Below, piece after piece: positions 1 through 64,000 of a stretch of DNA of 64,000 nucleotides. Both the position numbers and the translations under genes were made by a program. Within the stretch, counting starts at the first letter, position 1; every line of letters starts with the position of its first letter. This DNA comes from Zygnema cylindricum (taxonomy: Eukaryota > Streptophyta > Zygnematophyceae > Zygnematales > Zygnemataceae), in the NCBI GenBank assembly GCA_037447655.1, contig JBBHKE010000579.1:62001-126000 (forward strand), in the 5' to 3' direction. The notes beneath the pieces are model-generated. The model did not search any database. It saw only the letters and a list, made by a program, of their open reading frames with translations, and had not been told where the DNA came from.

Positions 1-2545
1 ATTTTGAGGGGGAAAAAGACATTTCAATACTAAAGACAAAAAAAATACGCTGCAAGAAAAGAAAGAAAAAAAAAATCCGGGAAAAACCTTACCGGCTAAA
101 AACAAAAAATGATTTTACAGCAAGAAAAGAAAGAAAAAAAAAAACTTGGAAAAAAACTTTACCGGCATATCGACTTTTTCACCTGCCCTCAAACGCTGCT
201 CCTCAAAACAGAAGCACTGAATTTTATTAAAATAAGCTCCCGCCTGCAACCCATTACAAGACAAAAAACTAATAATTGCTTATAAATACTTTAATTGACG
301 GACATAAAACGGGTTTGTCTTATAACACGAGGCGTAGAGGTAGTCGTAAAGAAAGACAAGTATAGGAGGAGAGAGGTGGAGAGGTGGAGGTAGAGGATAT
401 CTCTTATTGACGGGCGAAAAAAAAAATGTCCATCACATTCTTAAAGAAAATTAAAATTTCGGTGGTTCAATGATGTTGAGATTAGTGTTTCTTCTTAAAG
501 TGAATTGATTAAAAAAAAAAAGACCTTCAACCTTTTGACACATTTAGTTACGATGGGAAATGTGTGGGAAATTGGTGGGAAATCTCACCTTCATGGGAGT
601 CAAGTTACAAGTGGATATTCCAGTAATGGGCTTTTTTCTTAAGTTACGAGTATCACACTTTAATAGAAAATTACGCCATTTCCAAGATGTCGAGACGAGC
701 TTTCCTTATTCAAGCAAATTGATTTAGGAAAAAAAAAGACCTTCAAAATTCTGACACATTTAGTCACGGTGGGAAATGGGTGGGAAATGGGTGGGAAATT
801 GGTGGGAAAATCTCACCTTCATGGGAGTCACGTTATAAGTGGATATTCCAGTAATGGGCTTTTTACTTAAATTATGAGCTGTATAGAAGGCGAGAGTACT
901 TTGCCCCGGATGAATTTTCACCTGCAATTATAAAAATCGCAAAAAATATGAGGTACATTCTTCTGTAAACCAAATGAAAAAATTAACAGTTTATACTAAA
1001 CCACAAAGTTAGTTAATAAGCTAAATTTTCCATTTGAACCCAAACTACACAAGGTTCGGTGTTCTATTAAAGGAAGATACAAAAAATGTTTTCCTTTGCC
1101 TCACAAAAACTGTTTTCTCCAACACACTTGTCAAATATTTAAAAAGGTAAGATCAGCACTTTTGGAAAAAGGTGACGGATATTTGGACGCTTTCGAACAT
1201 TCGGCTGTCCTGCCGAATATAGGGGACAAATTTTAGGGTTAAGGGCAGTAAATTGTCGGGCCTCATATATTTTGGGCATCCGCCTTTGAATGAAATTATT
1301 CGACACAAAGGGACCATCGGTTTTCGGGTTAAGGGCACTTTATACATATCTCAGTGGATAAAAATTCATCCAACGAAAAAGAGGTTTTTCTAGTCATTAG
1401 AATTCACACACTATAAATTCACATTACTTTCTTAGCTTTTTTCGCTACTTTTTCTGCAGTCTCCATTTTAGCTACAAATTCATTTTTTTGTTAGATTTTG
1501 TACTTTCCTCTTTAAACTTCTATTTGAATTTTTTAACCTAAAAACATCTGGGGTGCTTTGTATTTGCCAAATATTTTTGACAAATATTCTCTAAATGCAA
1601 ATATTTTTCTAAAAAATGGGGTAATTATGGGTAAGAATCTTACCTCGATCAAAATATTTCAAAAAACAGGTTCAAGAGGCGAAAAAAAATACCATAAAAC
1701 TCTGACGGTGATACACTGTCCTGTACTATTTTCTAAAAACAGTCAATTTACATGACTATCACAGTAAAAAAAAAAACAAGTGCAAAACAGATAACGAAAA
1801 AACCTCTCGAAAAGTTTGAAGTTTGAAAAAAAAGATCTATTTTACCTCTCGTTGACTGGGCAAAAATCTCCAGGGCATGTCATCTGCCACGTCAGCATTA
1901 AAATGGATCACCAATTCCCGCTGTCTGTAAAAACTCAGTGAAAAAAAGTCATAAAAATAAGTGGTTAAGGTTACGGGCTAGTGGTTAGTGTTAAGTGATT
2001 GTGGTTTTTTTTTTTTTGGTGTTTTTGTGGGTTTTTTTTTTTTTTTTTTGGTTTTTATTAGTTTCTATTTTTTTTTTTTATTTATTAATTAGTTGTGGTT
2101 ATAAGTCGTTAATAAGTGGTTTTGTTCCACTTCCTAACAAGATCGACCAATAAAAATAAACAGAAAAACTGTGTTTTAAAGGGAATAATATATGTGGAAT
2201 ATATTGCGAGTAATAAAAGTAATCGTACATAAAAATGTAGGAATTCCCAAACAAATATTGACGGATAAAAATGAACATAAATCAATCCAATGGTTATAAG
2301 GGGATTATAAATAGAATTTACTCACATCAATATTCTGCATATTCTCAAGTGAGATCCACACTATCTTATGTTTTCTACAAAATAGATACACTTAATAAAA
2401 TTCACTACAAACAATAAAATTCACCACAAATAATAAAATTCATTACAAATAATAGAATACGTTACAAATAATAATATTCATACAAAAACTTTAAATAAAC
2501 ACAACCAATTAACAATAAGGACTACACAAAATGACTATTCTATAC
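1..2545. other. Gene-free A/T-rich stretch left of COX11 (probably COX11 intron)
   Basis: I see no convincing coding exon here on either strand. The remaining COX11 exons on the minus strand should lie in or beyond this stretch, but none of the conserved COX11 copper-binding region is visible, so they are probably left of the window. Visible contents are long A and T homopolymers (around 2008-2080), a diverged direct repeat at 500-878, and short AAATAATAAAATTCA-type tandem units at about 2390-2490. Confidence 0.6.
500..878. repeat. Diverged direct duplication, two copies about 216 bp apart
   Basis: The segment at about 500-650 recurs at about 712-878. Both begin with an A-tract followed by AGACCTTCAA (521 and 737), continue with GGGAAATTGGTGGGAAA and CTCACCTTCATGGGAGTCA, and end in GTGGATATTCCAGTAATGGG. 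The second copy has an extra GGGAAATGGGT unit. No terminal inverted repeat or coding content was noticed, so this reads as an old tandem duplication. Confidence 0.75.
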
Positions 2546-3181
2546 CTTGCAGCCAGTTTTGCATCACTGGCTCCATGTCGGGCGATCTTCTCCCCCACCG
2601 TCTAAGGAAAAAAAAAAAAAAACAAAAAAAATATAAAGAAACGAAAACAAAAAGAAAAAAGAAACAAAAGCAAAAATAAAAAAAGAAACGGAAAAAAAAA
2701 AAAAAAAAAATAACAAAATAAGAAAGAATGAACAAAAAAAAAAAAAAAGACAAGGGCAACTACACATAAAAAAATTAAAAAAAAAAAAAAACAAAAAAAA
2801 TAAAATAGAATAAAATAAATAAATAAATAAATAAATAAAAAACGTTTCCCTCCCACTCCCCCTTTGTCCCACCCTTCTCCCTTCGACCCCATATACCCCA
2901 CAGACACCTCCCTCTTTCCCCTGCCCTCCCTCTCTCCCCCCCCCCCCCCCCCCCCCCCTCCTCTTACTCTCTCCTCTCCCCTTCTTTTCTTTTTTCCTGC
3001 CTCCCCCTCCCCCTACCTCTCTCCGCTGCACGGTTCCTCCGAATCCGGTCGCTTGGCAGAACATGCGGTACAGCGGTACGGCGGCGTAGGTGGACCCCAC
3101 CATGGCCACCACCAGGGCCAGCAGATAGTACACCATGGCCCGGGAACTCTTGGCTCCGGCCTTCTGACTAGCTTCTAATAG
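2546..3181 (-). CDS. COX11: COX11 cytochrome c oxidase copper chaperone (two internal exons, partial)
   Basis: COX11 is an inner-mitochondrial-membrane copper chaperone that delivers copper to the CuB site of cytochrome c oxidase subunit 1. Two minus-strand exons are seen. Exon 3017-3181 (165 nt, phase 0 in and out) encodes the single membrane helix (VYYLLALVVAMVGSTYAAV) followed by the family signature AAVPLYRMFCQATGFGGT. It ends before a GTAGGG donor. Exon 2546-2601 (56 nt) follows a TTAG acceptor, starts TVGEKIARH and ends phase 2 before GTATAG. The join RRE/TVGEKIARH matches plant COX11 as I know the family. The Cys in RMFCQ is a conserved residue after the helix. The N-terminal presequence exons (to the right) and the copper-binding C-terminal domain (to the left) are not in view. 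The gene runs off the left edge, and I cannot tell whether it is functional. Confidence 0.85.
2602..3016. repeat. Low-complexity COX11 intron (A-rich block and poly-C tract)
   Basis: The intron between the two COX11 exons is almost entirely low complexity: A-rich runs at about 2608-2845, including tandem AAAT, then a C/T-rich block with an unbroken C run at about 2937-2958. The open frames through it are artefacts of composition. Confidence 0.85.
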
Positions 3182-3690
3182 CTGCTTACCGCGAGATGCT
3201 GCAGGAAACTTGTGACGTTGTTAGGTTATGAATTTGTTAAGAGAGGAATTGGTTAAATTGTGAATTGGTTAATATGTGAATTGGGTAATTTGTGAATTTG
3301 TTAACTCGTGAATTTTTTAAGACAGGAATTAGTGCATGAGGAGGAGAAGGGAGAAGGGAGAGAGAGGAAACTCTTGGCTCCAGCCTTCTGACTACTTCTA
3401 ATAGCTGCTGACCGCGAGATACTGCAGGAAACTTGTGACTTTGTTAACTTGTTGTGAATTTGTTTACTTGTTGTGAATTTGTTAGCGTGAGAATTTGTTA
3501 ACTTGTGAATTCGCTAGGTTGCTGTGAATTCGTTAGGTTGCTGTGTATTTTTTAGCTTGTTGTGAGTTTGTTGAGACAGGAATTGGTAAAGAAAGAGAGA
3601 AAAAGGGAGAGAAGGGAACGCTCCGCTCGAGCCTTCTGACTGGCTTCTGATACCCGCTGATCGCGAGATACTGCAGAAAACTTGTGAATT
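3141..3690 (-). repeat. Degenerate tandem copies of the COX11 exon start and its acceptor
   Basis: The first part of the upstream COX11 exon and its 3' splice site (about 3141-3215) recur at about 3363-3437 and 3611-3690, separated by runs of GTGAATTTGTTA-type tandem sequence. All copies keep the exon motif and the CTCGCGGT-type intron end. In the second copy a single-base loss shifts the frame after LLE. The third still reads SEASQKA in frame but its acceptor AG is altered. They lie in the intron upstream of the real exon, so they are decoy acceptors or relics of local duplication. Confidence 0.7.
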
Positions 3691-3909
3691 TGTTAGGTTG
3701 TGAATTTGTTAACTCGTGATTTTGTTAAACTATAGACTTGTTAAGACAGGAATTGGTGGAGAGGAAAGAGTTCATTCGGTGAATTGGTGAATTGGTGTTC
3801 ATTTGGTTGCAAAACATTTCCATCAGTACTTTTTTAGTTTAAGTGGCTTTCTAGCTATCACAGAAAAGATCTTCATTAGTTCAATTTCCAACTTTTTTTG
3901 TACCCTTAC

Positions 3910-4038
3910 CTGTCTCAGAGTTTTTTCCAGGCAATGGTAAAAGACATCGGGAACTGCCTGTAAGCTGTCGACAGCCATCCCATGATTTTTTTTGCAAAAC
4001 TGGCACTTGTTTAAAAGCTTCTTTACTGAGTAGCGAAC
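3910..4038 (-). CDS. Possible upstream exon, unrecognised protein
   Basis: On the minus strand a 129-nt segment is open, has phase 0 at both ends, is preceded by TAG and is followed by a strong ACAG/GTAAGG donor. It encodes 43 residues starting VRYSVKKLLNKCQFCKK and ending LEKTLRQ. Phase 0 would allow direct splicing to the COX11 exon at 3181. I do not recognise it as COX11; the presequence of that family is poorly conserved. The acceptor lacks a clear pyrimidine tract. It may be a chance open frame. Confidence 0.2.
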
Positions 4039-4109
4039 CTACATGGCTGAGATTTCTCACTTTTGGAAGGCCACTGCAAAAACAAATAACAGTTGCAAAA
4101 AGACAACAA

Positions 4110-4590
4110 GATGTAGTTGCAGGAAAACTATGGTTGACAGATTTGCAGGAAATTATTGTTGATAGATTTGCAGGAATGATATAGTTGCAGGAAATTGTGT
4201 TTGATAAAGTTGAGAAAAATATTGTTGATAGAGTTGCAGGAAATTATGGACGAGAATTATGGTTGATAAATTTGCAGGAAATTATGGTTGAAAGGTTTGC
4301 AGGAAAGTATGCTTGATACACTTTCAAGAAATTATGGCTGATAGATTTCAAGAAAATTATGGTTGATAGATTTGCAGGAGAATAATACACGATGGAGTTG
4401 CAAGAAAATTATGGCTGATGGAGTTGCAAGAAAATTATGGCTGATGGAGTTGCAAAAAAATTATGGCCTTGGAGCTGCAGTAATGTTATGAGAGTTGAAT
4501 TATGGTTGATAGAGTTGCAAAAGAAAAAAATTGTTGATAGACTTGCCAGAAAATTATCGATGATTCGCAAGAAAACTATAATTGATAGAG
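4110..4590. repeat. Minisatellite, units of about 24-30 bp
   Basis: Diverged tandem units with the core GATAGATTTGCAGGAAATTA repeat across this stretch (variants GATAGAGTTGCAAGAAAATT). An open frame on the plus strand at 4437-4712 comes from the repeat and shows no domain. Confidence 0.85.
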
Positions 4591-5123
4591 GTAAAACAAA
4601 AAAAATGGTAGATGAATTTCAGGAGAGACAGCTAAATGTTTCCAAAGTTGCACGCCCAACAAGCTTACAAAGAAACACCGGCTTTTCACTAATTCTTGAA
4701 GCTTGTCCTTGAAGTAGATAACACATAGATAAGATATTTTAAAGTGTTTGCAGGATTATTTAGATAGCTGCATCAAATTCAACTAAATCATCTGAACATC
4801 CCGTCGTTGACAAAACTTTGTTTAAGTGCATTCTCTATACTGAAAAGGGGATGAATATCTGTAGCAAATTTGCATTTCTTGCGACATGAACCATTTCAGG
4901 GCAATTAATTAACAAAAATATAGGTATGTAATTTTCTACTCTTGTTTTGGGCTATTCAACATTAATAGAAAGTGCATACTCAAATTCGTGTATGCACACT
5001 GTCCATCATTATTACAACAAACAAGTTATTAGTGTAAATGCAAAATTAGAATGTATGCCACTAATTTAGAGTAGAGAGACGTGGCAGATTGTGTTCCACT
5101 CCCTTAAATAGTGTTGTTAACAC
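4591..5123. other. Gene-free stretch with remnant of a MITE
   Basis: No exon seen. The right part (about 5045-5123) contains GAGACGTGGCAGATT and CTTAAATAGTGT, which recur inside several TACACCG-type MITEs of this window. It is probably the left half of an older element into which the 211-bp MITE at 5124 inserted. That outer copy would end at GGGCGGTGTA near 5405. Confidence 0.5.
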
Positions 5124-5334
5124 TGCACAGTGTATCGCTATTAGTGTTAATAATATTTTCGCCACTTCAAACATTTTTTCTCCTTACACACTTGTCCAAT
5201 TTTGACATGGAGACCGCCAATCGGAAGGTGAGGATCTTGGCTTTCAATCGCAACCGTTGGTTTCATAATCCGACAAGTGTGTACAGAGAAAAGTCGCAAA
5301 AAAAACATTAACACTAATAGCGATACACGGTGTA
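5124..5334. mobile_element. Foldback MITE, TACACCG family (211 bp)
   Basis: The ends are inverted: GTGTATCGCTATTAGTGTTA at the left and its complement TAACACTAATAGCGATACAC at the right, followed by GGTGTA. The arms extend inward through CCGTACACACTTGTC-type sequence, so most of the element can fold on itself. Near-identical 221-bp copies lie at 19316 and 59963. The TA at both ends suggests a TA target site, as in Tc1/mariner-type MITEs (inference). Confidence 0.8.
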
Positions 5335-5405
5335 GTTTATGAATTTCGGCAAAAAAAAAATCGCGACCGAATAACTTATTAACTCTAATAGCCATGGGCG
5401 GTGTA

Positions 5406-5981
<576 letters not shown>

Positions 5982-6163
5982 TACACAGTGAATCGCTATT
6001 AGCGTTATGAAATAATAAGGGTTAAAAAACAATTAGCGTTATTGACTCTAATTGGGAATTTGGGGTTTTCCAAAATAGAATTAATAATTCTATTTGAGAA
6101 TTTTGGTCAAAATTTGGGGGCGCCGAAATAGCGTTATGATCGCTAATAGTGATTCACAGAGTA
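5982..6163. mobile_element. MITE, TACACCG family, diverged (182 bp)
   Basis: Left end TACACAGTGAATCGCTATTA and right end CTAATAGTGATTCACAGAGTA are imperfect inverted repeats of the family that is common in this window. The interior also carries an ATTCTATTTTGG-type inverted pair. Confidence 0.65.
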
Positions 6164-6448
6164 GATAAAAAGCATATTACCTTAAAGAACAATGATTGGA
6201 AGTACAAATTGACACTGAAGGTTACGCATAAAAAATTACGGTTGAGAGCTACATTGAGACTAAAGCCTAAAAGGTAACAGGAGGATAAGAGGCCCACAAT
6301 TCACAAAAAATATAAAAATCGAACAGGCTATTCAACAGGTTAAAAATCGAACAGGTTAAAAATTTCAAATAATTTCGTGAAAAGAAATTGATTTAAACAT
6401 ACTGAACGACAAGAAGATATCAGTAATTTATGTACCAGATAGTATTAG

Positions 6449-6570
6449 CCAGACGCACAATTTAAATGCATAAAACTGGCGTCTACGTTTGAACAAAAAA
6501 CAAATAACTCCCGCGGACTTTTCGAAACAGACGAAGAAGCTGCCGAAGCTTATAATGTAGCAGCATTCTC
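6449..6570 (+). pseudogene. AP2/ERF DNA-binding domain fragment (C-terminal half)
   Basis: The plus-strand frame ending at 6570 reads RGLFETDEEAAEAYNVAAFS before a GTAAGG donor. This matches the last strand and the helix of the AP2/ERF domain (family pattern G-T-F-x-T-x-E-E-A-A-x-A-Y-D-x-A-A). The frame is open back to 6449, just after a CCAG, but the residues before RGLF do not resemble the first half of the domain. No partner exon was found nearby. It may be a single exon of a widely split transcription factor gene or a stranded fragment. Confidence 0.4.
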
Positions 6571-7548
6571 GTAAGGATTCATTTTTCTATTTTTTTATGA
6601 CCCATTTTATCTTGAAACATTATTTTTACCCTCTTTTTCCCCAAATTTGGTGTTTTTTACCCATTTTAGGGATTCAAGGATTTCTATTTTGACTACCGCA
6701 CAACTGTTTTTCAAACATGTGAGCGCTTTTTTTTTTTTTCTACTTCAAACGTAAGCTTTCAACTAAAATCATGGTTTACAAACTAGAATCATGGTCCAAC
6801 TATACACATAAACCCATGGTTTACCACCAAAATAAAGGCCTTTCGTCATTATTACACTCGGTACATCTCAAAGAGAAGCATTGCTCTTAGGGTTTCAAGA
6901 TGAACTATAGTGTCTAGCCAGACGCATTGTTTAGCATTAAAATTAGTGTTTTTCACTAGTATCCATGATATACCTTGATCTTCGAGGAGGCTCCCCTGCT
7001 CTTGTAAGCCAACATGGCGTCCAAATCCGTGACGCCAGAGTATCAAAATCGTGACGTCAGATTGTCAAAATCGTGATAATGGGACACGTGCCATCCGCTA
7101 TCACACACGTGGCAATATCTTGAGAGAGACGATCGAGTACGCCAAGAGTTCAAAATTTAAGATGGCACCAAGAAGAAGGATTGTTGTATTCACGGATCGC
7201 CATCCCATCCGCTCATGTATGTAGTACTGTACAGTGATTTAATGTACGCATGTGATTTGAGAGGAGATGAGGTCATAGAGAAATTTCCTAGAAGTTCAAT
7301 ATCTTGTACGTTTGTCATTTTGTGGCGTTTGTGTCTTTGTGGCGTGCCCGTCGTGTATTTATGGCAGTTCAATTTGCAAAAGACAGCTTCCATTGGCATA
7401 GAAATCGCTTGTTTACGCAGCTGTTCGCCAAATTTTTGTTACAGTATGCCTTTCCTAACAAAAACCGTTACAGTACTGTACGGCTAAACGACCTTAACAG
7501 AAACAATCTCTAAGTACACGCTATTTACGAAGTATTGTAAATTATCTA
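6571..7548. other. No gene recognised
   Basis: Open frames of 64-90 codons on both strands show no domain and no splice context. I see no transposon ends here. Confidence 0.5.
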
Positions 7549-8994
7549 TAAGGGTGACGTTCCATCGGGCGAAAAGTGACTTAGTTTACAGAAATCCGCG
7601 ACCATCCGTATCAAATCGTACCGCCTATTTTGTTTTTATACGAAAAACAGCATTACAGAGAATCTTGCCGATACTCTCCGAAGGTCTTGGAGATAATTCT
7701 GGCCGTCGGATGTTCATCTGCGAGGAGTTCGCTTCATTTTTTTCTGTAACTGTCAACCACCTCGAGGAGGTGGGTTGGCAGATACAGAAAAAAAAAAATC
7801 GTGACACGCTGGACGATTAAGCTACGTGTCATGATGAAAAACCAACGTAAAATCTTAAGATTTGCACAAGACACGCGACTTCCAAAATACAACCGAAAAT
7901 AAAGACGAAATTTCGTAACATTCCCTCGTCACGCTATTTTCGGTAACTTCTGTTCGTCACACTATTTCTCTCAAAGGACTTTCGTTATGTTCGAAAACTG
8001 AAGCCCTAAAAAATGACTGGCGTACAGACTGGTGTCTGCAAAAAGTATAAAAGTTTTGTCGTATGATTACTCGTACGCAGGTACATCGTACGCAAGTAAG
8101 GGTGTGTCCCCATGTGCATAAGGGTTTTTTTATATCGTTTTCCTGTAAAACTTAGCGTCGTACTGCCTAAGTTCCAACCGTACGAAGGAATCGCAAATTT
8201 GTAGAGTACAATTTGCGTCACCCTCGAACTTAGGATTTACTAAAAATTGTCGTCTTTTGTTTTTCGACCCACTTCAACGACAAAAAACGTCATCTTCAAC
8301 CTTATCTTTAAAACACATGCGCGATGTGTTTTAAAACTAGGGATTTTATAATTTTATGTAAACAAATAGGAACACATATTTGAAGTATTTCACACGATTT
8401 TCAAAGACAAAGGAAAGTACGGAAGTCGCTATGTTTTGTCCTTTTGCATTTAACACGACAAATAAAATTACACAATTTGTTTGGTTTTGTCCGTTTTCGT
8501 CCAGTACGGTTTTTTTTTTTTTTGCAGGGGTCTCTAAATTCCGATGCCATTTCACGTCAACCGGATAGGAGACGCAAAGGCAAAGCGCAACTTCTTCAAC
8601 CGTGAAACGGTACAGGGTGGAAGGCGGTACGTCTACAATGTCACGATAAGACATGCGACGTCACACAAGCAGTTCCAAAAAATAACATCCGACAATACAG
8701 ATTTGAAGACGTTGACAACCGTCACATGTATTGTCGAACGTATACAATCGTCACAAACGTAACTTACGATACGCTCTTACACATAGGGACACTTGAAAAG
8801 CGGGTCCGCCGGATCTGCACTAAAATACAAAATAAGTTCGCTAAGTTACAAGTACATGGGAACATACACTAAGTTTTGAAGTTAAGTTTGTCGGTGCTAA
8901 AAATATGAAAGACAATATCGGATCGTAGTTTGCGTGGCCCCATTCAATATATAACACGTGGCTTACAAACTCTACGTGATGGAACATAGACTCA

Positions 8995-9751
8995 GGGTGA
9001 AGTTCTATTAGGAGGTCCCAGTAAATGTACGAACAAGTCTACTAGCAACGTTTACTGGAAGTCCGCTCCATTGTGTCGGGCCATTAACAAACCTTCCTCA
9101 ATTATGATTGGCGGCACTTGGCTAGAGTACAGATTCTAAAAACCTTGAAAAAAAATCTACAAACGAAATATATGTACGAAATTTTTGTACCACCGGAGGT
9201 AATTAATGATTCGTACATAAAGTTTTCCGCTAGATTTTGATTTTGAAAATGGAAATCAAAATTTCCAAACAAAATGGCAAAAGACGCGACAAACTTTGAA
9301 GTTCCCGGCAAACTTTAAATGTCGGTGGATGTCAGACGGATCGTGTGAGGATATTTTCACCTGACCTGCATTCAACGTGGCAGGAGGCACATGGCCTGTA
9401 CGACGTGCACACCTGTGATCACTCGTACAAGGTAGATATTTTTTTTCCGTTTCACGTGTACCAATGGTAATGAGTGGAAATCGTCTAATGGGCCCCAACT
9501 CTCCTTGCCGAGGAGAGTTGCGAGGAGAGTTGGGGCCCACTGGATGATGTGCTCGATTGTTTCGCGGATCTCAAAAAGTGAAACATCCAACCGTCAAGAA
9601 TTACGCCTACGTCATCGGAGCTTCCCGACAGGTTTCCAGTAAGGATGTTTCATCCGACAACCAAACAAATCTGGTACGTCTTTGTACGGCCTGTACGAAA
9701 ACGTACGGCGTCCAGTAACGACCCCATTTTTCGTCTAATGGAACTTCTCCC
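8995..9751. mobile_element. Nested PIF/Harbinger-like element 1 (757 bp)
   Basis: Ends GGGTGAAGTTCTATTAGG and (read inward) GGGAGAAGTTCCATTAGA, flanked by TCA at 8992-8994 and 9752-9754. About 740 bp are shared with the next element. It contains a perfect 16-bp inverted repeat, GGGCCCCAACTCTCCT at 9490-9505 and its complement at 9523-9538. No coding capacity recognised. Confidence 0.8.
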
Positions 9752-9754
9752 TCA

Positions 9755-10492
9755 GGGTGACGTTCCATTATACGGTCCCAATAAATGTACGGACAAGTCT
9801 ATTGGCAACGTTTACTCTTATTCCGCTCCATTGTGTCGGCCTAGTAACAAATTCTACTCAATCATGATTAGCGCCACGTAGGTTAGAGTCCAGATTTAAA
9901 AATTACTGAAAAAAGTCAACAAACGGAATATCTGTACGAAATTTCTGTACCACCCGAGGTAATTAATGATTCGTACATAAAGTTTTTGGGTATATTTTGA
10001 TTTTGAAAATGAAAATCAAAATTTCGAAACGGAATGGCAAAAAGATGCGACAAACCTTGAAGGTCGCGACAAACTTTGAATGTCGGTGGATGTCAGACCG
10101 AGCGTGCGAAGATATTTTCACCTGGCCTGCATTTAACGTGGCAAGAGACACATGGCATGTACGACGTGCAAGCCTGTGATCGCTTGTACAACGTAGATAT
10201 TTTTTTTCCTTTTCACGTGTACCAATGGCAATCATCTAGTGTGGCCCAACTTTCGTTGACGAGGAGAGTTCGGGCCCACTGGATGATGTGCTCGATTGCT
10301 TCGCGGATCTCAAAATGTGAAACATCCAACGGCCTGGAAATACGCCTACATCATTGGAGCTTCCCAACAGCTTTCCAATAACGATGTTTCGTCTGACAAA
10401 AAAAAGTAAATGGTACGGCTCTGTACGACACTGTACGAAAACGTACGACGTCCAGTAACGAACCCCACTTTTTGCTTAATGGAACGTCACCC
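9755..10492. mobile_element. Nested PIF/Harbinger-like element 2 (738 bp)
   Basis: Ends GGGTGACGTTCCATTATA and (read inward) GGGTGACGTTCCATTAAG are inverted at 16 of the first 16 bases. It is flanked by TCA at 9752-9754 and 10493-10495, the left TCA being shared with the preceding element. It is homologous to that element throughout, in the same orientation. The internal GGGCCC hairpin is degraded here. Confidence 0.85.
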
Positions 10493-10821
10493 TCAATCGA
10501 CCCGGTCTGTAGAGTTTGTCGTACAATTACAGAAACGTGTGATGGAACTTCACCCTAATGCTCCCGTAGCGCCCGTAAATAAAGTTTGTAATACCACTTC
10601 TCTCGGCATTACTAATGACTATAATAAATTATATTTGCAGTGACGAATGCCGTAGTCCCGCAGATTCCGCTTTATCTAGATCATAGTTCAAAACTTCAAA
10701 AGTGAAACGCTTTATATGGTTTACCTGTACTTTACGCGTATTATATTGTAAATTTTCATATAATACGCATACAGTGCGCCTCCATGGCGTAATGTGTTAA
10801 AATTTTCCCGCACGTATGAAC

Positions 10822-11273
10822 CATAGTTCAAAAGTAAGTGAAAGTACACCCATACAATATGCCTATTGTACGCAAAAAATACAATATACCCTTAAGACCC
10901 ATATTGTATTGGCCGCAAAATGAAATATAATAGTAACAGGGTTGAGTCGCACGTGGATCGATAGAGAATTAAACGTCATGTCTAAATTAAAAATAAACGG
11001 ACAATTTTTTTTTTCTGTGAGTTTTGAGCGATTTTTTCTTTAAACCGTCAGATTCGGACGATCGGACGGTCGCCGATCAAAGTAGCGATCTAAGAAGATC
11101 ACATGAAAAGCCTATAATACAACTTGCGATAGGACTATCGTCAGATCTTGACGATCGGACGGTCGCTGATCAAAGTAGCGACTTAAGACGATCACATGAA
11201 AAGCCCGTAACACAACTTACGATGAAGGCGCCGACAAAAGACCTACAAGAGAAACGCCTACTTTTCAACTATG
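10822..11273. mobile_element. hAT-like non-autonomous element (452 bp, 8-bp target duplication)
   Basis: The left end CATAGTTCAAAAGTAAGTGA and the right end (read inward CATAGTTGAAAAGTAGGCGT) are inverted repeats. The flanks are GTATGAAC (10814-10821) and GTCTGAAC (11274-11281), an 8-bp target duplication with one mismatch. It includes an internal duplicated block with GACGATCGGACGGTCGC (about 11056 and 11150). Another copy lies at 30651-30926 and a truncated one at about 28331-28570. Confidence 0.8.
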
Positions 11274-11281
11274 GTCTGAAC

Positions 11282-11688
11282 TATAGTCAAGATTATCCTA
11301 AACGCTGCAGTTCCATGTTGCTTGTGCAGCTGTTGCTCCCTGGATGAGGCGCAGATTCGCCTGCAATCAGCTTGCGCCCGCGGTGCCCTGGACACAGATC
11401 GCTCGCCAATGGCCTTGGAGGCCCGTCTGCTCCCAGCCACCAGCCCGGAAGCCGCTGCTCGCTCATCTTTGCACGTGCTATCCCCGATTCCCGCCTCTCC
11501 GGGCACATTCACTGAGAATGTCCATCGAACGGTTGATATATGCTCTTTAAAATACGTGGACAGATGTAAGAAATGTATCGGACGGCTGCTGTTTATAGTA
11601 CGGTTAACAGTGCCAATCGTCCTTTCATGCAAAATTCGCATCTACGGCTGAGATAAACGCCACAAAACATGGAGCCGACCCTGTCATC
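11282..11688. other. GC-rich island upstream of CAS, no product recognised
   Basis: From about 11300 to 11520 the base composition is far more GC-rich than the surroundings, and frames of about 107-127 codons are open on both strands. Neither translation resembles a known domain. It may be a CpG-rich promoter-proximal region of CAS or a fragment of an unrelated exon. Confidence 0.35.
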
Positions 11689-11856
11689 TATAAACATTGT
11701 AGACGCTCAAATCTTGGCTTGGTGCATAGCTTGTACACAGTAGTTGGTGACGTATCTTTTGTTTCTCTGTCTCTCACTTCCACTCTCTATTCCTTCCGTC
11801 TTTTCTTCTCCTTACTCTCTTTTACCTTTTAACTTTTCCGCTTAACCCTAACTGCC
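11689..11856 (+). promoter_or_regulatory. Putative core promoter and 5' UTR of CAS
   Basis: A TATAAA at 11689-11694 lies about 165 bp before the CAS start codon. It is followed from about 11754 by a pyrimidine-rich leader of CTCTCT/CTTCC type that reaches the ATG, a common layout for highly expressed plant photosynthesis genes. The start context is GCCATGG. The transcription start is not determined. Confidence 0.4.
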
Positions 11857-14800
11857 ATGGCACAGACTATTGCTGCTGCGTCGCTGCTACAATTGACTGC
11901 TGGAGTCAGCAGCACGTCAAGGATTCCTGGACGTACTGGAATCCTTGGGTCTGACGTCAGCGCTTTGAGGCCGGTAGCTGCCAGCAAATCCTTGAATGTA
12001 GTTCCTTTGAGAGTCAGGGCGGCGAAGAAAAATGACAGTAGAACAGTTAAGAAAGCAGGAGCAGCAGCAGTAGCTTTGGCTGCTTTTGCCGGAGCTCCTG
12101 GATCTGCAAAGGCAGTTGATGTCGACTCTGTGGTGAAAGTACTCACTCAGGTACGTTAATATGTAGATATTCTGGATTTCATTTGATTTAGATGATGATG
12201 CCAAGGATGTTTGCTACTTCTGAGTAGGAGATCGGGGCCGATTATCTTAACTATTCCAGGAGGGTTTATTTTAAAATGTTTTGGGTGAAAATACGTTAAA
12301 TTTGGCCCTTTCATGTAGTTATGGTTCCATGTACAAAGTTTGAAGCTTTGATAAAATCAAGTGCAGGCTGTTGTATCTCAAGTGCTTGAGGTATTTGGGT
12401 CATCTGTTTCAATGCTCTCTAGTATTTTTTTCTGGACACTTGAGCCAAAATTTTAGTGCTTCGATTTTTCAATAATTTAGATGAAATGCTAATATATTTG
12501 AACAGTACATTTATTCAACGTTACACTTAGTGTGATTGCTGGACTTTATGGCAATGCGCGGTTGATGTTTCTTTTCTGTTGAGTCTTGATTTTAGTATAC
12601 TGGAAACTAAGTTAGTTGGCTCTTAATTTTTTTCGTTTAACTTGTCCGAGTTAACTCTCGTACCTCAAATGTCACATTCATTTGTTATTGCAGATAACTA
12701 GACTCACTGAGTGATTTCTTTTCTCATTTTGTATTGACTTTTAGGTCCACTAATGTACTGATTCCAGTATTTTTCATTTTAATTCTGTGGTCATGGCACT
12801 CCTGTGAATCTGTTGTATTTGTTCTCTTGGTGGAATCTGATATTAAACTGTCCAAGTATGTAGTTTTTGGTGCTGATGGCAACCTCAATAACTGTTCCTC
12901 AAGGTTAAGCAATTTGTTTTGTTTATATTTTTGACATCTGCAGGTAGAGGAGCTTTCCAGCCAAGCAGGAGAGAAGGCAGTGGTGTCATATGAGTATGCG
13001 AAGGGACTTTTTGAGCAGTTTGTGGATGCATCAAAACCATTTGTGGAGGCAGCCACACCTGTGTTGAAGCAGGCTGCTCAGAAGGCTGTTGAGATCGCGA
13101 CACCTGTCGCAGCTGATGTGGCGTCCAGAGCAAAGCAGGCACTGTCTGAGGCTGGTGTCGATACAACACCTGTTTTTGAGGCTGCCAAGGTAGGTTTACG
13201 ATTTTTTACTATGTACTCGGGTTTTTCCGGTTTTTTATCGGTTTTTTTCTTGGGCGTGCTTGTGTTGTGGCAATGTGGTTCAATTTTGGTGCAATCCATG
13301 GTTCATTTGTTCCACTTGTCTTATATCGAAGTAGCAAGTTAGAGAGGCAATTGTACTTAACATAGACTCTGTTCAAATGTATCACTAGCACAATGTAGGT
13401 TGTACTTTATTCCTGTTTTTGCTTTTGTGTTTTCTTAGTGCCCTTTTTGTCCTGTATGCATCTTTTCTGGACCTGGAAATCTAATAAGTTTCAAGTGACT
13501 AACACAAACTGATATTGCTGCTATGGTTTTGTAATGTGCAAAAAAACTGTCTGGATCTAAAAACTTATAATTTTGGGTATCTGACATGATCTTTCTATGG
13601 TTTGTAATTACTTTTTACTGTTTTTCAGACAGCTGGAGAAATCGCAGGAGGAGTGACAGACCAGACTGGAAAAGCCCTAACCGTGGCTTCTCCTTATGCC
13701 GAGTCTACTTTGGAAACTGTCTTTGCCCAAGACCCCCTTATTTTGGGTGTTGGGGCTGGAAGCCTTGTCCTTCTGTACCTTCTTGCTCCCACAATCTTTT
13801 CATCCATTGCTTACTCCGCGCGAGGATTCGCAGGTATGAACCTGGAGATTCTCTTGTTTTGTCTCTTTGGATTCTGTTCACAGAATGAATAGCTAAGGAT
13901 GGTAGGGAAAGGGAGGGAGAAGCAAGGGGAGAGAGAGACATGGTCGTCCGTAATGGTGGAATAGGGAGAGAGTTAAGGTTGTGTACATTGCAGTGAATAT
14001 GAGCTCTTGGATTTTGACATGATTTTTTGGTTCTTGCTTTAATTTTAGTTAGTTTTATTTTTGTTTCTTGAGGCTTTTGTTTGACATTCTTACCTGGATT
14101 TCATCTTGATTTGTTCAACTGCTTATTTCTGGTTCTGATTTATTTTGTTTATGTGTGCCTTATGTTTCAAATTTTCATCTGAGCTTTTTTCATCTTGCGT
14201 CACCTGAGTGATCTTGTTTTTGTACTTATTTTGCCTTCATATTTCAAAGCTGTTTTATAATTTATTTATCTGTTGCTTTAACTTTGTAAAAAAGTAAAAG
14301 CAAAACAACTTTGTCTTTGTCTTTGTTCTGTGTTTTTTTTCCTGCAATGTTTTGCTTTGGTTAACCTGGACTTTTTTCTTCTTTTTCTTTATGACAGGAG
14401 AGTTGACCGCTGCTCAGACCCTTGACCTTTTGACAACTTCCGACTATCTCTTGGTGGATGTCCGTACTGACAAGGAACGCTCCAGGACAGGAACTCCCTC
14501 CCTTCCTCGTCCAGCCCAGAAAAAGCGATACTCCATCCCGTGAGATTTCTATTTTGGCCCATACTCTCCATATGTTATAACGCACAGAGGTTCAAGGTTC
14601 ATAATTGAAATGCGTTGCTTTGCATCACTTTTAGTTTCTTTTGTTTGACTTTGTTTGACAAAATTCGTTTGTAGACGCTTGCCTAACTTATGTAGTTTTG
14701 TCAAGTCCTCTGTAGCATTTCTTTGTGTTGTGCTTCTGAAGTGGTCTAGGATATTTAACATTTTTTGTCTAATTGCTGATATTAGTATGCTTCAACTAGG

Positions 14801-16368
14801 TCCAAATTTCATCTAGAGACAAAATGGTCAATCTTAGTCTCTTAACGAAGGTAAACAAAGTGCAGGTTGTCTGATTAAACCATTTGATTTGTCTTTCTCT
14901 GAGTGAGTAATCATGGCAGTCATTAGTAATAGGTATTTCTTGGAATGCAGTAAGTGGATCGATCAACATGATATGGTTGTCTTTTGGTATATTTTTTTAA
15001 CCATTATGATTGGAGTAAGAAGTTTTGGGCTCTTTCACATGAAATAACTTTATTCCTTTCCCTTACAATTTTGCAGAGTGGAGGACCTTCCAGGAAAATT
15101 GAGGGGCCAGCTTCGTAATGCAAGGAGGGTCGAGGCAGAACTGACCGCCATTAAAATCGCAGCTCTAAAACGTCTTGGAAAGGGCTCAAAGATTGCCATT
15201 CTTGATGCGTGAGTACCAGACCAGACTCTTAACTTGTCTCTCTTATCTTGGCACACACTTTTTATGTCCTACTATTCCCGTCATTAGAACTCCTTCCTCT
15301 CCTTTCTCTGCTTCTCCTCATTTCATTTTTTTTTGCCTGTTTTACTTCATACTTTGTCTCACTGCTTTCTTTTTTTCTTAAAAGTTTGTCTTTCACTTCA
15401 CGTTTCTTTGCAAGAATCATATGATTTAAGTATTTCTCCCTTATACAGAAGAGACTAGTTGATTGTTCTTTTCAAGTTCTGGTTTCCCTCAATGAAACTT
15501 TCTCATTGTGCTATGTGAAGAGGCTATGTGAAGAGTTAGAGGAAACTTTTAGGAGCAGACATACTATTTTGATGAAGTTCGTTTGTTCATTTGTTGTCTT
15601 TTAGCTTCACCAGTTACATGCTTTCGTGTTTCAGCCTTCTGTGAGCTATAACTAGAAGTTGTATTGCAAGTAAGTAGTCTATGGATTAATAGTACGCCAG
15701 CTATTTGCTAGGAAAATATTGGAAAACTGTTCACAGAAGTGAGGAAAACCTTTTTTTTTTTTGCTTTTTTGCACTTGCAAAATGAAATTTTATGCGGAAT
15801 GTCTTCTCCACTTCGTGGTTTCACAAATTGCAATAGTTAACTGTGTTGTAACTAACCATAACGTAGTTAGGGTACATTGTGAGCTATCACAGTATGTACC
15901 GTTTTTGAGTTTCACGTTCTTTATCTCGAAAACCCTCCATTTGATCACTACTACTGAAAGCAATGGAGCCAGAAAGATTGAAACCTGGAGGACGTGCTGG
16001 TTTTGTGCATTATGTAATGTTACAAGTTCACTCGTCTAGTTTCTCGATCCTAATTTTTTTCTTTTTTTTTGTCTTATTCTGTCTAATATGGTTAATGCAG
16101 TAATGGCAGTGTTGCCAAATTGGTGGCTCGCTCTCTCAGCAACCTCGGATTCCGAAATATCTTTGTGGTTAAAGACGGGACAGATGGCAGCACCGGATGG
16201 GTTCAGAGCCAGCTGGCGATGGAGGCTTTCAGTGGAGGTCAAGCAGAGATTTTGTCTCCTTCCCGAGTAATTCCCGCATCTCGGTTTGGAACTCGCCAGA
16301 CTTCCGATGTTGTCGATGTCCCAGCTGGACGAAGGGGTTTCTTGTTGCCAGGAGGAGCCGAGGACTAA
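11857..16368 (+). CDS. CAS: Chloroplast calcium-sensing receptor CAS (rhodanese-like thylakoid protein)
   Basis: Six exons: 11857-12150, 12944-13189, 13629-13833, 14398-14539, 15077-15208 and 16101-16368. All have GT/AG borders with matching phases (0, 0, 1, 2, 2), giving 1287 nt and 428 residues. CAS is a thylakoid-membrane protein linked to plastid calcium signalling, stomatal closure and photoacclimation (family knowledge). The first about 65 residues are Ser/Ala-rich like a transit peptide. Exons 1-2 form an Ala-rich, helix-prone stromal or lumenal segment, and exon 3 holds one membrane span (LILGVGAGSLVLLYLLAPTI). Exons 4-6 form a rhodanese-like domain starting LTAAQTLDLL with LLVDVRTDKE. 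The position of the rhodanese active-site Cys is occupied by LDANGS, so it should lack sulfurtransferase activity, as in known CAS proteins. The tail is rich in Gly, Arg and Ser (SPSRVIPASRFGTR). Arabidopsis CAS is slightly shorter, at about 387 residues. Confidence 0.95.
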
Positions 16369-17591
16369 GTGGGATGTTTACTGGATATTTATTTAGTGTT
16401 TACTGACTATGAATGGAGTGTTGTATGTTGATTGATTAGAAATTTGGAGTGTTTTTTTTTTTTTTAATTCAGACTTAGTGTTGCCTCAGTGGCATTTTTG
16501 TTATCGAGTGCTACTGAGAGAAAAATCTCACCTTTAAAATTTGTTTGTAGTTCCCTCTCTCTCGAGTTTCGTGAGTTTTTTTGATAGACACAGGCAAGTG
16601 CTAGTCCAGCTGAAGTCTCTTTTGTAGACACAATGGATAACCAGCATCGAAAAAGTACATTTATTTTCAGCAGATATACGAAACATGCGCAAAACAGGTA
16701 GGGATGTCTGGTTATTGGTAGAGGCTTCGGAAGTAAGTCCTTTGTTGAGTGACAGTATTATTTTGAAAGTAAAAATACGCCTTTAGCAAAAAAAAGGCTT
16801 TCGCTAGTCTGTCGAGTCTTTGTAAGCGCAGGCCTCGCAGGCTTTCCACTGTCTCACGGTGACAGATGTTTGCAAACTAAATACAATGCTTTACTCTTGT
16901 TCAAAGCTCTGAATACAGTACAATTTCTGTCAGTTTTTGCAGGTTCTGTATTTGTCGGTTATATACATTTTTGGTGATGTTTTTTTGTAAATTTTTACCC
17001 TTCAGAGGTCAGTGGAGAAGTATGGCTTCTCAGCGGAGGAGTTCGTTGAAATTAGCATCAAGAAATCAAGAAAAAAAAATCAAGAAATTAAAAAAAATCA
17101 TGAAATCAAGAATAGGAGAGGAAAGGAATCAAGAAATTCCTGTGGCAAGTTGTATGCCCAGTTGTAGTCTGGGCAGTAAACTTTTGAAGCCAAAATGTCT
17201 CTCACTAGGTCATTGGAGAACTTAGCAAAAAAAAGGAACTGAACAAAAAATCAGCGGTATTGAAAATCAAATTCTACTAAAAAATTGAGACATGGGGGAC
17301 TGTCAACATTAAAACAATCATAAGGGCTACGCTGTCAACATTAAAACAATCATAAGGGCTACGCTGCAAACCATAGTTCAATGTAGTTAGTGCCACTGCT
17401 GTTTTTTTAGGCAAATAATTCACCAACAGTGATGTAAGGTGTAGTTTTGATGTAGTGATGCGTCACATTGATGGGATATTGGCATATTGCACTATTAATA
17501 GGTCATCAATAATCCAACAATGATGATGACAGCAATGTCGACATCAATCATCACAATGTGTAAATTGAGGTCCTTGCGTTTACTCTACTAC
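16369..17591. other. CAS 3' flank, no gene recognised
   Basis: The stretch holds the presumed CAS 3' UTR and A/T-rich spacer. A short tandem repeat of AACATTAAAACAATCATAAGGGCTACGCTG-type units is seen at about 17306-17366 (two copies). No domain-bearing exon was found. Confidence 0.6.
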
Positions 17592-18095
17592 TACACCGCG
17601 AATCGTAATTAGAGTAAATTACTCTAATTCGGTCGCTCGAAATTTTGACTCTATCACATCAAATAGAGTAAACGATTTTAATTTTTTCATTATACTATTT
17701 AAAGTAAGGTTTAATTAGCGTTTGTAATTCTAATATATGTTCGTTTTTAATAGTGTGGAGTACAGATGACGTCCATCCGTGCAAAATTGTACTTTTATAA
17801 ATAAAAAAAGTACAAATAATGATTTAATACAAGCCATTATCATGTATCTGCGTTTTAACAATCCGCGTAGTGCAAACGTCATAGTGACGATAAACTGTAC
17901 GTTTTGTCAGATTCTGTACAAATACCTTATTTACAGTAGAGGATATTAACTTGCCAAATTAGAGTACACCGCATAAATTAGAGTAAATTCCTTTCTGAAA
18001 CAGTTCTATCACATAAATTAGAGTAAATCACTCTAATTTTTTTTTTCTTTTTTTACTCTAATTTTTTCATTACTCTAATTACGATGCGCGGTGTA
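17592..18095. mobile_element. MITE, TACACCG family, long form (504 bp)
   Basis: Left end TACACCGCGAATCGTAATTA and right end TAATTACGATGCGCGGTGTA are inverted repeats, and the interior is rich in TAGAGTAAAT/ATTTACTCTA motifs. The internal TTAGAGTAC-ACCGCATAAATTAGAG at about 17958 suggests a second element inside. No coding content. Confidence 0.7.
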
Positions 18096-18473
18096 GTTGT
18101 ACTTAGAAGTATTCTACGGTCAAGCGGATTTCGTATCAACTTAATTAAATTATGCTCTGAAGGTGGCTCGATGGGGACCACTTTCATAAACAACGCTATT
18201 TACAATAATCTATGATTTTGGGTAGAAATGACTAGCACTCGAAGTAGAGACGCTTAACTCTAATAGTGACGTTAGATGTGCCCTAGTTGCTGATAGGGTA
18301 CATTCAGTCACGAAATTATTCTGACGCATTTGGCCCACGTCACCTCACACTAAAACAGTCATTTTGATGCGTATTTCGCAATCCAAATTATCCATTTACA
18401 CAGCTACACCAATAGCGTGGTCCAATGTGGATACGCTTGCCTATCGGTGTAAGTGGCCAGTTTCCGTCTATGG

Positions 18474-19229
18474 CAGAGGTCGCAAACGGTCAACCGAAAC
18501 CGTGACCGACCGTTAACCGACCGCCCGCGCCGGATCCGGAACGGATTCGGTTGCCAAATTTTGGGGGTCGGGCGGTTACGGTCGGTTGATTCACCAGGAA
18601 AAAAAAAACGGTCGGTTACGGTCGGTCAACCAAAAAACAAAAAAAAATGAAAAATTTGTACTATCCCTATAATCCAACATTCTTGTACTTTGTACTCTTT
18701 GGCATCGTGGAAGTACGTGACATCATGATTAGCGTCGCAAATCTGACACGGTATAACACTATTCATTTCGAAAATCTTAGGGAACGCGACAAAGCGTCGC
18801 AAATATGACACGGTAGTACAATATTCATTTCGCAAATCTTAGGCAACGCGACAAAGCGTCGCAAATCTGACACAGTAGTACACTATTCATTTCGCAAATC
18901 TTAGGGAACGCGACAAAGCGTCGCAAATCTGACACGGTAGTAACACTATTCATTTCGCAAATCTTAGGGAACGCGACAAATCGTAATTATTGGCTTATTC
19001 CGTCGTACATTGATTAATTTTGTACTTTTTCGGTTACGGGCGGGCACGGTTAGTCGCGAAAAATCAAGATTCGGTTTTTTTTTTTTTTCGTAAACGACGG
19101 TCGGTTAACGGTTAACAATTTTGGAGCGTGACAAAACTCGGTCGGGCGTCGGTTACTCAGATTTTGAAAAAAAAAAAACTGTCGGTTTCGGGTATGATTT
19201 TTTTTGACTTTTGCGACCTCTGACCTCTG
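18474..19229. mobile_element. hAT-like element with perfect 8-bp target duplication (756 bp)
   Basis: Begins CAGAGGTCGCAAACGG and ends with the inverted GACCTCTGACCTCTG. It is flanked on both sides by GTCTATGG (18466-18473 and 19230-19237). The CAGAGGT terminus and the 8-bp duplication fit the hAT superfamily. The interior is built of CGGTCGGTTAACCGACC-like motifs and the tandem array at 18731-18979, without a transposase. Related pieces lie at 31857-32727 and 61167-61356. Confidence 0.85.
18731..18979. repeat. Minisatellite inside the hAT-like element (four 62-bp units)
   Basis: Units start AGCGTCGCAAATCTGACACG at 18731, 18793, 18855 and 18917, a steady 62-bp period with few differences. 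The regular spacing could look like a CRISPR array, but there are no unique spacers. Confidence 0.9.
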
Positions 19230-19315
19230 GTCTATGGTACGCTAGGGAAATCGACTTCATAATTCAGTATCTCGAATTTTCAGACATCGGCACATCGGTA
19301 AGCATTGAAGTACAG

Positions 19316-19536
19316 TACACCGTGAATCGCTGTTAGTGTTAATGTTTTTTTCTTCTCTTAAAATATTCTTTATCCGTACACACATGTCCGAGTGTGGATC
19401 TGACGGTTGCGATTGAAAGGTAGCATTCCCAGCTTCCGATTGGCGGTATCAAATTGAAAATCGGACAAGTGTGTACGGATAAAAAATGATTTAAGTGGCG
19501 AAAGAAACATTAACACTAATAGCGATACACGGTGTA
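19316..19536. mobile_element. Foldback MITE, TACACCG family (221 bp)
   Basis: TACACCGTGAATCGCTGTTA at the left and TAGCGATACACGGTGTA at the right. The inverted arms are long and include TCCGTACACACATGTCCGA, matching the copy at 59963-60183, which is also exactly 221 bp. Confidence 0.85.
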
Positions 19537-19574
19537 CCGCATTTCTGCAAGTGGTGCGTCGTCACAGCCGTCGT

Positions 19575-19794
19575 TACACCGCGCATCGTTATTAGTGTTA
19601 TTAACTCTAATTTGGGTTCTTAAAATCTTGATTTTTTTCCGCAATTAGCATACATGATTTTCGAAATTAAATTAGCAGCGCTATTTAAGGACGTGGACCA
19701 TAATCTGCCACGTTTCTGGAACTTAATTAGAATCAATAACACTATTTTTTTTTACGCTATTTAAACTTTGACACTAATAACGATGCGCGGTGTA
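19575..19794. mobile_element. MITE, TACACCG family (220 bp)
   Basis: TACACCGCGCATCGTTATTA at the left and TAATAACGATGCGCGGTGTA at the right form a near-perfect inverted repeat. The interior contains the GGACGTGGACCATAATCTGCCACG block shared with the remnant before 5124. Confidence 0.85.
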
Positions 19795-21207
19795 CTATAT
19801 CGGGCTCTTTTTTGTTGGCTGTAAATGTTACAAAGATCGGTTATGCGAAGTTTTGTCCGTTCGTGAATCGCCACAGGAAAGTGTTTTTCGCCACTTCTTT
19901 GCTCATGTCGGATTACGGATTCGACGGCTGGCGATGGAAAGGCATGGATCTTACCTTCCCATTAGCGGCCTCTAAACGGAAATCGGATACGCCTTGACGG
20001 AGAAAAGTTGATTCCGACGGAAAGGCAATGGATCCTACCTTTTCATTGGCGGTCTCTCAACGGAAATCGGATACGCGTTGACGGGGAAACAATCATTATA
20101 GTGGCGAAAACGAACATAGACTCAATAACGATTCACGTTATCCCCTTTGTACTTTGATGGTTTTTCCATCGCACTTTTTTGTATTTTTTTTTCCATTTTC
20201 CCGTTATCCTGTACAAAACAGTACACCGTGAATCGCTATTAGTGTTAATCACACAATGTCGGCGACCCTAAATTGCGGCACTTTCAATCAAAAAAATATA
20301 GAATCAATAATGCCTCAATTCCATTCACACTCAGGTGTGATTCACACTAATAAAGTCCAGGAGAAATCGCGCGAACCTGTTCTCACATGTTCAAACGTCG
20401 ACTATGACTTTAGCGGCTACACTATGGGAATGTGACTATGTGTAGACAAATTAGTAATACGTGTGTTGATGAGAATAAAATGTTTCACTTGGCTTCAAAC
20501 CTTTGCACACCCAAAATAGTGTCGATAAACACTTATTTTTTTGCTACACTCATAATGATCCACAATAATACGGTTTCACTCTGTAGTTTTAGAAATTCGC
20601 ATTTCCGGAAATGCCGGTGCGTACTAAATCTGGACAATGTGGAAATGTGGATCACACATTTTATCTTTTAAAATCGCATATGCGAAATTGCGGATTTTCC
20701 GCGATTATTATTTCGTACGAAAGCAACAATTTTTTCGTTTTCAACATGTAAAATATCTTTCCTTCTGTAACGTCACAGAACTAGTAGTACTTCCATTCAA
20801 CTTTCAACCAAAAAGGTGAAAGGATCCACAACCCAGTTCATTTTTTGTAACCCTAAACCTGAAGACTGGCTTGCTCACTCTCTCTCCCTCTCTCTATCTC
20901 CCTCTCTCCCTCTCTCCCTCTCTCTCTATCTCTCCCTCATTTCCCTTGCAGTATTTTAAGACAAAGAGTGCACTATCCAGTTTTATTTTTATTTGTTATT
21001 TATAACCGACTTTACCTTTTCTTTGGAAAGTTGACTTGATAGTCTAATCTAGGAAACCCTAAAGATTCCTCTTATTGCGTGATGTGACCGCATCTTTTTC
21101 TATCATCCTTTCTATTCTCTCCTTATATTTTTTCTCCTTCTCGTCTCTCCTCCATTTCTGTGACTGTTCTCTACACTTCTCTCTCCCTCCCCCCCCCTTC
21201 TTCTACC
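19795..21207. other. Spacer with partial MITE and pyrimidine tract before the next gene
   Basis: A TACACCGTGAATCGCTATTA end is present near 20220. A tandem pair of TTAGCGGCCTCTAAACGGAAATCGGATACG-type blocks occurs at about 19960-20080. A CTCTCTCCCTCTCTC tract lies at 20876-20940, followed by the presumed 5' UTR of the gene starting at 21208. No separate gene recognised. Confidence 0.55.
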
Positions 21208-22955
21208 ATGGCCTATGCTACTGCACTCCATGGGTCAGCACTGGCTTCTTTCCTGGAACCCCGGAAAACCGCAACATATATCCCACTCCCTTCCCTCTCC
21301 CCCCCCCTCCCCTCCCGCTCACTCTCCTCCTCCTCTCCCCCTCTCCCTCTCCCCCTCCCTCTCCCTCTCTCCCTCTCCCTCTCCCTCTCCGGGGATTTCA
21401 TTAGTCTGCCTGTGTATTGTTTTCTCTGAAAACATCTCATGTTGACCTTATCGAGTTATATTTATCCAGTTTAGTGTTGACATTTTTTTTCCGTTTGAAG
21501 CAGTAAAATAAAAAATTCAGTGGGTGATACTATGCGTGGAGTTTCTGTAATATCACAATCATAATTCAAAATTAACTTTGTTTTTCTCAAGTGTCTGGAT
21601 TGTACGAGTTTACGCATAACTCACTATTAGAGTTGGTTTTTATGGTTTTCATTTTTTCAACATTTTTGAAAGTGTGGATGATTGATTAAACGCGTTAAAC
21701 TTAGTTGACTATGATACAAAATCGTAGAAAAATATTAAATACCACCTCCGTATTTAGTCTTCTGAGCGGAAAAATAAAGTCACTTTTTTTTAAAGATGAA
21801 TTAGGAACCTAGTTTTGAAGTCAAAATGATAGTGGTTCTGGATTGTTTCTTTACCTATATTCATTGATTGGAGTTCAAAATCAATTTGAGTTTTCATGGA
21901 TGTAAGTTTTTTTTTAACTTATAAACTGATAGAGGTTTTCTGCTGTATGGGACCGATTTTGGGTCTTTTATATGCAGGGTAGTGGAGTAAAATAAAACTA
22001 AAATTTCTTTAAGATGAATAAATAAACCTAGTCGTGAAGTAAAAACGGGCGTGATTCTGTACTGTTTCTCTGGCTGTATTCATTGATTGGATTTCAAAAT
22101 ATTTGAGCTGTCATAATACAATTTTATTTATCCCAAAGCTGATGGAATTCTTTTTCTGTATGGGACAATTTTGGGTCTTTAATAATGCAGGGTAGTGGAG
22201 CTATTTTGTTAAAAAATGGGATTGGAACTCTTTCCATGACCAGAATTTTACCCGGAAAGGTTTTAAGTAAACAGACAAAATGGAGAGGAGTTGTAAGGGC
22301 AGAAAATGGGACAACAGAGGGACAGAGTTCTTCTGGATCAGCTAATGGAAAAACTTTAAACCCCTTTGCACCCGGAAAGCTTTCATCGAGGATAGCTACA
22401 AAGGGAGAAGTGCCGGAAAGTAAATCTCCTTCTCCTCCCACTCTCACTCCTCCTCCTCCTCCTCCTCCTCCTCCGTCTCCTCCTCCTCAAGAAAGTCCCT
22501 TTCCTAAATCGCCTTTTGCGTCACCCACGTCTTCGTCTTCTTCTACTTCTGGTCCTGCGAACCCATTTGCTACTTTGACTGAAAAAGCTGCCCGAAAAGA
22601 AAAAATAGATGATCCTTTATCCCCGTTAAAAGGTGTGGCAGCTCGTCAAGCCGTGAGAGATTCTCGGGGATCCGTTCGACCTACGACTTCTTTTGGAGGA
22701 AAGAAGCTTTTGGACGCGTTTAAAGAAGGAGATAAGTTTGATAATAAGATAAAAGTTGGGCAACCTAAAGCTCCGTCGAATATTTTTGATGATCCAAGGA
22801 GGACGGCCGCGGAAATCGAGGCGGAAAAATGGAGGTTTAGTTTAAATAGTGGACAGATTCTTTTGATTTTGTCGTTTTTCGCGAGTTCTCTTCTCATGTT
22901 TGCCACAGTATGGGTTGTTTGGAAGATGGGAGCTATTCACTTTAATGAGTACTAG
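21208..22955 (+). CDS. Proline-rich plastid membrane protein, possibly MPH1-like
   Basis: Two exons. Exon 2 (from about 22190 to the TAG at 22955) follows a TAATGCAG acceptor. It encodes VVRAENGTTEG (a typical transit-peptide end), a linker with an unbroken PPPPPPPPP run, repeated NPFA-P/T motifs, SFGGKKLLDAFKEGDKF, and one C-terminal membrane span (ILLILSFFASSLLMFATVWV) with the short tail KMGAIHFNEY. Exon 1 starts at ATG 21208 (MAYATALHGSALASF). Its end is uncertain. A GTCAGC donor at 21234 pairs in frame with an acceptor at 22196/22197. A GTGTAT donor at about 21409 pairs with the CAG at 22189 but would include a CTCCCT microsatellite. Layout and tail recall the thylakoid proline-rich protein MPH1 (maintenance of PSII under high light), but that assignment is from memory of the architecture only. 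Confidence 0.6.
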
Positions 22956-24957
22956 GGACAAAATTGTTCGATTCTCTTTTGCCATGGAGCCAAAGAGGGA
23001 GAAATTAGTTTGAGGTATGTGTTGTGAAAATACAAACTAAATATTGATGGGCTTATATAATAGTTTTTTATGTATGGTCTAAAAAGGTAGTGGATAGGAG
23101 AGCCTCCCATCTCTGAGTTCTCAACTACTATGAAATTTGAAGACTGTTAAAAAAAGTTGAAGGCTACAAGAGGTACTGTCGCATGAAACAGGCATTTGTT
23201 TCACTTTTGATGTCTTCTATAACATTTAATGTCTTCTGTAACACTTTTTATGTCTTCAAAAATGCATTTTTCTGTCTTCGAAAACATTTTTGGTCGGCAT
23301 TATTTGTTTTTCTTCCATATAATACCAGAGTTTCTTCTGTGTTTTCTTTAGTGGATTGGAGATAGAATTCGTGTTCATTTGTGTGCATATTTTTGAGCAC
23401 ATATTGCACGGTTGTGCTTCTTTCTTTTACATTTTGTATGTTTCTTCATTTGGCAACCTCTTCTTTCTATCACTCTTCCCTCCCTCTTACTTCTCCCTCT
23501 CATACACATACATATGTACATGCATGCATACATACATACATACATACATATTTACATACATACATATGTACACTCGGGAGTACGCTTACGCATACACATA
23601 CATTTATTGAATTTAGTGAAATTGTAAGATGGCTATATGTAAAAATAAGTATTATATCCAACTAACACTACTTTTACCTGAGATGAAAGAATCCAATTGA
23701 CAAATTTCAAGCAAGAATAAGATAAAAAAAACCTTCACTGGAATTGATTGAGGGATAATATCTTTTGCTTCATTCTACACTGAATGACTAAAATATGTGA
23801 TGTCGTTTCTCATATTGCCTTATTATATTTTCTCCCGGATATTCTTGCCAGCTTGCAATTTATTTTAACTATTACCCATTTCTATTGCATTAAAGATTTT
23901 ATTTGAATAGTAAGTCTAAAAGATTTTGAAGTGCATACTCTTGCATTTGCTCTTTTGCTGTTTTATGGCAATTGTGGTGCTATCAAGTACTTGAAAGTTC
24001 AGTTTCCATCATGCTAATCATAGTACAAAAACGTGATAATTCCGTACATACTCAGTATGGGCTATTGACTTAGTATGTACAGTTCGTACTTTGAATTGAT
24101 GTGCATACATCACAAGATTTACAAGTTTTAGGGGCCTTTCTATGTGAGTCCGTTTTGGTTGGAGAAACATAATCCTTTTCTCAAAAATAAAACTGAAAAA
24201 TGTTAAATTTTCCTGGTGAATTTTCGGCAGACAGTTAAAGCCATGATGACTATAACACCAGAAACAGTTACAGTAAATTCTATCATCCCAAGATTAGTAT
24301 TTGGACCAGAATAAAATACATACTATATACAAAATCAAGTTTCTTACTACACACATGGGTGGTATTAAATATCCTTTAGCTCATTGAACTGTTGAGGTCT
24401 TCCAAAAGTGCAATTTGAACCAATGTTTTGGACAACCTGTGTCTTTCCAAATAGTCACCATGGTTACGGGGGAAATGGTAAAACTCAGTAAAGAAAATTA
24501 TCCTCCATCTACAAACAAATTGAAAACAATGCCGTGTGTAAACTGTTTCAAGCACTCATAATTCTCTTGAAACTTCAAAACAGTACATCAGAAAGCAAAG
24601 TAGACATGTTGTTTTCACAAAAATGAGTATAGACAAATAAAGCGATGCATCTACCTTAACTACCATCGCATTCCGTAAAGTTGAAGTAAATTCTATCTCT
24701 GTTTGCCTACTGGTTTCTTGCAACACATAGCTTTGTAATATTATGTACAAATGTTTCCCTCCTGGATGTGAGTCTACACTATTTCTTGTCCAAACATAAC
24801 CTACAAGCTAAATTAAGATTAACACTATTTCACGTTGAAACAACAAATACAAGCTGAACTAAGATTGAGGCTTGACTCCAGCACAAGTAGACACTAATTT
24901 TCATGATTGTCAATCTAACAAACACTAAGTTGTAAAAACTGTGCATAGAAACTGTGA
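22956..24957. other. Spacer between two convergent genes
   Basis: No exon recognised. It contains a CATA/CATACATA microsatellite at about 23505-23600. The rest is A/T-rich unique-looking sequence and should include the 3' UTRs of the proline-rich gene (plus) and the tyrosinase (minus). Confidence 0.6.
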
Positions 24958-24969
24958 AAAATCTCGCCT

Positions 24970-25113
24970 ACTAAACCAGTTGATACGTTTCATACTAATC
25001 CGGTTGATACGTTTCGTACTAAACCGGCTAATACGTATCATACTAAACCGGCTAATACGTATCATACTAAACCGGTTGATACGTTTCGTACTAAACCGGT
25101 TGATACGTGTCAT
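24970..25113. repeat. 24-bp minisatellite at the tyrosinase 3' end (six units)
   Basis: Six units of the type ACTAAACCGGTTGATACGTT repeat every 24-25 bp. On the minus strand the tyrosinase reading frame runs into the first unit (25113-25091) and stops at the TAG that each unit contains, so the last residues DTYQPV are repeat-encoded. Confidence 0.9.
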
Positions 25114-27342
25114 ATACATAATCAGCTTCAAAAGGTGAGTTCAACTGCGTATCTACAGTTCTTAAAAGCTCCAAATTAGTGTGGGCATGATCCGAAGGCA
25201 AAGAACGGAAATTTTCCATAAAAGTAGCCCTAAGAGTAGGCTCATAGAGGCCATGGCCCTCACAAATTCCGGTTGGATTTCCATCTCCAGGAGGCAAAAC
25301 TCCGGGCCACATTTCATCCGGATATATGATGTTAGTTGAACTGAAATAGTCGGGATACACGCTGTTATTTGTGCTAGGGTAAGTGAAATTCATTTCCTCC
25401 CAGTTTCCTGCAGGATGAAGCAATCGCCAGGACGTGAAAAGTCGGTCGACATTCGTATGATGAGGCCAAAAAATCGGGTCGTTGACGGAAGCGGCAACAT
25501 CTGTGCACAGAAAAGACAAAAAAAACGTGCATAATCGAACGGTCAGGAATATGCACCCTGTGTGCACGAAGCACTAAAACAAGAAGATTTGTAGGACTCA
25601 ATGGCAACGGTATCATGGTGTTTGAAAGAGAATTCTATGAACCATACTTGTTATGTATATCATGTTTAGTGCGCACTTTATGCAACTGCGGTGTTCACAC
25701 CGGCGGGGCAAGTAAAGGAATGTTTGTTTGATGTTCATGTAATGTTTGGATAATGTTTAGATATTTGGTGAAAATCGGGAAATAATCGGGTAGCTTCGGC
25801 AACATTACATAAACATAAACAGGAAACCGCACATATTTTTTAACATAGAAATGTACCGTAGTGCAGAAGCATGGGAGGGAGTGCATGATCACCTGCGTAG
25901 TCGCCGACATATCCAGCCGTAGAACAGAGTCCGTAATCGGCGAAGTCCCAGCCAAGAGGAATATCGGTTCTGCCAAAAAATCGAACCATGGTGTAATAGG
26001 CGGAACACCGGATTGGAGCCTGCAAATTGCACGACCAGTCAATTTTGAGAAATGACAAATACGACAAAATCGAATTGTACTATGCAACAAAATGTAAAAT
26101 GCAACAAAATGTAAAATGCGACAAAATGTAAAATGCAACAAAATGTAAAATGTGACAATCATTAAAATGCGACAAAATGTAAAATGCGACAAAATGTAAA
26201 ATGCGACAAAATGTACAATGCGAAAAAATGCAGAATGCGAAAAAATGTAAAATGCGACAAAATGTGTAATGTGACAAAATGTATAATGCGACAAAATGTA
26301 TAATGCGACAAAACGTTAAATACGAAAAAATGACAAATGCGACAACGTCTAATGCGACAAAATGTATAATGCGACAAAATATATAATGCGACAAAACTTA
26401 AAATGCTGGACATGGCTCATGGGAAGGTACAAAATCTTACATCGGCTGTGCATTCACATGCACATGCAGAAGGGTCTTCGTCCAAACTGTCGCATTCTTT
26501 CGTGCATGTGATGCAGCCGTCTCTGACTCCTAAAGAACGAACTTCGAGGCCGTACGTGGCGTACTCTGAAAACGCCTCCGCGCACTCTAAAGTCGAATTG
26601 AACATCGTGCAATTAAGTTCGCTTGCGACGCTGCTATATGTCGTAAGTCCGGTCAATCCGCCAATGATGTTGTGCGCTGACACGTGTACTGTACATGCAC
26701 ACGAATAATTGAAAAATGGGTACTTCCGAATAGAAAAGAAGAGAAGAAAAAATGGCATTTTTGCTAAAATGGGTGTACCATTTGGGTACAAAGGAGAGAA
26801 GAAACGTAAGAAATTGTATGTAGAGAGTTAAAATTTACAATTGTATGGTTTTGACTTACCGAATTTTTCAATACAACTAATGACTTCACCCAAATAAACG
26901 TATTCGTGGCAAGATGCCCATAATGTTTGTGTGGGAAGTGCTCCACCAAGAACATTTCCCATTCGGGTTATATATGGGGCCCGGTTGTTCACTTCTGGAC
27001 TGGAAAACAACAAAAAAACATAAAAAAGAGGTAAGAAACACACACGAACATGGATATATGACATCCAAATACGTCATCGCATAGTCTTTCCATAGCCGAT
27101 CACTATTACAATTTTTTTTTCTATAATTTTTTTTTGTGAGTTTTGTCGCCTTCGTTACGGCACGTACGAGCGTAAATATCCGTACGGGTTGGTGACGCCA
27201 GCAGGTCCCAAAGTACCCCAAGTGAGTTGAGAAATAGCCTCCGCCTCTGTTTTGTACGGAACGGTCCAGTAGGCAAACTGGCCATCTTTAACTGCACCAC
27301 CCAGCCTTTCCATGTCATGGATCAGTTTTTGCATGTAGACAG
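25091..27342 (-). CDS. Tyrosinase / polyphenol oxidase family protein (five 3' exons, partial)
   Basis: Minus-strand exons 27186-27342, 26860-26999, 26441-26688, 25893-26019 and 25091-25500 join in one frame with consistent phases (2, 1, 0, 1). Tyrosinases are type-3 copper oxidases that hydroxylate or oxidise phenols. The CuB centre is visible: HVSAHNIIGG (first two His, exon 3) and DPIFWPHHTNVDRLF (third His, exon 5). The CuA signature should be upstream of 27342 and was not found, so the gene is partial or its 5' exons are far away. Between the CuB His pairs lie roughly 125 residues including a Cys-rich block (CITCTKECD, ACACECTAD), far more than the usual few tens. Exon 5 also contains GICEGHGLYEPTL and ends in a minisatellite. 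The acceptor of the first visible exon is weak. A specific substrate cannot be given. Confidence 0.8.
26075..26405. repeat. 17-bp minisatellite in a tyrosinase intron
   Basis: About nineteen units of the form ACAAAATGTAAAATGCG fill the intron between tyrosinase exons 3 and 4. The reverse strand of this array gives repetitive HFVAFYILSHFTFCRI open frames without meaning. Confidence 0.95.
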
Positions 27343-27570
27343 CTCATGAATCATTATTGCTAGATGTGTTTGACGATGTTTTAAAACTTCTAGCTTTAGG
27401 TTCATCGGACGGTCACGATCGTCTCCGCAAATGACGCAAAATATGTTGCAACAAAGTTTGACCGGACGGTGAAAATCTCCTCTAGCGATGTATGTAAATA
27501 ATTAAATATGAGCTATGAAGCCAGATAATCTACGCATTCTATACACATACAATACTCAGCAAGTGTGAAC
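27343..27570. other. Upstream flank of the visible tyrosinase exons
   Basis: No CuA-type exon (HxxxC or WHR motifs) could be found on the minus strand here or in the repeats to the right. Confidence 0.5.
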
Positions 27571-28330
27571 CATAGTTGTTCAAAACGTATTTTACGCACG
27601 TTTCGAACGCGCGTACAATACGTAGAAACTGGAGATGTCGATTTGAAAAAAACGTTAATGAATTTGTTTCCGTACAAATCCGTACATTTTTTAAAAATTG
27701 AATTGAAGATGTACCGCAGTTTGTACGCTTGCCGTTAAATGAGCGGTGAAAAACTTTATTTAATTAAGTTATTATCACACTAACCAGGTTTATCGTAACA
27801 TCTACATCAACTGGTTAAGGACGGGTGTATCGATTTATACTAGGCGACGAGCTAGGCGCAGGTTCAAATACTGCGCCATGCATTTTTATTATATTTAACT
27901 ACTGCCGTGGCGACGGTAATGGCGTCTTCTATGATTTTTCGCGTTCAGCTGTTCAAGTAATAATGGCGGCTTCTTTTCGAAATTTGAAGAAGACGCCCGT
28001 ACAAAATTTGAACTCACGGCGCTCAAATAGTGTGACACCGCAACGTCTCTTTTTGAAAATATTTGTAGACGTCACATTATTTTCCCGTACAATCCAAGTA
28101 CATTCTGTTAGGTTTACTGAACACAATGTACGGATACGTGCATCGATATTTTTTTGTAAACTACCGTACAGTTTCCGTAAAAAATCTAACAGTTACAGTA
28201 TTTTGTTTATTAGTTGCCGTAATATTGCAGTTTCAGTTTACAGTAGACGTTTTTTTGCGTATTTTTCAAAAGTCACGTACAATACGTAGAAACTGGAAAA
28301 AAATGAAAAAATCCACGTATTGAACAACTA
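27571..28330. mobile_element. Inverted-repeat element of about 760 bp with a tRNA-like stretch
   Basis: TAGTTGTTCAAAACGTATTT at 27573 and ACGTATTGAACAACTA ending at 28330 are inverted repeats; GTACAATACGTAGAAACTGG occurs near both ends in direct orientation. It sits within a copy of the CATAGTTCAAAAG hAT-like family whose rest continues at 28331. An internal AACTGGTTAAGGACGGGTG followed by GCGCAGGTTCAAATACTGCG (about 27813-27874) resembles tRNA A and B boxes. No transposase. Confidence 0.55.
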
Positions 28331-28590
28331 GGCTTAAGACCCATATTGTATTGGCCGCAAAATGAAATAAAATAGTAACAGGGTTGAGTTGCACATCGAT
28401 CGATAGAGAATTAAACGGCATGTCTAAATTTTGAAAAAAAATCGGACAAAAAAAAATATTTCTGTTAGTTTTGAGGGACTTTTTATTTAAACCGTCAAAT
28501 TTAGACGATCGGACCATCGTTGATAAAAGTAGGCGATTTAAGGAGATCACATGAAAAGCCCATAACACAACTTACGAAATGACAATCTGT
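28331..28590. mobile_element. Truncated hAT-like element fragment
   Basis: From CTTAAGACCCATATTGTATT onward the sequence is collinear with the interior of the element at 10822-11273, up to the CACATGAAAAGCCCATAACA block. Neither end is intact. Confidence 0.7.
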
Positions 28591-29438
28591 CATATTAGCG
28601 TCTGCAATTTTGAGGGCCACACTAAATAAAGCCTCAAATTGACCAACCAGGCAGTATGGGACGAAAAAAACTAAAAAATACCACACTGCCAAAAAAATTA
28701 CCAAAACCTATGGACCAACCCCGTTGGCGTTCACACGGTCGAAACGCGGCTGTCAGACAAATATGTGTGAACGAGATTTTTTACGACATGATTTTTTTCC
28801 CTTTTTAGAACACGCATTCTCATGCGTCCGCGGTTACTAAAACTAATTTATTGTACTTCTTAACATATAAAGGTACACTTATGTACGGTCTGACACTGAC
28901 CGTACACCACTCTATTTAAGAGACAACGTACTTTCATTTTTTACGGTACTTGGAAAATAGCCCTAATTAGAGTAATGAAAAATATAGAATAAACTACGTT
29001 ATTTGAGAATTTTCTCTGTTTTTTTGTTTTTCCCGGTTTTTTTTCCCACGGAATGTCATCCTACGCCGTGTCAGTTCGCTAAAAAATTCCGTCCGGTGGC
29101 GTGCGCTGTACTTTGATCCTACGTCAGATTCGGACGTTCGTACAGGAATGTGCACGATGCACACACATACAGTATGCCTACGTTTCGCGAGTTTTGGCAA
29201 AGTTTTGTGTGCCTACCAAAGGCCTACCATAAAAAAGCCTACTTTTGAACTATGGTCGATAGGGAGAGACCGAGGGAGTGGAGTGAGAGAGTGAGAGAGA
29301 AAGAGGATAAAATCAAAAAAGACATGGATGCCACATGATGGTACATGATAAAGTACGTGGTAATCATCACAATACTATAGTGTTGTACGGCACATTAATG
29401 TACAACAGATTCACAAAGTACAATAATGTTGGATAGTA
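28591..29438. other. Spacer with a second hAT-like fragment
   Basis: GCCTACTTTTGAACTATGGT at about 29236-29256 is the right end of the CATAGTTC family. The adjacent part keeps AAAGGCCTACCATAAAAA. No gene recognised. Confidence 0.5.
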
Positions 29439-29639
29439 CACCGCGAATCGTTATAAGACTATAGAAATTATTAGAGTAAAGAAAAAATCAGCGTTATTCA
29501 TTATAATTTAGTGCCAGGAGACGTGGTAGATTATGGTTGACGTCCCTAAATAGTGTAATTTGTTCTATTTAAGGTATCAATGTCAAAATTTTGGGGTGCC
29601 GATATAGAGTACATAAGGCTAATAACGATTCACGGTGTA
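29439..29639. mobile_element. MITE, TACACCG family, train member 1 (201 bp)
   Basis: TACACCGCGAATCGTTATAA to AATAACGATTCACGGTGTA. Collinear with the copy at 51694-51896, sharing GGGGTGCCGATATAG and ACATAAGGCT near the right end. Confidence 0.85.
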
Positions 29640-29651
29640 CTATATTGACAC

Positions 29652-30198
29652 TACACCGCCAATCGCTATTAAAGTAAATAACGCTAATTCGGTGCCATTT
29701 TTTCAAAAAAAAAAAACCTGAAATACAATCCATAATTATATTTTTTCCATTATTCTAATTTGGATTTTTTTTCAATTGGCGTTAATAATGGAAGTACACT
29801 GCGATGGAAATAGTGTGGCGTACGGACAGGGTATCTCCGTATAAAATGGTACTTTTTGAATTTCAAAGGCATACAAAGACACTTAACATTATTGCGCACA
29901 TGTGAATGTGCACTGGAACAAAGAGACGCAAACTCGTCGAAAAAAAACACGTTCTCATATGTTCGTCCGTCGACCGTGTGAACCACGCGACGGCGTGCGA
30001 ATTGTCAAATTTTGTAAGGATACACATATTACTGTAGACATCGAAAAGGCGCATATTTATTGTTAAGGACAACCCAAATTTCAGTTAGGGGATTAATTAG
30101 TATATAGATTTTTTTTTTTAAATCCCGATTAGTGTTAGTAACACTAATTTTTTTTTTACGCTATTTTTTCCTTTACTCTAATAGCAATTGACGGTGTA
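29652..30198. mobile_element. MITE, TACACCG family, train member 2 (547 bp)
   Basis: TACACCGCCAATCGCTATTA to TAATAGCAATTGACGGTGTA. It begins 12 bp after the preceding element. No coding content. Confidence 0.8.
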
Positions 30199-30206
30199 CA
30201 GTATAG

Positions 30207-31049
30207 TACACCGTGAATCGTTATTAAACTTATGTACTCTATATCGGCGCCCCAAAATTTTTACATTGAGACCTGAAATACAATGACTGATTTTATTTTA
30301 TCCGTGACGTGAAATTACGGTTCTTGTGAATTAGCGTCGATGGAATTTCCGTACTTATTTCAAGAATAGTGTGGTGTAAGGAATATGTTTGCTGGTACAA
30401 AATTGTACCTGATTACGGAAAATTGTACGAAAATTGTAGTTAACTTATGTTGGTTGCATACATATATGGGCTTAGAATAAACGTGGAGTCGAGTTTGCGA
30501 CAAACGCGTTCGCAAACCCAAATTAGAATTAGGGATTAATTACACTAAAAAGACGCGACGTGGTACGGATTGTCAGATTTTGTACTTCTACCTATTTTAA
30601 CGTATATTTAATGACGGCGGATTCTAAATACCTAAATCAAAATCATAGAGCATAGTTCAAAAGTAGGTGAAAGTAGGCCCATACAATATGCCTATTGTAT
30701 GCAAAACATAAAATATGAACTCAAGACCCATATTGTATTGGGACCTATTCGGACCAATTAAAACATTAGGACCAAAATTTTTTACTTACACCGTCAGATT
30801 CGGAAGATCAGACGGTTGGTGATTAAAGTAGCGGTCAAAGCTTATCACATGAAAAGCCCATAACACAACTTACGATAAAGGCGCCGACCAAAGGACTACC
30901 ATAAAAACGCCTACTTTTGAACTATGTTATAGAGAAATTACAATTAAACATTTTTTTCATAATGGTATTGATACACAAATGAGAATCAATGACACTAATT
31001 TATATTTGATACTAATAATTTCTATAGTCTAATAACGATTCACGATGTA
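30207..31049. mobile_element. MITE, TACACCG family, train member 3 (843 bp including an insertion)
   Basis: TACACCGTGAATCGTTATTA to AATAACGATTCACGATGTA. Its sequence is nearly that of the next element but is interrupted by a hAT-like element at 30651-30926. It begins 8 bp after member 2. Confidence 0.85.
30651..30926. mobile_element. hAT-like element with 8-bp duplication and visible empty site (276 bp)
   Basis: Ends CATAGTTCAAAAGTAGG on both sides, inverted. Flanks TCATAGAG (30643-30650) and TTATAGAG (30927-30934). The neighbouring duplicate of the host MITE has the uninterrupted site GTTATAGAGAAATTACAATT at 31501, so the insertion borders and the 8-bp duplication can be read directly. Confidence 0.9.
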
Positions 31050-31057
31050 CTGTATTG

Positions 31058-31624
31058 TACACCGTGAATCGTTATTAGACTTATGTACTCTATATCGACG
31101 CCCCAAATTTTTCACATTGATACCCGAAATACCCGAAATACAATGATTGATTCTATTTTATCCGTGACGTTAATTACGGTTCTTGTGAATTAGCGTCAAT
31201 GGAATTACCGTAATTATTTCATGAATAGTGTGGTGTACGGAATGTGTTTGCTGATACAAAACTGTACTTGATTACCGGAAATCGTACGGAAATTGTAGTT
31301 AACTTATGCTGGTTGCGTACAGAACTACGTTTAGAATAAACGTAGAGTCGAGTTTGCGACAAACGCGTTTGCAAACCCAAATTAGAATTATGGCTTAATT
31401 ACACTGAAAGGACGCGACGTGGTACGGATTGTTAGATTTTGTACTTCTACCTATTTTAACGTATATGTAATGACGGCGGATTCTGTTCACCTAAATCAAC
31501 GTTATAGAGAAATTACAATTAAACATTTTTTTCACAATGGGATTGATACACAAATTAGAATCAATGACACTAATTTATAAATGATACTAATAATTTCTAT
31601 AGTCTAATAACGATTCACGGTGTA
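31058..31624. mobile_element. MITE, TACACCG family, train member 4 (567 bp)
   Basis: TACACCGTGAATCGTTATTA to AATAACGATTCACGGTGTA, 8 bp after member 3 and close to it in sequence throughout. It holds the uninterrupted site for the insertion at 30651. Confidence 0.9.
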
Positions 31625-32727
31625 GTGGAAGTGTGGAACCTACCTACGAAACTCTTGTTTTTTTTTTGTTTTTTGTTTACCCAGCCGTACCGAAATTTGT
31701 TTTTTCTTTCTGTTTCACCCGGCCGAATCCGGCTGGCCCCTCGCACCCGAATCCGTTACAGATACGACGCGGCCTGTCGGGTACGAATTTTGGTACAGAT
31801 CGTATACGGATTTGGATACGGATAAAGGTAACCAATTGTGACCTCTGGCTTAGTGTCAGGGGTTGCAATCGGGTACCCGAATCTGTACCTGACCTTTACT
31901 CGACCGCTCGCGGGTGATTCACAAAAAAATATATATATATATATATGGATACGGTCGGGTAAGCAAAAAACGAAAAATATTGAAGGTTTTGTACTATCCA
32001 TACTATCCAACAATTTTGTACTTTTTACTCTTGGTATCGTGGAAGGTATGAAGTACCATTAATTTTGTACAGATTCGGGTACGGGTGGGTACGGGTAGTC
32101 GCGAGAAATCGAGTTTCGGTAAACTTTTTTTTTCGTAAACGCGTGTTAGGTAACGGGTAACAATTTTGGAGCGTGACATAACGCGGTCGGGCGTCGGGTG
32201 TTCAGATATGAAAAAAAAAACGGTCGGTTTAAGTTATCTAAAATTTTGACTTTTGCGACCTCTAGAGGTCGCAAAAGTCAAAATTTTAAATAACCGAAAC
32301 CGACCGTTTTTTTTTTTTCAAAATCTGAGTACTTGACCGGGTTATGTCACGCTCCAAAAATGTTAATCGTTAACCGAAACGCGTTTACGAAAATAAAAGT
32401 TAACCGAAACTCGATATCTCGCGACTACTAGTACCCGCTCATACCCGAATAAGTACAAAATTAGTGGTACATCTCCCTTTACCTTCCACGATAATAAGAG
32501 TACAAAGTATAACAATGTTGGATTGTATGGACAGTACAATTTTTTTATTTTTTTTCTTCGTTTTTTGCTTAACCAACTGTAACTTTTTTTTTTTTTTTTG
32601 GTGAATCGACCGCCTGAATCCGCCCGGCCCCCCAAATTTGGCAACCGAATCCATTCCGGATCTGATGCGGGCGGTCGGTTAACGGTCGGTCATTGTTTTG
32701 GTTGACCGTTTGCGACCTATGACGACC
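31625..32727. mobile_element. Head-to-head hAT-like copies forming a long inverted repeat
   Basis: At 32262/32263 two copies of the CAGAGGTCGCAAA family meet at TTTTGCGACCTCT/AGAGGTCGCAAAA, and homology extends for roughly 190 bp or more on each side (GGTCGG, GTCACGCTCCAAAA, GTAGTCGCGAGA blocks). The left copy starts near CAGGGGTTGCAATCGGG at 31857. A further diverged half copy in opposite orientation precedes it (about 31690-31849, ending GTGACCTCTGG). No transposase. Confidence 0.7.
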
Positions 32728-35700
32728 TCCACTTAGCATCACTTCCATATATCGCAATAAACATATATAAAAATATTTGCCAATAGTTTACAAAAATATA
32801 GTCATGTTAAGCTTCTCGATATATTTTAGCGATAAATTGGAAATCGAGTACCCAAACCTAGGTACATATCGATATCGGAAAATGGCCTTTGAAACACAAC
32901 ACTAGACAACTGTAATTTCTTCATTATAAAGCTTCCCATGAACCCTATTTGTCGTGAAGTAGGATGTATAATAACGGTTTATCGTTTCTATGGTATTTGG
33001 CTGTTTGCCCATGTAGCCGTATCCTAGCGATCAAACTTTGGTTTGTAGTGAAGATTCTTTGTACTCGTTTGCTACATAATATTGTGACGATTTAATAATA
33101 ATAATAAAGACGTCATTTTTTTGTGACGTTGTACACGTTTAATTTTTTGTGACATGAAAGATGCTATGCCTATTTGTAACGTGGTCGATTGTAACGTGGT
33201 CGATGTCACTAATTTTGGAACTGCCGGCCATGGTTTATTTCTGTGTGTTTGTCTTTTCTCTTTAAATCTGTCACCTAATTAAGCGCAAATATAGCCAAAA
33301 AAAAATAAAAAATCACAACTTTACGTTTTCATACCAAAACTGTTGTGTTTTATTTAAAGAAGAGCGAAAAATGAGAGGGAGAGATAGGGGCGTCGACAAC
33401 AAATTTTTGGAAAGATCCATAAATGACAGCGGAGTTCCAAAACCCTTGTGGATTTTCTTCCCGTACATTTGCGCAACAAGTACAAAAAAAAATCAAAAAT
33501 GCCCAAAGATTGTGAAACTTGTGAATTTTTTTTCTTGCTCATTAGTTACTATTTACTTTGACTTAAAACAAGTTCTCCGAGTGATTCACATTCGAGTTTG
33601 AAAATGAGTTGGCATGACGTGAAGGGTTTGGAAATGGAAGGGGTCATGAAATATATTTTAAGCTTCATTATAACTTAAGAGGGGTTTATACCAAGAGGAG
33701 CAACTACTTTTATGAAAATCATTTGCCAACCTTTGTTTCAAACCTAGTTCTTATCAAGCCGTTTTTAATAGTTATTACTGTAAAGAAATTATTATAGTAA
33801 AGAAAAAAATAGAGTTATTAACTCTAATTTGTGTTCAATGGCCTAATACAAAGAAAATTATTGCTAATTTATACATCTAATACTAATTTTGATTCACATT
33901 CCCATATTATAACTAATATTGTATGTATCCACTTGGTGGACATATGAGCATGCGAGAACATGTCCGCTCAATTTTCCCCCGTCTTTGTTACTAAGAATTA
34001 AGAATGAGTGGGCTTCCTCATGCCAACGCAACTCACTTTCCCAAAACAACGACGTTATTTAAAACTTTTTTTGTACCTTAGTTCGGAATAACACACAATT
34101 TCCGTACCGACAAACAAATATCGTGCGTTACATTATCTAAAAGTTGTCAAAATTGAAGTAAATGACACTACTTAAACCGTACATATATTAGCGTAAAGAA
34201 AAAAGCAAAATTATTAATTATACTCCAGGTTCGAGGGTCAAACTATAAGGTACCATATGAGCTAATTTACAATGTACGGTATAGTACCGAATGGTTTTTA
34301 ATGTTGGTCAGACTACATTGTTGATCGTAAAGTCCGACCCTAGATCTTAAAATTGAAATATTATGATACTTTTCCTTTACGACTAATATGTCAATTATTT
34401 TTAATTTGTAACTATATATAAAAAACGTATTGTATGAAATATGTTGTTTCATAAAAAAAAATGCTCTTATTTTGTACAAACCTGGGGAAAAAATATAAGA
34501 GAAACAACGGCTACACCTAAAATTGAGTGGTGTGGACAATAAAAAACTCACTCAAAAGTGACTCATGATAGTCGAGGGAAAATCTTGGGAACCAGTTTTG
34601 ACATGTTTACACATCAACTATGGCAACATAAATTGAAATGACGAGAAGTGTTGTCCATATGGTAATTTCATATCCTGATAAGCCCGATATCGACACATCA
34701 ATATATCGAATGGTGAGGGGGGTCGATATACTATTCCTGGACAAATAAAAATTATCGCGATATATTTGGTGGGAGACGAGTTTTTGTTCAATTGTAGTAC
34801 GGAAATGAAAGACGGAAGAAGTATGGAGGTATAGTTATGGACGAGGGGAGGGGGGGGAGCTCATGAGAAGACAGGGAAGGGACCCGGGGGGCTTTGAATA
34901 TTTTTTGACAATCTATTCTATACTAGCCTACAGAGATACCGCAATAGTTATTGCTCTGACAACTTGTCGCTATGTATTGTATTTTTTTTGCAATATTAGT
35001 CTTAGCGATGAACCGGACTGATCTATCGATTATTAGTAGGTGAAAAGAAGTTACATGTCCAATATTCGATAGTCTCTTGATACACAGCACCAACGTCTAT
35101 ATTTTGGGAATGTGTACCCAAGTGAGTGTTATGCGTGTTAAAAAACGTCAATGTTTCGTTAGCTTTTGGTCTTTTGACCCAAAACAAGGGAATAACTTAG
35201 CTACATGACTATAATAACCAACAATCGACCAATAACGAGCAACAATGATCCAAGGTGTAGCTCCCACAAACATGTTATATTGTGCGCCACACCTCGTAGT
35301 CACAGTTGAAACATTTACAATATTAAGAGATTCTGTAACAGTGCAAGTTTAACATAAAACTTATATTTGTGGACTATGTCGCTGTACGAATTGTGCATTT
35401 TATGTTTTCGTATGTACCATCATACTATGCCATTAAACAACAAAATCCCATATTTCTTGCATATGTTGTCTTTCTTAAACATTCTTTTTCCTTACATTGT
35501 TTTTTGGAATCATTTTATATACGTCTTCCTTTAAAGCCTATAGTTCACTTTGATGTATATTTCCTCAGCTTTCTATTTTACGGGTATCCTATGTTCAAAT
35601 GCTACACAAATTATTACAACATCATAAAAAAGTAGACGTCTACATCCGTTGCTAATTTTGTAAACGTCACCAATTTTAAGAAATTTCTAAGGCCTCTTCT

Positions 35701-37780
35701 CTATCAGGTGCCGACACTAATCGTACGGAAACGTTTACTGGTAGTAATATTTTGTTCACTTTTCATCAAGTCGTGTCAGCAAGGAATCTATCGCCTACGT
35801 GCTTTATTTCTATTTGATCCACATAGGTTCGTGTTTAGACTACGAGCACGGTCAAAGATTCCAAAAGCTTAAAATCTGAAATTCGTATGTGTACAACCAA
35901 CCGCAAATAAAAATTACGTGAATGCACACTTTGTACGTTTGTGTTATGTCTTTTTTGTCGTTCTTTTGTCTTTCACAATTTGTCGTTGAAAATTGAAAAA
36001 AAATAGGTGCGACAAATCTCAGACGTTAATTGATGGTGAAAGAGCCGTCACGAGAAAATTTTCAGCAAAGATTTTTTGGTGGTTTTTAGTGGATTTGATT
36101 CCAGCCTCTTCGAAGGCGCGTGGCCTGTGCCATATTTAAGGTTACTACATCAAATCTATTGTGGATCTTACGTGTTTCTTTCCACGTGTAAAAATTTTAC
36201 ACGTCTAGTGAGTAGCTAGTCTCCTCCTTGAAAACATGGGAGGAGACTAGCCATAGATTGGATAAAATGACCGCTTGCTTTGAAAACACAGAATCTGAGG
36301 GTTGACGTTGTCACCCAAAAGTTTGGAGAATCTTACCGAATCTCTAGTAATCATGTTTTGAAAAAAAAATAGAAAAAGGAGTACGACCTTGTACGGAAAT
36401 GCACTTTTTACAGTAAACAACGCCAATTTTTGCTTGATGAAGTTCACCGATAAGGCATTTTCCCATGCAACCGAAACTTAGTCTTGTTTCTTTGTTTTTT
36501 AGCGAAGATTTTTTGTGATACTTTCAAATCGTTCCGCTATAACGCAATTGAATCGTTACTTTAAAATGTGACGAATGTAGACGCGGGTGTAATTTGTGAT
36601 GGTTGTGGACGGCTACAAAACTTGCGAAAATGAATGACGTCCACAAAATAACAACGGTTGTAGGCGTGTACCGTAGTTTCATGTGCAATTGTAGATGTTT
36701 AGGGTTTGTGACATCTTGACGTCATGCTCACTATGATAGCGTCTACGTCTCTAATTCCAAATCTTTCTACCATGGTTTCCCGATTTTGTTTTTTTCGTCC
36801 TTTCTCACTCTACTTGCCATCAAAGTACACCCAAAAACATTACTAAGAAATATTTTCTAGAGATCTTTCATTTGATACCATTATTGCCTTTTATCATTGC
36901 AAGGATTGTGAGATAGACGCGGTAGTGGGAGAGGTAGAAAGAAAGAGGCACCTTCATGGACTTCGCTTTTGTGGAATGGCATCCATTGCTCGAGACCCCT
37001 CCACGGCCTTACACGGAGAAAAGTCTGTACATGATGTAAATACAGAGTGGTTTATTTTTTGGTACTCCGCATATTGCAAAAGATAATTCAAAAACCTTCG
37101 ACGACTACGACAACCTCTACCTATTCGTTCACCTCACGAAATTTTAGTTAAAATCTTCTCGCGATGTGATTTGAGTAGAAGTTTGAGGATGAGCTGGAGG
37201 GACGCGAAAGTGGGTCGAAACGCACTAAACGACAAATGTCATTACATTTGAAGTTCAAGTTGACGGTAATTTCATATTTTTGGTACGGCTGCATTTTTTT
37301 TGGCTGTAGGCTAAGTTTTGGAGGAAAACGACAAGAAATCCTCCCTTTATCATATGGTATATTGCCCTAAGGGTACTTTCGTATGTAACCGAAACTTAGT
37401 CTTGTTACTTTCTTTTTTAGCGCAGATTCTCCGTACAACTTTCAAAGCATTCGGATGTAAACGCAAATAACTTCTTACATAAAAAAGTGACTTACGTAGA
37501 CGTGTACGAAACAATGTGATAGATGAAGTGGTACACAAAATGAGGCGAAACTTCCACTCGGCTCCAATTTGAGGCGTCTCTCTGCACGGTGTACAATTTT
37601 TGTGACTTCGTTATGTCCGTACGCCATATTGTTGACATGTTGAAACCCTAAAATACCTTTCGCTGTCGCACAAAAATGCGGTTTTGTTTTTTGTCTTCCC
37701 ACTTGCCGACAGGTGCCCGATGTTTTTCCCACGCTATTTGTGTGAAGACATGTGCATTTGAGAGAGACGACCCCTGTACG
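32728..37780. other. Five kilobases without a recognisable gene
   Basis: No exon with a known domain was found on either strand. Contents are A/T-rich spacer, a scrap of TTACTCTAATT-type MITE sequence near 33780-33840, two hairpins at 36184-36251, and a block at about 37080-37380 that is homologous, in the same orientation, to about 50625-50980 on the other side of the Copia insertion. Confidence 0.5.
36184..36251. repeat. Two adjacent hairpins
   Basis: ACGTGTAAAA-A-TTTTACACGT (36184-36204) is a 10-bp perfect inverted repeat. Ten bases on, GCTAGTCTCCTCC (36215-36227) pairs with GGAGGAGACTAGC (36239-36251) around an 11-nt loop. They lie in gene-free sequence. Confidence 0.7.
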
Positions 37781-37785
37781 GAAAT

Positions 37786-38832
37786 TGAAACTCTGAGACC
37801 TCCATAAGTCCTTAGAGTGGACAACTTCCAAAAAGCCTCTAGGATAACCCTGACCCCTTTGTGTTTCAGCAAAAACAAATGCCACCCTGGCATACAATAA
37901 CTCTGACCAACTTCACCCCTATGAAGGCAAGACTCCCGTGAGTCGATAGCAAAAAGAATCTCTGAATTTGCTCCCCTGAGCAGTAAGTTACGGAGGGTCA
38001 AAGTTGACCTTTTGTATACAAGCTCTCTAGGAGAGAGGGTCCTATCTCCTAATTTTTGTAAGTCCTATCTCTCTCACAGACTCTATCTACTGATGTACGG
38101 AGCCAATCAAATTATAGTTCCGTACACAAAAGTACAGCTGCCGGTGTACTTTCTGTACGGACACTGTACGACATGGCCTAAATATTGACACGTGGGATGT
38201 CCGGATTCGCTCCCTTAATCCTCGTAGATGCTGCGATCCAATGTCATTCTGCCACGTGTCATCCGATGTGGCGATGACCACAAACCGCCAAAATTCTCTT
38301 CCGCGATCTCGGCTTTAACCCGGCCGTCCGATCAAATTCACATTTAATCGTAGCTGTAATAAATACATGCGCGATATTCGTGTCATTAAAGAAATAAATG
38401 CGCGGTATTGGTTTTTTATTCGTACCGTAATCCGTACTTTTACATTACTGGATCTATGTATCTTGTTAACAGTTACAGTTAAATGAATTATCCTACCTGA
38501 TAATGTTTAATTAGTTATCAAACCATATAGTATGTATCACTATTTCTAGACCTAACGGCTAAGGCTATCGACTACCGGCTGTCTGCCGCCCGGTAGATAT
38601 CAGGATCAAATCTTGTGGCCGGCACATATCTTTTAGTAAATAAACCCCTAACTAATATATATTTTCCAGTAAACCTCTGGATAGCCTAGGTAGCCATGGC
38701 TATAGCTCCCTCTCCAATTTCTCAGTGACTGCGACAAGTTTGAGAGTTGGAGACAGAAGTAAGAGGTAGACTGCCTCGGCTTCTTTCTTATTTCTGACCT
38801 AGAAAATACTTTAAAAACCATTAATTTCTACA
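37786..38832 (-). repeat. 3' LTR of Copia A (1047 bp)
   Basis: Starts (plus strand) TGAAACTCTGAGACC and ends TAATTTCTACA, followed by the polypurine tract. It is homologous to 49525-50577 with a net 6-bp length difference and scattered substitutions, so the insertion is not recent. Confidence 0.95.
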
Positions 38833-39343
38833 CTCCCCTTATTTTCTAGTGAATCTTTAATTTCAGACCACACTTCTCACTGCAGAAAATTAGCTTAGGG
38901 GAAGGCACAGGTTTGGTCATCATATCTGCTACCATCTCACTATTTGGTCGGTACTCTAAACTGATTATTTTGTTTTCTACTTTCTCTCTAACAAAGTTGA
39001 GTCTGATGTCCATGTTTTTGGCTTTAAAATGATGTTTAGGATTGGCAGAAATAGCGATTGCTGCCTGATTATCACAAAAAATTTTTGCACACCACTCTTA
39101 AGGTGATCTAGCTCACTAAGCAAAGACTTGACCCACATCAATTGTTTTACAGCAGAGCAAGAGGCCATATACTCAGCCTCCATGGTGGACTGAGCAATAA
39201 CTTTTTGCTGTTTGCTACTCCAACAGCAAGCCCCATCACCCACATATAATACTTATCTAGAAGTGCATCTCCTCATCGGAGCATCACCACAACTGGCATC
39301 ACTCCAAGTAGTGATGTCAGTATTCTCCCCACCCAAATGCAAC
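38833..39343 (-). pseudogene. Copia A, RNase H C-terminal part (left of the inner element)
   Basis: Continuation of the outer pol after the inner insertion: motifs WSDAS, GDAPMRRCTS, CCWSSKQQKVIAQSTMEAEY and AVKQLMWVKSLLSEL are those of Copia RNase H. There is a stop after CTSR and a frameshift after VQKFF. Confidence 0.9.
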
Positions 39344-39348
39344 TATAG

Positions 39349-40321
39349 TGTAAAATATGTGACCTCCATTGGTACACATAATGTCTAGCTTAAGTGAAGC
39401 CTCTAGGATAGTATATGCACTTTTGACTTTGACAGTGAATAAGTCCCACCTTGGGACGCAAAATCTCTGGCCGACTACATCCATGTGTAGTCTGGACTCC
39501 CCTGAGTTCGCTGCAAAAAGAATCACTGAAATTGCTCACCTGAGCATTAAGTTATGGCTAACCAAAGTTGGTCCATAAATACAAGTGCACTCTTTGAGAG
39601 AGGCTGGAAAACCAAAAAATATTCTAAGTCCTAAGCTACCTCTCTAAGCCTACTACTAAGGTACTTCGACCAATCATAAGATTGTAAAGTACAAGAAGGT
39701 ACAAGTACTGCTGTACTTCTTGTACGACCATAGTACGGCATGGCCGTTGCGCTGACGCGTGTCAGTTCCGGAGCCGTAGTTGCTCCTCCCGTGATATCCG
39801 CTGCCGAACCATATGTTGCCACGTGTCATCCATCGACATCTGGTCCACAAACGGCCAAACGGCTTTTCCGGCATTCCGGCTCCACTATGAGCCGTTCGAT
39901 TAGATCTAGACATTTGATTTTGTCTATCGAAAATTAAATGTTAATTCGTATATTTCGTGCGGTCCCGATTTCGTGCGGACTGGTATGTTTCCATGCATAA
40001 ATCGTCCCGTAATTAGTTAAATGAAATGTCCGGCGCGATTTAGATTTAAATAAATATCGCGCCATATGCATGCATCGATTTCTTCAAGACTTACCGGATA
40101 AGGCGCGCGGCTGGTCCGTAGGGTGATCATCCAGAGGTCACTGGATCAAGTCCCACACGGGGCTGTTATATTTTGCAGAAAAAACTGTACTGAATGATCT
40201 GCCTGTCTCTTTTAGCTGCAGCAGGCAGCCATGGGTATTTGCAGGTCCTCAGGGACTACGACAAGTATGAGGGCTGCAGTAAGTCAACAAGAAATACTAC
40301 AAAATACCTCTCTTTTCAACA
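39349..40321 (-). repeat. 3' LTR of Copia B (973 bp)
   Basis: Plus-strand borders TGTAAAATATGTGACC and CTTTTCAACA. Aligns with 44714-45686 without net indels. It includes a weak tRNA-like stretch at about 40090-40165 (ACCGGATAAGGCGCG and CTGGATCAAGTCCCA). Confidence 0.95.
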
Positions 40322-40334
40322 CTCCCCTTATTTT

Positions 40335-43300
40335 CTAGTCTATCTTTTGCTTCAGTCCACACTTCTCCCTACAAAATATCAATTTAGAAGAAGGGACCGG
40401 TTTAGTCATCATATATGCTACCATCTCACCATCTGGTCCATATTCCAAACTAATGATTTTATTTTCAATTTTCTCCCTAACAAAGCTCAAACGAATATCC
40501 ATGTGTTTTGCTTTAAAATGATGTTTAGGGTTCGCTGCTATTGCTATCCCAGCTTGATTGTCACAAAATATCTTTTGTACTCCATTCTTCATGTATCCCA
40601 ATTCTTGAAGCAAAGATTTCACCCACATTAACTCTTTCACAGCTGAACAAGAGGCCATGTACTCAGCCTCCATGGTGGACTGAGCAATGACCTTTTGTTG
40701 CTTACTGCTCCAACAGCAAGCTCCATTCCCAACATGCAACACATACCTTGAAGTACACCTCCTCATCGGAGCATCCCCATAACTGGCATCACTCCAAGTT
40801 GTGATGTCAGTATTATCCCCTCCTAGATGCAACCACAAATCTCTAGTTCCTACCAAATACCGCATGACCCTTTTGGCCGCTTCTCAATCTTTTTTCCTAG
40901 GATCATTCAAACTCCTACTTAATACTCCCAGAGCTGCAGCTATAGCAGGACGAGTAGAGTTCATAAAATAGATCAAACTACTGACAAATTGTCTGTACGG
41001 AATAGTTTTCATGAACTTGCTTTCCTCAGGTCCTAGCTCATCATCCAAAATCAAGACTTCCTCTTCTGAGCTCCCCTCATTTCCTTTCTTTAAGTCCATT
41101 GGAGTTGTACAACTATTTGTTTTTTCCATTTGAATTTTTTCAAGCATATTCCCAATTGTTTCCTTTTGAGTTAGTCTAATTATATTCTTTTCTCTATCCC
41201 TCTCCATTTGAATTCCCAATATGTACTTTGCCTCCCCTAAATCTGTCATTTCAAATCTACTCTTTAGATCATTTTTCAATCTATTAATTTTCACCATTGA
41301 TTTACTTAACACAAGCTGATCATTAACATATATGGCAATGAAAATTATACCTTCCTCATCCTCAAATAAGTAGATCGAATGATCCGAACTGATCCGGATA
41401 TATCCCAAATTCGTCAAGAACTCGTCCAACTTTTTGTTCCATTGGCGAGGAGCTTGCTTTAGTCCATAAAGGGACTTTATCAATCTACACACTTTGCTTT
41501 CTTCACCTTTCTCCACAAATCCTTCCGGTTGTCTCATGAAAATCTCTTCTTCGAATTCTTTGTGTAAGAAAGCAGTTTTGATGTCCATCTGGTGCACTTC
41601 CATGTCTTCCGCTGTCGCGAGACTAAGTAAAATCCGGACGGAGGGGAATCTAACAACCGGAGCAAAGGTCTCCTCTTAACCGATTCCCTCTTTCTGTGTG
41701 AACCCCTTTGCCACTAATCTGGCCTTGTATCGCTCGATAGTGTTATCTAGATTAAGCTTCAACTTAAATACCCACTTGCATCCTATTCGCTTTCTATCCG
41801 GAGGACAATCCACCAACTCCCAAGTGTTTGCTTCCATAATGGAAGCAATCTCATCATTAATAGCTGTCACCCATCTACTACCTTCCAGACTATTAACTGC
41901 AACTGATTAAGTTTGAGGTTCACTCAAATGTGACAGCTTAGTTACCTTGTTGTTCACTTGTCTCTCTTGAAGTCTCTTGCTGCTTCTCCTTCCTCCTTCA
42001 AACTCCGATGCTGGAATGGAGGGTAATCTTGGGTTTCTCCGAACAACTTCGCCTTCTCCCCTATTTGTGGAGTCCATCTCCGGACGTTCATCGTCCATTT
42101 CCAGTCTTTGTTCGTTTTTTTCCTCGGTTTGAACCGGATGTTGTGACTCCAAGAGAGGATCACTCTTGGTCAATTTTTCTTCTCTCTCTGCAAAGTCAAG
42201 CTGAACCGGAGTTCGGTTAGTAGAATCTGAATCTAACTCACTTTCGGATTCAATTCTAATTCTGACCGGTTTAGTGTACTTAGAGGGATTTATGGATTTT
42301 CCTTCATCCATAACTACCAAGTGTTTCACTAGAATTATGTCTTCTCTTCCGAGATCATAAACTCTATACCCTTTTATGTTCTCATCATACCTAAGTAAGT
42401 ATCATGGCTTTGTTCTAGCATCTAACTTCCAATCAGATTTTTCTCTGTTTAAACTAAACACTTGACTTTCAAACACCTTTAAGTGTGATATGTTAGGTTT
42501 TCTCCCGGTCCATCTTTCATAGGGTGTTTGACCTTTTACAGCTGAGGTAAGGACTCTATATTTGAGATAGTTAGCACAATTCATGGCTTCTACCCAAAAG
42601 CTTTTCCTTATCATTTTATCTGTCAACATGCTACGGTCACTATCACTTAATGTCCGATTTAGTCCCTCGGCTACACCATTTTATTTTGGGTTTTTTTGGA
42701 CAGTCTTTTGGTATTGAACCCCTTCCTCTTTCAAGTAATCCTCAAATTCATTAGAAGTGAATCCCCCCCCATTATCACTTCTCACTCTCTTTATAGGTGT
42801 CTCATGAAGCGTTTCACTCTATGATTTACATTCTTTAAAGTAAGGCGAAGCATCAGATTTGTTTTTCAAGAAATATACTCTAGAGTATGTAGACCAATCA
42901 TCAGTGATAGTAAGCATAAATCTTTTCCCTCCAACTGATGGCACTTTAGCCGGTCCCCATATGTCAGTGTGAACCAAATCTAAAACCTTTTCACCCTTAT
43001 ATGTTGCGGCTTTTGGAAAAGGCAATCTGCGGGCCTTTCCTTGAGCACACCCACTACAATCATCCAAAGTCTCATTATCTCCAAAATGTATGCCCTCAAC
43101 TTCACCTTTTTTCTTCATTTCCTTTAATCTATCTAGATGCACATGTCCCAATCTTTTATGCCACATCATCAAATCACCTACACCAGCATAGTAAACTCCC
43201 GTCTTTCCATTACTCAAATTCAACCTAAACATTCCTTGGCTACCCTTTTAAGCTGTGAAGTACACTTCATTCTTATAGCTAGCAACGAAGACTCCTTTCG

Positions 43301-44709
43301 TAGTACTAGTCTCAAAGCCTTTATCATCTAAGACCGACGTAGAGATAAGATTTTTGTTCAGCTCTGAAATAAAAAGAACATCAGAGAAAGTGACTATAGA
43401 TGTCTTTCCATCAACTAGGACCCTCAAATCTACTGTTCCCACTGAATTAGTGGTCACTATCCTCCCATCCCCATACTCTATCTCTACAGTAGGGATCTTT
43501 CTCATTTTGGTAAACAATGGTTTTTCTCTACACATATGCATAGAGGCTCCTCAATCAATGATCCATCCTTCTTCAGGAGCTTCTTTCACTCCACCGAAAG
43601 CACACTTTTGCCTCCTTGGAATCTCTGGCTCACCTTTCACCTCCAACTCCTCGTCGAGGAGAAGTTCTCCATCGTCATCATCGCTATCCTCTCCCACGAC
43701 TTGTGTTGCAACAAATGCCTTTTTTTTTCCTTCCGGATGGTTTTCCAATCGATTCCTCTTTTAATCTCAACTTCGTCAACTTAGTGCACTCCGCCATGTA
43801 GTGTCCCGGCTTCTTATTAAAATGGCAAAGCCCCTTTGGAGCCCTTGGTCCTGATATGTCATAGTTTCCTCTTCCTCCTCCTCCAAAGTTCCCATAAGGT
43901 TTCTTGGAATCCTTATCCCCCCAATTAGTACCTGCAGCCAATGCCTGAACATTCTTCCCCCCTCTCTGAATCTCAATTGTGCTTTCCCGAACCAAAATCA
44001 TTCCCACAACAGAGTTCCAGATCCATCGATGATCTAGCAAGTCCTGAACCCTGTTAACAATGTTTTCATAATCATCTGGGAGTTTCATCAACAAAGTATT
44101 CACCTTCTCTTTCTCGGTCTCCCTTTTCCCTGCACTCTCCAACTCCATAAATAACCGAGCCAAGTCATGACAAAAGTCTAACATCTTTCCCTCTTTGTAT
44201 ACATATGCTTGTACCTTGTGATCTGCCAGCTTCTGCTGGTGAATCGTACCACTCTTGTAAATGTTGACAAAAGCCTCCCACAACTCGTTTGCCTTGTCAA
44301 CATGAAGATGAGGTGTAGCCACTGCCTGAGTGAGATGCCCGAGAATAAAATGAGTCGCCATAGTATTGTTGAAATCCCAGATTTCACTATCATTAGCCTC
44401 GGTTTTCAGAACATCTACTATCGGAACCGATCGAGTAGGCATCGGTGTGAGTTTCTCCTTCCCCTTCTCCTTCCCTATGTTCGACACGATGCTTTCTCCA
44501 ACATCCTCTACCACCTCTGCCCCCGCAAATCCTCCTGTGAAACGAGATCCTCCAAACCCTGGTGGAACTCCCAATTTTGCAGATGGCCGACGCACACGAC
44601 CACTCACAATGCCCCAAAGCCTTTTTTCAAACAATGCACCCCTCATCATAGTTTCCCAATAAATAAACCCTGTTCCATTGAAAATGGGCACCTTAGAGGG
44701 TGGGCCCAT
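40335..44709 (-). pseudogene. Copia B gag-pol polyprotein, degenerate
   Basis: Gag starts at the ATG at 44709 (MGPPSKVPIFNG), has a UBN2-type capsid region and a zinc knuckle whose second Cys is Asn (CHFNKKPGHYMAEC). The protease motif that should read DSGAS is broken by a stop (about 43554). Integrase shows HKRLGH, CSGCAQGK, DLVHTDIWGP and RSDNGG, with several stops. Reverse transcriptase shows MDIKTAFLH and LYGLKQAPRQWN, and its YVDD box reads YVND. RNase H is intact to the stop at 40335 (STMEAEYMA, NPKHHFKAKHMDIR). At least five stops or frameshifts interrupt the frame, so no functional polyprotein is possible. Confidence 0.92.
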
Positions 44710-44713
44710 AACC
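44699..44713 (-). other. Primer-binding site of Copia B (initiator tRNA-Met anticodon arm), containing the gag ATG
   Basis: The plus strand reads GGTGGGCCCATAACC, the sense sequence of the anticodon stem-loop of plant initiator tRNA-Met (loop CCCATAA, anticodon CAT). The element RNA is therefore complementary to an internal tRNA segment, as known for Drosophila copia and yeast Ty5. The gag start codon is the ATG inside it (44709-44707), with an in-frame TAA three codons upstream. Confidence 0.85.
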
Positions 44714-45686
44714 CGTTAATTGTGTGACCTCCATTGGTACACAGAATATCCAGCTTATGTGAAGCCTCTAGGATAAAATATACACTTTTGAATTTGAAAG
44801 TGAATAAGTCCCACCGTGAGACGCAAAAACTCTAGCCGATTACACCCCTGTATAGCCTGGACTCCCCTGAGTCCCCTGCAAAAAGAATCACTGAAATTGC
44901 TCACCTGAGCATTAAGTTATGGCTAACCAAAGTTGGTCCATAAATACAAGTGCACTCTGGGAGAGAGGCTGGAAAACCAAAAAATATTCTAAGTCCTAAG
45001 CTACCTCTCTAAGCCTACTACTAAGGTACTTCGACCAATCATAAGACTGTAAAGTACAAGAAGGTACAGGTACCGTTGTACTTCTTGTACGGCCATAGTA
45101 TGGCATGGCCGTTCCGATGACGCGTGTCAGTTCTGTAGCCGTAGTTGCCCCTCCCGTGATATCCGTTGCCCAACCATATGTTGCCACGTGTCATCCACCG
45201 ACATCGGGTCCGCAAACCGCCAAACGGCTATTCTGGCATTCTGGCTCCATTGTGAGGCGTTCGATTAGATCTAGACATTTGATTTCGTCTGTCGAAAATT
45301 AAATGTTAATTCGTATATTTCGTGCGGTCCTGATTTCGTGCGGACCGGTATGTTTCCATGCATAAATCGTCCCGTAATTAGTTAAATGAAATGTCCGGCG
45401 CGGTATAGCTTTAAATAAATATCACGCCATATGCATGTTTCGATTTCTTCAAGACTTACCGGATAAGGCGTGCGGCTGGTCCGCTCGGTGATCATCTAGA
45501 GGTCACAGGATCAAGTCCCACAAAGGGCAGTTATATTTTGGAGAAAAAACTGTACTGAATGATCTCCTTGTCTCCTTTAGCTGCAGCAGGCAGCCATGGC
45601 TGTTTGCAGGTCGTGAGTGACTACGACAAGTATGAGGGCTGTAGTTAGTCCACAAGAAAGACTACAAAATACTTCTCTTTTCAACA
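44714..45686 (-). repeat. 5' LTR of Copia B (973 bp)
   Basis: Paired with 39349-40321. The first base pair at the gag side is C rather than the T of TG, a mutated terminus. It is directly followed on the minus strand by the primer-binding site and the gag start. Confidence 0.95.
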
Positions 45687-45691
45687 CATAG

Positions 45692-48600
45692 ATCCCTGGT
45701 TCCTATCAAATATCTAAGTACTCTCTTAGGTGCCTCCAAATCCCTCTTAGTGGGAGCATTTAGATTTCTACTCAGCACTCCTACAGCTGCAGCTAAATCC
45801 GACCGGGTACAATTCATAAAATAGATTAGACTTCCCACTACTTGCCTTTAAGGAATAGTCTACATGAACTTTTGTTCTTCAGGAGATATTTCCTCGTCTA
45901 AGACTATGACTCCTTCTTCTTCACTCCCCTTTCTTCCCTTCTTCAACTCCATTGGAGTTGTACAACTATTAGCTTTATCTATTTGAAATTTTTCAAGCAT
46001 GTTCCCTATTGCTTCTTTTTGAGTCAATCTTATAATTTTTCATATTCGGTCTCTCTCTACTTGAATTCCCAAAATATATTTTGCTTCCCCCATATCCTTC
46101 ATTTCAAATCTCCCCTTAAGATCGGGTTTCAGTTTATTAATATTTTCCATTGATTTACTTAAAACAAGCAAATCATCAACATAAATTGCAATAAATATAA
46201 AACCTTCCTCATCTTTGAAAACATAGATTGAGTGATCTGAGCTGATCCGGATACATCCTAGACTGGTAAGAAACTCATCATGCTTCTTATTTCACTGTCG
46301 AGGCGCTTGTTTCAAACTATAAAGAGATTTAATCAGCCGGCATACCTTACTCTCCTCTCCTTCCTCCACAAACCATTCGGGTTGTCGCATGAAGATCTCC
46401 TCTTCCAATTCTCCATGCAAAAAGGTTGTTTTGATGTACATCTGGTGCACTTTCATGTCTTTCGCTCTTGCCAGACCGAGAAGTATTCGGACGGAGGGAA
46501 ATCTGACCACTGAGGCAAAGGTTTCTTCTTAGTCAATTCCCTCCTTTTATGTAAATCCCTTTGCCACTAGTCGGGCCTTGTAGCGCTCGATTGTGTTATC
46601 TGGGTTCAGTGTTAATTTGAAAACCCACTTACAACCGATTCGTTTTCGGTTAGGTGGACAATCCACCAGCTCCCAAGTATCAGTTGCCATAATTGAGGCC
46701 ATCTCCTCATTGATGGCTGTCTTCCACCGATTACTTTCTGGACAAGTCATCGCCTCTCCATAAGTTTGAGGTTCATCTTGATGAGATAGTTTAGTTACCT
46801 TGTTATTAACCTGTTTTTCTTGCACTCTTTTGCTACTTCTCCTTTCCCCCTCAAAATTTGAGGCCGGAATAGATGGTTTTTGTGGATTCTTTCGAACAAA
46901 CTCGGCTTCTCCCCTATCCCTTGATTCCGAATCAATTTCCACCACGTCTTCCGCTTTGGGTAGAGTTGTCATTGAAGTTTCCACAGCCGAGTCCTTTTCG
47001 GTCTGATTTGTTCCTGCAAGAATGTCATCTTCTCTAAAACCTGGATAGTTAGGAAGCTCAAAGTCATCAGAATTTTGTGACTCAAATCCGATTTTTACTG
47101 ACTTTGTATATTTGAAGGGGTCCACAGAATTTCCTTCATCCATAACTACTAAATGCTTTACTAAGATTATATCTTCCATTTTAGATCATTAACTCTATAT
47201 CCTTTAACATCCTCATCATATCCTAATAAGTATCTTGGTTTTCCTTTGGGATCTAGCTTCCAATTAGACCGATCTGTATCTAGACTGAATACTTGACTGC
47301 CGAAAACCTTTAAGTGAGATATGTCTGGTTTCCGGCCTGTCCATCTCTCATAAGGTGTTTGATCTTTTATAGCTGAAGTAAGAACTCTATTTTTGAGGTA
47401 ATTAGCATAGTTCATTGCTTATGCCCAAAACCTTTTTCCTATCTTCTTATCTGACAACATACTTCTACCACTATCACTTAGTGTTCTATTTAACCTTTCG
47501 GCTACCCCATTCTGTTCCAGGTTTTCTGGAACTCTCTTTTGGTGTTGGACCCCATCTTCCCTTAGAAAATCCTCAAATTGGTTAGAAGTATACTCTCCAC
47601 CATTGTCACTCCGTATTCTCTTGATTGGAGTTTCATGGAGTTTTTCGCTCCATGCTTTATATTGTCTAAAACAATCCTGAGCTTTTGACTTGTTTTTCAA
47701 AAAATACACCCGGGAATATCGAGACCAATCTTCAATGATAGTCATCATAAATCTCTTTCCCCCCGGTGAGGGCACTTTAGCCGGTCCCCAAATATCTTTG
47801 TGTACTAGATCTACAATTTTTTCTCCCTTATAGGTGGCTGTTTTAGGAAAGGGTAATCTGTGTGTTTTACCTTGAGCACATCCACTACAATCACTTAAAT
47901 TATCACTCTCACTGAACTGAATCCCTTCCACCACTCGCATATTTTTCATCTCTCTTAACTTATCTAGATTGACATGCCCAAGCCTCTTATGCCACATCAT
48001 AATATCATGAACACCAGCATAATAAAGTTTCTTCTTTTCATTACTTAAAACCAGCCTAAACATCCCATGGCTACCTTTCTCAGCAATGAAATAGACACCC
48101 TCCTCAAAACTAGCAGTAAAGACTCCTTCCCTAGTGCTAGTAAAAAAACCCTTATCATCTAATACGGATGTAGAGATGAGGTTTTTGTTCAGCTCCGGAA
48201 TAAACAATGCATCGGAGAATGTTACTATGGATGTCTTTCCTTCTACTAACACTCTCAAATCTACTGATCCTACAAGAGTAGTGGTGACTATCCTCCCATC
48301 CCCGTACTCTATCTCTACGGCGGGAATATTTTTTATCTTAGTGAACAGGTGCCTATCGTTACACATGTGCATAGAGGTACCTAAATCTACAATCCAGCCT
48401 GCTTCACCTTTCAATCCACCGTAAGCACATTTCTGCCTTCGTGGAATTTCGAACTCGTTTTTCGCCTCCAACTCCTCATCCAAAAGGAGCTCATCGTCCT
48501 CGTCCTTGGATTCCGCCTCATGTACCTGTGTCACAATGGCCTTTTTCTTTCCTCTCGGGGTACCACTGGTCTGCCCCTCCTTTATCCGAAGTTTGGTTAG

Positions 48601-49520
48601 CTTAGTGCACTCTGCCATATAGTGCCCCAGTTTCTTACAAAAATGACATAAACCTTTGGGAGCCCTTGATCCGAACTCGTCGGTCTGATTTTTTTGCTCC
48701 CTCCCCTCATAGTTTCGACAGGTTTTCGGGAATCCTTGTTCCTCCAATCGGTCGCAGTTGCCAAGGCTGGGCCACTATTTCCTCCCCTTTCGATCTCAAT
48801 CGTATTCTCCCGAACGAGAATCATCCCTACCATTGAGTTCCATATCCACATTGAGTCCGGCAAGTCCAACACACGGTTGACTATGTTTTCGAACTCATCG
48901 GGTAACTTCATCAGTAAATAGTTAACCTTTTCTTTTTCACTAAAATATTTTCCCGCACTCTCTAGCTCCATGAAGAGTGTAGCAAGCTCATTGCAAAAAT
49001 CCAACATCTTCCCCCCTTTGTATACAGACTCGTTAACTTTCTGATCAGCTAACTGTTGTTGCTGAATCGTACCACTTCGGTACATCTCTATGAGAGCCAT
49101 GTAAAGATCGGATGCCCTTTCTACTTGCAAATGAGGACATGCAATTCCTTGAGTTAGATGGCGTAGGATGAAGTGCTTTGCCGCCATATTGTTCAAGTCC
49201 TTGGTTTAAGTATCATTCTCCTCGTTCCTCGGAAAAGGTGACATGAATGCCGAACCGGTTGCTATTGGTGTGGTCGCCTCCTTCTCCTTTCCTTTGTCCA
49301 CCACCTCTCCTTCTTTTGTTTCCTCCGTTTAAGGTGGATCCTCTTTCCTGGTGAATCTGCTTTCTCCAAACCCTAGAGGAATTCCAAGACTTGATGGATG
49401 CCCCAACTGTCTACTCACTATCCCCCAAAACCTTTTTTCGCATAGAGCTCCTATCATCATACTTTCCTAGTATTTGAAGCCAGTTCCATTAAAGATTGGT
49501 ACCCTAGAGGGTGGGCCCAT
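45692..49520 (-). pseudogene. Copia A gag-pol polyprotein, right part, degenerate
   Basis: Gag starts at 49520 in the primer-binding site (MGPPSRVPIF). It continues through a capsid region (MAAKHFILRHLTQGIACPH), an intact CCHC knuckle (CHFCKKLGHYMAEC), and a protease motif altered to DLGTS (Ser replaced by Leu). Integrase (HKRLGHVNLDKL, CSGCAQGK, RSDNGGEYTS, NGVAERLNRTL) is largely open from 48747 to 47419. Reverse transcriptase (MYIKTTFLHGELEEE, YVDD preserved at about 46170) continues to GTRDL, where the inner element interrupts. Stops occur in the gag N-terminal region, near 47405, 46510 and 46300. Confidence 0.92.
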
Positions 49521-49524
49521 AACC
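49510..49524 (-). other. Primer-binding site of Copia A with the gag ATG
   Basis: Plus strand GGTGGGCCCATAACC, identical to that of Copia B. The ATG at 49520-49518 opens gag, and TAG lies in frame two codons upstream. Confidence 0.85.
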
Positions 49525-50577
49525 TAATACTCTGAGACCTCCATAAGTCCTCAAAGTGGACAGCTTCCAAGAAGCCTCTAGGATAACCCTGACCCCTTTG
49601 TGTTTCAGCAAAAAAAACCGCCACCCTGGCAGACAATAACTCTAACCAACTTTACCCCTGTGAAGGGAAGACTCCCCTGGGTGGATAGCAAAAAGAATCT
49701 CTGAATTTGTTCCCCTGAGTAGTAAGTTATGGAGGGTCAAAGTTGACCTTTTGTACAGAAGCTGTTTGGGAGAGAGGGTCCTATCTCCTAATTTTTCTAA
49801 GTCCTATCTCTCTCACAAACTCTATCTATTGATATACGAAGCCAATCAAATACTGTTTCGTACACAAAAGTACAGCTGCCAATGTACTTTCTATATGCAC
49901 ACTGTACGACATGGCCTAAATGTCGACACGTGGTATGTCCAGATTCGATCCTTTAATCCTTGGAGATGTCGCGATCCAATGTCATTCCGCCACGTGTTAT
50001 CTGATGTGGAGATGACCACAAACCGCCGAAATCCTCTTCCGCGATCTTGGCGTTAATCTGGCCGTCTGATTAATTTCACATTTAATCGTAGCCGTAATAA
50101 ATACATGCGCGATATTCGTTTCATTAAAGAAATAAATGCGCTATATTGGTTTTTGTTCCGTACCGTAATCTGTACTTTTACATTAGTGGATCTATGTATC
50201 CTGTAAATATTTATAGTTAAATGAATTATCCTACCTGATAATGTTTAATTAATTATCAAACCATATAGTACGTAACACTAGTTCAAGACCTAACGGCTAA
50301 GGCTATCGACTACTGGCTGTCTGCCGGCCGGTAGGTACTTCGATCAAATCCTGTGGCCGGCACATACCTTTTAGTAAATAAACCCGTAACTAATATATAT
50401 TTCCCGTAAACCTCTGGATAGCCTAGGTAGCCATGGCTATAGCTCCCTCTCCAATTTCTCAGTGATTGCGACAAGTTTGAGAGTTGGAGAGAGAAGTTAG
50501 AGGTAGACTACCTTGGCTTCTTTCTATATTTCTATTTAGACCTAGAAAATACTTAAAATGGACCATTAATTTCTACA
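49525..50577 (-). repeat. 5' LTR of Copia A (1053 bp)
   Basis: Paired with 37786-38832. The gag-side terminus reads TAAT on the plus strand where the partner has TGAA. The outer terminus is CTACA followed by the duplication GAAAT. Confidence 0.95.
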
Positions 50578-50582
50578 GAAAT

Positions 50583-51693
50583 CAACGCACGGCAAACAGT
50601 ACGCACATGCTGAACGTGCAATATGTTTTTTTTTGGTACTTCGCGCACAAAAATTGTAAAAAACTTCCGACACGTGCGACAACATCTACCTATTTGCTCA
50701 ACTTATAGGACTATATTTAAAATCACCTCGCAAGATGATTTGATGTAAAGGTTGAACATGAGGTGGAAGGACGCGAAAATGGGTCGAAATGCGCTAAACG
50801 ACAAATTGCATCGCGCTAGACACAAATTACTGTACGTATAGAGTTTCAAGGTAACGCAACTTGTACGGTGGTAATTTCAATTTTCTGGTACGGCTTCAGA
50901 TTTTTTCATTTTTTTCTAAGTTATGAAGGAAAACGATAGAAAATAACTGTAACTTTCCCACATGCGAAAGTACCCTTAGTCGTCTTCAATCGTCAAAAGT
51001 TGTAGCCACGTCTACAATTGTAACATTTAAAGTTCCCTCTAAAAAGTAATACGGAGGATCTTCGCAAAAATCTAAAGTTATATTTCAAAGTTTAGGTTAC
51101 ATGGGCACACACCCTCATAAGGCACTAGGGAAGCGTAGATGCGGTTTTTTTTTTAAAACAAAGCGAAACGAAACGACACTACACGTGCGAAGTAATACGA
51201 CACTTAAAAACAACTAACCGAAAAAAAATAACAATTGACCGGCGTACGAAAAGAAATACGCGCTTTGTCATAACAAACGCCAAACCACATTCAAATTAAA
51301 CACACAAAAGTACACATTGTACCCGAACTAAAAACGCACTGAAACAAAAACATAGACGTACGATAACATAAAAAGACGTGACAAATATGAAACGCGACGT
51401 ACGGATTTGTACCAATGTTATTTTATGACAATCAAGGTCATTCTTGTGTAACTATTTCACACGTGTATTGTAGTTGGTTACAGTCCTCTTCGAGTAAAAC
51501 CTCAAGTAAAATAGTTGCTAGAAAGCCGAATAGACCAATTGCTTTACGGATGAGGACCCAAAAAAAAAATCGAACGGTTGGTGTTTACGCCGTAACATTC
51601 GTAGAACCCATCTAGATTATGAAGGAAAGATGCTTTTCAATAAAAAAGAAAGGGAATTGCTAATTGCAAAGACAATTTTTGCTGCGCGCAAGG
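50583..51693. other. No gene recognised right of the Copia nest
   Basis: Unique-looking A/T-rich sequence. About 50625-50980 is a diverged direct copy of about 37080-37380. Open frames are short and without domains. Confidence 0.5.
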
Positions 51694-51896
51694 TACACCT
51701 TGAATCGTTATTAGTGTATAGATATTATTAGTGTAAAGAAAAAATTAGCGTCATTCATTCTAATTTAGTGCAAGGAGACGTGGCAAATTATGGTCCAAGT
51801 CCTTAAATAGTGTAATTTATTATATTTGAGGTATCAATGTCAAAATTTTGGGGTGCCGATATAGCGTACATAAGGCTTATAACGATTCACGGTGTA
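51694..51896. mobile_element. MITE, TACACCG family (203 bp)
   Basis: TACACCTTGAATCGTTATTA to AACGATTCACGGTGTA, same subfamily as 29439-29639. Confidence 0.85.
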
Positions 51897-52086
51897 GTTG
51901 TCATTAATTGTACATTTGAAGTACAAATTAGTACAAGTTACGTACCTTTGAGTTCAGATTTGACGGTCAATCCGTCGAACAACTTTGATTGGCGAAATAT
52001 TGTAACGACGGTTAAAAAAGTGTCGGGCTTGCAAATGTCGACCGTCATAAAACAAAAAATAATTCACACGGCCGGCGCAGGTTTAT

Positions 52087-52391
52087 CTTGTCAACAGCTC
52101 CCCTTCTCTCGTCATTGAAGCGCGGCTGTTGTGTACTGTCTTGTCAACAGCTCCCCTTCTCTCGTCATTGAAGCGCGGCGGTTGTGTACTGTCTTGTCAA
52201 CAGCTCCCCTTCTCTCGTCATTGAAGCGTGGCGGTTGTGTACTGTCTTGTGAACAACTCCCCTTGTCTCGTCATTGAAGCACGGTGGTTGTGTACTGTCT
52301 TGTCAACTGCTCCACTTATCTCGTCATTGAAGCGCGATGGTTGTGTACTGTCTTGTCAACAGCTCCCCTTGTCTCATCATTGAAGCGCGAA
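52087..52391. repeat. 53-bp minisatellite upstream of the PAN gene (5.7 units)
   Basis: Units begin CTTGTCAACAGCTCCCCTTC at 52087, 52140, 52193 and on at a 53-bp period to about 52390. Each contains CTCGTCATTGAAGCGCGG. It ends about 560 bp before the first codon of the PAN-domain gene and could lie in its promoter. A pyrimidine-rich tract follows (about 52415-52495). Confidence 0.9.
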
Positions 52392-52952
52392 TTAGGTTCT
52401 CATCCTATCAACTACTTGTTCTCTCTCTCCCCTTTCCTCCCTCCCTCCTTCCCTTTCCCCCTCATCTCCTCCCCTCTCCTCCCCTCTCCTCAGTCATGAC
52501 ATAAACACTTTGATTTTCAAAAGTGAATGTAAGCAGTGCCTTTTGCTGTGAAGCGAAACCTAACCTATACTAATTGTGTAGATTATTGATTATTGATTTA
52601 ATTATTGAACTTGTTGAGTTGAACTCTTGCGGCATAAAAAAAATCATCTTGCCCAAATCGTTTCCATTCAGCAATTCTAGAATTCCATCTGTACAAACGT
52701 ACATTAGTAGGTCACCGATTGTCCGTACAAACGTAGGCTACGCTTGAGAAGCCTACGGTTATTTTTTTGGTTCAGAATATTCCCAATTCCTTTTAGGCCC
52801 AAAAGTGCATTTACAATTGGACCGGAAATTTCTAAACTTAGTCGTGTTTCATTTCATATTAAATTTGATTCGTGAAACAGACTTGTAGCTTTTTGATCGC
52901 ACCCTACTACGTAGACTCAAAGTGCGAAGGATTTCTTTCATATTTGGAACGA

Positions 52953-55900
52953 ATGGTAAGGCTGTGGGACACGTGGAGACTTTCCGTACTTATGGTGGTT
53001 TTGCTGACGTTGAGCGTTGTTCCTGAAGGAGCAGGTGAGTTAAATCTTACCGTACATTGACCTCACATTGAGGTAAAAGAAGCTACAGAATATGTAGAGG
53101 GTTCTGTTTGAAGTCTTGCTGCGTGTGAGTTGGTAGTAAGTTAAAGCAAGTTTTTTCGGAAAGAGCTTATAGCAATAAAAGTTGTGAGAAAATGGTTTCT
53201 TTGTAAGTAACAAAAATAGACTGTATTCCCTTTTAGACGTGTTTTTATTTGTTATGAGGCTGTTATGCCTAAACTGTTAAGTTTCCTGAATCAAGGGATA
53301 GTATGGACGATCCTAATAAAGAGAATGATAAGCCGGCCAAGATTTGAACCCCAAGTACCACCAGCTCATATGTTATGCTGGTGTGTCCAATTTTATATAA
53401 GTTTTAGTGTGGATTTTACCACAATTCCGGGTATCGATCGGCACATTCTACGTACGTCAACACCCCCTTTCGAGAGGTAGCTGGTCACAATTGTCCATGT
53501 AAACCTGGTCCCCTTGGCTCCGATACCATGTTAAGATTCGTAGAATCGGGGGATAGAATGGACGATTCCAATAAAGGGATTGATGAGCCGGCCAGGATTT
53601 CAACCTGGGCTGCAAACGCACTACCACTTCCACTGTGCCATCAGCTCAGATGTTATGTTGGTGGGTCCAATTTTATATAGGTTATAATGTGGATTTTACT
53701 ACAATTCCGGGTTTTGATAGGCACATTCTACGTACGTCAACATAAACAACTTGATTTCCACATTTGTTTGTTCTTTTGATAGAATCGAACAAAAAACAAA
53801 ACCTTGTGAAATATCTGGATCTCATAATATAATGCTTAGGGAAGTATGTAATGTCTTCAATAACGATGTATGTTGTTCATTTTCGAAATGACGTGTGCCA
53901 TGAGTTTTTTTTTGTATCTTCTGTTTGATTTTATATTCCTCAGTTATCACATTATGGAAAACCGCATTATGGAAAATAAGAAATGATTTGCATGGGCCCT
54001 CAAAGGCAACTGTTTTAAAACTAAAGCATTCAAATATTCGGAGAATCGTATATAGTTTCAATTTCTACACGAGGTGTTATCTACAAAGCTTAAAATACAT
54101 GTTTAATGCTTTTGAAGTAACAGTTAAAACACAACAACTAAACGAGATACATGAATTTGATTAATAAAAAATCGTGTTTAAAACAATTCAGTAACTTAAA
54201 GCCAAACTTATTGTCGGTTGCATTGTTTAAATGTGCGAAAACAATTCGAAATGCTATATGTGGTTACCCTAAACTATACATGTACTAAACCTTATAAAAT
54301 CCATATATTATATGGTAAACACAAATAGCGTTTCCAATTATATTCACGTCACATATTGCCTATTTTATGGTTTAGGATTGGTTACACACCGAAGTGTGTG
54401 CAACATACACAATACTCACAAGCGAAAACTTACAAAAACATCACACCGCAGAAAAGTTCAACACTCGGCCAAATTCGCAGGTGTTAAACCGAAGCATTTT
54501 TCTCCTACTGTCACTCAAGAATTAGAATACAACTCACGGAAAACTGACGCGAGACTATACTAACCTGCTTTAGTCCTAAGTGTTAAGATTCGCAAAATAG
54601 AGGGCTAAAGTGGACGATCCCGTTGAAGGGAATGATGAACAGGTTCATCCAAGATTTCAACCTAGGACCTTTCAAGATCCCGTTGTAGGGAATGATGAGC
54701 CGGCCAAGATGTCAACGTAAGGCCTTTCACTGGAGCTGGAGCTGTGAATGCCCTAACCACTTTGCCACCAGCCCGGATGTCGTGGTCGGTGAGTCTTTTT
54801 TATTAGGTATTTTAGTGTGGATCTGGGTATCAATCGATACATTCTTCTTACGTTAACACCCCCCCTAGGGAGGTAGACGGTCAATTAAGTCCACGTGTAA
54901 CCTGATCCTTTTGGCTCCGGTACCATGTTACGATTCGTAGAATCGAGGGATAGAGTTGACGATCTCGTTAACGGGAAAGATGAGCTGACCAAGATTTGAA
55001 CCTAAGACCTTTCATTGTACCTGTGAATTCACTAACCAATGTGCCACCAACCCCAATATTGTGGCTGTTGAGTGCTTTTTATTCACGTGTGGATCCGGGT
55101 ATCGATTGGTACATTATTCGTATGTCAACAATAACACACAAAATGACAATATCATTTGAAAGCATACTAATACAATAACAATGTTCCACCAACCATAACA
55201 TACATTAACGAAACAAATGAATAGGTTCATTCTACTGTTTGAATACGAAACCAAACACGATGAGAAATTAATAATAACATATAAATCTGAACTAAATCAC
55301 TTACCCAAAAAGAATAACAAAATGACTTACGATAAAAAACCTGGTGAATTCATAAGTGAATAACGGATTTATAGCTTCATTCAAAATCAGGTTTGCTCAA
55401 CCGGAGACGCTTTTTCTTACAATCATTCACACTGCTACCCAAAAATTGTATGACTATCTTAAAACTACGGATAAATTGTGATGGTGCCAAAATTTGTTCG
55501 GCTGTATAAAACTACGAGCCACAATGATAGTGAACTGTGTGCATAAGGGAACATTTACCTGAAAAAATCACGAAAGAAGCCATGAAAAATTAGTTTGTAT
55601 TTTTTTGAGGTATAATTACATCAAAAAAAATGATGTGTGGTTCAGCAGGGTCTAGAATTTAGACAAAGTGAAGAATGGATCCTATCTATTTTTGACTCTA
55701 AGTTATTTTCGTTTGTGTAGGTGCAACGACATGTGTGGGAAAACTTTCCACCTTTACGCTGTACAAGAGAAAAAAATCACTAGGATCAAACATGTCTACG
55801 TTTAACTCCACCTTGGGTCTTTCAAACACTGTGATAAATTGTACGGCAACATGTGCGGCGAACTGCAGCTGTGTGGCTTTTGCTTTTGAAACCCTTAATA

Positions 55901-58437
55901 ATGGTACCAACCACACTTGTTGGTTTAAAAACTATCTTTACAACGCCTCCAGTCTAACTTTAGCCACAAGCGTAGTCTTGTATGTACGACAAAACGGTAA
56001 GTGTGCTTCTATCACCAACGAATGTTGTAAAGACTAGTGATGGTGCGTGGGTTGTGGCGAATTATAGAGTAATAGGAGGGGTTTCAAGCATCTTTTTCGG
56101 GTTTCCACTTTCTAGTTACACATGTAACAATAGAGTTGGAAATGAATATGCTGAACACATAACTCCAGAAAATAGTTTTAGTTACTAGCCTATTGTGGAT
56201 TACAATTTTTTTGAAAAAGATAAAAAAAATTAAAGGCATAAAGATCGTATAAAATAAAGGTTCCTTATTATTAAAGTCATAGTTGAACATTTTTCAAAAC
56301 ATACGGTGACATAGAAATGGGTCCGAATGTAAGCTTGTTTTCGCACTTTCTTGTTTTTTTTGCTAGATTCTTTTCAAATTGAATGTTACTACTATAAAAT
56401 AACCCTAGTTCCAAAAAATCATTCAAATTCCATGAAATAATGCCTTGTAGATCTTTTACCTCTCATTGTGGATCTACGCAAATATTTTAATTTTATCAAA
56501 TAACACGGTTTAACTTACACAATTGATAAAGACAATTCAATTAATGCATTTTGGTCATGATTTCTATTGAGTGCATGCCTGGATGTTTGACCGTGGTAAA
56601 CCAATACACACTAGCATTCATTCAAGACTTATGGTTCAAAAGGAATGACCAGAAAACTTTAGAAAACCATAATCAGACATGTGTTCCGTCCTAATGACAG
56701 CTTTAAAATAAACATACTTTAAAAATGTTCCATGTTCAAGAATGATTTCATTTTTACCATTGAAGCGAAACTATATGTTTCTTTAAAAGAATTTACATTT
56801 CTAACATTGTTTAAATGCTTCTCATGTGTCTTTTAGCATCACTCCCACCATCACCACCACCCCCTCCTAGTAGTGTATCACCACCACCACCTCTTTCACC
56901 ACCACCACCTTCAGGTACATCATCACGAACAAGATGATAGAAATCTATGTAATGCACATTTTAGAAATTTACACTTGTAAGTCAATGTTTTTATTTTTGT
57001 CGTTCCATGTGCTTATTTGATATATTGTCCGTTATTTTGATGGAGAATTGATAATGGGACAGTTAAGTTCGTAACGTGCCCATAAATACAAACCTCTACT
57101 ATTTCTGTAATAATAACAAACTCTTGTATCCCTTACACAATTGATACATGACATAAATGGTTTTGGTTGGTGAATGGATCTACCATCTCGGTTTGCACCA
57201 TAGGAGCCATAAGAAGTGTGTCCCCTACAGGGAGGTGCACCGTGAATGGTTCTTAAAGGGATTATTAGAGTGGACTTTAAATTAGAGTTGTTAATTCTAA
57301 TTCAATCCGGAAAGACGAGAGGGATTTTGAATCATTTAAAGAAGTAGCATTACAGGAAAAACAGTTAGTGGCATTGATACTGTTTTTCGTTCAGGGGTAA
57401 AAATTTAGGGGCATCGATGTAATGTTACTAATAATAAGTATTGATTAATATTGATAAAGTAGAACTTTTGTGGAATGATGTTAAGCATCATTGTTTTGTG
57501 TCTTGCATCTGAAATTAAGTTTTTGAAGAGTTTATACATTGTTTGCACACAGTAATGTTTTTTTTTTATCTTAACAGCCAAGGCTTATGCACCCTGAATA
57601 TTTCTCCTTTGTGTTTATTTAAATTATGGCAGCGATATGCACAAGAAGGTTCGACGATTACACTAAACACAACAATACACGTTTGTCCCAATATAACATC
57701 GAAGAGTTCCAATTAAGCGGATCAGTGGACGATACATTCGACCAATGCAAAGGCACTCTGTACATCAGACTGTAACTGCGTAGCTTTTAGACTGTAACTG
57801 CGAAGGTTTTAATTTGGTTGCTGGTTACTCTAAAGATTCTATTTGTTCAAAAAAGTTTAATGCCTCAAGTAGTTTGTGGGAAGTATATGAAGATTATGAT
57901 TTATATGTACGATCTGTTGGTGAGTTTCTCATGCTGAATTGGCGGCAAGAATGTGAATATAAATGAGCTCAGACCTGTTTTTTTTTCAGAGGCAATAAAA
58001 GATCAAGCAGGGTAATTTTTTTTTCTTTTCACGTTGGATGTCTATTGAGTTTGCAATTGAAGTGGTTATGTACAGGCAACAAATTTTCTTAATATTTTTT
58101 GAAGCAGTAATTTTGATTTTGTGCAAATTATTTCTTTTTTTTGTCGGTAACTTGAACACAGGCGGGTCAACATGCGTAGATAATGGATTGTCAGATGAAT
58201 ATATAGGAATTTCTGACATAGATTCTCCGGCAAATGACATCGAAAACTATTGCTATTATAATGTACCAGAAAGTTTTGTACTCATTTGGTGCAAAGAATT
58301 CTGCTCAACAAACTGCAACTGTTTAGGTTTTGTGTACGATGGGGATTGGAAGGCGTGTTGTTATCTAAAACAACTTATTTTCAATGGCACAGGTCGAGCC
58401 AATATAATCGACTGGGATTTGTATGTACGAAGCTATG
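52953..58437 (+). CDS. Secreted multi-PAN (apple-like) domain protein with proline-rich linkers, 3' incomplete
   Basis: Exons recognised: 52953-53034 (signal peptide MVRLWDTWRLSVLMVVLLTL), 55721-55996 (PAN 1), 56837-56914 (linker, mostly SPPPPPP), 57633-57919 (PAN 2, broken) and 58162-58437 (PAN 3). All borders are GT/AG and all phases are 1. Lengths 276, 78 and 276 nt are multiples of three, so domains are symmetric cassettes. PAN 1 shows CTATCAANCSCVAFAFE and ends LYVR; PAN 3 shows WCKEFCSTNCNCLGF and ends LYVRSYG. This is the PAN_2 pattern best known from plant S-locus-type receptors, a carbohydrate or protein interaction module (family knowledge). PAN 1 has many N-glycosylation sequons (NMS, NST, NCT, NCS, NGT, NHT, NAS). 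The proline-rich linkers resemble hydroxyproline-rich wall proteins. No membrane span or kinase is in view; more exons probably lie to the right. ATG 52953 is the first in frame and fits a signal peptide. Confidence 0.75.
53275..53742 (-). mobile_element. TRIM retroelement 1 (468 bp) with perfect TAAAC target duplication
   Basis: Read on the minus strand: LTR 53742-53529 (214 bp, TGTTGACGTACG to CGAATCTTAACA), primer-binding site TGGTATCGGAGCC (53528-53516), a 66-bp internal region ending in the polypurine tract CGAAAGGGGG, and LTR 53462-53275 (188 bp). TAAAC flanks both sides (53270-53274, 53743-53747). The primer site matches the 3' end of initiator tRNA-Met with one difference. Each LTR has TATATAAAA followed by a tRNA-like segment. 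The left LTR lost 26 bp within that segment. It lies in intron 1 of the PAN gene, antisense to it. Confidence 0.93.
53585..53647 (-). other. tRNA-like module in the 5' LTR of TRIM 1 (63 nt, anticodon arm missing)
   Basis: On the minus strand, acceptor strands GAGCTGA and CCGGCTC pair at six of seven positions (one G-U). Then T8-G9, a perfect 4-bp D stem GCAC/GTGC, and a perfect T arm CCAGG-TTGAAAT-CCTGG follow. Only 9 nt separate the D stem and T arm, so the anticodon arm is deleted. Box A TGGCACAGTGG fits the Pol III consensus; box B GGTTGAAATCC differs at the TTC. Confidence 0.75.
54697..54774 (-). other. tRNA-like cloverleaf in the 3' LTR of TRIM 2 (78 nt)
   Basis: Acceptor GGGCTGG/CCGGCTC pairs at 7 of 7. 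The anticodon stem TTCAC/GTGAA is perfect. The anticodon loop is 13 nt because of a 6-nt tandem duplication (AGCTCC twice); without it the module would again be 72 nt. D stem is mismatched at two positions. Confidence 0.7.
54982..55053 (-). other. Complete 72-nt tRNA-like cloverleaf in the 5' LTR of TRIM 2
   Basis: Read on the minus strand, the 72 nt divide into standard tRNA segments: acceptor GGGTTGG/TCAGCTC (7 of 7 pairs, three G-U), TG, D arm GCAC-ATTGGTTA-GTGA (3 of 4 pairs), A26, anticodon arm TTCAC-AGGTACA-ATGAA (4 of 5), variable AGGTC, T arm TTAGG-TTCAAAT-CTTGG (weak stem with G-U pairs) and the acceptor 3' strand. There is no T33 in the loop, so it is not a functional decoding tRNA. 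Box B GGTTCAAATCT is near consensus. Confidence 0.75.
55131..55720. other. Right part of PAN-gene intron 1
   Basis: A/T-rich with no exon seen. It ends in the acceptor TTTGTGTAG before 55721. Confidence 0.55.
57633..57919 (+). pseudogene. Broken middle PAN exon of the multi-PAN gene
   Basis: The exon has good borders (ATGGCAG acceptor, TTG/GTGAGT donor) and starts AICTRRFDDYTK, but is 287 nt long. One extra base in AAAGGCA (about 57750) and a 22-bp tandem duplication of ACTGTAACTGCG-type sequence (about 57766-57809, DCNC repeated) shift the frame. Subtracting 1 and 22 leaves 264 nt, a multiple of three like its neighbours. The last part reads EDYDLYVRSVG again in the right frame for splicing. 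Phase 1-1 borders would let the exon be skipped without harm. Confidence 0.8.
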
Positions 58438-59159
58438 GTGAGTGAACTACTTAACTTAGCGTGAGGGGGAGGACTTAGGCGAAGAAATTGAGGCGAGTGT
58501 TGTGTGTTATTATTTCCTGCAAAAAAACAAGCGTCCATTATTGGAGGATCAAGAGAAACAATTCTTATTTACTAAAATTTGCATCGTTCATAGTCTGGAC
58601 TGCTGTCAATTTTCACACCAAACTTTTGCGATCCCCAAAATTAGAGTATCATATAGAGACCACACACTATTTTGGTCCATGCTATACAACCTACGATTTA
58701 AATGGTGTGACCCATAATTTTGTTTCATTATCATAGTTAGTGTGGACCGTATTAATTCTACGTTCTATTTCTATGTGGTTCATTAGGGATTTTTTTTGGG
58801 TTTTCTTAGGTTTTTTGTCTATGATGGATGGTGTACTTATATTACAGTCTTCCGAAAACACAGGAGAATATCCTGTTTTATCTCTCTCAGTTTCTGTTTT
58901 ATATCTCTCAGTTTTTGTATTTGCAGTGACTTACGTGTGCAACCAAAGATTAGGAGTACTTGTTTAGATGAAAAGTTTAACAACAAGTTTTGTGAGTTTA
59001 TTTCCAAGCTTAGCAGTGGCCACTACAATGGTAAACTATATTTCATCAAAAAAACATGAATCGCATTAGTGATACTAATTTGTTAGGTGTCCTTTTTATC
59101 TTGTGAAACGTGCAATGTCACCACCGCCACCGCCTTCCCCACCACCGTCCCCTCCTCCT
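58438..59159 (+). other. Continuation of the PAN gene with a degraded PAN start and a proline-rich stretch
   Basis: After a TTTGCAG at 58927 one frame reads STCLDEKFNNKFCEF and reaches a GTAAAC donor at 59031, reminiscent of a PAN-domain beginning but in a phase that does not fit the other exons. At 59116-59159 the plus strand reads SPPPPPSPPPSPPP, directly cut by the LTR that starts at 59160. I could not find a phase-1 acceptor for it. Confidence 0.35.
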
Positions 59160-59466
59160 TGTCGCGCCTGGTCGGTCATCCAAGCTAACGGGAAGGATTC
59201 CCGTAACCATAGACGAAATGGACCGGCGGCAGATCAAACACGCAAGAGGGGCTTAGGGAGTCATAAAAACAATAGAGATAGGAATGATGTAGAGTAAGGA
59301 GAGATATTTAGCAAATAAACAGAGTAGACAAGATAGGATCTCAGGAATAATCGTAGCTTTCAATTATGGTCCATTTAGGACAGTTTGTTACAAAGACTTT
59401 ATAATAAAGCCAAATCTATTCTACTTTGTCTTACTCTCTATATGTCTAACTTGCTCTGTGAAATTG

Positions 59467-59962
59467 ATGGATGAAGGGTTGTTTTTTATGTCTAATCTGC
59501 AATGCCTTTGAATTCTACGACAAAAGAGTCTACACTAAATGCACACCTAAATTGGTCCAATCAGACCGTATATACACGTTGAGTTTCCACCAAGAAATGC
59601 CGCACGTTTGTTCAAGCAATTCCGTACACAAAGCATTCACTAAAACAAGTAAATGTTGGTTCAATTCCATACACTCAGATTCGTCACGTCACGTCACGTC
59701 ACATACATGAGAATCGGTACTCTCGTCAGAAAAGATGGATCGCTGAAGATCGTCCAAAACCAACACAAGCTAAACCCGAAAGCTCAAACGAATAATTCAG
59801 TATCGGCCGTACAGAAAGTACCGCCGCGACGCCAACACAAATCGCGACACGCCCTCGAAACGAATCGATAAATCGTCAATGCCCGATTCGCAATAATGAA
59901 GTCAACATAGAATATATGTCATTACAAGTCTCAGAATTTTATTTTGAACCGCCAAAATGTTG
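59467..59962. other. Interior of element C with a dispersed block
   Basis: The block CACGTCACATACATGAGAATCGG... at about 59677-59772 recurs in the same orientation at about 63457-63550. No gene recognised. Confidence 0.5.
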
Positions 59963-60183
59963 TACACCGTGAATCGTTACTAGCGTCAATATTTTTTTCG
60001 CCACTTAAAACATCTTTTCTCCGTACACACTTGTTGGATTGTAGATCTGACGGTTGCGATTGAAAGGTAACATTCTCAGCTTCCGATTGGCGGTCTCAAA
60101 TTGAAAATCCAACAGGTGTGTACGGAGAAAAGATATTTTAAGTGGCGAAAAAAACATTGACGCTAATAACGATTCGCGGTGTA
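59963..60183. mobile_element. Foldback MITE, TACACCG family (221 bp)
   Basis: TACACCGTGAATCGTTACTA to TAATAACGATTCGCGGTGTA, with inverted arms of roughly 80 bp including CCACTTAAAA and CTCCGTACACAC. Inserted in element C. Confidence 0.9.
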
Positions 60184-60409
60184 ACGTAATAACACGTTTC
60201 CGTACAGTTATTTTTTAGGTCAAAGTTTGACGAGATCTTTGACGTCGACAAGGTGATAACCCCCCCCCCAAAATATCAACATTTAGCGTTATTTTGAGTC
60301 GGCCGGTTGTGACTTTTTCCGTTTTGAGGCTTGTTATTTTATGCCGGCCGGCTGTAAATTTGTCCATTTTGAGGCGTGTTAATGAGTACAGTACTTTCCT
60401 GTGGCGCGA

Positions 60410-60959
60410 TAAAAAATATTTTTCTCCGTACACACTTGTCCGATTTTTAATTTGAAACCGCCAATTGGAAGATGAGAATCCTAAAATTCAATCGTAACCG
60501 TCAGATATGCAATAAGAAACAAGTATGTACGGATAAAAGATGCTTTAAGTGGCGAAAATAACATTAACGCTAATAGCGATTCACGGTCTACATTCCTGTG
60601 GCGCGATAAAGTACGAAACGTGCGCTATACTATTATAGGTTAAATGTCGCATCGCCTAAAAGTAGACGCCCGTTTTTGACGCCGTCTTGTCAGCTGGCAC
60701 CAACTTGTCGCCATCTTGTCAATTTTGGTTCATCGTGTATCGCTATTAGTGTTGATATTTTTTTCGTCTCTGAAAACATCTTTTCTCCGTACACACATGT
60801 CCGATTTTATATCTGACGGTTGCGATTGAGAGATAAGGTTCTGGACTTCCAATTGGCGGTCTCAAATTGCGAATCGTTCAAGTGTGCACGCAGAAAATAT
60901 ATTTTGTGTGGGCGAAAATGATATTAACCCTAATAGCGATTCAAGTCTTCAAGGTGTAT
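60410..60959. mobile_element. Two damaged TACACCG-family MITEs
   Basis: A copy ending TAATAGCGATTCACGG at about 60586 lacks its left terminus (starts near CTCCGTACACACTTGTCCGA at 60424). A second spans about 60728-60959, from CATCGTGTATCGCTATTAGT to TAATAGCGATTCAAG, with eroded ends. A further lone end, TACACCGCGAATCGCTATTA, is at 61130. Confidence 0.65.
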
Positions 60960-61166
60960 AGTGCTGAAATTTGATTCGCCACGAACATTTTTTCTTCGTG
61001 CACCCTTATCCGATTGTCAATCTATTTAGTATTTACGACCTTACAGATTTTGAAATCGACTAGGGTGTACGGCTATCGGTAGACTATCGGGCTAAATCGA
61101 AGTATCGAATGTTATCGTGAAAATCATTACACCGCGAATCGCTATTAGCGTTAACAAATAGTTAGT

Positions 61167-61356
61167 GACAGAGGTCGCAAACGGTCAACCGAAACCGTGA
61201 CCGACCGTAAACCAACCGCCCGCGCCGGATCCGGAATGGATTCGGTTGCCAAATTTTGGGGGCCGGGCGGTCGCGGTCGGTTGATTCACGATAAAAAAAA
61301 GCAAAGTCGGTTACGTTCGGTCAAGCAAAAAACGAAAAAAAACGAGAATTTTGTAC
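61167..61356. mobile_element. Truncated hAT-like element (CAGAGGTC family)
   Basis: CAGAGGTCGCAAACGGTCAA followed by about 190 bp collinear with 18474-18660, then loss of homology after GAATTTTGTACT. The right end is missing. Confidence 0.8.
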
Positions 61357-61439
61357 TGTCCAATGACGCACTTGGTCGACTTTCCGCATTCTCCGTACCA
61401 TCTCCGCAGGTTTCTTTATCACATTCTGTGAATTCGCGC

Positions 61440-62863
61440 CGTTATGAGGCAATATGGCTGAGCGTGGCGTCGTTCTGAGACACCAGATCTCCTACCTTTT
61501 TTAGGTAAGATCTCCTTCCCGTCTCCTCTTGAGATGGGTGACTTTTAATCTTAGGATCTCGATTCTCTGGACTGCTCCACTTGGAGCTGATGATGGCCCT
61601 TAAATTGTCTGAGCCGTATGTTGTTTTGGCAGATATTGTTGCAACAACGAATGCAAAGTTAAGTGTGCAGCTTGTCTGTTCGCTGCTTATGTTTTTTCTC
61701 TGCAGGGTTAGAACTCTGTTTATGTCCTTCTTGTTTAACTCTTTTGTCGTCGGCTGAATGGCGTCCCATCGACTGATGCTTCTGACTTTATGATGCGTAG
61801 TTTCAAAGACGGAGCCTTCGGCTATTTGATTTGGCCGCTCTTCGGGATATTGCGGATTAAGATAGTGCCACATGCTCTTGGCCGATGGTGGATCTCCTCA
61901 GATTGCTTCTCCAAAATGGTGAGTTTTCTTCCCCTTCTATCTGCCCTCGTGGCAGACCTTCCCCTTCTTTGGCATCTGCTCTCGGAAAGAGGTACACGTG
62001 TGAGACCATGTCGCTGTCTAGAGTTTGGCCTACAATGAAGTCGTTAGTTACTTTCTTATTGTTGTATTCTTTCCTCTATTATCAGTAAATTTGCCTGTCT
62101 CCCCTCCGTTGGGCCCTTCCTTGATGTGAATGTTTAAATCGCAGACAGCGAATTTGTGATCTGGGTTCTGATAGTTTTGTTTTGTCTCTACGCTGTCACT
62201 TGATTGGTCACTAATTTGACCGCTTGATTCCTTGATGCCATGCTCACAGTTGGAGGCCTTCTCGGGCATTACCACCTTGGTGGAGCCATCACCAGCTGTG
62301 AGCCTCTCCACGACCTCTTCCCACGTCCACTCTTTCTCGTCGTGGCCCTCAAAAAAAGTGAGAACCAATGTGAACTTGTGAGCTTCTCCACGACCTCTTC
62401 CCACGTCCACTCTTTCTCGTCGTGGCCCTCAAAAAAAGTGAGAACCAATGTGAACTTATTAGGTAGGAATAACAATAATAATGAGATCTTGGTAACTCTT
62501 GGAAGGTGGAGACCGGCTGATTCTGCTTTGACTAGGATTTCAGTAAAATGGGAAATGTTTTCTTGGAGGGTAATCTTATCATCGTAGATTGTGTTAGATA
62601 GCGAACCGAGCAGTCCGATCCGTACTATCATGGATGATCTCTCAATTGTCTTCTCCATTATCTTTTCCCCTTTGAGCCATTGGAGGTCATTTTACAAAAC
62701 TCCACCTTCAGTCGCATCCAATTCTCGGATCTGACTTTGCTCTCGTTATTGTTATTGCAGAAACATCTCATTCTTCTCCTCTACTCCCAGCCTTCTTGGA
62801 GTGGCTATTACTTTCGTTTCTCAGAATTTCAACTTCCTTTGGGCCCCATATGGGTGGGCCCAT
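61440..62863 (-). pseudogene. Gag-like remnant of element C
   Basis: Starts MGPPIWGPKEVEILRN at 62863 and soon stops. Further in, IVRIGLLGSLSNTIYDDKI and KFTLVLTFFEGHDEKEWTWE, followed by EVVERLTAG, have the spacing of Copia Gag (UBN2-type: a leucine-rich stretch, then a W-T-x-E-E-V helix). A direct repeat of about 70 bp (about 62308-62377 and 62388-62457) duplicates the HDEKEWTWEEV part. The segment 61442-61873 is open (143 codons, starts MWHYLNPQYPEE) but not recognised. Confidence 0.55.
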
Positions 62864-63169
62864 AACCTAATGCGCCGGGTTGGTCATCCGAGCTAACGGG
62901 AAGGATTCTCGTAACCACAGACGACAGATTAATACACGCAGAGGGGATTTAGGGAGTCACATAAATAATAGAGATAAGAAAGATTTAAAGTAGGGAGAGA
63001 TATTTAGCAAGTAGACAGAATAGACAAGAGAACAATCTCAAGAATAGCTGTAGCTTTCAATTAAGGTCCTTTAAAAACAATTTGTTACAAAGACTTTATA
63101 ATAAAGCCACATGAATTCTACTTTTTCTCACTCTTTGAATGTCAAACTTAGCTCTGTGAAATCAGAAAA

Positions 63170-63456
63170 ACATTCAGAGAGTAAGACAAAGTAAAATAGA
63201 TTTGGCTTTATTATAAAGTCTTTGTAACAAATTGTCCTAAAAAGACCATAATTGAAAGCTACGGCTATTCCTGAGATCCTATTTTGTCTATTCTATCTAT
63301 TTGCTAAATATCTCTCCCTACTCTACCCCATTCTTATCTCTATTATTTCCGTGACTCCCTAAAGCCCCTCTGCGTGTATTGATCTGTGGCCGGTCCATTT
63401 CGTCTGTGGTTACGGGATTCCTTCCCGTTAGCTCGGATGACCGACCCGGCGCATCA
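63170..63456 (+). repeat. Inverted solo LTR of element C, head-to-head with its 5' LTR
   Basis: The sequence is the reverse complement of 62868-63140 with scattered changes, lacking about the first 20 bp of the LTR. Together with 62868-63164 it forms a near-palindrome of nearly 590 bp centred on GAAAA at 63165-63169. Confidence 0.85.
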
Positions 63457-63640
63457 CAGATTCATCACATCACGTCAAGTCACATACATGAGAATCGGTA
63501 CTCTCGTCAGAAAAGATGGATTGGTGAAGATGGTCCAAAACCAACACTCTTTCCCCTCCTTCTCCTCCTCCTTCTCCTCCTTCTCCTCCTCTTTCCCTTC
63601 CTTTCCCTCCTCCTCCTCCTTCCCCTCCTCCACCTCTAGG
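63457..63640 (+). CDS. Possible proline-rich linker exon of the PAN gene
   Basis: After a block shared with 59677-59772, a CCT-rich stretch at about 63556-63638 reads in one frame PPSPPPSPPSPPLSLPFPPP and more prolines. It ends CTAG/GTGAAT, a phase-1 donor like that of the linker exon at 56837-56914. No acceptor was identified. A TTTCAG at 63985-63990 could open the next exon (AIVE) at the window edge. Confidence 0.35.
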
Positions 63641-64000
63641 TGAATCCAATTTTTTTGATGTTTGGCACACATTTGACACAGTCTATTTGCAAATTTTTGG
63701 TGAGTAATATTGTTTTTCTGGGTTTGTTGCCCATTAAACAATATGCGCCCTTCTTTCGCTATCTTTCTCGGTTTTGGTGTAAGATATGTTTATCTTCTAC
63801 AGTTTGGGGTGCCGTTAGTGGCTCGTGGCGCCAGATGAAACTTTAAATAGACCTAAAAGTTCCAGTGTCATCCGCTTCATATTGATAAAAACCATACTAA
63901 AACCAAGTAAATGTTTACAATTCGTAAAAAATGAATTTCGGACAAACAATTATTGCCCACATGGTTGCCCTTCTTCGACATCCTTTCAGCAATTGTGGAA
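63641..64000. other. Right edge, no gene recognised apart from a possible acceptor
   Basis: A/T-rich sequence. The only item is CCTTTCAG/CAATTG at 63991, which fits a phase-1 acceptor for a further exon of the PAN gene (inference). Confidence 0.3.

What the first reader, a model, noticed from the sequence alone, without database searches (positions are those of the whole stretch)
53275..55130. TRIM retroelements whose LTRs carry a complete tRNA-like cloverleaf
Two miniature LTR elements (468 and 550 bp, with 66-67-bp interiors holding only a primer site and polypurine tract) have, in their LTRs and in sense orientation, a module that folds like a tRNA. In one LTR it is exactly 72 nt with canonical segment lengths and a fully paired acceptor stem. 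In another the acceptor and anticodon stems are perfect, with a 6-nt loop duplication. In a third the anticodon arm is missing but D and T stems are perfect. Box A and box B are recognisable. The closest precedent I know is Cassandra, a TRIM with 5S rRNA sequence in its LTR. A tRNA-type counterpart could be transcribed by Pol III and would give the element its own transcript and perhaps end processing by RNase P/Z.
Basis: partly seen in the sequence, partly recalled or inferred. Interest (0 to 1): 0.9.

Follow-up and report, generated by a model that had tools for sequence, protein, structure and literature searches.

The report
Tiny retrotransposons with tRNA-shaped repeats
Two very small, decayed jumping genes carry a tRNA-shaped stretch in their end repeats; they belong to a kind described in 2024 (Helenus), with hundreds of related copies in this plant-like genome, many of which keep the tRNA shape intact.

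Summary
Both elements (53275-53742, 54581-55130, minus strand) are TRIMs: TG...CA LTRs, 66-67-nt interiors, initiator-Met-type primer site, purine tract; the first has a 5-bp target duplication. All four LTRs hold a tRNA-like module in sense orientation. The window copies are old (LTRs 12% and 19% diverged; best Rfam tRNA score 27.4 bits, just under cut-off). Relatives in the same genome include recent ones (2 of 10 measured have identical LTRs), with modules scoring 39-59 bits in three LTR families. The cloverleaf is kept, with some compensatory changes, while the anticodon drifts. Between one A and one C LTR the module is 94% identical, the rest 41-55%; other comparisons do not single the module out. 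A pattern search found 559 exact A/C module starts (reversed control 1); 18 of 18 sampled ones lacking an exact LTR prefix still adjoin LTR sequence, so it is no separate SINE. Cassandra is not the closest precedent: Kojima 2024 defined TRIMs with tRNA-like LTRs as Helenus. Pol III transcription is plausible but unshown; TTTT just behind the module in families B and C argues against full-length Pol III RNA there. New member of a known kind.

The parts
53275..53742 (-). TRIM element 1 (LTR-interior-LTR, 468 bp)
   Evidence: LTRs TGTTGACG...CTTAACA
53529..53742 (-). element 1, 5' LTR (214 nt)
   Evidence: 11.7% different from its 3' LTR over 188 aligned positions
53582..53647 (-). tRNA-like module of the 5' LTR; anticodon arm lost; box A TGGCACAGTGG without mismatch, box B one mismatch
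53671..53679 (-). TATATAAAA box upstream of the module
   Evidence: conserved in family A 32 nt upstream of module position 1
53463..53528 (-). element 1 interior (66 nt): primer site TGGTATCGGAGCC (53516-53528) and polypurine tract AAAGGGGG (53463-53470)
   Evidence: assignment to initiator tRNA-Met is from general knowledge
53275..53462 (-). element 1, 3' LTR (188 nt)
53327..53367 (-). remnant tRNA-like module of the 3' LTR (acceptor stem and T arm only)
   Evidence: 19.9 bits, E 0.0045
53743..53747 (.). target site duplication TAAAC, one copy
53270..53274 (.). target site duplication TAAAC, other copy
54581..55130 (-). TRIM element 2 (550 bp), older, no target duplication seen
   Evidence: LTRs 19.0% different over 205 aligned positions
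54926..55130 (-). element 2, 5' LTR (205 nt)
54979..55053 (-). complete tRNA-like module of element 2's 5' LTR, the best in the window
   Evidence: Rfam tRNA 27.4 bits at 54981-55053; family model, which includes this sequence, 69.7 bits
54859..54925 (-). element 2 interior (67 nt): primer site TGGTACCGGAGCC (54913-54925), G-rich polypurine tract
54581..54858 (-). element 2, 3' LTR (278 nt), with an internal duplication of the T-arm side
54694..54774 (-). tRNA-like module with a 6-nt anticodon-loop expansion
   Evidence: 54.9 bits

Best explanation
These are two decayed copies of a non-autonomous TRIM family of the Helenus type: miniature LTR retrotransposons whose LTR contains a tRNA-derived module. 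Shown by sequence: LTRs, iMet-type primer site, polypurine tract, 5-bp target duplications, recent copies, solo LTRs and tandem arrays, and a module with consensus boxes A and B whose four stems are kept while the anticodon drifts. Inferred: the element's RNA starts just upstream of or at the module, driven by the module's internal Pol III promoter and possibly (family A) by the TATA box 32 nt upstream; that RNA is reverse-transcribed and integrated in trans by an autonomous, probably Copia-type, element using initiator tRNA-Met as primer.
For: LTR, interior, primer site and polypurine tract. Exactly 5-bp target duplications in 14 of the 22 family A units with an LTR at both ends (29 units listed), in 5 of 23 family B units listed, and in 2 of the 3 family C loci that show both ends among 5 examined by eye. 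Identical LTR pairs in 2 of 10 family A elements measured. Module: 76 Rfam tRNA matches of 39.5-58.6 bits over 50 fetched loci, overlapping loci included. Stems: on 29 hand-chosen modules of three families 97.1% of cells pair (shuffled mean 85.7%), 10 of 21 pairs show two-sided changes (shuffled mean 7.6, reached by 13 of 500), and 0 of 500 shuffles reach the covariation score; without family B, 3 of 21 pairs (shuffled mean 0.8, reached by 6 of 500). 221 places carry box B, then LTR end plus primer site at the right spacing, against 1 for the reversed pattern. Module 94% identical between one A and one C LTR against 41% (U3) and 55% (3' part). TTTT in 3 of 44 family A LTRs against 15.8 expected. 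Published definition of Helenus.
Against: No transcript data. The B and C LTRs examined carry TTTT 3 nt (C, C') to about 12 nt (B) 3' of the module, which could stop Pol III inside the 5' LTR. Within family B alone (17 distinct modules) there is no covariation. Within family A only 2 pairs change on both sides, about what shuffles give (mean 1.5, reached by 204 of 500). In the A+C set the two anticodon-stem covariations each rest on one distinct module type (C'). The A/B differences could predate capture if the families took up different tRNAs. Within family A the module (95.0% mean column identity) is not better conserved than the 3' part of the LTR (97.8%), nor between C and C' (88% against 89%) or A and window element 2 (78% against 80%); so the A/C contrast may reflect exchange of the module, not constraint. 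The window copies are damaged. No autonomous partner was found; the window's Copia elements were only inspected.
Confidence: 0.88

Rival explanations
1. The module is a tRNA-derived SINE that happened to insert into these LTR copies and is not part of the element.
For: tRNA-headed SINEs are common in plants (general knowledge); Kojima 2024 proposes SINE insertion as the distant origin of such LTRs.
Against: All 44 full family A LTRs collected carry at least part of it at the same place, though the searches used LTR queries that contain the module. 379 of 559 exact module starts have the exact LTR prefix, and of 18 sampled others 15 have both LTR sides, 2 only the 3' side, 1 only the 5' side.
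Confidence: 0.05
2. Pol II makes the genomic RNA (TATA box), and the module is kept for its RNA structure or for making separate short Pol III tRNA-like RNAs ended by the TTTT behind it. (Overlaps with the best explanation, which leaves the polymerase open.)
For: TATATAAAA 32 nt upstream of the module in family A (33 of the 33 LTRs in which both motifs are exact; 44 examined, 3 without the exact TATA); TTTT behind the module in the C, C' and B LTRs examined and in most C sequences listed; stems, not only boxes, are kept.
Against: By eye no such TATA box in the B and C LTRs printed; TTTT is a partial stop in many Pol III systems (general knowledge); family A mostly lacks TTTT.
Confidence: 0.35
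3. The tRNA resemblance is chance or decay-driven and nothing is conserved.
For: No module in the window passes the Rfam cut-off.
Against: reversed-pattern controls of 0-1 against 174-559 matches.
Confidence: 0.01
4. The module supplies functional tRNAs to the cell.
For: ARAGORN calls family B modules Asp, Ala, Val or Gly and some family A modules Lys-CTT or CTA (printed part L039-L079 only). Family B mostly keeps T at position 33. Kojima 2024 predicts tRNA from 7 bivalve and 15 fungal Helenus families.
Against: Anticodon position 36 varies over T, A, G and C in A/C (13, 12, 11 and 9 of 54 distinct contexts); the base before the anticodon in A/C is G, where tRNAs have U (general knowledge); no ARAGORN-called tRNA among 29 compared is more than 68% (A) or 75% (B) identical.
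Confidence: 0.03

Closest known systems
Helenus (Kojima 2024, PMC10886601, TRIMp3 group)
   Same: TRIM up to about 1.3 kb without genes; [quoted passage not shown] primer site and polypurine tract; 5-bp target duplications in plants and fungi; several families in one genome; tandem arrays (zebrafish family); predicted isotypes that often disagree, including CTA suppressor types
   Different: The only plant family characterised there is from Selaginella (LTR 120 bp, interior 85 bp); here LTRs are about 190-280 bp and interiors 57-67. Here the complete cloverleaf is retained in many copies, with some compensatory changes; the paper holds that predicted structures do not support a tRNA function, except for a few bivalve and fungal families predicted to encode tRNA. 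Module sharing between otherwise dissimilar LTRs and chimeric or mixed arrays are not described in the five of six parts I read.
Cassandra
   Same: TRIM with a Pol III-type small-RNA sequence in the LTR; tandem arrays
   Different: Cassandra carries 5S rRNA sequence; no 5S match was found here
tRNA-derived SINEs (SINE2)
   Same: tRNA-derived region with boxes A and B
   Different: Here LTRs, primer site, polypurine tract and 5-bp target duplications; no LINE-like tail was looked for
Ordinary plant TRIMs and SMARTs (Gao et al. 2016, PMC4717578, passages seen)
   Same: Size class and tandem L-I-L-I-L arrays
   Different: The word tRNA does not occur in that paper's main text

Membership tests
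Helenus | TRIM: two LTRs, short interior, no protein genes | tested here: met
   no ORF of 120 aa or more overlaps either element
Helenus | tRNA-like sequence inside the LTRs | tested here: met
Helenus | primer site and polypurine tract at interior ends | tested here: met
Helenus | 5-bp target duplications (plants, fungi) | tested here: met
   14 of 22 family A units with an LTR at both ends, window element 1 among them; window element 2 (its 5' LTR is one of the 22) and 7 others show none
Helenus | conserved boxes A (TRGCY...YGG) and B (GGTTC) | tested here: met
   genome copies; window copies carry 0-3 mismatches to a recalled consensus
Helenus | Pol III transcription | not testable with these tools
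   no RNA data; unproven in the founding paper too
Helenus | sequence relationship to published Helenus families | not tested
Cassandra | 5S rRNA sequence in the LTR | tested here: not met
   no 5S match at gathering threshold in the window or in 50 loci
SINE2 | stand-alone tRNA-headed element outside LTRs | tested here: not met
   18 of 18 sampled A/C modules without an exact LTR prefix adjoin LTR sequence

The most novel reading that the evidence does not exclude
The cloverleaf is under selection as an RNA structure, not just as a DNA promoter, and acts as a shared cassette: the element RNA begins with a tRNA-shaped 5' end lying in the R region, so strand transfer between RNAs of different families can swap U3 sequences while keeping the module, which would explain why families A and C share a 94% identical module between dissimilar flanks and why a B/A chimeric LTR is joined inside the module.
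Probability: 0.25. Interest if true: 0.62.

Novelty: new member of a known kind. Interest (0 to 1): 0.42.

Why it matters
It adds a rich case to a barely characterised class (Helenus; one founding paper found): at least three families, young copies and hundreds of modules in one plant-like genome. The whole tRNA fold, not only the promoter boxes, persists in many copies while the anticodon drifts, which makes the question of promoter versus RNA structure directly testable. Practically, tRNA gene counts in such genomes may be inflated by these LTRs.

Tried and rejected
Considered and rejected: Cassandra (no 5S match), separate SINE insertion, working tRNA genes, chance resemblance. A parent tRNA was sought among 29 ARAGORN-called tRNAs (30 short regions fetched of the 63 matches listed); none is close (best 68% for A, 75% for B). 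The scarcity of TTTT in family A first looked like general support for Pol III, but the B and C LTRs examined contain TTTT, so it is not used for them. Chimeric LTRs: the composites at C327 and C1450 share 1,747 nt at 98.7%, including 5' flank, so I count them as one event; L109 (different sequence upstream of a family C module) looks like a local duplication of the L100 region; L119 (different upstream sequence joined at the module start) is unexplained and unused. A count of one-sided changes in family A (31 pair-keeping, 22 breaking; 27% keeping expected) leans towards structure but is not independent, 10 of the 31 being one shared change. Host identification failed: the only named relative of one window protein is from Closterium sp. 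NIES-53 (51% over 37%), the Copia protein gave only distant, mostly plant, named relatives, a third protein one unnamed hit. The primer sites of the window's Copia elements were looked at and left unresolved. In one search the second half (family B) did not run because the structure string was one character short; one search was used instead.

Full report
What is in the window. Two miniature LTR elements lie on the minus strand. Element 1 (53275-53742) has LTRs of 214 and 188 nt around a 66-nt interior; element 2 (54581-55130) has LTRs of 205 and 278 nt around 67 nt. In minus orientation each interior starts with TGGTA(T/C)CGGAGCC, which I read from general knowledge as complementary to the 3' end of initiator tRNA-Met, and ends in a G-rich purine tract; LTRs start TGTT and end AACA. 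Element 1 is flanked by a 5-bp duplication (TAAAC on the plus strand). Element 2 shows none. The LTR pairs differ at 11.7% of 188 and 19.0% of 205 aligned positions, so both are old. No ORF of 120 aa or more overlaps either.

The tRNA-like modules. All four LTRs contain one, in the sense of the element. Rfam's tRNA model gives 27.4 bits at 54981-55053, E 0.0052 for the 2-kb stretch, just below the gathering score of 29; at the gathering score the window has no RNA match and ARAGORN, with bacterial settings, none. A model built from 39 modules of the genome, the window's 54979-55053 among them, finds all four modules and a partial fifth piece. Box A and box B of the window copies carry 0-3 mismatches to a recalled consensus.

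The family in the genome. The window lies in a 353-Mb genome of 2689 contigs. Scanning the loci from two searches gave 44 full-length family A LTRs at distinct places, element 1's two and element 2's 5' LTR included, as solo LTRs, L-i-L elements, one L-i-L-i-L-i-L array and partial units. Of 29 units, 22 have an LTR at both ends and 14 of these have exactly 5-bp duplications. Of ten family A elements measured, two have identical LTRs and the rest differ by 0.5-8.1%, so some are recent. These counts are lower bounds: the tool scores only the best candidates.

Two further families. Loci L018 and L024 showed a second LTR (family B, 247 nt) with a different tRNA-like module and a 61-nt interior with the same primer-site start. 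Its search listed 55 matches, 51 of them near full length and 86-100% identical, the query included. Outside the module A and B LTRs show only short chance-level matches. A pattern search for box B followed at 45-75 nt by the LTR end and primer site gave 221 matches (131 + 90), against 1 for the reversed pattern, and revealed family C (LTR about 229 nt, interior 57 nt) with subfamily C'. C has yet another U3 but nearly A's module. With one representative LTR each, A versus C identity is 44 of 107 positions (41%) in U3, 67 of 71 (94%) in the module and 31 of 56 (55%) in the 3' part. The contrast is not general: for C versus C' the module has 88% and the 3' part 89%, for A versus window element 2 78% and 80%, and within family A the module's mean column identity (95.0%) lies below that of the 3' part (97.8%) and above that of U3 upstream of the TATA box (91.6%). 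Exchange of the module between families would explain this pattern as well as constraint.

Fold. The first alignment held 39 of 44 family A LTR modules; five with lengths outside 70-78 nt were left out, two of them the window's element 1, and element 2's 3' LTR was not among the 44. 96.8% of cells pair, and the D-stem pair C11-G24 becomes U-A in 9 of 33 distinct rows. RNAalifold predicts the same cloverleaf bar one pair. The covariation score exceeds all 500 shuffles, but the number of pairs changed on both sides (2) is reached by 204 of 500. On 29 hand-chosen modules of A, B and C (25 distinct), 97.1% of cells pair and 10 of 21 pairs have two-sided changes; no shuffle of 500 reaches the covariation score, 13 reach the number of pairs, 129 the number of pair types, and the slid controls pair 25-41% of cells. 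Much of that comes from A versus B. Without B (23 rows, 19 distinct), 3 of 21 pairs have two-sided changes (6 of 500 shuffles reach that) and 97.7% of cells pair; two of the three rest on C' alone (anticodon stem CTGAC/GTCAG against TTCGC/GTGAA), a single lineage. Within B (17 distinct) there is no two-sided change, 94.1% of cells pair, and the first anticodon-stem pair is missing in 16 of 17. The stems are therefore kept and co-vary between families, but independent events are few, and different captured tRNAs could account for the A/B part. The tool warns that related sequences inflate the shuffle comparison.

Decoding is not kept. In 54 distinct A/C sequence contexts that match a strict module pattern, the anticodon loop is AGCTNAA with N = T 13, A 12, G 11, C 9; the other nine are variants. 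The base at position 33 is G, where tRNAs have U (general knowledge). In 29 distinct B contexts the loop is ATGTCTA in 24, ACGGCTA in 4 and ATGCCTA in 1, so B mostly keeps T33. ARAGORN labels B modules Asp, Ala, Val or Gly, and some A modules Lys or CTA (the printed part covers L039-L079 only). No module type is more than 68% (A) or 75% (B) identical to any of 29 ARAGORN-called tRNAs of this genome; that set is a sample, so the parent may be missing.

Not a separate SINE. 559 places carry the exact 18-nt A/C module start (reversed control 1); 379 places carry it with the exact upstream LTR stretch (reversed control 0). I fetched 18 of the listed places without that stretch: 15 have both LTR sides, two only the 3' side, one only the 5' side. 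Family B was not tested this way.

Mixed and chimeric copies. A and B LTRs occur in one array: LB-iA-LA at C2522, LB-iA-LA-iB-LB at C2124 (first LB matched over 240 of 247 nt), and a composite starting with a B/A chimeric LTR at C1450 and C327. The chimera changes from B to A inside the module, in the one 14-nt stretch the two share (AAGGTCCCRGGTTC). C1450 and C327 share flank and composite at 98.7% over 1,747 nt, so they are one event. As cut, none of these composites has a target duplication. The join fits strand transfer within R but also plain homologous recombination.

Promoter evidence. Boxes A and B match the recalled consensus in intact copies of all three families. Family A has TATATAAAA 32 nt upstream of the module in all 33 LTRs where both motifs are exact (of 44; 8 more have the TATA box only, 3 lack it). 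TTTT occurs in 3 of 44 family A LTRs against 15.8 expected from shuffles, while AAAA occurs in 44 (40.1 expected). Against a general Pol III reading, the C and C' LTRs examined have TTTT from the third nt after the acceptor stem and the B LTR about 12 nt behind the module; most C sequences listed have it too, a few read TTTA. Pol III transcription of the full element is therefore plausible for A, doubtful for B and C, and unshown for all.

Comparison with what is known. I read five of six parts of Kojima 2024 (PMC10886601). It defines Helenus as TRIMs with tRNA-like sequences in their LTRs, reports them from fungi, animals and one plant (Selaginella), 5-bp duplications in fungi and plants, conserved boxes A and B, tandem arrays of a zebrafish family, and inflated tRNA predictions including CTA suppressor types. 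The present elements meet every defining feature I could test. The paper says the tRNA-like part does not prime reverse transcription and is unlikely to give functional tRNA, although 7 bivalve and 15 fungal families are predicted to encode one; the drifting anticodon here agrees with the main statement. A search for Helenus with TRIM, retrotransposon and tRNA from 2024 on lists only that paper. Broader searches (20 of 106 papers listed; 11 of 11; 4 of 4) showed no other report of tRNA-bearing TRIM LTRs in the titles and abstract starts I saw. Gao et al. 2016 (PMC4717578, passages) describe tandem TRIMs as common in plants; Kalendar et al. 2020 (PMC7215508, passages) describe Cassandra arrays and multi-unit transcripts.

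Host. Not identified. A window protein's only named relative is from the streptophyte alga Closterium sp. NIES-53, 51% over 37%, and the named relatives of the Copia protein are mostly from plants. Assemblies of six strains of that Closterium complex in PMC10407611 (passages) are 438-975 Mb, larger than this genome. I say plant-like and no more.

Verdict. New here, within the limits above: three families in one genome, a kept cloverleaf with a free anticodon, a module shared almost unchanged between two otherwise dissimilar LTR families, and mixed or chimeric LTRs.

Noticed in passing
L105 (G000 C438), within 1-300 of its reverse complement: In a family B-like LTR an insertion with long inverted ends (ACACCGCCAA...GGCGGTGT) interrupts the tRNA-like module; it looks like a MITE.
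   Followed up: no
window 38000-50600: Ty1/copia elements on the minus strand with long repeats (973 bp, 91.7% identical at 39350-40322 and 44715-45687) and reading frames in several pieces.
   Followed up: partly
window 25091-25567 and 26417-26791: Exons of a tyrosinase/polyphenol-oxidase-like gene on the minus strand (Pfam Tyrosinase on the first; the second by eye only).
   Followed up: no
window 2564-3136: Start of a Cox11/CtaG-like protein (sub-threshold Pfam match) running into low-complexity sequence.
   Followed up: no
G000 genome: The tRNA-family search of the whole genome had 24,620 loose first-look candidates, only 63 of which were scored; LTR-borne modules may account for part of this.
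   Followed up: no
L119 (G000 C301): A family C module and 3' LTR part joined exactly at the module start to a different upstream sequence that includes TGTTGACATAC.
   Followed up: no
L051 and L053 (G000 C672 and C2590): Family B interior plus LTR preceded by a shared sequence that is not a known LTR of these families.
   Followed up: no
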